Notes under the pieces: model-generated
What the model was told of the DNA's origin: nothing
The model's input: only the letters and a program-made list of their open reading frames with translations
The model's database searches: none
Made by a program: the position numbers and the translations under genes
Origin: a virus
Direction: 5' to 3' (one strand)
IMG/VR virus record: IMGVR_UViG_3300030098_001314
Location: 1-31,901 of that record
Length of the DNA: 31,901 nt
In this document: positions 1 to 31,901 of the stretch, in pieces
Layout of the letters: each line of letters opens with the position of its first letter
Position numbering within the stretch: the stretch's first letter is position 1

Positions 1-834
1 ATGGGCGTTCAAGATTTTAATAAAATTCCTTTAGAAGAAATTCCTGATGAATTAAAAAATTTAGACATTCTTGATGGGTCTCCACCTTGTTCAGTTTTTA
101 GCATGTCTGGTAAGCGTGAAAAAAAATGGGGTAAAGAGAATTATTTCCGAGAAGGTCAAAAAAAGCAAAAGCTAGACGACCTTTTTGGTCATTTTATTGA
201 AGTAGGAAAAAGACTTCAGCCCAAAATAATTGTGGCCGAAAATGTCAAAGGTTTAATTGCGGGCAATGCCAAAGGATATGTCAAAGAAATTTTTACGGCC
301 TTTCGTGAAGCTGGATATTCAACTCAATTATTCCTTTTTAACTCAGCAAAAATGGGGGTTCCTCAAACAAGAGCAAGAACTTTTTTTCTTGCTCGACGGA
401 ATAATTTAAACCTAGCAAAAATTCACTTAAGCTTTGATGAGCAGATTGTAACGATTAAGCAAGCCTTACAGGGTACAAGTCCTAAAGGAGCGAAGCCATT
501 AACTGGCAAGGCAGCAAGGTTATGGAAAGGGACTGTTCCAGGCAATAATTTTTCAAAAGCTGCAGGCGGCTCTTGGTTTACCTGGAATCGACTTTCTTGG
601 AGAAGACCTTCTCCAACAGTTGTAAGCGGGTCGCCTCCGAGTCATCCTGATGAACAGCGTTTTCTTAGCCCTAGTGAGATTATTCGCATTCAAAGCTTCC
701 CTGATGACTACAATTTCCTTAAATCTGATCCCTGTTATGTTATGGGGATGAGTGTCCCACCTTTTATGACTCAGCGAGTGGCTTTAGAAATTGCTGAGAA
801 ATGGCTTATTCCAGAGGCTTCAAATGGCGGCTAA
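1..834 (+). CDS. DNA (cytosine-5) methyltransferase, 5'-partial
   Basis: Transfers a methyl group from S-adenosylmethionine to C5 of cytosine in DNA. Visible C5-methylase motifs in order are: motif IV DGSPPCS with the catalytic Cys at residue 30 (counting from the first base), motif VI AENV (Glu80), motif VIII QTRAR (122-126), a motif IX-like RRPSPTVV, and motif X GMSVPPFMTQRVA near the C-terminus. Motif I (the SAM-binding FxGxG) is missing, so the N-terminus lies upstream of the window and the ATG at base 1 is probably an internal Met. The target-recognition region between VIII and IX is short (roughly 70 residues). It overlaps the next gene by 11 nt, so it is translated with the packaging genes. 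Likely role: protecting phage DNA from host restriction, or marking DNA for packaging (inference). Confidence 0.9.
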   Translation: MGVQDFNKIPLEEIPDELKNLDILDGSPPCSVFSMSGKREKKWGKENYFREGQKKQKLDDLFGHFIEVGKRLQPKIIVAENVKGLIAGNAKGYVKEIFTAFREAGYSTQLFLFNSAKMGVPQTRARTFFLARRNNLNLAKIHLSFDEQIVTIKQALQGTSPKGAKPLTGKAARLWKGTVPGNNFSKAAGGSWFTWNRLSWRRPSPTVVSGSPPSHPDEQRFLSPSEIIRIQSFPDDYNFLKSDPCYVMGMSVPPFMTQRVALEIAEKWLIPEASNGG

Positions 835-1147
835 AGGATCTAGTAAAGCTGAAACTTTAATCCGTGTTCAAAGGTTTTCACGGATTATTGCTAATGGTGG
901 AAGAAGGTCAGATTGCGTTCGGTATGCTTCAGAAAACTGGGGGGTGTCAGAAAGAACTGCAGATAACTATTTAGAGGCAGCTAGGCAAGCTCTCAAAGCT
1001 GATTGGGATATTGAACGACCCCAAATGATTGCGGATCTTTTGAGCCAATGCAGCACCTTACAGATGGAAGCCAGAAGGGCTGGTCAATATCACATTGCGC
1101 TTGGTGCTATTAATACAGCAGCAAAATTAGCTGATCTTTGCTCTTGA
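824..1147 (+). CDS. terS: Terminase small subunit (probable)
   Basis: A 107-residue protein directly upstream of, and overlapping, the large terminase gene. I chose the ATG at 824, which overlaps the methylase stop by 11 nt; a TTG at 791 would only extend it back into methylase coding sequence. Residues about 27-55 (RRSDCVRYASENWGVSERT) look like a helix-turn-helix, as in small terminases that recognise the packaging site. The rest is predicted helical and could mediate ring assembly. The identification rests on position, size and the HTH-like segment, not on a motif unique to the family. Alternative: another small phage DNA-binding protein. Confidence 0.7.
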   Translation: MAAKGSSKAETLIRVQRFSRIIANGGRRSDCVRYASENWGVSERTADNYLEAARQALKADWDIERPQMIADLLSQCSTLQMEARRAGQYHIALGAINTAAKLADLCS

Positions 1148-2508
1148 CTATTCTTCAAGAATTAACAACTGGGCACGTTTTACATCCTGAAGGGTTTAAA
1201 CCTTATGTAATTTCTGTTGAAGAAAAAGAAGTAGAAACAAATTTAATCAAAGAACGTATTTTCAAAGGTTTATTAAATTATCAACAAAAAATCTGTGAGG
1301 ACCATAATCATAGGATTGTTGGATTCTGTGCAGGATATGGAGCAGGAAAAACAAGAACCTTATGTGCATGGACTACCTTATGCGCTCTTGATAATCCCAA
1401 TACGGTTGGCGCTGTATTCGCCCCTACTGGTGCTTTGGTTCGTGATGTTTTGCAGCGTTCCCTTGAGGATTTTTGGGAAACAAATGAAATCAATTATGAA
1501 TACAGAGCTTCACCCTTACCAGAATACAAACTAAATCTTCCTACTGGTGAAGTGACAATTCTTTGCCGATCAATGGAATCTTGGCAGAGAATTATTGGTG
1601 TTAACCTTAGCTTTATTGGTTCAGATGAGTTAGACACAACTAAAAGTGATATTGCACAAAAAGCAATTGAAAAGTTTCTTGGAAGATTAAGATCAGGAAA
1701 TAGAAGACAATTAGGTCTTTTTTCTACTCCCGAAGGTTTTGGAACCTTCTATAATTTATTTGTCCGAGAAGGTCACAAGGAAGATCGAGCACTCTACAAA
1801 GCTCGAACTGCTGATAATCCTTATCTTCCTGATGATTTTCTTCAAGCATTACTCGAAAACTATCCAGCTTCTTTAGTTCGCGCTTATACCGAAGGAGAAT
1901 TTTGCAACCTTCAGACCGGGGCTGTCTATGACAGATTTGACCGAGCAAAGCATGTAACTAAAGATATGCCTGACCACTCTTCAGAAATTATTAGAGTTGG
2001 TTGTGACTTTAACGTTGGAAACTGCAATGCAGCTATCGGGGTAATTAGCAAAGGGCATTTATACATTTTTGACGAGATAGGTGGAGCCCATGACACAGAT
2101 TCAATGGCCGATCAGATCAGAGCCAAGTTTCCGCATCAAACAATTTATGCTTACCCAGACGCTTCAGGAGGAAATAGATCAACAAACGCTGCGAAGACCG
2201 ACATCGAGTTATTGCAGCAGAGAAGAATTACAAATTTATCGCCAGCAAGCAACCCTTATGTAAGAGATCGAGTTGCAGCAGTTCAAGCAATGTTGTGTAA
2301 TGGAAAAGAAGAAATTCGACTACATATTCATCCTCGTTGTGAAAAAACAATTGAATCTTTAGAACTTCAAGCCTATGCAGAAGATGGTTCTCCAGATAAA
2401 ACTCAAAATTTAGATCACATGGCCGACTCGCTTGGATACCTTATTTGGAGAGAGTTCAATCTATTACACATGAACTCTGGACGCTCTACAGGTATTAGGA
2501 TCTACTAA
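1138..2508 (+). CDS. terL: Terminase large subunit (packaging ATPase/nuclease)
   Basis: The DNA-packaging motor: the ATPase translocates DNA into the prohead and the nuclease cuts concatemers. The N-terminal ATPase shows Walker A GYGAGKT (66-72) and Walker B FIGSDE (about 159-164). The RNase H-like nuclease shows GCDFN with Asp290, YPDASGG with Asp341, and DHMADSLGY with Asp426/Asp430. The length of 456 residues is normal. No ATG is available. The start is TTG at 1138 or, perhaps better, TTG at 1144, which overlaps the terS stop as TTGA and suggests translational coupling. The sequence is complete with all catalytic acids present. Confidence 0.96.
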   Translation: MLLTILQELTTGHVLHPEGFKPYVISVEEKEVETNLIKERIFKGLLNYQQKICEDHNHRIVGFCAGYGAGKTRTLCAWTTLCALDNPNTVGAVFAPTGALVRDVLQRSLEDFWETNEINYEYRASPLPEYKLNLPTGEVTILCRSMESWQRIIGVNLSFIGSDELDTTKSDIAQKAIEKFLGRLRSGNRRQLGLFSTPEGFGTFYNLFVREGHKEDRALYKARTADNPYLPDDFLQALLENYPASLVRAYTEGEFCNLQTGAVYDRFDRAKHVTKDMPDHSSEIIRVGCDFNVGNCNAAIGVISKGHLYIFDEIGGAHDTDSMADQIRAKFPHQTIYAYPDASGGNRSTNAAKTDIELLQQRRITNLSPASNPYVRDRVAAVQAMLCNGKEEIRLHIHPRCEKTIESLELQAYAEDGSPDKTQNLDHMADSLGYLIWREFNLLHMNSGRSTGIRIY

Positions 2509-2547
2509 AAGATGACTAAACTGTTCACATAGACCGAGGTTTTTATC

Positions 2548-3993
2548 GTGTATAGCGGATTCAACCATTACGACAGAGAAAAAACAGGTGATTCAGCCGA
2601 GATAAACGATCCTTGTTCGGCGTGGTACAACATGGAAGCTCATTGGGGTCTTATTGAAGATTTATTAAATGGAACCTATGAAATGCGCCGTCGTCATAGG
2701 AGATATCTACCTCAAGAACCTAGAGAATTAGACGAATCTTATGACAACAGATTAGCCCGTTCAGTTTGTCCTCCTTATTATCAAAGGCTTGAAAGAATGT
2801 TGGCAGGAATGCTAACTCGAAAACCTGTCAGATTAAATGACGTTAGTGACACGATCAGAGAAAATCTTTTTGATGTAGACCTTCAAGGAAATGATCTTAA
2901 TGTCTGGACTTATGAGACTGCTCGCAAAATGATTCGCTACGGCCATGTTGGTGTGCTTGTTGATGCACCTGCTGAAGCCAACGGTCGTCCTTATTGGGTT
3001 TCATATACTCCTAGAGAAATTCTTGGATGGAGAAGTGAGTTAGTAGATGGTCAGCAGAAATTCACGCAGTTAAGACTGTTAGAAAAAGTTTTTGAACCTG
3101 ATGGTCTCTATGGTGAAAAGCAGGTTGAGCAAGTTCGATTGTTAACACCAGGAGCTTTTGAAATTCACAGAAAAGATGATGATGGCAATTATTCAATACA
3201 TGATGAAGGAACAACTTCTTTAAATGAAATCCCTTTTTCTGTTGCTTATGCCAACAGGATTAATTGGATGGAATCACGACCACCGATGGAAGACATTGCA
3301 GAATTAAACCTTAAGACTTATCAAATCCAATCAGACCTCGACAATCAATTACATTTGTCGGCTGTCCCGATGCTTGCCTTTTATGGGTTTCCACAATCTA
3401 GCGAGGAAGTATCTGCTGGCCCCGGCGAAGCAATTGCTTTCCCTGCTGAAGGTCGTGCTGAATATATAGAACCGAGTGGTCGTAGCTATGACGCACAATT
3501 TAAAAGACTTGAACAAGTTGCCTTACAGATTAATGAGCTTGGTTTGGCAGCAGTTCTAGGGCAAAAGCTATCCGCAGAAACAGCAGAAGCAAAAAGAATA
3601 GACCGCTCGCAAGGAGACTCAACAATGCAGGTGGTAGCACAACAAATGCAAGATATGATTGATAATTCCCTTTTGTATCATGCAAAATATCTAGGCACTA
3701 ATGAATCTGGCAGTTGCTTTGTAAATCGTGACTTCTTGGCTTCTCGTCTTGATCCTCAAGAGATTGGAAGCTTGCTGCAACTTTATACTGCTGGCACTAT
3801 CTCACAGGAGACAATGTTAAAACAGCTTGTCGAAGGTGAAGTCTTGGGAGATGACTTTGACGTTGAGGAAGAACTTGAATCAACTGAACAAGCTGGCTTA
3901 ATAGATATGGAACAACCAGAGGAAGAAATAGAAGAAGATGATGATGATTTAGAGGATGAAGATGAATTAGAGGAAGAAAATGAGGATAATTAG
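2548..3993 (+). CDS. Portal protein (DUF4055-like)
   Basis: Forms the dodecameric portal ring at the capsid vertex through which DNA is packaged and ejected. It has 481 residues and sits between terL and the minor head gene, the classic portal position. The N-terminal half contains a YLPQEPRE...YDNRL segment, an ML(A)GML helix, and an FDVDLQGNDLNVWTYE region that I recognise from DUF4055-type portals. The C-terminal about 40 residues are almost entirely acidic (Glu/Asp runs), a common portal tail. The GTG start at 2548 is preceded by a GAGG ribosome-binding site at about 2536-2539. The stop is 2 nt before the next start. Confidence 0.88.
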   Translation: MYSGFNHYDREKTGDSAEINDPCSAWYNMEAHWGLIEDLLNGTYEMRRRHRRYLPQEPRELDESYDNRLARSVCPPYYQRLERMLAGMLTRKPVRLNDVSDTIRENLFDVDLQGNDLNVWTYETARKMIRYGHVGVLVDAPAEANGRPYWVSYTPREILGWRSELVDGQQKFTQLRLLEKVFEPDGLYGEKQVEQVRLLTPGAFEIHRKDDDGNYSIHDEGTTSLNEIPFSVAYANRINWMESRPPMEDIAELNLKTYQIQSDLDNQLHLSAVPMLAFYGFPQSSEEVSAGPGEAIAFPAEGRAEYIEPSGRSYDAQFKRLEQVALQINELGLAAVLGQKLSAETAEAKRIDRSQGDSTMQVVAQQMQDMIDNSLLYHAKYLGTNESGSCFVNRDFLASRLDPQEIGSLLQLYTAGTISQETMLKQLVEGEVLGDDFDVEEELESTEQAGLIDMEQPEEEIEEDDDDLEDEDELEEENEDN

Positions 3994-3995
3994 CA

Positions 3996-6518
3996 ATGGC
4001 TGCTGGTGATGTTCCAGAAAGCGTTTATAGAAACACGCTTGATCTAAATCGTTTCAGCACTGGAACGTCTAAGAAACTTGTCAAACAATATGACCGAATA
4101 ATCAATGATGCCATTGACCAATTGGCAAGAATTGAAAGGATGCCAAGAGCAAAACAGCCAAAATATAAGGCTGATCGGTTGCGTTCTCTTCTAAAACAAT
4201 TAGATGCAAGTCTGAAAGGTTGGTCAAATAAAAGTGCTGCTCAGATGGTTAAGGAACTTGATGGCATAACAAGATTGCAAAGTGAGTTTGCACAGATTCA
4301 ACTAGAGAAAGCTCTTCCAAATGTCCCTGCTGTTAGCAATGCAGTTGTTAACCCTTTAAATGTCACAAAGGGATATGCAGAATCGGTTGTTAATAGTAAT
4401 CCTATTGATATAAATGCTTCTTTATTGAGTGATGATCTACAGGCAAAAGTAAAAGGGATTCCACAAAAGTTTTCTTTAACTTCTAAGCAAGGATCTCTTG
4501 TTAATCTTCCTAATGGTCAAAATTTAAAACAGGCATTTAGAGGTTTAGCAGCAAAGCAAGGAGAATTGTTTGGTCGAACTGTCCGAGATGGAATGTTGAC
4601 AGGGGAACCGACTCCACAATTAGCTCGAAGACTTAGAGATCAGTTGATTTTTGAAGACGGTAAACCTTTTAAACCGAATCAAGTAACCAACCTAGTCAGA
4701 ACAAGTGTTCAGCAAGTTAGCAATGATGCAGCTCAAGCTGTATATGCAAATAATCAGGACATCACAAAAGAATATCGGTGGGTTGCAACTCTTGATTCTC
4801 GGACGGCTCCTGAATGTCAGATTTTAGATCAGCAGAAATTCAAATATGGACAAGGCCCACAACCTCCACAACATTTTGGATGTCGTTGCAGGACTGTTGC
4901 TGAATTGGATTACGAAGGTTTAGGAATTACACCACCTAAGACACCATTAGGAAAAAGAGCAGCAGAGGGTGGCTCTGTTCCTGCTGGTACTAGCTATGGA
5001 AAATGGCTAAAAGATCAATCGGCAAGTTATAAAGCGAAAAGCTTGGGTAAAAACAAAGTCAAATATTTTAATGCCTTGTCAAAAAAATATGGCCCTGATC
5101 AAGCCTTAAAAAAACTTGTTCGTGAGGATGGATCATCTAAGACTTTAAAGCAGTTACAAAAGACATACACAAAAACACCTTCCAAGAAACTGGCAGCAAA
5201 ATCAAAACTTGTTGATTGGGATGCAGTCTCTAAATCTCCAAAGACAAAAGCTGCTTTGGAAGAATCCAAAAAACTTTCGGAAAAACTTTCTAAGGCAACT
5301 TCTGTTGCTTCTTTGTCAAAACAAATTGCTAAACAACAGCAAAAAGACTTGGCGAAGGTTGTTAAAGCTAAAAAAATTGTCCCTAAAGTTAAAGGTGCAG
5401 AGAAAGCAACTCTTCAAAAGTTGGATGCTTCTACAAAAAACAATTTAAAAAACTTTAAGGAGGCTGATTTATCAAAACCAAACCATCAAAAGTGGTTTAC
5501 AAATCAAAAGGCTTTTAATAGCAATCTAATTCCAAAAGGTAAATACGATACGATCACACCAAAAGAACTTGGCAAGCTTGTAGAGAAAAAAGAAATTGCC
5601 AAGCTTCAACAGAAATACGATAAAGCCTTTAAAAAGTCATTACTTCCTGCCAAGCCTGTTAAACCTAGAGCGCCATTAAAGAAATGGGATGATCCATCCT
5701 TCATTCAGAAAAATATTGGAAGCACCGACACAAAGACACCACCACCACCTCGGAAAGCTCTGAGGAATGGAAAGAAAAAAACTGATGACCTCTACTGGAA
5801 ATCTGATAATAAAAATGCTGTCAAAAACTATGACATGTCGGTGGCTCAACTAAAGGATGCAGAAGAGCAAATAAGTAATTGGACAGGAGATTATTTCTAT
5901 GACATTCGAGCAGTTCAAATTAAACAGGCACAATCAGTAGGAAAACAATTAAACCCGAATGAACTTCGTCTTTTAAATGAGAGGATACGGGATAACAAGT
6001 TTATGACTAACGCCCAAGTTGGTTTAGTTGCTAGGAACGCTGACAAGATGGAGAGATATATAGCAAACTCACCCAAATGGAATGGGCCAACACGCTTTAT
6101 AAACGAGACTGATAAATTACATAAAAATCCTTTTTACACAAAACAACCGAATGGAACAATTTATAGGGGCATGACTGTTCACAAGAAAAGTATTGTTGAT
6201 GAAGTAGTTAATAATATGAAAAGAGGAGAAGCCGTTTCTACAATGGAAAGTTGGTCAACAAGTCCAAGAACTGCTTTAAAATTTGCAAAAGGAGAAATAG
6301 GAGATGGTAATCATGGAATTGTATTTAGGCATGTCAACAAATATGGAACACCAATCGAACATTTGAATGGAATGAATGAAAGTGAAATATTACAGCCAAG
6401 TGGGGTTAGGTACAAGGTTATTAGTAAGAAGACAAAAAACTGGAAAGAACCTCTTGAAGAAGGTGGGCCAAAAACAGTGGAGTACTCTATGACTGAAGTT
6501 GTCTTACAAGCTATTTAA
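3996..6518 (+). CDS. Mu F-like minor head protein with C-terminal ADP-ribosyltransferase domain
   Basis: An 840-residue protein. Residues about 180-310 are a phage Mu F/SPP1 gp7 head-morphogenesis domain, with TAPEC (Cys274) and GCRCR (Cys296, Cys298) and the typical RWVATLDSRTAPEC core. Residues about 330-640 are Lys/Gln/Ser-rich and helical, probably an extended linker. Residues about 700-840 carry the three motifs of an R-S-E ADP-ribosyltransferase: IYRGM (Arg724), SWSTSPRTALKFA (STS 754-756) and ESE (Glu795, Glu797). The ExE form usually means transfer of ADP-ribose from NAD to arginine. Mu F-type proteins are virion-associated and often enter the cell with the DNA, so the enzyme may be delivered at infection (inference). 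Target unknown. Family members are commonly 250-500 residues, so this one is long. Confidence 0.88.
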   Translation: MAAGDVPESVYRNTLDLNRFSTGTSKKLVKQYDRIINDAIDQLARIERMPRAKQPKYKADRLRSLLKQLDASLKGWSNKSAAQMVKELDGITRLQSEFAQIQLEKALPNVPAVSNAVVNPLNVTKGYAESVVNSNPIDINASLLSDDLQAKVKGIPQKFSLTSKQGSLVNLPNGQNLKQAFRGLAAKQGELFGRTVRDGMLTGEPTPQLARRLRDQLIFEDGKPFKPNQVTNLVRTSVQQVSNDAAQAVYANNQDITKEYRWVATLDSRTAPECQILDQQKFKYGQGPQPPQHFGCRCRTVAELDYEGLGITPPKTPLGKRAAEGGSVPAGTSYGKWLKDQSASYKAKSLGKNKVKYFNALSKKYGPDQALKKLVREDGSSKTLKQLQKTYTKTPSKKLAAKSKLVDWDAVSKSPKTKAALEESKKLSEKLSKATSVASLSKQIAKQQQKDLAKVVKAKKIVPKVKGAEKATLQKLDASTKNNLKNFKEADLSKPNHQKWFTNQKAFNSNLIPKGKYDTITPKELGKLVEKKEIAKLQQKYDKAFKKSLLPAKPVKPRAPLKKWDDPSFIQKNIGSTDTKTPPPPRKALRNGKKKTDDLYWKSDNKNAVKNYDMSVAQLKDAEEQISNWTGDYFYDIRAVQIKQAQSVGKQLNPNELRLLNERIRDNKFMTNAQVGLVARNADKMERYIANSPKWNGPTRFINETDKLHKNPFYTKQPNGTIYRGMTVHKKSIVDEVVNNMKRGEAVSTMESWSTSPRTALKFAKGEIGDGNHGIVFRHVNKYGTPIEHLNGMNESEILQPSGVRYKVISKKTKNWKEPLEEGGPKTVEYSMTEVVLQAI

Positions 6519-6696
6519 GATAATCTGGTTTTTCTGAAAGGTTGATTGTTTCTGCTTCAATTCCTTCTGCTTTTAAAGCCTTGTCCAGATCTTTGTCTAT
6601 TTGGTCGTCAGTTCTGTCGTCATTGGGGTCGATATTGTAACTAATCCCAATCGCAGTGAACGGACTCCTGTCAAGGTAAGGTTCTTTTTTAGCCAT
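6511..6696 (-). CDS. Small minus-strand protein of unknown function
   Basis: A 61-residue, highly charged ORF (MAKKEPYLDRSPFTAIG at its start, then an Asp-rich stretch DPNDDRTDDQIDKDLDKAL) lying against the direction of all surrounding structural genes. It fills the gap after the minor head gene and overlaps that gene's end by 8 nt tail-to-tail. Composition looks like a soluble helical protein, not like an antisense shadow. I recognise no family. No clear ribosome-binding site is seen upstream of the start at 6696. It could be a moron-type gene with its own promoter. Confidence 0.5.
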   Translation of the reverse strand: MAKKEPYLDRSPFTAIGISYNIDPNDDRTDDQIDKDLDKALKAEGIEAETINLSEKPDYLK

Positions 6697-6718
6697 TGAC
6701 TTTTTTCGGCTTGCCCTT

Positions 6719-6813
6719 ATCTTAATAAGATTAGTGCTCTTTGTAAAGTCATGTCCTACAGTAAAAAGAAAAAAGGCAAGAAAGGGGGCAAAAAGAAGTA
6801 ATCTTGATAAGAT
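6719..6813. repeat. Pair of near-identical 13-bp inverted repeats
   Basis: ATCTTAATAAGAT at 6719-6731 and ATCTTGATAAGAT at 6801-6813 differ at one central base. Each is a 5-bp dyad around a 3-nt centre, and each lies about 20 nt upstream of a small plus-strand ORF (starts 6751 and 6837). The first is also in the divergent space between the minus gene starting at 6696 and the plus ORF at 6751. They may be operator sites or RNA hairpins. Function is unknown. Confidence 0.5.
6751..6801 (+). CDS. Lysine-rich mini-ORF (16 residues)
   Basis: Encodes MSYSKKKKGKKGGKKK: ten of sixteen residues are Lys. It is too short to call securely, but it sits in the structural operon just before a second Lys-rich ORF and behind one of the paired inverted repeats. 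If translated it would be a nucleic-acid-binding peptide by charge alone. No ribosome-binding site is evident. Confidence 0.3.
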   Translation: MSYSKKKKGKKGGKKK

Positions 6814-6836
6814 AAAGACTAATCATTGCTTTTCTT

Positions 6837-6944
6837 ATGAGCAAGACTTTTCTCCAAAAACTTGCTGATGCAAAAAGCAAGCCTTCTAAAGTTGAGGTAA
6901 AAACCGAGACTGTTAAGAAGAAAACCACCAAAAAAATCAAGTAA
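6837..6944 (+). CDS. Lysine-rich small protein (35 residues)
   Basis: ATG at 6837, stop at 6942-6944. The sequence begins MSKTFLQKLADAKSKPSK and ends KKKTTKKIK, with about a third Lys and no Cys or Trp. It lies 20 nt upstream of the scaffold gene in the same orientation. A basic peptide co-expressed with scaffold and capsid could be an internal DNA-neutralising protein, but that is inference. I know of no named family. Confidence 0.45.
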   Translation: MSKTFLQKLADAKSKPSKVEVKTETVKKKTTKKIK

Positions 6945-6964
6945 ACATTCACCCTGTGGGTTTT

Positions 6965-7657
6965 ATGGCTGAAGAATCAAATGCTCCTGTGGAGCAAGAT
7001 GTTTCTCCTGTGGAGAACAAAGCTCTTAAACAAGAACTGGAGTCAATGCGTAAAAAAAACGCTGAACTTTTAGACGAATATAAAAAAATCTCTCAACAAA
7101 TAAAAAATGTCCCAGACAATGTAAACATACAAGAACTAATTGATTTCAAGCACAATGCGGAACAGGCTGAACTTGAATCAAAAGGGAAATACACAGAAGC
7201 AAGGACAAAACTTGAAGACCAATATCGAGAGAAATCATCTGAAGATAAGAAACGAATTGCTGACCTTGAATCAAAAGTCCGAGAGCTTGAACTTATCTCT
7301 CCAGCAGTCTCGGCCTTGGCGGAAGTGGTACATGACCCGAATTTAGTTCTTAATAATTACATTCCAAAAGATAAAATAGAAGTTGATAGTGGTGTCCCTG
7401 TTGTTGTTGATGGATATGAAAGAACTCCAATCGTTGAATGGACTAAAAAACAATTAAGCGAAAAAGCCAACTACTTATTAAAACAAACAGCACCACAAGG
7501 AGGGGGCGCACCTGCTGGCAGGACTAGCAATTCTGAAATTCCTGCTGGAACTAAAAACCCATTTGCACCTGATAATTACAACATTACAGAGCAGATGAGA
7601 TTATATAGAACAGACAAAAATTTATATGAGAAGTTGCAATCGCAAGCGAAACGCTAA
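6965..7657 (+). CDS. Capsid scaffolding protein (probable)
   Basis: 230 residues from the ATG at 6965; a GTG at 6956 would add three residues. Residues about 18-115 are strongly heptad-like and charged (ALKQELESMRKKNAELLDEY, then ELESKGKYTEARTKLEDQ), predicting a long coiled coil. The middle is more globular, and the C-terminus after a Gly/Ala-rich linker (PQGGGAPAGRT) ends in a basic helix (NLYEKLQSQAKR). Size, coiled coil, basic C-terminal helix and position immediately before the major capsid gene are the hallmarks of a scaffold that nucleates prohead assembly. No capsid protease is seen nearby, so scaffold exit is probably non-proteolytic. Confidence 0.78.
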   Translation: MAEESNAPVEQDVSPVENKALKQELESMRKKNAELLDEYKKISQQIKNVPDNVNIQELIDFKHNAEQAELESKGKYTEARTKLEDQYREKSSEDKKRIADLESKVRELELISPAVSALAEVVHDPNLVLNNYIPKDKIEVDSGVPVVVDGYERTPIVEWTKKQLSEKANYLLKQTAPQGGGAPAGRTSNSEIPAGTKNPFAPDNYNITEQMRLYRTDKNLYEKLQSQAKR

Positions 7658-7730
7658 TATACTTACAACGACGAAGCTGTGCTAAGTCTTACGGGTTTGT
7701 GACCCACATCGTAAAAATCTTTATTTAGGA
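7634..7730 (+). promoter_or_regulatory. Possible promoter, leader hairpin and RBS before the capsid gene
   Basis: TTGCAA (7634-7639), an 18-nt spacer, then TATACT (7658-7663) resembles a sigma70-type promoter at the scaffold stop codon. Downstream, 7689-7714 can fold: TTACGGGT pairs with ACC...CGTAA around loop TTGTG with a 5-nt bulge. AGGA at 7727-7730 is the ribosome-binding site, 6 nt before the capsid ATG. A separate promoter plus a structured leader would help overproduce the capsid protein. The -35 is weak, so the promoter call is tentative. Confidence 0.35.
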
Positions 7731-7736
7731 AATTTT

Positions 7737-8762
7737 ATGGCGACTTTAAGGTCGGACATAATCGTTCCAGAGGTTTTCACGCCTTACGTTATTGAGCAAA
7801 CAACTCAGCGTGATGCATTTTTGCAGAGCGGTGTGGTTCAGCCTTTGGCAGAGCTTAATGCGACAGAAGGTGGAGACTTTGTGAACGTCCCTTACTGGAA
7901 AGCAAATCTTTCTGGTGATTTCGAAGTTCTTTCAGATAGTGCTTCTTTAACTCCCGGCAAAATCCAAGCAGATAAGCAGATCGGTGTGATTCTTCACAGA
8001 GGTCGTGCTTTTGAAGCCAGAGATTTAGCGGCTCTTGCTGCTGGTGCTGATCCAATGGCAGCTATTGGTAATAAGATCGCTGCTTATATTGCTAACCAAC
8101 GTCAAAAAGACTTGATCTCTTGTCTTTCTGGTGTGTTTGGTTCTATCAATGCAAACGATAGTAACTCTGCGTTATTTGATCTTTGTATTGATTCAGAAAG
8201 TGGAGACTCACCAACAGCTTTAGCTCCTAAGCATGTTGCGAAAGCAAAAGCATTATTAGGAGATGCTGGTGACAAGTTAACTGCTATTGCTGTTCATTCA
8301 AAGGTCTACTACGACCTTGTTGAGCGTAAATTAGTTGATTACGTTGTTGCTGCTGACACCAACCAAACAGCGACCGCAACTGGTGGCTCTATTGCTGGTG
8401 CTTATAGTGGCAACGGTTCTGTTCCTACATACTGCGGCCTTCGTGTAATCGTTTCTGACGATGTAGCGACTACAGGTTCAGGTGCTTCAACAGAATATTC
8501 AACTTACTTCTTTACTCAAGGAGCAGTTGCCTCTGGCGAGCAAGCTGGAATGAATATGGAAACTGACAGAGACATCCTTGCTAAAAGTGATGCTATGGCT
8601 GTTGACCTTCATTACGCATATCACCCTGTTGGCACTAAATGGGCGGTGACACAAACGAATCCGACCAGAAGCCAGCTAGAAACCGTAGCCAATTGGTCGA
8701 AGGTCTACGAGACAAAGAATATTGGAATCGTGAGAGCGACCAATATTTCCAACATGGATTGA
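7737..8762 (+). CDS. Major capsid protein
   Basis: A 341-residue protein that forms the icosahedral shell. It begins ATLRSDIIVPEVFTPYVIEQ, a start I associate with phage coat proteins of the HK97 fold, followed by TEGGDFVNVPYW and the VILHRGRAFEARDLAALAAGADPMAAIG segment typical of the spine helix region. It lies directly downstream of the scaffold gene with a good AGGA ribosome-binding site. No N-terminal prodomain of HK97 size is obvious, which fits a separate scaffold. Codon use is smoother and richer in GCT/GGT than in its neighbours, as expected for high expression (visual impression only). Confidence 0.9.
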   Translation: MATLRSDIIVPEVFTPYVIEQTTQRDAFLQSGVVQPLAELNATEGGDFVNVPYWKANLSGDFEVLSDSASLTPGKIQADKQIGVILHRGRAFEARDLAALAAGADPMAAIGNKIAAYIANQRQKDLISCLSGVFGSINANDSNSALFDLCIDSESGDSPTALAPKHVAKAKALLGDAGDKLTAIAVHSKVYYDLVERKLVDYVVAADTNQTATATGGSIAGAYSGNGSVPTYCGLRVIVSDDVATTGSGASTEYSTYFFTQGAVASGEQAGMNMETDRDILAKSDAMAVDLHYAYHPVGTKWAVTQTNPTRSQLETVANWSKVYETKNIGIVRATNISNMD

Positions 8763-8774
8763 GGTATTTAACTA

Positions 8775-9137
8775 ATGTCAATCTTTGAAACTTCGGCTGG
8801 TAAATTAATCGGCCCGACTACTGGAGGCACAGTTACTCAAGCAACTTCTAAAGCTACTGGGGTAACACTTAATAAGGCTTCTGGTCAAATCACCATGGAT
8901 GATGCAGCCTTAGCGGCTGCGGCAGAAGTCTCTTTCACTGTTACTAATAGTGAAATAGCAGCAACCGATGTGGTGCTAGTCAATCACGGGAGTGCTGGAA
9001 CTGCAGGTGCTTATTTAGTGCAGGCAAACACCATCGCTGCTGGCTCATTTGCAATCACAGTGGCTAACCTCTCCGCTGGTTCTTTGGGTGAGGCAATTGT
9101 TCTTAACTTTGTAGCTCTTAAGGGTTCATCTAGTTAA
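8775..9137 (+). CDS. Capsid decoration/head accessory protein candidate
   Basis: 120 residues, Ala/Thr/Ser/Val-rich and predicted all-beta, with the core TGVTLNKASGQITMDDAAL, then VSFTVTNSEIAATDVV and GEAIVLNFVALKG. This pattern recurs in a family of small phage proteins that I have seen encoded next to capsid genes and that are thought to be structural. It follows the capsid gene by 12 nt. Likely an outer-capsid decoration or head-fibre-base protein. The exact role is inferred from position. Confidence 0.6.
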   Translation: MSIFETSAGKLIGPTTGGTVTQATSKATGVTLNKASGQITMDDAALAAAAEVSFTVTNSEIAATDVVLVNHGSAGTAGAYLVQANTIAAGSFAITVANLSAGSLGEAIVLNFVALKGSSS

Positions 9138-9304
9138 TGGGTCTTGCTGCATTTAGGCGAGCAAGGGAAAGAGAGGCTGCTTTAATAGCGGCCTCTACTC
9201 CTATTGAGCAACCAAAGCCAAAAAGGAAACGTAAACCAAAAGCAAAAGCTTTAACAAATGGCAATCTCGATAGTTGCGACAGTCGGATCAGCATCAGCGA
9301 ATAG
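9137..9304 (+). CDS. Small Arg/Lys-rich protein (55 residues)
   Basis: ATG at 9137 overlaps the previous stop by one base (TAATG), an arrangement typical of coupled phage genes. It begins MGLAAFRRARERE and has a basic run PKPKRKRKPKAKA. It fills the 120-nt gap before the next gene and then overlaps that gene's first 47 nt. The coupling argues it is real; the long overlap argues some caution. Its role is unknown. By charge it may bind DNA or the acidic inner face of another structural protein. Confidence 0.5.
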   Translation: MGLAAFRRAREREAALIAASTPIEQPKPKRKRKPKAKALTNGNLDSCDSRISISE

Positions 9305-9824
9305 TTACATTACTCTTTCTGATGCCAATGCAATCGTTGAAGGTTTGACACCTGATGACGATGTAAAAGCATGGGAAGCTGGCTCGACAAGTGATGACTA
9401 TAGAAATCGTGCTTTATATACAGCTTGTCAAAGAATTGATCGTGAAAGATTTTTAGGTGCAAGGGCTGACGATACTCAAGCTCTTCAATGGCCTAGAGAT
9501 GGAGTTAGAAAACCTGATACTTATATCAATACTTATGCAACTGGATTTCCTTTTCGCATTACAACTGACTATTACACAACGACAGAGATACCCGATCAAA
9601 TTAAAAAAGCTCAAGTTGTTTTAGCTGTTTATTTGCAAAACAATCCAAGTGGTATTGGTTTAGGTGGTTTAGAAGATTTTAAAAATGTTCAGATTGGAAA
9701 TTTGAATGTTACTCCTAATTTTTACGGGTCAGTTGGTGCAGATAGAATCCCCCCAATCGTTGAAAGATACTTCACTGGTCTTAGAATCAGTGGACCCGGA
9801 AACGTAGCCATCAAACGGAGCTAA
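9258..9824 (+). CDS. Head-tail connector protein (DnaT-like family)
   Basis: 188 residues. The opening SANSYITLSDANAIVEG and the following ALYTACQRIDRERFLGAR, LQWPRDGVRKPD and IPDQIKKAQVVLAVYLQNNP segments match the phage family usually annotated as DnaT-like (DnaT_2), which occurs between capsid and tail genes and is regarded as a head-tail adaptor. Despite the family name there is no reason to expect a primosome role here. It docks on the portal and begins the neck. It ends 2 nt before the next gene. Confidence 0.7.
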   Translation: MAISIVATVGSASANSYITLSDANAIVEGLTPDDDVKAWEAGSTSDDYRNRALYTACQRIDRERFLGARADDTQALQWPRDGVRKPDTYINTYATGFPFRITTDYYTTTEIPDQIKKAQVVLAVYLQNNPSGIGLGGLEDFKNVQIGNLNVTPNFYGSVGADRIPPIVERYFTGLRISGPGNVAIKRS

Positions 9825-9826
9825 CC

Positions 9827-10063
9827 ATGCCTTACGACTATCCAGCAGCATTAATCATCACTGACACAAGCGCACATACAGGGCGGTTTGGGAAAGTTCA
9901 TGCTTTAGCAGATGCTTCTTGCACTTTTGTCTCTGAATCTTTGACCGAAAATGGTTCGTCAACTATTAACGGAATAACGATGAACGCAGGGACAGAAATA
10001 GAAGGAATTGTTATTACAAGTATTACTTTGGCAAGCGGTCAAGTAGTTGCTTATCGTTTGTAA
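9827..10063 (+). CDS. Small beta-rich neck/head protein of unknown function
   Basis: 78 residues, beginning MPYDYPAALIITDTSAHTG, with the hydrophobic/Thr alternation of a beta-sandwich and the segment NGITMNAGTEIEGIVITSIT. It is coupled to the next gene (TAATG, 1-nt overlap). Position within the connector block suggests a small head-completion or decoration protein. I do not recognise a specific family. Confidence 0.55.
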   Translation: MPYDYPAALIITDTSAHTGRFGKVHALADASCTFVSESLTENGSSTINGITMNAGTEIEGIVITSITLASGQVVAYRL

Positions 10064-10419
10064 TGGGTCTTGCTTCTTCTTTAAAAAAAGCAGCATCTAA
10101 GAGTTTAAAAGCTCTTGGTGGTTCTGTAACGATTAGAAAAGTAACTGCCGGAACTTATAACACAACAACAGGAGCCATTAGCGAAAGCACAGCAGATACA
10201 GTTGTTAATGGTGCTTTGTCTGATGTTAGTAATTCTGAGGTTAATGATTTAATTCAAGCAAAGGATAAGGTTTGTATTATTTCAGCAGGTGATTTGGATT
10301 ATGTACCAACACCTAAAGATCGTGTTGTAATCAGCTCAGTTGTTTATCAGATTGTGCAGGTCAACACTGAGGAACAAAATAATACCCCAATTGCTTTTAC
10401 TTTGTTCTTGAGGTCGTAA
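10063..10419 (+). CDS. Head closure/neck protein candidate
   Basis: 118 residues: a basic N-terminal helix (LKKAASKSLKALGG) followed by beta strands. VTIRKVTAGTYNTTTG and DRVVISSVVYQIVQVN, with a preceding DYVPTPKD loop, resemble head-closure or stopper proteins that seal the portal after packaging. It sits between the connector and the gp10-like gene, where that protein is expected, with 1-nt overlaps on both sides. The assignment is by order and fold-like pattern. Confidence 0.6.
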   Translation: MGLASSLKKAASKSLKALGGSVTIRKVTAGTYNTTTGAISESTADTVVNGALSDVSNSEVNDLIQAKDKVCIISAGDLDYVPTPKDRVVISSVVYQIVQVNTEEQNNTPIAFTLFLRS

Positions 10420-10772
10420 TGGTTAGACAAATAAGGCTTGATCAGATTGATGATGTAATGGCTGAGGCCGTTCAAAAATTAGTTAGAACAACGACTTTGG
10501 AATGGTCTGCAAGGGTGAAGAAAGCAACTCCAGTCGATACTGGACGCTTGAGAATGGCATGGCAAACAGATGTGTCAAAACCATATACAGGAACGATATT
10601 AAATAATGTTGAATATGCAGAACCAGTTATTTATGGTCAAAACTTGCCTCCTTCATGGGGCGGGCAGTACCGAACAAGACAAGCGACAGTAAAAGGTTAT
10701 CCAGAAATTATTGGAAAAGAATTGGAAAACTGGGCTAGGGGAGAATATGAAAAAATCAAGAGGAGTATCTGA
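10419..10772 (+). CDS. Tail completion/neck protein, HK97 gp10-like
   Basis: 117 residues with the diagnostic ATPVDTGRLRMAWQTDV segment of the HK97-gp10 family, followed by NNVEYAEPVIYGQ. Members act at the head-tail interface in long-tailed phages. It is coupled by a 1-nt overlap to its neighbours and immediately precedes the tail terminator, the usual order. Confidence 0.82.
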   Translation: MVRQIRLDQIDDVMAEAVQKLVRTTTLEWSARVKKATPVDTGRLRMAWQTDVSKPYTGTILNNVEYAEPVIYGQNLPPSWGGQYRTRQATVKGYPEIIGKELENWARGEYEKIKRSI

Positions 10773-11188
10773 TGGCAGCCGTTGACCTAAACACAATCAG
10801 ATCAACTATTGAGGCACGATTAGCTACAGAACTTGCAAGTAGTCCTGTCATCCCTGTTGTATTCAATAATATGGCTTATGACTCAACAGGTGTTGAATCG
10901 TTTGTCCAGTGTCAGGTTAGTTTTGGTGCTAATGCTTATTTAAGTCAATCAACTGATTCTCATAACTCTGTTGTTGGTCTAATTCTTCTAAATACTTACA
11001 CCCCAGAATCGACAGGGGCAGGAGCAAATTTAACCATTGCAAAAAGGATAAGAGATTTATACAACCGTCAAACAGTTTCCAGCGTAATTTTCGATGCACC
11101 TGTTGGGCCTGAAACATTAACGGGTGGGCCTGATGGTTTTTATCAAACACAGATTAGAATAACTTTTGAGATATTTGAAAATCTTTAA
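10772..11188 (+). CDS. Tail terminator protein (DUF4128/lambda U-like)
   Basis: 138 residues. The N-terminal helix LNTIRSTIEARLATEL is followed by PVVFNNMAYDSTGVESFVQC and a C-terminal strand GFYQTQIRITFEIFENL, the layout of phage tail terminators. Such proteins cap the growing tail tube as a hexamer and join it to the head. It lies between the gp10-like gene and the tube gene. Confidence 0.75.
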   Translation: MAAVDLNTIRSTIEARLATELASSPVIPVVFNNMAYDSTGVESFVQCQVSFGANAYLSQSTDSHNSVVGLILLNTYTPESTGAGANLTIAKRIRDLYNRQTVSSVIFDAPVGPETLTGGPDGFYQTQIRITFEIFENL

Positions 11189-11190
11189 TC

Positions 11191-11334
11191 ATGGAATTTA
11201 CGGAAGAAATGCTTGATGCTATTGAAGCTGTAAAGGGTCGTAGAGATCCAGCTTATTGGGATCCTCGTTGTAGGAGATACATGGAAAAAAACAAAACAGC
11301 CGTTAAAAATGTAAAAGATACTAAAAAAGGTTAA
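11191..11334 (+). CDS. Small charged protein (47 residues)
   Basis: ATG at 11191, 2 nt after the terminator gene's stop; stop TAA at 11332-11334. It begins MEFTEEMLDAIEAVKG, continues RRDPAYWDPRCRRYM, and ends Lys-rich. The acidic helix, an aromatic/Arg core and the basic tail look like a genuine small protein. Unknown function; position suggests a tail or neck assembly accessory. Confidence 0.6.
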   Translation: MEFTEEMLDAIEAVKGRRDPAYWDPRCRRYMEKNKTAVKNVKDTKKG

Positions 11335-11363
11335 TATAGCTGTAACAACTTTTTTTTATTCTC

Positions 11364-11783
11364 ATGGCCGTTCTTAAAGGTGATGTTGGTAAAATCATGT
11401 TTGAAAATGCTGGCGGTACTGAGGCCGATATTGCAGCAACTAGATCATGGTCTTTATCCGTTACTAAAGATACTCACGAAACAACAAAACAAGGCGATAC
11501 ATCAAAGTCTTTTATTGGTGGTTTGATCTCTGGAGAGGGTTCAGTTGAACTTTTATATGACAATGCAGGCAACTCTGATTATCAGGCATTTATTGATGAT
11601 GTCCTAGTAACAGGTGATGCAGGTGATGCATTGTTTGAGTTGTTCCCTGATTCGTCAGCGTCAGCAAAGAAGATCAGTTTTGCTGGCATTATCACAGGTG
11701 CAGAGTATGGAACCACTCTTGGAGAGACTCAAGTTGTTAATGTTTCGTTTATTACTAACGGTGCTATCACCTCTGCTATTTAA
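11364..11783 (+). CDS. Major tail tube protein
   Basis: 139 residues. ATRSWSLSVTKDTHETTKQGD followed by SFIGGLISGEGSVELLYDN is the beta-sandwich signature of siphovirus tail tube proteins, which stack as hexameric rings along the tape measure to form the DNA conduit. It is compact, with no added C-terminal Ig domain as in lambda V. It is located between terminator and tail chaperone genes, as expected. The leader 11335-11363 is T-rich. Confidence 0.88.
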   Translation: MAVLKGDVGKIMFENAGGTEADIAATRSWSLSVTKDTHETTKQGDTSKSFIGGLISGEGSVELLYDNAGNSDYQAFIDDVLVTGDAGDALFELFPDSSASAKKISFAGIITGAEYGTTLGETQVVNVSFITNGAITSAI

Positions 11784-11794
11784 TAGTATTAAAT
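11778..11794 (+). other. Short perfect hairpin between tube and chaperone genes
   Basis: ATTTAAT-AGT-ATTAAAT: a perfect 7-bp stem with a 3-nt loop that includes the tube gene stop codon. It is followed directly by AAAGGA, the ribosome-binding site of the next gene. With no GC pairs and no T-run it is unlikely to terminate. It could set relative expression by mRNA processing or by occluding translation. Confidence 0.4.
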
Positions 11795-11810
11795 AAAGGA
11801 TCCCTAATTT

Positions 11811-12164
11811 ATGTCAGCTAAAAGAACAGTAAATCTAATCACTGAGGCTTTCAGTGATGAAATGTCTAGCCGTCGGAAATACGAGTTAAAGAATAGAAAT
11901 GGTGAGACAATTGTTGATTTATATTTTCCTCCATTAACGAGGCACGATAGGCAACGGGCGCAATCTTCAGCAGGAACAGATGAAGCTTTAACGGTTTCAA
12001 CTCAATTGCTGTGTCAGATGGCTGAGCTAGAAGATGGAACAAAAGCTTTTGCTAAGGCTGACGCTCCAAATTTACAGAGAGAATTACCTGAAAATGTATT
12101 GAATGAAATTGAGTTATTTTTGTTTGACGTTCAGATTGATTTAGATACAGCAAAAAAAAGTTAA
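11811..12164 (+). CDS. Tail assembly chaperone, G-like
   Basis: 117 residues in the zero frame. It sits between tail tube and tape measure genes, where nearly all siphoviruses have a chaperone made in two forms by frameshifting. It contains KYELKNRNGETIVDLYFPPL and a helical C-terminus NEIELFLFDVQIDLDTA. The reading frame ends on a run of eight A's followed by G, exactly where a slip is expected. The short form probably coats the tape measure during assembly. Confidence 0.82.
   Translation: MSAKRTVNLITEAFSDEMSSRRKYELKNRNGETIVDLYFPPLTRHDRQRAQSSAGTDEALTVSTQLLCQMAELEDGTKAFAKADAPNLQRELPENVLNEIELFLFDVQIDLDTAKKS
12152..12160 (+). promoter_or_regulatory. Programmed -1 frameshift site (A8G)
   Basis: The zero frame reads GCA AAA AAA AGT TAA. 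The heptamer A AAA AAA (12152-12158) allows both tRNAs to slip one base back, after which decoding resumes with AAG at 12158 and stays open for 59 codons to TAA at 12335-12337. A stop codon follows the slip site within two codons, and a purine-rich AAAGGGGA lies just downstream. Confidence 0.8.
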
Positions 12165-12337
12165 AGGGGAATAATTGGCTTTACTTTGAATTTTTCCTAG
12201 CAACAGAATTAGGCCAAACGGTTAGTACTCTTAGGTCATCAATGACTGAGGAGGAGATTATTTATTTTGCTGCTTATTACGAGATAAAAGCGGAAGAAGA
12301 AAAAAGAGCAGCAGAACGAAGCAAAAGGAGAGTATAA
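12158..12337 (+). CDS. GT-type frameshift extension of the tail assembly chaperone
   Basis: The -1 frame encodes 59 residues starting KLKGNNWLYFEFFLATELGQ and continuing TVSTLRSSMTEEEIIYFAAY, a segment typical of lambda T-type extensions, with an Arg/Lys-rich end. No convincing independent start exists: the only in-frame ATG (12241) has no ribosome-binding site and would lose the conserved part. The fusion made by slipping at 12152-12158 is 116 + 59 = 175 residues. In lambda the GT form links tape measure to tube protein. This stretch would otherwise appear as a 205-nt gap before the tape measure gene. Confidence 0.85.
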   Translation, partial: KLKGNNWLYFEFFLATELGQTVSTLRSSMTEEEIIYFAAYYEIKAEEEKRAAERSKRRV

Positions 12338-12369
12338 GGTTAAACTATATGAAAAGGTTTGTGTAAGTA

Positions 12370-14442
12370 GTGGCTCAGTCAAATGTAAAACTTACGGTTG
12401 ATGCAAGAGGGGCAATATCTGCTTTAAACAATACTTCTTTAGCTACAAATAAATTATCAGCAGCAGCGAAGGGAACAACAGCATCTTTAGCAGGGACATC
12501 AACAGCAGCAAAAGGATTGGGAGCTTCATTGGCGGCGACTATGGGGCCGATTATTGCTCTAGGTGCGGCTTTTTCAACTGTTAATAGTGCGTTGAGGATT
12601 TTTTCAGATAGAGAAAGGGATATAAGTATTCTTAGGCAGGGTTTAGAAAATCTAGGTAAAGGAACTGCTTCTTTAAATAAATTGCAAGAAGCAGCAGATA
12701 GATTAGGGAATGAGACTTTATTCAATCAGGATGAATTTACTAGAGGTTTTAATTTATTAACAAGTTTTAGAAATATAGGGGTTGATGCCTACGAGCGAGT
12801 AGCTCAAGCTGCTGCTGATGTTGCCCAAGTTAACCAAGTAGGTGTAAACACATCCTTTATGCAATTAGCAAAAGCATTGCAAGATCCAGAAAGGAATTTA
12901 TCTGCGTTGAATCGTTCTGGTATTGCTTTTACTAAGACTCAAACTGAATTAATAAAGACGTTAATGAAGTCGAATCGAGTAGCAGAAGCTCATACTATGA
13001 TCTTAGATATTGTTGATGAAAGTTATAACAAATTAGCTCAAGCGTCTGCAAAAGGTTTTGCTGGACAGGTTGATTCTTTAACTGAGGCTTGGAGTGATTT
13101 CGGAGAAACTTTAGGTAAAGCAGTTCTTCCTGTTTTGACTCCAGTTGTTCAAGGGATGACAGCTTTACTTAATTTCCTTAATTCGGCTGGAGGTAAAGCG
13201 ACAGCGATTATTGTGGGCCTCACTTTAGCGGCTAAAGGCTTATCTGTTGTCTTGCCTCTTTTACACGCTAATTTTCTTGCAATAAAAGTCTCAGCACAAA
13301 TTGCGACAGGTCAATTAGTTGCAACGCAAGCAACACTTGCTGCAACCTCTGCTGGATTTGCTACTGCTACTGCTGCTGCTAATGCTTTTAAACTTGCTTT
13401 GGCAAAAACAGGAATTGGATTAGTAGTTTTAGCTTTGGGATTTATGACGGCTGAAATTATTAAAGCTAGTGATGAACAAAAAAGATTTAATCAAATATTA
13501 GAGGAAGGTAGTGCCGCAACTGTAACTGAAGAAATAGAAAAAACGACAGCAGAGCTTGAGGCGTTAGAAACCAAGCTAAAAGAATTGCCTGAGGTAATGC
13601 CATTTAAGGAATTAAAAGTCGAAGCTTACAATCAACAAATAGAGGAAACTAAGAAAAAACTAGACGGCCTAAATGAAAGGCTTGTCATTGCTCAAGGTAT
13701 AGAACTTTGGAAAGAATTTGATAAAACACAAACAGCAATCAAAGCTCAAAATATTGAACTAGAGAAAAGCATTGAAAGAGCCAATTTATTAACAGAAGAA
13801 GAACAAAAAGCTTTTGATCTTAAACAGCAAAGCGTTGAGTTGATAGAAAAATATGGAGAAAAGTTGGCTGCTCCATTAATTGAAATTTTAAAAGAAAATC
13901 AAGCGCATGAAGCAACTATCGAAGCAATCAAAAAGAAAGACGAAGCAGCAGAAAAATTAAAAGAGCAATATAAGGAAATTGGTGAAACAATTAAATCAGA
14001 AATTACTGATTCTTTAAAGTCGGCAATAAAAGGAAGTAAAACATTAGGAGAGGCTATGGGTAATGTCTTGAACAGTATTGCTGACAAGGCTTTGGAGGTT
14101 GCTTTGAATATGTCTTTATGGGGTTCAACAGGATCTGGCGGTATGCTAGGGGGTTTGTTTAGTGGAATCTTTGGGAAAGCAAATGGTGGTCCCGTCAGCA
14201 GAAAAACTCCTTACATGGTTGGAGAACGTGGCCCTGAAATCTTTGTACCTCATAGCAGTGGAAAAGTTATTCCAAATAACAAAATAGGAGGAGGTACAAC
14301 TGTTAATGTTACTGTTAATGCTACGGAGTCAAACGTAAGTGCTAGTGGTGGAGAAGCAAAACAATTAGGATTAGCTATAGCTAGTGCTGTTCAACAACAG
14401 CTAGTCAAAGAACGTAGACCTGGAGGACTTTTAAGCGCATAA
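12370..14442 (+). CDS. Tape measure protein (lambda H-like)
   Basis: 690 residues, GTG start at 12370 with a stop codon two codons upstream in frame, so no longer start exists. The N-terminal third is Ala-rich and helical. Hydrophobic segments lie near 275-300 and 347-365, followed by a long charged coiled-coil (about 375-560). The C-terminus carries the conserved NGGPVSRKTPYMVGERGPEIF motif (604-624) seen in lambda-type tape measures. The protein sets tail length and is ejected ahead of the DNA. At roughly 0.15 nm per residue this implies a tail near 100 nm (estimate). No peptidoglycan-hydrolase domain is visible. Confidence 0.92.
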   Translation: MAQSNVKLTVDARGAISALNNTSLATNKLSAAAKGTTASLAGTSTAAKGLGASLAATMGPIIALGAAFSTVNSALRIFSDRERDISILRQGLENLGKGTASLNKLQEAADRLGNETLFNQDEFTRGFNLLTSFRNIGVDAYERVAQAAADVAQVNQVGVNTSFMQLAKALQDPERNLSALNRSGIAFTKTQTELIKTLMKSNRVAEAHTMILDIVDESYNKLAQASAKGFAGQVDSLTEAWSDFGETLGKAVLPVLTPVVQGMTALLNFLNSAGGKATAIIVGLTLAAKGLSVVLPLLHANFLAIKVSAQIATGQLVATQATLAATSAGFATATAAANAFKLALAKTGIGLVVLALGFMTAEIIKASDEQKRFNQILEEGSAATVTEEIEKTTAELEALETKLKELPEVMPFKELKVEAYNQQIEETKKKLDGLNERLVIAQGIELWKEFDKTQTAIKAQNIELEKSIERANLLTEEEQKAFDLKQQSVELIEKYGEKLAAPLIEILKENQAHEATIEAIKKKDEAAEKLKEQYKEIGETIKSEITDSLKSAIKGSKTLGEAMGNVLNSIADKALEVALNMSLWGSTGSGGMLGGLFSGIFGKANGGPVSRKTPYMVGERGPEIFVPHSSGKVIPNNKIGGGTTVNVTVNATESNVSASGGEAKQLGLAIASAVQQQLVKERRPGGLLSA

Positions 14443-14445
14443 ATT

Positions 14446-14790
14446 ATGGCTAACTTTCCAACAACAGTAAATCCAACCTACGGAGCCTCAAAAAATAGTA
14501 ATCCCCAAATAAGAGTTGCAGCTTTTGGTTCAGGGTATTCTCAAAGAAGTGTTTTTGGACTTAATCAAGACTTGAAAAACTGGAGCTTTACTTGGGAAAA
14601 TATTACTGAGACAAATGCTGATGAAATAGAGACATTTCTTGAGGCAAGAGGAGGAGCAGAAAGTTTTAGTTATCAACCACAAGGAGAAGCGGCAGCTAAA
14701 AAGTATATATGTGTTAATTGGTCAAAAAGTATTCCATATCAAAATAGAGCAACAATTAACGCTACATTTCAACAGGTAGCGGAAGCATGA
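14446..14790 (+). CDS. Minor tail protein, lambda M-like
   Basis: 114 residues beginning MANFPTTVNPTYGASKNSNP and containing IRVAAFGSGYSQRSVFGLNQ and LKNWSFTWENIT, a pattern I recognise from the phage minor tail M family. It acts at the tail tip between tape measure and hub. Start 3 nt after the tape measure stop; its stop overlaps the next start by 4 nt (ATGA). Confidence 0.85.
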   Translation: MANFPTTVNPTYGASKNSNPQIRVAAFGSGYSQRSVFGLNQDLKNWSFTWENITETNADEIETFLEARGGAESFSYQPQGEAAAKKYICVNWSKSIPYQNRATINATFQQVAEA

Positions 14791-15962
14791 CGGCTCCAAC
14801 CTTAACAAGGGCATCTTCAACCCCTTTAAATACTGATATTAGTGTTTCAACTGAAACCAATATTGTTTTAGTTTTTGATCAAGCGGTTGATGTAGAAAGT
14901 GGAAACGTTGTTCTTTATAAAGATTCAGATGATTCTGTTGTTGAAACAATTGCAGTCACAAGTGGGCAAGTTACAGGAACAGGAACAACAACAATTACAA
15001 TTAATCCTAGTGTTGTTTTAGAAGGAAATACAAAATATTATTTATTAATTGATGCAACTGCTTTTGATAATTCTGGCGGTGAATCTTATGCAGGTATTAC
15101 AAACCCTTCAGAGTTCTTTTTTAGAACAAATGTTGTACCTAAAACAATACAAGAACAGATACAAAGCCTTGAGCCATCATCAGTTATAGAGCTATTTCAA
15201 TTACATGTATATGTAGATGTTAACAATGCAGATGTAAGTACAATGGTTACTAATGGGGCCGTAGAGTTAGATTCTAATACCTCTGTTTTTTATTATTATG
15301 CAGGAACAAATGAACTTTATGCAGATATAAAATTTGGGACACATTCAGATGGTACAGAAATAACTTATCAAGCTATTCCTTGTGAAATAGATGGATTTAA
15401 GCGTACAACAACAGGAACATTACCAAGACCTACATTTACGATTGCTAACGCTAATAGTGCAATGTCTGCCTTGCTTCAAACATTAAATAGCAGAGGACAA
15501 AAAATTAATTTTTTAGGTGCAAAAGTTCAGCGTATTCGTACTTGTAAAAAGTTTTTAAACGCTTCTAATTTTACAGGTGGATCAAATGCAACGGCTGATC
15601 CTACTGCTATTTTTGAGGCTGATGATTCTTGGTACATTGACCGAATTGCTTCAGAAAATTTAAACGCTATTTCATTTGAACTTGCAACAAAATTAGACCT
15701 GACGAATGTACGTCTTCCTAAAAGGCAGATTATGGAATATTGTCCTTTTAAATACAGAGGCGAGGCGTGTGGTTATACAGGAACGAAATACTTTGATATT
15801 GACGACAATTCAGTAACAACTGAAGCAGAAGATGTTTGTGGTCATCGTCATGAAAGCTGTAAAAAAAGATTTGGAATGATAGATCAATATGGGCAAGTAG
15901 TTATTTTTGCAGGAAAACCATTACCATTTGGAGGTTTCCCAGGTGCAAGACTTCAGATGTAA
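14787..15962 (+). CDS. Minor tail protein, lambda L-like, with N-terminal Ig-like domain
   Basis: 391 residues. The first about 112 form a bacterial Ig-like domain (Big_5 type: NIVLVFDQAVDVESGNVVLY, then TKYYLLIDATAFDNSGG, ending FFFRT). The rest is the lambda L family, with LPRPTFTIANANSAMSALLQ and KLDLTNVRLPKRQ. Four C-terminal cysteines, Cys319, 328, 351 and 358, have spacings of 9, 23 and 7. This matches the spacing I recall for lambda L, which binds a 4Fe-4S cluster. It overlaps the K-like gene by 20 nt. The added Ig-like domain probably decorates the tail tip and may bind host surface sugars (inference). Confidence 0.88.
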   Translation: MTAPTLTRASSTPLNTDISVSTETNIVLVFDQAVDVESGNVVLYKDSDDSVVETIAVTSGQVTGTGTTTITINPSVVLEGNTKYYLLIDATAFDNSGGESYAGITNPSEFFFRTNVVPKTIQEQIQSLEPSSVIELFQLHVYVDVNNADVSTMVTNGAVELDSNTSVFYYYAGTNELYADIKFGTHSDGTEITYQAIPCEIDGFKRTTTGTLPRPTFTIANANSAMSALLQTLNSRGQKINFLGAKVQRIRTCKKFLNASNFTGGSNATADPTAIFEADDSWYIDRIASENLNAISFELATKLDLTNVRLPKRQIMEYCPFKYRGEACGYTGTKYFDIDDNSVTTEAEDVCGHRHESCKKRFGMIDQYGQVVIFAGKPLPFGGFPGARLQM

Positions 15963-16254
15963 GGCAAAGACGCACGCGCTGGAAGAGGCTCCTAAGGAGG
16001 CGTGTGGTGTCTTGGTTAATAACACATATTATCCTTGTCATAATATTGCAGATCAGTCTGATGAAATCTTTGTCTTAGATCCAAGAGACTATATAAAAGC
16101 AAGAGCTAATGGAAAGATTCAAGCAATTATTCATTCACATCCAAAAGGAGGCAAGGCAAGTCCAGCAGATCAGACAGCTTGTTCACAATTCAAATTGCCT
16201 TGGCATATTTATTTGATTCCAGAAGATGAGTGGATAACTATTTTTCCTTCTTAG
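15943..16254 (+). CDS. Tail tip protein, lambda K-like JAMM/MPN+ domain only
   Basis: 103 residues from GTG at 15943, chosen because GGAGG at 15930-15934 lies 8 nt upstream; a TTG at 15907 would run back through L coding sequence. The metalloprotease motif is complete: Glu19 (EACGVL), then HSHPKGGKASPAD with His64, His66, Ser73 and Asp76. Lambda K also has an NlpC/P60 peptidase domain, which is absent here. The JAMM domain is a zinc-dependent fold probably used in tail-tip maturation or assembly. The gene is complete, not truncated by a frameshift that I can see. Confidence 0.85.
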   Translation: MQDFRCKAKTHALEEAPKEACGVLVNNTYYPCHNIADQSDEIFVLDPRDYIKARANGKIQAIIHSHPKGGKASPADQTACSQFKLPWHIYLIPEDEWITIFPS

Positions 16255-16312
16255 TATCCATTAATCCGTTTAACTCTTACTATAGAATCAGCACAAAGGT
16301 CGTTTTCTAGAT

Positions 16313-17638
16313 ATGCAACGGGTGTTACTCCTAGATGAATTAGGAGAAAAATTCGGTGCAGTGCATGAATACTACAATCTTCGCACGCCTGCTGATGCAA
16401 TAAAGCTTTTATGTATTAATCACCCTGATTTTCAAAAAGAATTACTGGAATCAGGTGAAAGAGGTATTGGATATAGGGTTATTCAAGCAGGAACAGATTT
16501 TGGATTGGAAGACATGTTGCTGCCTTTTGGTAGTAATGATCTGATTATTGTGCCTGTAATTGGTGGTAGTAATTTCTGGAAAGTACTAACAGGAACAGTA
16601 TTAGTTGGAGCAGCGTTTCTTACAGGTGGAGCAAGTTTAGCTTTTAATTCGTTGGCTTTAGCTAGTCCTACTGTCGTAGGTATTACAACAACAACGTTAG
16701 GAGCTATTGCTGTAAATACTGGTGTTGCTTTAGCTCTTGGCGGTGTTGCTGAAATGCTTTCACCTCAACCTGAAGGGCCATTAAATATAATAGGAAGTGC
16801 TTCTCAATCAGGTGACACAGGCCCAGGCTCTTCTATCAGAGGAATGGACGGTGCTCAATCCTATTCCTACCGTGGTCCTGTTAATACAGTTGGAGCTGGT
16901 GCAGTTATCCCTTTAGTTTTTGGTCAATGTATTGTTGGAAGTCATACAGTTACAGCTTCAGTTGAAGTAACAGATGAAAGTGATCCACTAAGCGAATGGA
17001 TTGGCGCACCTGGCCCCTCCACAATGAGAGTTAATGGAGAAAAACCAAATTCAACATTTACACAAAGTGAACAAGCAAGTATTGGAATTAAACTAAAAAC
17101 TTGGACCGAACAACTAATCCCTACTCAACAAACAACTGATCCTAACTATACAGATACTTCTTTTACCTATTTAAGATCACCAGGGCAAAATAGTGCTTCT
17201 GGTTCTGTTGGGATTCCTTTAAGTAAAACAAGCAGTGAATATAATAATGAAGGCTTGAAAAGCATCGCAACGATAAAAGGCGAGGGGCCGAGCGATGCAA
17301 GGTTTGATACGTCACGCTTTCAAATGGCTTTCTTATTAGATAATGGCTTACATGACAGAGCATCAGGAATTGGAACAGATACAACTTATATTGATGGTTT
17401 TATTACGTTTCAAATTATAATAAAACAGGGAAGTAATACTGTAGGAAATACACAATTCACAGTGCAAGGAATGCTTCTTGATACTCAAGAGTACAGATGG
17501 GCAACGGAGTTTAGTTTTGCTAAAATAGAATACAAAGATGACTATGTTGTTTATGCCAAATTGATTGATTTTAGTGGTGATCCAGCAGTGAATACATTAA
17601 GACTTGATTACATGGGTTACAACTTTTTAGGAGATTAA
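16313..17638 (+). CDS. Tail tip assembly protein, lambda I-like (extended)
   Basis: 441 residues, about twice the length of lambda I. Residues 1-85 look like the ubiquitin-like domain (MQRVLLLDELGEKFG, LRTPADAIKLL). They are followed by a hydrophobic Ala/Gly-rich stretch (about 85-150: VLTGTVLVGAAFLTGGASLA and a second half) and GPVNTVGAGAVIPLVFGQ, the conserved end of the I family. Residues about 220-441 are an extra beta-rich domain of unknown function. It precedes J by 10 nt. A 58-nt spacer (16255-16312) before the start holds no ORF. Confidence 0.8.
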   Translation: MQRVLLLDELGEKFGAVHEYYNLRTPADAIKLLCINHPDFQKELLESGERGIGYRVIQAGTDFGLEDMLLPFGSNDLIIVPVIGGSNFWKVLTGTVLVGAAFLTGGASLAFNSLALASPTVVGITTTTLGAIAVNTGVALALGGVAEMLSPQPEGPLNIIGSASQSGDTGPGSSIRGMDGAQSYSYRGPVNTVGAGAVIPLVFGQCIVGSHTVTASVEVTDESDPLSEWIGAPGPSTMRVNGEKPNSTFTQSEQASIGIKLKTWTEQLIPTQQTTDPNYTDTSFTYLRSPGQNSASGSVGIPLSKTSSEYNNEGLKSIATIKGEGPSDARFDTSRFQMAFLLDNGLHDRASGIGTDTTYIDGFITFQIIIKQGSNTVGNTQFTVQGMLLDTQEYRWATEFSFAKIEYKDDYVVYAKLIDFSGDPAVNTLRLDYMGYNFLGD

Positions 17639-17648
17639 TTAAAAACAA

Positions 17649-20600
17649 ATGGTATTAAAATCTACTTCTATTGTTAGAGTTGTTGATGTCCTTTGTGAAG
17701 GACCAATACAAGAATTAGTTGGATGGAAAAAAGGTGTTTATTTAAATGAAACACCTGTCGAAGATTCAAGCAGTTCACCAGAAAATAGAAAATATAATTT
17801 TATAGAAACAATTGAAAAGCCAGGAGAAGATCCTAAAGAAGCTAATATTGATTTACATTTTAGAGAAGGAGGAAGAACACAAAAAGAAATTCAATTTCTT
17901 AATCAAAATGAGATAGATAGTCAAACAGTTGTATCTGTTAGTAAAGAAATCGGTGAAAATTATAGTGAAACAACAAATGAACAAAATGAGGTAATAGATA
18001 GAAATTATGGAGGTGGTCAAGTTATACAAGCATTAACAGATCAATACATCGACAATATAAAACTTACATTTACAATCCCATCTTTATTTTCTAGAGCAAA
18101 AGAAGGATTAGCAAAAGGTCAATTATTTAATGCAATTATTCGACTTTTTGTTTATACAAGAACATCAGGGCAAAGCTGGCGACAAGTTTGGTCTAAAGAT
18201 ATTGAAGGTATTTCTATTGGTGAGTATCAAATACAAACACCTTGGATTAACATTTCAAGTGATCAACCATATGAAGTAAAAGTAGAAAAAAAAGTTAATG
18301 GTGAAGATGATTTTGAAATTAAATATACAGACTTTACAGATGAATCATTACAGAAACAGCCTCTTGCAGTTGATCGTGGTAATAGGGTTTTTCTTACAAG
18401 TATTTCTGAAAAAATTTATAATCATATCAACTACAATCATACGGCTGTTGTTGGGATGGGTTTACCATCTCGGACGTTCCCTCAATTACCAAATAGAGCA
18501 TATAAAATTAAAGGCTTACTTGTACCGACACCTCATAATGCAAATGTACGTGATGATGGCAGTTTAGAGTTTCCAGCAAATGCAAACTTTAATGGTCAAT
18601 TAGTTGATAGATGGACAACATGCCCCGTTTGTATTTTCTATGCGCTTTGCACAAATAAGACATGGGGTGCAGGTGATTTTATTGCAGAAAGTTCTTTAAA
18701 TTGGGTTGATCTATATCCTCTTTGTCAATATGCCAATGCGTTAGTAACAACTCCAGATGGAACCGAACCACGTTTTGCAGTTAATACAGTTATCGGTAGT
18801 CAAAACTCTGCACATAAGTTAATTCGTGATTTAGCCTCTATTTTTAGAGGGATGATTTTCTGGTCTTCTAATACAATTCAAGTCGCAGCAGACCATGGAA
18901 ACTTAGATGGAACAGATGTTTCACCTGTTCATCTTTATAGTAATTCAAGTGTTATTGGTGGATTATTTAATTATGCTGGTTCTTCTTTAAAAACTCGTAG
19001 TACATCAGTCAAAGTTCAATATAATGATCCAGAAAATTTCTATAAACCTAATTTTGTTATTGTTGAAAATCAATCATTAATTGATAAATACGGTTATCAA
19101 AGAAAAGATATTACAGCGTTTGGATGTACATCGAAATGGGCTGCAAGACGATTAGGCCGATGGATGATGAAGGTAGAAGAATTAGATCAAGAAGTTGTTA
19201 GTTTTTCAGTTGGACTTGAAGGCGTTGCTGTTTTCCCTGGTCAAGTTTTTGAAATAGCAGATACATTAAGAGCAGGTAATAGATTATCAGGACGTATAGC
19301 AACAGGTGCAACAACTACTGCAATCACATTAGATGCTTCAGCAGTAGGAATGGAAGGTAATTATTTAACTTGTGTCTTGCCTGATGGAACTACTGAAAGT
19401 CAGGAAATTATTTCTGTTTCTGGCAATGTTGCAACAACAGCAGCTTTTAGCCAAGTACCTCAAGCTCAATCAGTTTGGTCTTTCAGTGTTAGTCTTGCCT
19501 TTGATACTCAGAAATTTAAATGTTTAGCAGTTGATGAGCAAGGTGATGGGACTTATACAATTACAGCTTCCCAATTTAATGATTCAATTTATGCGGCAGT
19601 TGATGATTTAACAAATGAGACAAGAATACAGGAAACACCAATTAGTTTTTTCAATAGTCGTCCAAGACCTCCTGAAAATTTAAGTTGGTCATTCTCTCAA
19701 GTAAGAATAAACAATAATACTGTTAATAGGATCACGTGGAGTTGGGATAGGGGAATAAGTGGGCCTTCAACAGTATTTATCGTGGCTGTTAGAGGTGGTT
19801 CTAACCCTAATGATTGGGTTTACACTGAAACAAATGCAAGCACCTTTGACATTGATAATTTACAACCAGGAACATCTTTAGGTTTTGCTGTTGCTTCAAA
19901 ATGGAATTTAAATGATCGCACGTCTATATTTACAGGGCAATACATAACTATTCCATCTCCTACTGCAACAGGTGGAAGTAGTGAGGTCACTGTTGAAGTT
20001 CCACTGCCTCCTGATCCTACGCAAGTAAGTTTTCATCCAACATCTAACGATGAAGGAAACTTAGAATTTAAGGTTCCAACATCTTGGGGTGGAAATATTT
20101 CAGATTTAACAGTAATCATTCGACATTCTTCTAAAACTGATGGTACAGGAACATGGCAAGATTCAACTTTATTAAGAGAAGTCGAAGCTAATACAAACTT
20201 TGCTGTTTTGCCATTAATTAATGGAGAATATCTTGTTAAATTTAAGGATAAAAATGGTGGTAAAAGTGCAAATGCTGTTAGTGCAATTATTAACATTGCT
20301 GATGCAATTCCTAGATTAAGTCAATCAGTAAGAAGAGAAGATCAAGATAGTCCACCATTTCAAGGTCAAAGAAATAAGGTGTTCTATTCTGAGGAATATG
20401 ACGCTTTAGTTTTAGATGGAACTGATCTTATTGATGATAGATCAGAAGACATGGATACATGGGGATCAATGGATTTCCTTGGAGAATTACAAACTAGCGG
20501 AACCTATTATTTCAATAATTATGTTGATTTAGGTGGAAAATTTAGTGTTATTTTTAAAAGGTTATTAACCACCAGAGGTCTATATCCTAATAATACAATT

Positions 20601-21161
20601 GATGATAAAGCTGCTTTTATAGATACATGGTCAGATTTTGATGGAGCATTAGCAGACGAAACAGATGCAGATATTTATTTTAGAATTAGTGATTTGGCTC
20701 CTACTGTTGGTGATTTTGATACAGAGGATGAGGATTATTTGCTATTAGAAGATGGTGACAAGTTAGAGCAAGAGTTAAATACAACTTTTAGCGAATGGAT
20801 CAAGATGGAAACAGGAAGATATACAGGCCGAACTTTTCAATTTAAATGTGTTTTATCTTCTACAGATAAAGACCAAACTCCCATTATTGACGAGCTTGGC
20901 TATCAATTACTGTTTGACTCAAGAACAGAGAGCTTGACCTTAAGTTCAGGGGCAGCAGCTAAAGATGTCACTTATGCAAATGCTTTCTATGAAACTCCTA
21001 AATTAAGTATTACGGCAAGCAATATGGCAACAGGTGACTATTATACAATTACAAATGAGGCTCGAACTGGTTTTACTATTACATTCTATAATAGTAGTGG
21101 TGCTGCTCAGAATCGAGGTTTTAGCTACACCGCTGACGGTTATGGGGCCGAAGAGTCCTAA
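17649..21161 (+). CDS. Central tail hub/host specificity protein, lambda J-like
   Basis: 1170 residues, close to lambda J (1132). The N-terminus has the family hallmark VVDVLCEGPIQELVGWKKG. The hub domains run to about residue 640. A fibronectin type III domain follows at about 672-770 (PRPPENLSWSFSQVRI to the FTGQYITI strand) with a second beta domain at about 795-890. The C-terminus (about 1095-1165) has YETPKLSITASNMATGDYYT and GFTITFYNSSGAAQNRGFSY, a lectin-like end module found on many J proteins. It forms the trimeric tail tip, and the C-terminal parts probably contact the host receptor. Confidence 0.93.
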   Translation: MVLKSTSIVRVVDVLCEGPIQELVGWKKGVYLNETPVEDSSSSPENRKYNFIETIEKPGEDPKEANIDLHFREGGRTQKEIQFLNQNEIDSQTVVSVSKEIGENYSETTNEQNEVIDRNYGGGQVIQALTDQYIDNIKLTFTIPSLFSRAKEGLAKGQLFNAIIRLFVYTRTSGQSWRQVWSKDIEGISIGEYQIQTPWINISSDQPYEVKVEKKVNGEDDFEIKYTDFTDESLQKQPLAVDRGNRVFLTSISEKIYNHINYNHTAVVGMGLPSRTFPQLPNRAYKIKGLLVPTPHNANVRDDGSLEFPANANFNGQLVDRWTTCPVCIFYALCTNKTWGAGDFIAESSLNWVDLYPLCQYANALVTTPDGTEPRFAVNTVIGSQNSAHKLIRDLASIFRGMIFWSSNTIQVAADHGNLDGTDVSPVHLYSNSSVIGGLFNYAGSSLKTRSTSVKVQYNDPENFYKPNFVIVENQSLIDKYGYQRKDITAFGCTSKWAARRLGRWMMKVEELDQEVVSFSVGLEGVAVFPGQVFEIADTLRAGNRLSGRIATGATTTAITLDASAVGMEGNYLTCVLPDGTTESQEIISVSGNVATTAAFSQVPQAQSVWSFSVSLAFDTQKFKCLAVDEQGDGTYTITASQFNDSIYAAVDDLTNETRIQETPISFFNSRPRPPENLSWSFSQVRINNNTVNRITWSWDRGISGPSTVFIVAVRGGSNPNDWVYTETNASTFDIDNLQPGTSLGFAVASKWNLNDRTSIFTGQYITIPSPTATGGSSEVTVEVPLPPDPTQVSFHPTSNDEGNLEFKVPTSWGGNISDLTVIIRHSSKTDGTGTWQDSTLLREVEANTNFAVLPLINGEYLVKFKDKNGGKSANAVSAIINIADAIPRLSQSVRREDQDSPPFQGQRNKVFYSEEYDALVLDGTDLIDDRSEDMDTWGSMDFLGELQTSGTYYFNNYVDLGGKFSVIFKRLLTTRGLYPNNTIDDKAAFIDTWSDFDGALADETDADIYFRISDLAPTVGDFDTEDEDYLLLEDGDKLEQELNTTFSEWIKMETGRYTGRTFQFKCVLSSTDKDQTPIIDELGYQLLFDSRTESLTLSSGAAAKDVTYANAFYETPKLSITASNMATGDYYTITNEARTGFTITFYNSSGAAQNRGFSYTADGYGAEES

Positions 21162-21195
21162 CTTATTCCTCCAAACCCCTTGCTATCACTAGGTT

Positions 21196-22602
21196 ATGTC
21201 GACTCACGATTATGTTATTGCAAACGCCTCTGGAAGTAGCGTAAGAAGCGATCTTAACAACGCATTAGCGGCAATTGTCTCAAATAATTCATCGTCTTCT
21301 GAGCCGAGTACAAAATACGCTTACATGCTCTGGGCCGATACTACAAACGGCATTTTAAAAATTAGGAATAGTGCTAATAATGCTTGGGTTGAGTTATTAC
21401 AATTAGACGGAACTTTAACAATGGAGGACGGGGCAGAAGCCTTGCCGGGACTGGCATTTAGAGATGATTTAGATACGGGTCTATACTCTCCAAGTGCTAA
21501 CGTAATAGCTATTTCAACGGGTGCCACTCAAAGGCTACAGCTATCTTCTGGAGGAACTGTTTTTAATGAAGGTGGTGCTGACGTTGATTTTAGAATTGAA
21601 GGTGATTCAGAGGCAAATTTATTTTATGTAGATGCTGGTAATGATCGAGTAGGTATTGGAAGCTCAACGCCTGCGCGTGTTTTTGATGCTACAGGTTCTA
21701 GCAATCTTGGTATTGCACTGGTTAAAAATACAGCCTCATCTATTTCTAATGCTGCTTATACCTTTATGGTTGATAGTTCCGCACATACGAGCAATATGAG
21801 TTTGGCTGGTGCAATGTCTGTCGATGTGAACGGTGGAAGAGCTTTTACAATTAATGGTTCTGGAGAAGTAGGGATAAACTGCTCAAACCCCCACGATTTC
21901 TATGCAGAGAAATTAGTTATTGAAGCAGGAGCAGAAGAGGGGATGACGATTAATAGAGGTGCAAATTCAGGTACTAATTATATAATGTTTGCGGAAGGAA
22001 CTAGCGGAGAAGCAAGATATAGAGGTTGGGTTGGTTATACGCACAACTCAACAGCAGCGGATGGTGTTCTTACTCTGGCGGCAAATGGCTCAACAAGGGC
22101 GGTTCTCAAAGGTAACGGTGATCTAAGTATTAGTGACGGAAACCTAATAGTAGCAACAAACGGTCACGGTATTGACTTTAGTGCTTCTGAAGGCGGTACA
22201 GGAACAAGCAGTGAAGTATCACTTTTAGATGATTATGAGTCTGGTACATGGACACCTGGCTTAACCGTAGGCACTGCAACCCATTCTGGCAATAAATATA
22301 TAAAAGTCGGTAAGGTCGTTCACTTTTGGGGAAGATTATGGTCCCCATCTGACGTTTCATCAAGTGCTGACTTTACTATTACGGGATTACCTTTTGCTGT
22401 AGCAATATCAACCGCCGCAGGTTCTGCTTTTGGTAAAGAAGTAAATCAGACAGGTGCTACAACTGTCTACGTCACTACTTCAGAACAGATACAAATGTAT
22501 GGTCATAATTCTGGTAATGCTTGGACTAGAGTTATATATACCGACCTAGCAGCTGATTCTTCATGTGAGATTTATTATTGTGGAAGTTATTATACTAGTT
22601 AA
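21196..22602 (+). CDS. Tail fibre protein 1
   Basis: 468 residues. The N-terminal module DYVIANASGSSVRSDLNNAL and LWADTTNGILKIRNSANNAW recurs in fibres of marine phages and probably attaches to the tail. A shaft follows with the unit FRDDLDTGLYSPSANVIAIS and GIGSSTPARVFD. The C-terminal head begins LLDDYESGTWTPG and has a GKVVHFWGRLW strand, a common receptor-binding end domain. It follows J by 34 nt. It probably determines adsorption together with the second fibre gene. Confidence 0.82.
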   Translation: MSTHDYVIANASGSSVRSDLNNALAAIVSNNSSSSEPSTKYAYMLWADTTNGILKIRNSANNAWVELLQLDGTLTMEDGAEALPGLAFRDDLDTGLYSPSANVIAISTGATQRLQLSSGGTVFNEGGADVDFRIEGDSEANLFYVDAGNDRVGIGSSTPARVFDATGSSNLGIALVKNTASSISNAAYTFMVDSSAHTSNMSLAGAMSVDVNGGRAFTINGSGEVGINCSNPHDFYAEKLVIEAGAEEGMTINRGANSGTNYIMFAEGTSGEARYRGWVGYTHNSTAADGVLTLAANGSTRAVLKGNGDLSISDGNLIVATNGHGIDFSASEGGTGTSSEVSLLDDYESGTWTPGLTVGTATHSGNKYIKVGKVVHFWGRLWSPSDVSSSADFTITGLPFAVAISTAAGSAFGKEVNQTGATTVYVTTSEQIQMYGHNSGNAWTRVIYTDLAADSSCEIYYCGSYYTS

Positions 22603-22605
22603 GAC

Positions 22606-22626
22606 TTAGACCGTTAGCACGTCTAA
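22606..22626 (+). other. Short hairpin downstream of fibre 1
   Basis: TTAGAC (22606-22611) pairs perfectly with GTCTAA (22621-22626) across a 9-nt loop, just after the fibre stop codon. There is no T-run, so a terminator is not supported. It could be an mRNA processing or stability element. Confidence 0.25.
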
Positions 22627-22668
22627 AAACTACGCCATAAACCTGTTTTAATCGGAGATTAATCCTAA

Positions 22669-22959
22669 ATGGCATTAACTAAGACCCAAGAGAACGATAA
22701 AATAGAGGTCACTCAACGTTGGAATGTTGGTGTTCGATGTGCAACCGTTATAAAAGATGATGGGGTTGAAATCTCTCGTTCTTTTAATCGTAAGGTATTA
22801 AAACCTGGCACACTTGATGCAAGTGATAACCTAGTTGATACAGACCTTAGTGGAGAGGACGCAGATGTAAAAGCAATTGCGGAAGCTGCATGGACGACAC
22901 AAGTTAAAGCAGACTTTAAAGCTTTTTTAATTGCTAACAAAGACACTACACCTTCATAA
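22669..22959 (+). CDS. Conserved small phage protein between fibre genes
   Basis: 96 residues: MALTKTQENDKIEVTQRWNV at the start, then a beta-rich section (RCATVIKDDGVEISRSFNRK) and a helical C-terminus (AIAEAAWTTQVKADFKAFL). Proteins of this shape often follow fibre genes in marine phages. The function is not known; a fibre-associated structural or chaperone role is plausible from location. It is followed after 2 nt by the next gene. Confidence 0.65.
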   Translation: MALTKTQENDKIEVTQRWNVGVRCATVIKDDGVEISRSFNRKVLKPGTLDASDNLVDTDLSGEDADVKAIAEAAWTTQVKADFKAFLIANKDTTPS

Positions 22960-22961
22960 AT

Positions 22962-23159
22962 ATGACAACTCAAGAAAGCGAATTGCAAGCTGCAAAAACT
23001 AGACTTGATGCAAACTTAGCAAGTTTACAGAAAATACAAGATGATATTAAAAAACTACAGGAAGAAGGGCAGAAATTAACGCAACCACTTTTAGAAGACC
23101 AAGCAATCGTAAGAACATTAGAAAAAATAATTGCTGAATCTGAACCAAAAACAGATTAA
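22962..23159 (+). CDS. Small coiled-coil protein
   Basis: 65 residues, almost entirely heptad repeat (LQAAKTRLDANLASLQKIQD and onward), Gln/Lys/Glu/Leu-rich. It lies between two fibre-related genes and probably oligomerises. It may be a fibre chaperone or a connector rod (inference). No family recognised. Confidence 0.65.
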   Translation: MTTQESELQAAKTRLDANLASLQKIQDDIKKLQEEGQKLTQPLLEDQAIVRTLEKIIAESEPKTD

Positions 23160-23173
23160 ACTAAAAGTAAAAA

Positions 23174-24418
23174 ATGGCAGATCGCAAAGTTACGGCATTA
23201 ACTGAACTAACGGCTCCCGTAGCTGATGATGTTCTGCCAATTATTGACACTAGCGAGTCATCAAACTCGGCTAAGAATAAAAAGATTCAATATACAACGC
23301 TATTAAGAAACCTACCGTCGGGAAGTAATACGACTCCTTCTTTAGGTTGGACGGCTGATAGTGGGGTGACAGGTTTATATAGATCTGCTGCAAATACTCT
23401 TTCTGTTTCTGTTAATCAAACATTAGTTGGATCATTTCAATCAAGTGGATTACAACTAGGAGCAGGAACACCGGCGGCGCAACTTCATTTATTTAGTTCA
23501 GATACAACCGATCAGATCATATTTGAAAATAGTGATGCAGGAACTGACACTGCTCCTGACCTTGTTCTATATCGTAATTCTGCTAGTCCTGCTAATTCTG
23601 ATAGTTTAGGCAATCTTGTTTATAGAGGTGAGGATTCAGGTGGTAACGCTCACGATTATGCTTCAGTTGTTGCATCAATTGGAACAGTAACCAATGGATC
23701 AGAGGATGGCATTCTTGATTTAATGTCTTCAGCTAGTGGAACACTTGCTTCAAGAATACGCTTATCAAATTCAAAAGTTGGGATACATGAAACGGCTCCT
23801 GCTTATCCTTTGCATCTGACAACAACGGCTGCTGGTACTTCTTTTCAAATAGAAAACAGTGCCGATTCAGCAGCATCAACGGCTGATATTTGTTTATATT
23901 CCAGACGTGGAGCAAGTGGAGCTGGTCAAGATAATGACGTTTTATCTACGATATTTTGGCAAGGTAAAAACGATGCTGGAACACCTGAAACTGTTCTTTA
24001 TTCGTCAATTGAAGCGAAAATAATTGATGCTTCTGATGGTACAGAAGATGGGCAGATTAATTTTAAGGTGATGGATGCGGGAGCATTAACAACACAATTT
24101 TCTATTGATGCAAATTTGTTAACTGTTGGTGATGCTGTTGATATTGCAACTAATACAAGCACAGGTACAAAGATAGGAACTGCAACAGGTCAAAAGATTG
24201 GGTTCTGGAATACAACACCAGTTGATCAACCTGCTGCTGTCGCTGATTTAGCACATAGTACAAGTAGCGGTACTCTTCCCACTCCTGATGGAACAGTGAA
24301 TATAAGTAATGCTGCAAGTCCTACGAATGCAGAATTGTTGACCTATTGCGTTGAACTTGAAGCAAAGCTTGAAGCTGCTCTTGCTCGCCTACGGGAAACT
24401 GGTTTAATTGCATCTTAA
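23174..24418 (+). CDS. Tail fibre/structural protein 2
   Basis: 414 residues. The N-terminus VTALTELTAPVADDVLPIID is a typical attachment module of marine phage fibres. The shaft includes SGVTGLYRSAANTLSVSVNQ followed by SFQSSGLQLG, related to the TGLYSPSANVIAIS...SSGG unit in fibre 1. Low-complexity beta repeats fill the middle. The C-terminus ends in a short helix (NAELLTYCVELEAKLEAALA), the trimerising coiled coil that often closes such fibres. Probably a second fibre or fibre-tip subunit. Confidence 0.78.
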   Translation: MADRKVTALTELTAPVADDVLPIIDTSESSNSAKNKKIQYTTLLRNLPSGSNTTPSLGWTADSGVTGLYRSAANTLSVSVNQTLVGSFQSSGLQLGAGTPAAQLHLFSSDTTDQIIFENSDAGTDTAPDLVLYRNSASPANSDSLGNLVYRGEDSGGNAHDYASVVASIGTVTNGSEDGILDLMSSASGTLASRIRLSNSKVGIHETAPAYPLHLTTTAAGTSFQIENSADSAASTADICLYSRRGASGAGQDNDVLSTIFWQGKNDAGTPETVLYSSIEAKIIDASDGTEDGQINFKVMDAGALTTQFSIDANLLTVGDAVDIATNTSTGTKIGTATGQKIGFWNTTPVDQPAAVADLAHSTSSGTLPTPDGTVNISNAASPTNAELLTYCVELEAKLEAALARLRETGLIAS

Positions 24419-24472
24419 GGATTAAGTGCAAAGGTAAAAGTGCAACTAATCCCATAAAAAGGATTAGAGTTG
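24419..24472 (+). promoter_or_regulatory. Alternative hairpin region after the fibre genes
   Basis: GGATTA (24419-24424), CTAATCC (24446-24452) and GGATTAG (24461-24467) can form two mutually exclusive stems: the middle element pairs with either flank. The downstream stem extends by CAA/TTG past a 2-nt bulge. Two direct copies of AAGTGCAA (24424-24431, 24438-24445) lie between. No T-run follows. This is the only gap after the fibres, so an attenuator-like or processing role is possible. Confidence 0.35.
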
Positions 24473-24507
24473 TATGAGTTACAGCTTTTAAAATAGCTTC
24501 TTGTATC

Positions 24508-24747
24508 ATGCAAAAAATTCTGAACATTATCAGTGTAATCTCCTTTGTGCTTGTAGCAGCAATCACTGGTGGTGGAGTTTTTGGGTATCTCTGGATTACA
24601 AACGAAGACAACCAGAAAATGCTTCAAGATAAAATCACAGAGAAAGTAATGGGATCAATCAAGATGCCTAGCTTATCGGGTCCTGTTCTTCCTACTGCTA
24701 AGCCTAAAGCTGCTGGAAGTGCTGGCTTTTCCGTTCCGAAGTTCTAG
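24508..24747 (+). CDS. Small single-pass membrane protein
   Basis: 79 residues. Residues 5-30 are one hydrophobic helix (ILNIISVISFVLVAAITGGG and onward), followed by a charged helix (NEDNQKMLQDKITEKVMGS) and a Pro/Ala-rich tail ending SVPKF. Membrane-anchored with a long cytoplasmic or periplasmic tail. I recall similar proteins in cyanophage genomes without assigned function. It could take part in lysis, but nothing in the sequence proves that. Confidence 0.6.
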   Translation: MQKILNIISVISFVLVAAITGGGVFGYLWITNEDNQKMLQDKITEKVMGSIKMPSLSGPVLPTAKPKAAGSAGFSVPKF

Positions 24748-24890
24748 TGGAAACCTGTTCCTGTCATCATTGTCAGGCAGTAACCCGACAGCAAATCAGT
24801 CACGGTAAATGGATAAGAAGCGATGACAGAGATTCCCAAAATAGGAGTCGATTCAGTCCAGCTCAGAAGAATGGGTATAAGAATTTATAA
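24747..24890 (+). CDS. Possible small CxCxxC protein (47 residues)
   Basis: GTG at 24747 overlaps the previous stop by one base. The product starts METCSCHHCQAV and then is polar and basic (RQQISHGKWIRSDDRDSQNR). Three Cys and two adjacent His could bind zinc. It fills the 75-nt gap before the next gene but then overlaps it by 68 nt, so it remains uncertain. The Cys cluster resembles the one in the small gene at 27931-28077. Confidence 0.35.
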   Translation: METCSCHHCQAVTRQQISHGKWIRSDDRDSQNRSRFSPAQKNGYKNL

Positions 24891-25557
24891 GATAAATGCT
24901 CCCGAAATAAATACACCGAATGTTCCAGTTCTTTTGCATGTTGGTTTTCCTGTTATTGATATTCCGGGGTGTGTAGAAAGTAGGAAAAGTTCAAAAGAAA
25001 ACGACAATTTAGTAAGTAATGATCCAGATGGAAATGTTTTTATTTGTGACGCACAATATCCGTCTTATGACGCAATGAATTTTACACCTAATGAATTTAA
25101 TTATATAGAAGCAGAACCAACTCAAAGATATTCAGAGCCAGAGATTCCAGCCAACGATCCACCTCCCCCGCCAAAAATAGAAGACTGTCCTCCTGTTGGG
25201 GCTGCAGAGATTGGAACTAAAATTGAGGATGGAAGAAAAGAAATAATTGCATATCAGTTGATCGGAAATAAATGTATTACGCAGTATAAAAAACTAACAA
25301 TGACTCAAAGGATTGTTGATTCTGTACCCTCGCCTCCACAAGTTATCTCTACAACCTCGATTACATTAATAGCCACCAGTACCGCACTCGCAACGCCAAT
25401 TCTTTTGAAGATTGTGAAGCCCTTGGTCAAGCAGATAGTTAATAAGGTGAAAAAGAAATTAACAGGTAAAACAGAACAATTATCACTAAGAGAGAGAAGA
25501 TTAAAGCAAAGAGAAATAACTGCATCTATTCGAGAGTTGAAGAAGATGAAGAAGTAA
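24823..25557 (+). CDS. Unknown protein with proline-rich middle and C-terminal membrane segment
   Basis: 244 residues. The N-terminal half (IRIYKINAPEINTPNVPVLL, then HVGFPVIDIPGCVE) is beta-like, a Pro stretch (NDPPPPPKIEDCPP) lies near 110-125, and a hydrophobic segment sits at about 178-198 (TSITLIATSTALATPILLKI). The last 50 residues are strongly basic and helical. Four Cys lie in the first 150 residues. The architecture suggests a membrane-anchored protein with a basic tail inside. It ends tail-to-tail, overlapping the minus-strand gene by 32 nt. Not recognised. Confidence 0.6.
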   Translation: MTEIPKIGVDSVQLRRMGIRIYKINAPEINTPNVPVLLHVGFPVIDIPGCVESRKSSKENDNLVSNDPDGNVFICDAQYPSYDAMNFTPNEFNYIEAEPTQRYSEPEIPANDPPPPPKIEDCPPVGAAEIGTKIEDGRKEIIAYQLIGNKCITQYKKLTMTQRIVDSVPSPPQVISTTSITLIATSTALATPILLKIVKPLVKQIVNKVKKKLTGKTEQLSLRERRLKQREITASIRELKKMKK

Positions 25558-26308
25558 TTGGTGCGATGTCATGTCTGTGAGGAAGCACTTGTCCCATCTT
25601 CGGAAGGACACGGACATCTTCACATAACGAGTAGAAGAAGGAATCTTTTGCAAATTCAATTCCAGATTTCTTAAGCGCACCGCACTCTTTAAGACGAGCA
25701 ACATGCCAAGATAATTGTTTGTCCATTAGATCTTGATCTTTTAATTCGAGCCATTTATCAGCCATCGCTTTACAACGTCTTTGTAATGAATTATCTAATG
25801 GAAGACTAAATGTAATTGAAAAGCCCCAATTTAAACTTGCAGAATCTTTCTGACCTGTACGAACATCTTGGTAATAAAGAATAGTTCCATCGTCATCATA
25901 GACAGGCGATTGATACCAATATTCATGGGGAAGTTGCTGCTGGAAGCTGTCGGTTAGGAATGGAGATGCCGTGAGCATTGGTCCCTGACATACAATCCCA
26001 TTCCCATATTGATTCTGAATCATATTCCCTTGCAGACTTTGGATCGCCATATTTGTAACTGAACCACTTGAATTAGCAACTGGAGCGGCGGTCTGAGAAG
26101 TGTTTGCTAATACTTTTAGTGGATTTAAAGCAAGAATTATTGAGAGAATGTAGACGTAGTTTCTGTTACGCTTTCTACTTGAGTGGTTCGAGTTATATTT
26201 GTAACGTTCGCAAGTCCGGGTCCTTGATAACTGGTTTGCATTTGGAATGGGGCTCCTGCGTTTTGAATTGTGACGCTTGGAACTGTTGTTAAATCTGCTC
26301 CAGTCCAT
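25526..26308 (-). CDS. Exported protein, last gene of minus operon, start uncertain
   Basis: The open frame is 260 codons from an ATG at 26308, but the first 50 residues (Arg/Ser/Asn-rich, low hydrophobicity) lie over the end of the preceding gene and look like out-of-frame translation. A signal peptide, YVYILSIILALNPLKVLA, then begins at residue 51. No ATG, GTG or TTG lies between; ATT (26149) or ATA (26140, overlapping the upstream TAA as ATAA) could start it. The mature part, from NTSQTAAP, contains GNGIVCQGPMLTASPFLTDS, a PHEYWYQSPVYDDDG segment and RTGQKDSASLNWGFSITFSL, a pattern I recall from cyanophage hypothetical proteins, followed by a helical Cys-containing domain. Function unknown; a periplasmic or outer-envelope role is likely. 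Confidence 0.7.
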   Translation of the reverse strand: MDWSRFNNSSKRHNSKRRSPIPNANQLSRTRTCERYKYNSNHSSRKRNRNYVYILSIILALNPLKVLANTSQTAAPVANSSGSVTNMAIQSLQGNMIQNQYGNGIVCQGPMLTASPFLTDSFQQQLPHEYWYQSPVYDDDGTILYYQDVRTGQKDSASLNWGFSITFSLPLDNSLQRRCKAMADKWLELKDQDLMDKQLSWHVARLKECGALKKSGIEFAKDSFFYSLCEDVRVLPKMGQVLPHRHDIAPITSSSSSTLE

Positions 26309-26571
26309 GTGTAAGTTGTTCCGTTGATTGTTTCATTTACAGAAGTAGGTTGAGGGATCATAGTGTCTCCTGAAATATTCAAATTAGTCCCCGAGATTGA
26401 ATATTGATGTCCTGAATTGTAGTCAGTTGAAACTATAGTCTCAGTTATATTTTGAGTCGTTCTTGTTACTGCGGTCATACTTCCGCTGGAAAAATTTGGC
26501 ACAACTGGTACTGCTATGACTGGTTTTTGCCACCCATTTAATAACAACAACACCAATAGATACCGCTTCAT
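26137..26571 (-). CDS. Exported beta-rich protein
   Basis: 144 residues with a clear signal peptide (MKRYLLVLLLLNGWQKPVIA) followed by a Thr/Ser/Asn-rich beta protein (QYSISGTNLNISGDTMIPQP, NGTTYTWTGADLTTV). The start codon immediately follows the stop of the preceding gene (TAAATG). It shares a (T/Q)YS(V/I)(T/S)G(N/T)N signature with its upstream neighbour, so the two may be paralogues. Function unknown. Confidence 0.68.
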   Translation of the reverse strand: MKRYLLVLLLLNGWQKPVIAVPVVPNFSSGSMTAVTRTTQNITETIVSTDYNSGHQYSISGTNLNISGDTMIPQPTSVNETINGTTYTWTGADLTTVPSVTIQNAGAPFQMQTSYQGPGLANVTNITRTTQVESVTETTSTFSQ

Positions 26572-27084
26572 TTAGTCAACAACTGACTCAACTATTGTCT
26601 GAGCTGTGCAACTAGAACCTGCGCCCATTGTGCCTCCGCAAGTATGAACCCCAGAACTAAGAGAAGTAATTGTTCCACCTGAGACACCACCCGACCCTGT
26701 AACAGTTACACCAAGAGACGGCAAGCTTGGAACCACCCCTCCAGTAACAGTAGTTGCAGACTGAATTGCATCACCCACAACTAGACTTTCGGTCAAACTT
26801 ACGGCTGAACCTGCTGTGGTTATTGTGAAATCTGTGTCCACAATTGCGGGGACTCCTGCTGTGACACTATCAGCCGTCAAACCTCCGATAGCTCCAGAAG
26901 TTGTAGTACCTCCAACCGTAGTGCTTGGGGTGATGTTGTTGCCTGTAACGCTGTAAGTTGTCCCGATTCTCGAAGCCGAAGAATAAGCAGCATCCAAGGT
27001 GACTTTTGCCGAAGTCGTTATGGAGTGCCTCATGTCAGCCTGCACTGGACTTGCTAGAAGCAACAGTATTAAAAACTTTTTCAT
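26572..27084 (-). CDS. Exported low-complexity beta-repeat protein
   Basis: 170 residues: signal peptide MKKFLILLLLASPVQA, then ITTSAKVTLDAAYSSASRIG and TTYSVTGNNITPS, followed by Gly/Thr/Ser/Val repeats that suggest a beta-solenoid, and two Cys near the C-terminus (HTCGGTMGAGSSCTA) that could form a disulfide after export. The start overlaps the upstream gene's stop by 4 nt (ATGA). I recall related proteins as conserved unknowns of cyanophages. Confidence 0.68.
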   Translation of the reverse strand: MKKFLILLLLASPVQADMRHSITTSAKVTLDAAYSSASRIGTTYSVTGNNITPSTTVGGTTTSGAIGGLTADSVTAGVPAIVDTDFTITTAGSAVSLTESLVVGDAIQSATTVTGGVVPSLPSLGVTVTGSGGVSGGTITSLSSGVHTCGGTMGAGSSCTAQTIVESVVD

Positions 27085-27539
27085 GGTTTTAATCTTCCTG
27101 TAACTGGATCAATGTCTTTACCTGTAATGGGATCAGTCTTTACAACTTCAGCACCATTAATAGTTAAAGGAGTCTGTACTCTAATTATCTGTTCAGCTTG
27201 CTGTGTATTGTTTTTAGCAATCATTGCTTCCATATCTTCTTTACTTACACCGTTGCTTTTTCCTTTATCTTTAGTTGTAGCAAGGCCGAAGGTCGAAAGG
27301 GCTCCAGTAAACACCGACGCAATAAAAGTTGGATCGAAATTCTGTTTCTGAAATCCGGGCAGATCAACGTACGCCAAAGTCAAGATAAATCCGCTCCAGA
27401 CAACAATTCCCAGACGAACAGCAACTCCGATGAGTGCAACCTGCTCTTCTTTATCTGGTGTTATTTCTTGAAGCTTTCCGAGAACTCCTTTTGCTGGATT
27501 TTTCTCTTTTTTAGCCTCTGAAGTTTGAGTCTCAGCCAT
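27081..27539 (-). CDS. Two-helix membrane protein, possible holin-like
   Basis: 152 residues, first gene of the minus operon. After a charged N-terminus (EKNPAKGVLGKLQEITPDKE) there are two hydrophobic segments at about 33-58 and 70-88 (VALIGVAVRLGIVVWSGFIL; TFIASVFTGALSTFGLATT), then a polar C-terminus. Short length and two helices fit class II holins, but the long polar tail and lack of an adjacent endolysin weaken that. Alternative: a membrane scaffold for the exported proteins downstream. Confidence 0.65.
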   Translation of the reverse strand: MAETQTSEAKKEKNPAKGVLGKLQEITPDKEEQVALIGVAVRLGIVVWSGFILTLAYVDLPGFQKQNFDPTFIASVFTGALSTFGLATTKDKGKSNGVSKEDMEAMIAKNNTQQAEQIIRVQTPLTINGAEVVKTDPITGKDIDPVTGRLKP

Positions 27540-27585
27540 AGAAATTTTGAAACAATAGTCTAAGATTACTCCTAAAAAGTAAAAA

Positions 27586-27771
27586 ATGCCTCAAGAACTA
27601 CTGGCAGCTCTAGTTGGAGCAATTATTTCAGCAATTCTGATGGTTGTTTCTAATCGTTCAAATACAAGACAAGGAGACATTCGTGAAATTTTCCATCGTT
27701 TAAATGCTATAGAAAAGGACATTGCTACACTGGCAGCAAAGAAAAATCCTAACGGGTGGAGAAACAGATGA
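27586..27771 (+). CDS. Small N-terminally anchored membrane protein
   Basis: 61 residues. Residues 4-22 form one transmembrane helix (ELLAALVGAIISAILMVVS), followed by a short amphipathic coiled coil (RQGDIREIFHRLNAIEKDIA). It starts divergently 46 nt from the minus operon. It overlaps the next gene by 4 nt (ATGA). The layout resembles small lysis-associated proteins, but the assignment is not provable here. Confidence 0.6.
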   Translation: MPQELLAALVGAIISAILMVVSNRSNTRQGDIREIFHRLNAIEKDIATLAAKKNPNGWRNR

Positions 27772-27944
27772 AAATGGGAAAAGAGTGGACTGAAGAACAA
27801 AACAAGCGAATGTTGAGAATGGAGCGTTTATATGTGCTAGACGGTAGACATAGACCTGATCACCCTAAGCATGGTTTTTATACAGGATTGTCGGCTAAGG
27901 CTGAAGAGCTTGAGCAACTTGATCCAGCCTGTGACGTCTGTTGA
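27768..27944 (+). CDS. Small charged protein (58 residues)
   Basis: Start ATG at 27768, chosen for the ATGA overlap with the previous stop over a GTG at 27756. It begins MKMGKEWTEEQNKRMLRMER and continues LYVLDGRHRPDHPKHGFYTG; it ends with CDVC. Soluble, helical, with a C-terminal Cys pair. No family recognised. Second of four nested plus-strand genes. Confidence 0.55.
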   Translation: MKMGKEWTEEQNKRMLRMERLYVLDGRHRPDHPKHGFYTGLSAKAEELEQLDPACDVC

Positions 27945-28077
27945 TTGTAACTGCCCCCATTGTTTAGAAAAAAAAGCACAAATCAAAAGAGCTAATATTT
28001 GGCAATTTTTTAAGTCAGAGCTATTAATTAGTAAGAAGCTAGAATTTAAACGATGGAAGATTTATTCCTTTCGTTAA
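27931..28077 (+). CDS. Small CxCxxC protein (48 residues)
   Basis: Start GTG at 27931 chosen, giving MTSVDCNCPHCLEKKAQIKR; an ATG at 27871 lies well inside the previous gene. The C-x-C-x-H-C cluster followed by a basic helix (FKSELLISKKLEFKRW) suggests metal binding with possible nucleic-acid contact. It overlaps the upstream gene by 14 nt and the downstream one by 25 nt. Function unknown. Confidence 0.5.
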   Translation: MTSVDCNCPHCLEKKAQIKRANIWQFFKSELLISKKLEFKRWKIYSFR

Positions 28078-28343
28078 TTATGGGACCTATTGATTGGCTT
28101 TTAGTTGAACCAACATTAGAAGAAGAATTAAGTCTAGAAAAAGAATCAAGAAGAATTTTAAATGAAACAGACCACAAGGCTGTAGCTGAGATTTGTGCAG
28201 CTTTAGTGAGGCAGAATTGGTATCAGACTCAAGTCATTAAAAAATCAATCGGACGGGTAGGCGAATTGGAAGGAAAGTTACTAGCGATAGCAGATGAGCA
28301 AAAAAAAACTAGATCCGTTTGGGATCTAGTCTTTCGTTCTTAA
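28053..28343 (+). CDS. Small helical protein of unknown function
   Basis: 96 residues, MEDLFLSLIMGPIDWLLVEP at the start, then acidic and helical (EEELSLEKESRRILNETDHK), ending in KKTRSVWDLVFRS. The N-terminal 20 residues are hydrophobic enough for peripheral membrane association. Its last 14 codons overlap a minus-strand terminator hairpin (28301-28330), which constrains both. I recall no named family. Confidence 0.6.
   Translation: MEDLFLSLIMGPIDWLLVEPTLEEELSLEKESRRILNETDHKAVAEICAALVRQNWYQTQVIKKSIGRVGELEGKLLAIADEQKKTRSVWDLVFRS
28301..28330 (-). terminator. Rho-independent terminator of the ERF operon
   Basis: On the minus strand: a perfect 9-bp stem ACTAGATCC/GGATCTAGT (28330-28322 with 28316-28308), 5-nt loop, then eight T's (28308-28301; the A-run on the plus strand). 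It lies about 105 nt past the stop of the last ERF-operon gene, in the correct orientation. On the plus strand the hairpin is followed only by CTTTCGTTCTT, so it is weaker that way. It is embedded in the 3' end of the converging gene. Confidence 0.8.
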
Positions 28344-28351
28344 TTTAGAGA

Positions 28352-28413
28352 GGCTGTTAACTTTTTACCAGTCAACTTCAGGGGAGCCTTGCCACCTAGA
28401 GCAAGGGACAGCC
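28352..28413. ncRNA. GC-rich structured intergenic island (possible RNA)
   Basis: Between convergent genes, GGCTGT (28352-28357) pairs with ACAGCC (28408-28413), enclosing CCTTGC/GCAAGG (28387-28392/28401-28406) with an 8-nt loop. Bases 28381-28420 hold 26 G or C of 40, far above the rest of the window. The minus-strand reading frame also stays open here for 31 codons after the TAA of the upstream gene. It may be a 3'-UTR structure, a small RNA or a recombination site; it is not a tRNA. Confidence 0.3.
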
Positions 28414-28435
28414 TTGGCCTCAAATTGATTTTAAC

Positions 28436-28918
28436 TTAAGATAGTTCTTTTTTAAACTCCTCGTAATCATCAACCATTTTCATGTTGTGGGTGCTTTGAC
28501 ATCCATCACATTCAGGTCGGCAAGGATTTCTAGAAACAATTGAAGAGAAAATCATCATGGCTAAATTTTCAGGAGTTTGATCTCTGAAAACATAACCTTT
28601 AGGAGCGTTCATTGGAGCATCACCAAAAGGCAAGATTGCTCCAGATGAAAAGAAAAGTCCTCTTTCAAAACAAACAACTCTAGTTTCTTCGCAGACCTGA
28701 ACTGAATGAACTTTCAAACTTAATTGAGTTAATCCGAATCCGATCTCTCCATCCTCAGCAGGTCCCATAAATTTGGCACCACCATAATCTTCCAAACTCA
28801 TAGGAAGTTCGTAAGCCATAGTTTCAAAACCAATCTCTAGAAGATCTTTGAACTTCTGAGCATTTGAACCGTAAGGAAGTTTTGCAGGATGAATCCTTTT
28901 TCTTTTTTTAGTTGTCAT
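28436..28918 (-). CDS. Unknown protein with Cys cluster, last gene of ERF operon
   Basis: 160 residues. A basic start (MTTKKRKRIHPAKLPYGSNA), a mixed alpha/beta middle (GEIGFGLTQLSLKVHSVQVC), and a C-terminal CRPECDGC cluster near residue 135 that could bind zinc. It overlaps the upstream gene by 1 nt (TAATG). The operon partner ERF suggests a role in DNA metabolism or early takeover, but the sequence itself does not show one. Confidence 0.6.
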   Translation of the reverse strand: MTTKKRKRIHPAKLPYGSNAQKFKDLLEIGFETMAYELPMSLEDYGGAKFMGPAEDGEIGFGLTQLSLKVHSVQVCEETRVVCFERGLFFSSGAILPFGDAPMNAPKGYVFRDQTPENLAMMIFSSIVSRNPCRPECDGCQSTHNMKMVDDYEEFKKELS

Positions 28919-29142
28919 TATTCAACGGTGTAATCAACTGTTTTAAATGTACTTTGAACTCCTTCTAAGGGATGAGGCTCGTTTGAGACATGAACCTTAA
29001 GATGCTCATTTGTATAGACATCTGAGATTCTTTCGAGAGATTCGGCAGCAGTTGTTTCTTCTAGGAAGTTTGCAATTCTATTAAGAGAATCAGAGATCTC
29101 CTGAAGAATTACTCTTTGCTTTCTTGCATCTACTCCGTTCAT
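28918..29142 (-). CDS. Small acidic helical protein of ERF operon
   Basis: 74 residues, N-terminal helix KQRVILQEISDSLNRIANFL predicted coiled coil, then polar with His-rich HVSNEPHPLEG. Coupled by 1-nt overlaps on both sides. Not recognised. Confidence 0.55.
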   Translation of the reverse strand: MNGVDARKQRVILQEISDSLNRIANFLEETTAAESLERISDVYTNEHLKVHVSNEPHPLEGVQSTFKTVDYTVE

Positions 29143-29420
29143 TAAAAAGCATCCGTTTGAGGTTTTGGCTGATAGTCACTAATAACCATCTTCATGTATC
29201 TGTTGCCAGATTTTGATTCAGCAGGCATCATCTTTGCTCTAATTTTGACACTGGGTTCACCTTTATATCCGTCAACATGATTAGCTTCATCTAAAGCAAA
29301 ATCATAAAGTTTTGAAATCTGTTCAATAGAAATCTCAGAGACAGCCCAGTATTTGTCTTCTCCGTCTTCTCGTTGACAGTTGAACCAGAGAGAAAATTTT
29401 GGATCAGGATAGTCGCTCAT
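29142..29420 (-). CDS. Small protein of ERF operon, unknown
   Basis: 92 residues: PKFSLWFNCQREDGEDKYWA, then the helix SIEQISKLYDFALDEANHVD, then strands (VKIRAKMMPAES, RYMKMVISDYQPKP) ending in TDAF. The mixed beta barrel-like strand content and operon position could suit a single-strand-binding or ERF accessory protein. That is inference. The start overlaps the upstream stop as ATGA. Confidence 0.6.
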   Translation of the reverse strand: MSDYPDPKFSLWFNCQREDGEDKYWAVSEISIEQISKLYDFALDEANHVDGYKGEPSVKIRAKMMPAESKSGNRYMKMVISDYQPKPQTDAF

Positions 29421-29587
29421 TGTAAATCGGGGTGAGATGAAAGTAGTTTTTTTAAAGCTGAACTTCTGTTCAGATTATGTTTACGGCAGTAAGCGTAATA
29501 ACGAGAAAATAATTTATGCTCAAGCTTTGCCTGAACTCGATAGTTCTCGTAATCACTTACGCATTTCGTTTCTGATGAATTGTTCAT
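29417..29587 (-). CDS. Small ribbon-helix-helix-like protein (probable)
   Basis: 56 residues from ATG at 29587; an upstream ATG at 29638 would add 17 hydrophobic residues that lie over the ERF gene and look non-coding. The core YRVQAKLEHKLFSRYYAYCR followed by NLNRSSALKKLL has the strand-helix-turn-helix outline of RHH DNA-binding proteins. It could autoregulate the operon (inference). It overlaps the ERF gene by 35 nt. Confidence 0.5.
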   Translation of the reverse strand: MNNSSETKCVSDYENYRVQAKLEHKLFSRYYAYCRKHNLNRSSALKKLLSSHPDLQ

Positions 29588-30212
29588 GCTCAAGAAACTC
29601 GATGTGATCGGTGGAGACCACGCTAACGGAAGGAACAAATTTCTTTCTAAATGCTTCTGTTATTTTGGCCTTGTTTGGGTGTTTGCCTAGATCTGTTCTT
29701 AATTTTTTAAACTGTTGATCAGTAAGTTTTTCTTTGCCTGATGGAGCTTGACTTTTTGAAACAGATTTAGCATTCCCAGTATTGTCTTTTGTATCTCTGC
29801 TAAAAGTATCAGCTTCATCATCAGCTTGGCCTAAACCATAAATAGCTAATAATAAATACCTTCTAACATAAGTAACTCCAGAACCCATTTCGTGATAAGG
29901 ATTCCGACCTTTATTAAAGAAGATTGGTAATTCGCTAAATTCATACTCACCACTTTCGTGCATTAATTTAATGCCGACATAAGCCATAGTTTCTGAGATT
30001 CCTCTCATTAAAAATGTATGACTTAAACCAAATTCAGTGGCAGGTGAAACAGCAAGTTCCGCTTCAGTCAGAGTTACATAAGTACCAAAGTTGCCTTTGC
30101 CATCTTTAGCCGCATTGCAATGTTTGGTTTGAAATTTAGCTAAAGCTGTTGCAAGTTTTGGGTTTGAATCAGTAGCCCGTATTGTGGGACTTGAGACTTG
30201 TTCCTCGTTCAT
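29553..30212 (-). CDS. erf: ERF-family single-strand annealing recombinase
   Basis: 219 residues. The ERF core (about 20-135) contains NFGTYVTLTEAELAVSPA, LMHESGEYEFSELPIFF and the family hallmark GSGVTYVRRYLLLAIYGLGQ (110-129) followed by ADDEAD. A Ser/Lys/Gly-rich linker (about 136-163) leads to a helical C-terminus. ERF proteins anneal complementary single strands in phage recombination and genome circularisation or repair. It is the first gene of a minus-strand operon starting from a consensus-like promoter about 20-50 nt upstream. No partner exonuclease is visible in the window. Confidence 0.9.
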   Translation of the reverse strand: MNEEQVSSPTIRATDSNPKLATALAKFQTKHCNAAKDGKGNFGTYVTLTEAELAVSPATEFGLSHTFLMRGISETMAYVGIKLMHESGEYEFSELPIFFNKGRNPYHEMGSGVTYVRRYLLLAIYGLGQADDEADTFSRDTKDNTGNAKSVSKSQAPSGKEKLTDQQFKKLRTDLGKHPNKAKITEAFRKKFVPSVSVVSTDHIEFLEHEQFIRNEMRK

Positions 30213-30233
30213 GAGATAAATGTGTACCCAAAA

Positions 30234-30262
30234 ATTATACTAATAAATAATGACACTGACAA
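30234..30262 (-). promoter_or_regulatory. Promoter of the ERF operon
   Basis: Minus strand: -35 TTGTCA (30262-30257), 17-nt spacer, -10 TATAAT (30239-30234), placing the transcript start near 30227, only about 15 nt before the ERF ATG. Five of six -35 bases and all six -10 bases match the sigma70 consensus. Its -35 is one base from the -35 of the divergent promoter, so the two cannot easily be occupied at once. Confidence 0.75.
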
Positions 30263-30278
30263 CCATTATTGGTATAAT
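30250..30278 (+). promoter_or_regulatory. Divergent promoter for the 30302 gene
   Basis: Plus strand: ATGACA (30250-30255), 17-nt spacer, TATAAT (30273-30278), start near 30285, 17 nt before the ATG at 30302. The region is nearly symmetrical: AAATTATAC...AATAATG on the left mirrors CATTATTGGTATAATTT on the right, so a regulator could bind across both promoters. Confidence 0.72.
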
Positions 30279-30301
30279 TTATTCGTCTTTGATTTTATTC
30301 A

Positions 30302-30448
30302 ATGATTCATTCTGACACGCTTGAAGCAGTTGAATCTCTTGCTCAAGCTTTTATTGATCACCCTGAAGATTTAAAAGAATTAAAAATCTACGGCGACATT
30401 CCTGCTCATGTTCTAGACATCTTGTCTGACTTCGGATCTAAGAAGTAG
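30302..30448 (+). CDS. Small acidic protein from divergent promoter (48 residues)
   Basis: MIHSDTLEAVESLAQAFIDH at the start and DIPAHVLDILSDFGSKK at the end: two acidic amphipathic helices with a short strand between. It is read from a consensus-like promoter opposite the ERF operon and ends overlapping the minus gene below by 11 nt. This is the position where phages often keep a regulator, but the protein has no visible DNA-binding motif. Unknown. Confidence 0.6.
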   Translation: MIHSDTLEAVESLAQAFIDHPEDLKELKIYGDIPAHVLDILSDFGSKK

Positions 30449-30635
30449 ATCTGATAATTTGAATGAGCTTCTTCTTGCTTAAATGACTTTTAGTTTTTGC
30501 TATCTCCCTTAACATTCTGTTGGTATGAAATCTTAAGTACCGAGGATCTAATTCATTTTGAAACGGTTTTGGTTTCTGATAGATGAATAATCTACCAATC
30601 TGATCAAGAATAAATTTAAAAGGATTTTTCTTCAT
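30438..30635 (-). CDS. Small basic protein, cyanobacterial-type (65 residues)
   Basis: Start ATG at 30635, chosen over 30671 because upstream codons lie within galE. It begins MKKNPFKFILDQIGRLFIYQ and contains YLRFHTNRMLREIAKTKSHL then SKKKLIQII, a pattern I associate with short conserved proteins of marine picocyanobacteria and their phages. Its start codon overlaps the galE start codon on the opposite strand (CATG). Function unknown. Confidence 0.55.
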   Translation of the reverse strand: MKKNPFKFILDQIGRLFIYQKPKPFQNELDPRYLRFHTNRMLREIAKTKSHLSKKKLIQIIRSTS

Positions 30636-31722
30636 GTCTAGAATTTTAGTTACAGGTGGAGCCGGTTTCATTGGTAGTCATACTTGTCTTCTTTTATTAG
30701 AGCAAGGTCATGATCTTGTAGTCGTTGACTCCTTTGTAAACAGTAATCCGAAATCTTTAATGCAAGTTTTATTTCTTGCAGGGATTGAACAAGAAAAACA
30801 AAACAGATTGATGGTTCACAATACAGATGTAAGAAACAAAGAATTTTTAAGATTTATTTTTAAAACAGCTATAAGCGAAGGAAGGCCTATTAATGCTGTA
30901 ATTCATTTTGCTGGGTTGAAGTGTGTAAGTGAATCAATAGAAAATCATCTTGAGTACTGGGATGTAAATGTAGTTGGTTCTAGAACTTTATTCACAACAA
31001 TGGAGGAATTTAACTGTAAAACAATAGTTTTTAGTAGCAGTTGTGCTGTTTATGGTGTTGCTGAAAATTATCCAACATCTGAAAAAGAAAAAATAAATCC
31101 TGCAAATCCTTATGGACATACCAAAGCCACAGTTGAAAAAATACTACGAAATCTAAAAGCAATACATCCTGACTGGAGAATTATGAGCCTTAGATATTTC
31201 AATCCTGTTGGAGCTCATCCCAGTGGACTGTTGGGTGAAGATCCTTCTGGCGTTCCTAATAATCTAATGCCATTAATAAATCAAACTGCATCAGGAAGAA
31301 TCAAGGTATTAAAAGTCTACGGTGGAGACTGGGACACTCCTGACGGTACTCCGATCCGAGATTATATTCATATTATGGATTTATCTCGTGGTCATGTAGC
31401 CGCTTTAAATTATCTTTTAGAAAAAGAAAGTGAGTGTCTTGCTTTAAATTTAGGAACAGGAGTTGGGTACTCAGTTTTGCAAGTGATTGAGGCTTATAAA
31501 AGTACTTCTGATATTGATATTCCTTATGAGATAGTAGAAAGAAGAAAAGGAGATGTCCCGATAACTTTGGCTGACCCAACTAAAGCAATAGAGACATTAA
31601 AATGGAAAGCGACAGGAACTTTAGAAGATATGTGTAGAGATGGATGGGTTTGGCAACATCTGAATCCAGAAGGTTATAACTCAGTTTTGAGGTTCGCTGA
31701 TAAGAATCCAAGCACCAAATAA
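30634..31722 (+). CDS. galE: UDP-glucose 4-epimerase
   Basis: Interconverts UDP-glucose and UDP-galactose with bound NAD. 362 residues, slightly longer than E. coli GalE (338). The Rossmann motif GGAGFIG (8-14) holds the glycines Gly8, Gly11 and Gly14. FSSSCAVYG gives the catalytic Ser136, and YGHTK gives Tyr160 and Lys164, so the active-site triad is intact. LRYFNPVGAH, RDYIHIMDL and LNLGTGVGYSVLQVI also match the family. AAAGGA lies 9 nt before the ATG. In a phage it may supply sugar nucleotides for virion glycosylation or alter the host surface. It may alternatively mark a host-derived segment at the window's right end. Confidence 0.95.
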   Translation: MSRILVTGGAGFIGSHTCLLLLEQGHDLVVVDSFVNSNPKSLMQVLFLAGIEQEKQNRLMVHNTDVRNKEFLRFIFKTAISEGRPINAVIHFAGLKCVSESIENHLEYWDVNVVGSRTLFTTMEEFNCKTIVFSSSCAVYGVAENYPTSEKEKINPANPYGHTKATVEKILRNLKAIHPDWRIMSLRYFNPVGAHPSGLLGEDPSGVPNNLMPLINQTASGRIKVLKVYGGDWDTPDGTPIRDYIHIMDLSRGHVAALNYLLEKESECLALNLGTGVGYSVLQVIEAYKSTSDIDIPYEIVERRKGDVPITLADPTKAIETLKWKATGTLEDMCRDGWVWQHLNPEGYNSVLRFADKNPSTK

Positions 31723-31901
31723 TTCATTCTCGAAGCAATATCTTTTACTTGCTGTCAATTGAACTATCAATGAATCATCTGCGATTAATGCTCCTCCTGA
31801 AGTAACAGATAATCCGTCTATTGTGCTTCGGCATAACTTATCTATATCTCCATTTCTTGTGCTTGTGCAAAAAGAAGGAGCTGATGGTTTTAGTTTGTGC
31901 T
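31681..31901 (-). CDS. Unknown protein, 5'-partial, runs off right edge
   Basis: A minus-strand frame open from the right edge to TGA at 31683-31681: about 72 residues including SAPSFCTSTRNGDIDKLCRS and TIDGLSVTSGGALIADDSLI, with three Cys. Composition looks like real protein. Its last 14 codons overlap the 3' end of galE on the other strand, which is unusual, so it is tentative. It is the only feature in 31723-31901. Confidence 0.42.
   Translation of the reverse strand, partial: HKLKPSAPSFCTSTRNGDIDKLCRSTIDGLSVTSGGALIADDSLIVQLTASKRYCFENELFGAWILISEPQN

What the first reader, a model, noticed from the sequence alone, without database searches (positions are those of the whole stretch)
3996..6518. 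Minor head protein ends in an apparently active arginine-type ADP-ribosyltransferase
The 840-residue Mu F-like protein carries Arg724, STS 754-756 and Glu795-x-Glu797 in the right order for R-S-E transferases, after a 300-residue Lys/Gln-rich linker. As a virion component it could be carried in and modify a host protein at once, like T4 Alt in principle. Mu F plus transferase fusions are known in other phages; the long linker and a likely cyanobacterial host would be the new part.
Basis: partly seen in the sequence, partly recalled or inferred. Interest (0 to 1): 0.65.

Follow-up and report, generated by a model that had tools for sequence, protein, structure and literature searches.

The report
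Swappable virion ADP-ribosyltransferase with partner gene
A virus of marine cyanobacteria carries, on the end of one of its head proteins, an enzyme of the bacterial-toxin ADP-ribosyltransferase kind, and this enzyme moves between related viruses as a cassette with a tiny gene on the opposite strand that is probably its antidote or loading partner.

Summary
In detail: an 840-residue MuF head protein ends in an ADP-ribosyltransferase (ART) domain (residues ~605-840) with R724, STS 754-756 and E795-x-E797. AlphaFold (pLDDT 86.5, pTM 0.82) and Foldseek place it among arginine-type R-S-E ARTs. R and ExE are invariant in 34 relatives. MuF-ART fusions were known, including in isolated cyanophages P-SS2 and S-2L. 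The '300-residue linker' is ~100 variable residues plus a conserved pre-ART segment.

The new part lies outside the coordinates. A convergent 61-residue ORF (6511-6696, minus) overlaps the gene's last 8 bases. It is coding (median dN/dS ~0.11), occurs only beside MuF-ART genes (29/29 viral contigs), co-varies with the ART (rho 0.78) but barely with flanking head genes, and has a conserved promoter-like element upstream. Against L060, flanks are 94-98% identical while a 1.5-kb block holding linker, ART and small ORF is 58%. Sister phages carry Zeta-toxin or kinase-like modules with unrelated small ORFs in the same place; domain-less MuF genes have none (0/46). P-SS2 virions contained both products. 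No integrase was found.

Best reading: an exchangeable virion effector plus cognate partner, most likely an inhibitor, in apparently non-temperate cyanophages.

The parts
3996..6518 (+). MuF minor head protein with C-terminal ART, 840 aa
3996..5135 (+). MuF head part, residues 1-380 (Pfam core 195-300); relatives without a C-terminal domain end shortly after this
5136..5435 (+). variable Lys-rich linker, residues 381-480 (26% K); the recombination junction against L060 falls here (about 5200)
5436..5807 (+). conserved pre-ART segment, residues 481-604, inherited with the ART
5808..6515 (+). ADP-ribosyltransferase domain, residues 605-840; R724 codon 6165-6167, STS 754-756 codons 6255-6263, ExE 795-797 codons 6378-6386
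6511..6696 (-). convergent 61-aa ORF overlapping the last 8 bases of the MuF-ART gene; candidate cognate inhibitor/antidote or loading partner
6718..6747 (-). conserved promoter-like element (TTTACA-17-TAAGAT, palindromic CTAATCTTATTAAGATA), 22 bases upstream of the small ORF
5200..6750 (.). block replaced as a unit between otherwise near-identical phages (58% identity to L060, flanks 94% and 98%)

Best explanation
The gene makes a minor head protein whose C-terminal domain is an arginine-type mono-ADP-ribosyltransferase. MuF places it in the virion, and it is presumably delivered into the cyanobacterial host with the DNA, where it ADP-ribosylates host target(s) early in infection. The ART module and a 53-61-residue protein on the opposite strand form one cassette. 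The small protein most likely binds and restrains the ART while heads are being made. The cassette is exchanged between related phages by recombination in the Lys-rich linker and just upstream of the small gene. Zeta-toxin and kinase-like modules, each with its own convergent small ORF, can take the same place. Confidence per step: ART fold and intact catalytic residues ~0.97 (predicted); virion protein ~0.85 (shown for the P-SS2 homologue only); small ORF a real gene ~0.97; linked exchanging cassette ~0.9 (shown by sequence); delivery and action on a host target ~0.65 (inferred, target unknown); small protein an inhibitor/antidote ~0.55 (inferred).
For: ART: invariant R/ExE in 34 relatives, Pfam ADPrib_exo_Tox in 6 members and above cut-off in L062, AF2 pLDDT 86.5 / pTM 0.82, all 39 PDB matches at E<=1e-3 are ARTs. 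Virion: MuF domain; P-SS2 homologue 96.5 virion peptides and its convergent ORF 031 1.5 peptides (PMC2784084). Small gene: dN/dS 0.11-0.13; 29/29 contigs found with it are MuF-ART contigs. Cassette: rho 0.78 with ART, about 0.1 with flanking genes; L060 block 58% against flanks 94-98%. Slot: convergent ORF in 6/7 long non-zincin MuF genes, 0/46 short ones. Precedent: prophage MuF-ART Bxa is blocked by the adjacent small protein Bsi (PMC11699363), and the distant relative in Porphyromonas phages has a convergent ORF plus an ADP-ribosylglycohydrolase.
Against: No biochemical test of ART or small protein. The window's own ART domain has no Pfam match and superposes on solved ARTs only at TM 0.45-0.50. 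Physical adjacency alone gives some linkage of ART and small ORF. The small protein models poorly (pLDDT 69.5), so binding is not supported structurally. P-SS2 ORF 031 matches in position, not in sequence, and rests on few peptides; its presence in virions would also fit a structural or loading role. A phage without lysogeny has less obvious need of an antidote. S-2L lacks the convergent ORF.
Confidence: 0.55

Rival explanations
1. The ART is a virion effector in the manner of T4 Alt, and the small convergent protein is not an antidote but a co-packaged partner or chaperone that loads the effector module into the head or keeps it soluble.
For: P-SS2 ORF 031, the positional counterpart, was detected in virions (PMC2784084); unrelated effector modules each have a small ORF there; a phage without an integrase may not need immunity.
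Against: Experimentally studied MuF toxins use the adjacent small ORF as inhibitor (PMC11699363); an own minus-strand promoter-like element suggests expression apart from the late head genes; zincin-bearing MuF proteins of similar size have no such ORF.
Confidence: 0.25
2. The small ORF is a hitch-hiking gene without a functional tie to the ART; linkage reflects only adjacency and recombination hot spots.
For: It overlaps the ART gene's end, so any crossover outside moves both; the family has no recognisable fold or function.
Against: Purifying selection; never found away from MuF-ART; different modules have different small ORFs in the same register while 46 domain-less genes have none; no linkage to the scaffold gene a few hundred bases beyond.
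Confidence: 0.12
3. The C-terminal domain is a catalytically dead or purely structural ART-fold decoration of the head.
For: No activity data; the window domain is below Pfam detection.
Against: R, E and E are invariant in 34 sequences down to 22% identity; the fold is intact; many related phages lack the domain altogether (46 short MuF genes), so it is not needed for head structure.
Confidence: 0.04

Closest known systems
MuF polymorphic toxins of temperate phages (Jamet et al. 2017, PMC5576092)
   Same: N-terminal MuF, variable C-terminal toxin-like domain (14% of their 191 MuF toxins are putative ARTs), small ORF immediately beyond the gene.
   Different: Theirs are restricted to temperate phages and prophages; here no integrase was found, the small ORF is convergent and overlaps the stop codon, and it has its own promoter-like element.
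Bxa / Bsi / BAH of a Bacteroides stercoris prophage (PMC11699363)
   Same: MuF plus arginine-modifying ART with adjacent small protein; the Porphyromonas relative in the present family also has an ADP-ribosylglycohydrolase next door.
   Different: The cyanophage cassettes have no hydrolase; their small proteins are 49-61 aa, and homology to Bsi was not tested.
MuF-fused Alt/VIP2-family ARTs (Iyer et al. 2022, PMC9503650)
   Same: Same domain architecture and predicted packaging.
   Different: That survey stresses myoviruses (only 3% of siphoviruses have ARTs); it reports no cassette exchange or convergent partner gene in the passages read.
Phage T4 Alt
   Same: Virion-borne ART thought to act at once after injection (works like, in principle).
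   Different: Alt is a separate internal head protein, not a MuF fusion; no cognate convergent gene known to me.
Tre1/Tri1 (type VI effector and immunity)
   Same: Best sequence-level and a top structural match with R, STS and ExE in register; toxin/immunity pair.
   Different: Other delivery system; sequence similarity is weak (E 0.18).
Cyanophages P-SS2 and S-2L minor head proteins
   Same: Homologous ART on a MuF protein (36% and 26% identity); P-SS2 also has a convergent small ORF.
   Different: P-SS2 is a 108-kb phage with an integrase and a further C-terminal extension; S-2L lacks the convergent ORF.

Membership tests
R-S-E (arginine-type) ADP-ribosyltransferases | R, S-T-S (or S/T-x-x) and E-x-E motifs in order | tested here: met
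   R724, S754 (S or T in relatives), E795/E797; R and both E invariant in 34
R-S-E (arginine-type) ADP-ribosyltransferases | ART fold | tested here: met
   AF2 pLDDT 86.5; all PDB matches at E<=1e-3 are ARTs
R-S-E (arginine-type) ADP-ribosyltransferases | R and ExE in one NAD pocket | tested here: inconclusive
R-S-E (arginine-type) ADP-ribosyltransferases | NAD-dependent transfer to arginine | not testable with these tools
   needs an assay
Pfam PF03496 ADPrib_exo_Tox | score above the curated cut-off | tested here: not met
   No match for the window domain; 6 relatives match, L062 passes the cut-off
MuF / SPP1 gp7 minor head proteins | MuF domain above cut-off, located between portal and scaffold/capsid genes | tested here: met
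   PF04233 50.5 bits (cut-off 29.6), TIGR01641 47.1 bits (cut-off 39.65); neighbours portal, scaffold, major head protein
MuF polymorphic toxin systems | same MuF part with different C-terminal effector domains | tested here: met
   ART, Zeta toxin, kinase-like, zincin-like or none on homologous MuF parts
MuF polymorphic toxin systems | adjacent small immunity gene | tested here: inconclusive
   small gene present, linked and under selection, but convergent, and inhibition untested
MuF polymorphic toxin systems | carried by temperate phages | tested here: not met
   no integrase in the window or seven ART-bearing contigs with phrog_1, which detects the P-SS2 integrase; the window is a possible fragment
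T4 Alt-like injected ART | present in the virion | tested here: inconclusive
   shown only for the P-SS2 homologue in the literature
T4 Alt-like injected ART | injected with DNA and modifies host RNA polymerase | not testable with these tools
   no target data

The most novel reading that the evidence does not exclude
Non-temperate marine cyanophages run a polymorphic effector-antidote system inside the virion: one head protein offers a slot for different injected enzymes (ART, Zeta-type kinase, protein-kinase-like), each exchanged together with its own convergently encoded cognate inhibitor, in several cases behind the same phage promoter element. This would give virulent phages a toxin-immunity logic so far reported only for temperate ones.
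Probability: 0.45. Interest if true: 0.8.

Novelty: new variant of a known kind. Interest (0 to 1): 0.62.

Why it matters
It takes the MuF effector idea from temperate phages of gut and pathogenic bacteria to apparently lytic phages of the main ocean phototrophs. It also supplies a testable pair: does a 61-residue protein silence a head-borne ART? Why a phage without lysogeny would keep an antidote for its own injected enzyme is an open question. The clean module swaps between otherwise near-identical phages suggest that the target, or the host's defence, is under rapid selection.

Tried and rejected
(1) Single-sequence Pfam, NCBIfam and PDB sequence searches of the C-terminus gave nothing significant; relatives, profiles and a structure model were needed. 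(2) A genome-contig scan with the ART alignment found no relative, so no prophage or host copy is shown. (3) PF00589 as an integrase test was rejected as a negative because it also missed the annotated P-SS2 integrase; phrog_1 detects it. (4) An ADP-ribosylglycohydrolase antidote, as in the Porphyromonas phage, was looked for and not found in the window, four ART-bearing contigs and three isolates. (5) The small protein's structure model was too poor to search by fold. (6) dN/dS of the 54-aa small ORFs (0.53) was discounted because those sequences have indels in different places and were compared without gaps. (8) The chance-ORF explanation of the convergent ORF was rejected.

Full report
Observation. 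The ORF at 3996-6518 (+) encodes 840 residues. The N-terminal part is a MuF head protein (PF04233 at residues 195-300, E 3.9e-13; PHROG 241, E 3.3e-73). It lies between portal (2548-3993) and scaffold (6956-7657), upstream of the major head protein (7737-8762).

The C-terminal domain. Single-sequence searches are weak: no Pfam match, and the best PDB sequence match is Tre1 (6dre/6drh) at E 0.18, although R, STS and ExE align in register. Relatives settle it. A viral-contig scan gave 12 relatives, a profile scan 44. In an alignment of 34, with identities to the window from 93% down to 22%, R724, S752, W753, E795 and E797 are invariant, and position 754 is Ser or Thr. Six members match ADPrib_exo_Tox, best E 1.4e-4, and the divergent relative L062 passes its cut-off (24.2 bits against 23.4). 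AlphaFold on this alignment gives mean pLDDT 86.5 and pTM 0.82, with helices before a beta core. All 39 PDB matches at E<=1e-3 are ARTs: Vis first (1.2e-6), then the Tre1 toxin/immunity structure (5.5e-6), C2-I, ExoS and others; the best superpositions are modest (TM about 0.45-0.50). The best predicted viral structures include a 1,499-residue protein that by length and identity is P-SS2 gp30 (C7F476), and several head morphogenesis and ART proteins. Pocket geometry could not be measured.

The linker. Residues 381-480 vary strongly and are 26% Lys. Residues 501-605 are conserved and follow the ART: 96% identical in L002, whose ART is about 94% identical, and 44% in L047, whose ART is about 41-46%. 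So the truly variable linker is about 100 residues, not 300, and it is Lys-rich but not Gln-rich.

Host and lifestyle. All phages in the isolate collection with DNA similarity to the portal gene are Synechococcus or Prochlorococcus phages. The window is a linear 31.9-kb viral record, possibly a fragment. PHROG 1 (integrase) finds nothing in the window or in seven ART-bearing contigs of 28-44 kb, but does find the P-SS2 integrase, which serves as a positive control. PF00589 had missed that integrase and is not used. KBS2A, a domain-less relative, was described as possibly exclusively lytic (PMC3751600).

A second gene. A 61-codon ORF on the minus strand, 6511-6696, overlaps the last 8 bases of the MuF-ART gene. 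Almost every relative with sequence there has such an ORF: 61 aa overlapping by 8 bases, or 49-55 aa overlapping by 4; P-SS2 has one too, and S-2L does not. It is coding: median dN/dS 0.11 over 132 pairs of the 61-aa set and 0.13 over 43 pairs of the 53-aa set. A separate scan of the viral collection with this small protein returned 29 contigs, all already known as MuF-ART contigs.

The two form an exchanging cassette. Over 22 loci, pairwise identities of ART and small protein correlate at rho 0.78 (Mantel p 0.001). ART against MuF N-terminus is 0.03, ART against scaffold -0.05, small protein against scaffold 0.10, small protein against MuF N-terminus 0.13 (p 0.048), and portal against scaffold 0.72. 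The clearest case is L060 (the same contig as L047): 93.7% DNA identity over 3451-5199, 58.3% over 5200-6750, and 97.8% over 6770-8400. The divergent block begins in the linker and ends just beyond the start and upstream element of the small gene. The opposite case is L002: MuF N-terminus 65% and scaffold 61%, but ART 94% and small protein 77%. Adjacency will produce some linkage by itself. The uncoupling from the scaffold gene on the other side argues that the pair is kept together.

Other modules in the slot. Sampling by the portal gene, independently of the ART, gave 46 scorable domain-less MuF genes and 10 scorable long ones. The long ones carry ARTs (L060, L073), Zeta toxin (L065, L072; Pfam E 4e-26 and 5e-20), kinase-like domains (L065, L066, L068, L094; Pfam support for L065 and L066, the other two by eye from shared motifs) and HExxH zincin-like domains (L123, L135, L137); L077 and MED4-184 are further zincin-like cases. 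A convergent ORF overlapping the stop by 4 or 8 bases is found in 6 of 7 long non-zincin cases, none of 46 short cases (Fisher p 3e-7) and none of the zincin cases. Contigs are not fully independent, so the p-value is indicative. The small ORFs beside Zeta or kinase-like modules differ in sequence from those beside ARTs.

Upstream element. TTTACA-17-TAAGAT within TTTACAnnnnnnnCTAATCTTATTAAGATA lies 22 bases upstream of the small ORF's start (6718-6747, minus). It is the only match in the window with up to 3 mismatches; chance expectation is 0.00. The exact 17-mer CTAATCTTATTAAGATA was found in 13 other contigs among the loci held, each time once, on the minus strand about 170-220 bases beyond a long MuF gene's end, including the Zeta-bearing L072 and the divergent ART L073. 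Variants with 1-2 mismatches occur elsewhere in sister phages, so it looks like a phage promoter type rather than a private element. Not all ART-bearing relatives have it.

Published support. In P-SS2 virion proteomics, ORF 030 (the MuF-ART homologue, then called major capsid protein) averaged 96.5 peptides. ORF 031, the convergent small ORF at its end, averaged 1.5 and was listed as an unknown structural protein (PMC2784084 Table 2). The position matches; the sequence of ORF 031 is not recognisably homologous. For the prophage MuF-ART Bxa, the adjacent small protein Bsi blocks the enzyme and a hydrolase, BAH, reverses its product (PMC11699363). The distant relative in Porphyromonas phages has a similar set: a convergent 108-aa ORF, then an ADP-ribosylglycohydrolase (E 6e-37). 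No hydrolase was found in the cyanophage records tested.

Mechanism. Shown by sequence: ART-type domain with conserved catalytic residues, a MuF carrier, a real linked small gene, and cassette exchange. Inferred: packaging (from P-SS2), delivery, arginine modification of a host protein, and inhibition by the small protein. I hold the inhibitor reading at about 0.55, the loading-partner reading at about 0.25 and hitch-hiking at about 0.12.

Comparison and novelty. Jamet et al. found no known toxin domain on the MuF proteins of virulent phages and treat MuF toxins as a temperate-phage trait. The cyanophage set appears to break that restriction and adds a convergent partner gene with its own promoter-like element. 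My literature searches found no report of this, but only open-licence papers were searched. I therefore rate it a new variant of a known kind.

Noticed in passing
L018 (MED4-184) 4995-7280; L077 1558-3912; L123, L135, L137: MuF head proteins of sister cyanophages ending in an HExxH zincin-like domain (weak Pfam ATLF match, E 0.001 for MED4-184) instead of an ART; no convergent small ORF beside them.
   Followed up: partly
L065 2301-5159; L072 7281-9398; L066 2935-5058; L068 2217-4295; L094 6426-8624: MuF head proteins of sister phages ending in a Zeta-toxin-like kinase and/or a protein-kinase-like domain; four of the five have their own convergent 50-88-aa ORF overlapping the stop codon by 4 bases.
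   Followed up: partly
L014 (P-SS2), about residues 1215-1420 of the 1,500-aa head protein: After the ART homologous to the window's, P-SS2 has another segment (FFRGV...GKGIYGNGTY...) that by eye resembles a second ART-like domain; no Pfam match.
   Followed up: no
L019 5380-6481 (-); L058 6509-7610 (-): In Porphyromonas phages a 108-aa ORF and an ADP-ribosylglycohydrolase gene run convergent to the MuF-ART gene, followed in L019 by a regulator and an integrase: antidotes seemingly on the lysogeny side.
   Followed up: partly
window 6798-6814 (+): A 3-mismatch copy of the palindromic promoter-like element on the plus strand, upstream of the scaffold gene; may drive the plus strand.
   Followed up: no
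window 6837-6944 (+): A 35-codon Lys-rich ORF between the small convergent gene and the scaffold gene, 90-95% conserved over 21 residues in the closest relatives.
   Followed up: no
window 1-834 (+) and 30634-31722 (+): DNA methyltransferase-like ORF at the left edge and nucleotide-sugar epimerase-like ORF at the right edge (PHROG matches).
   Followed up: no
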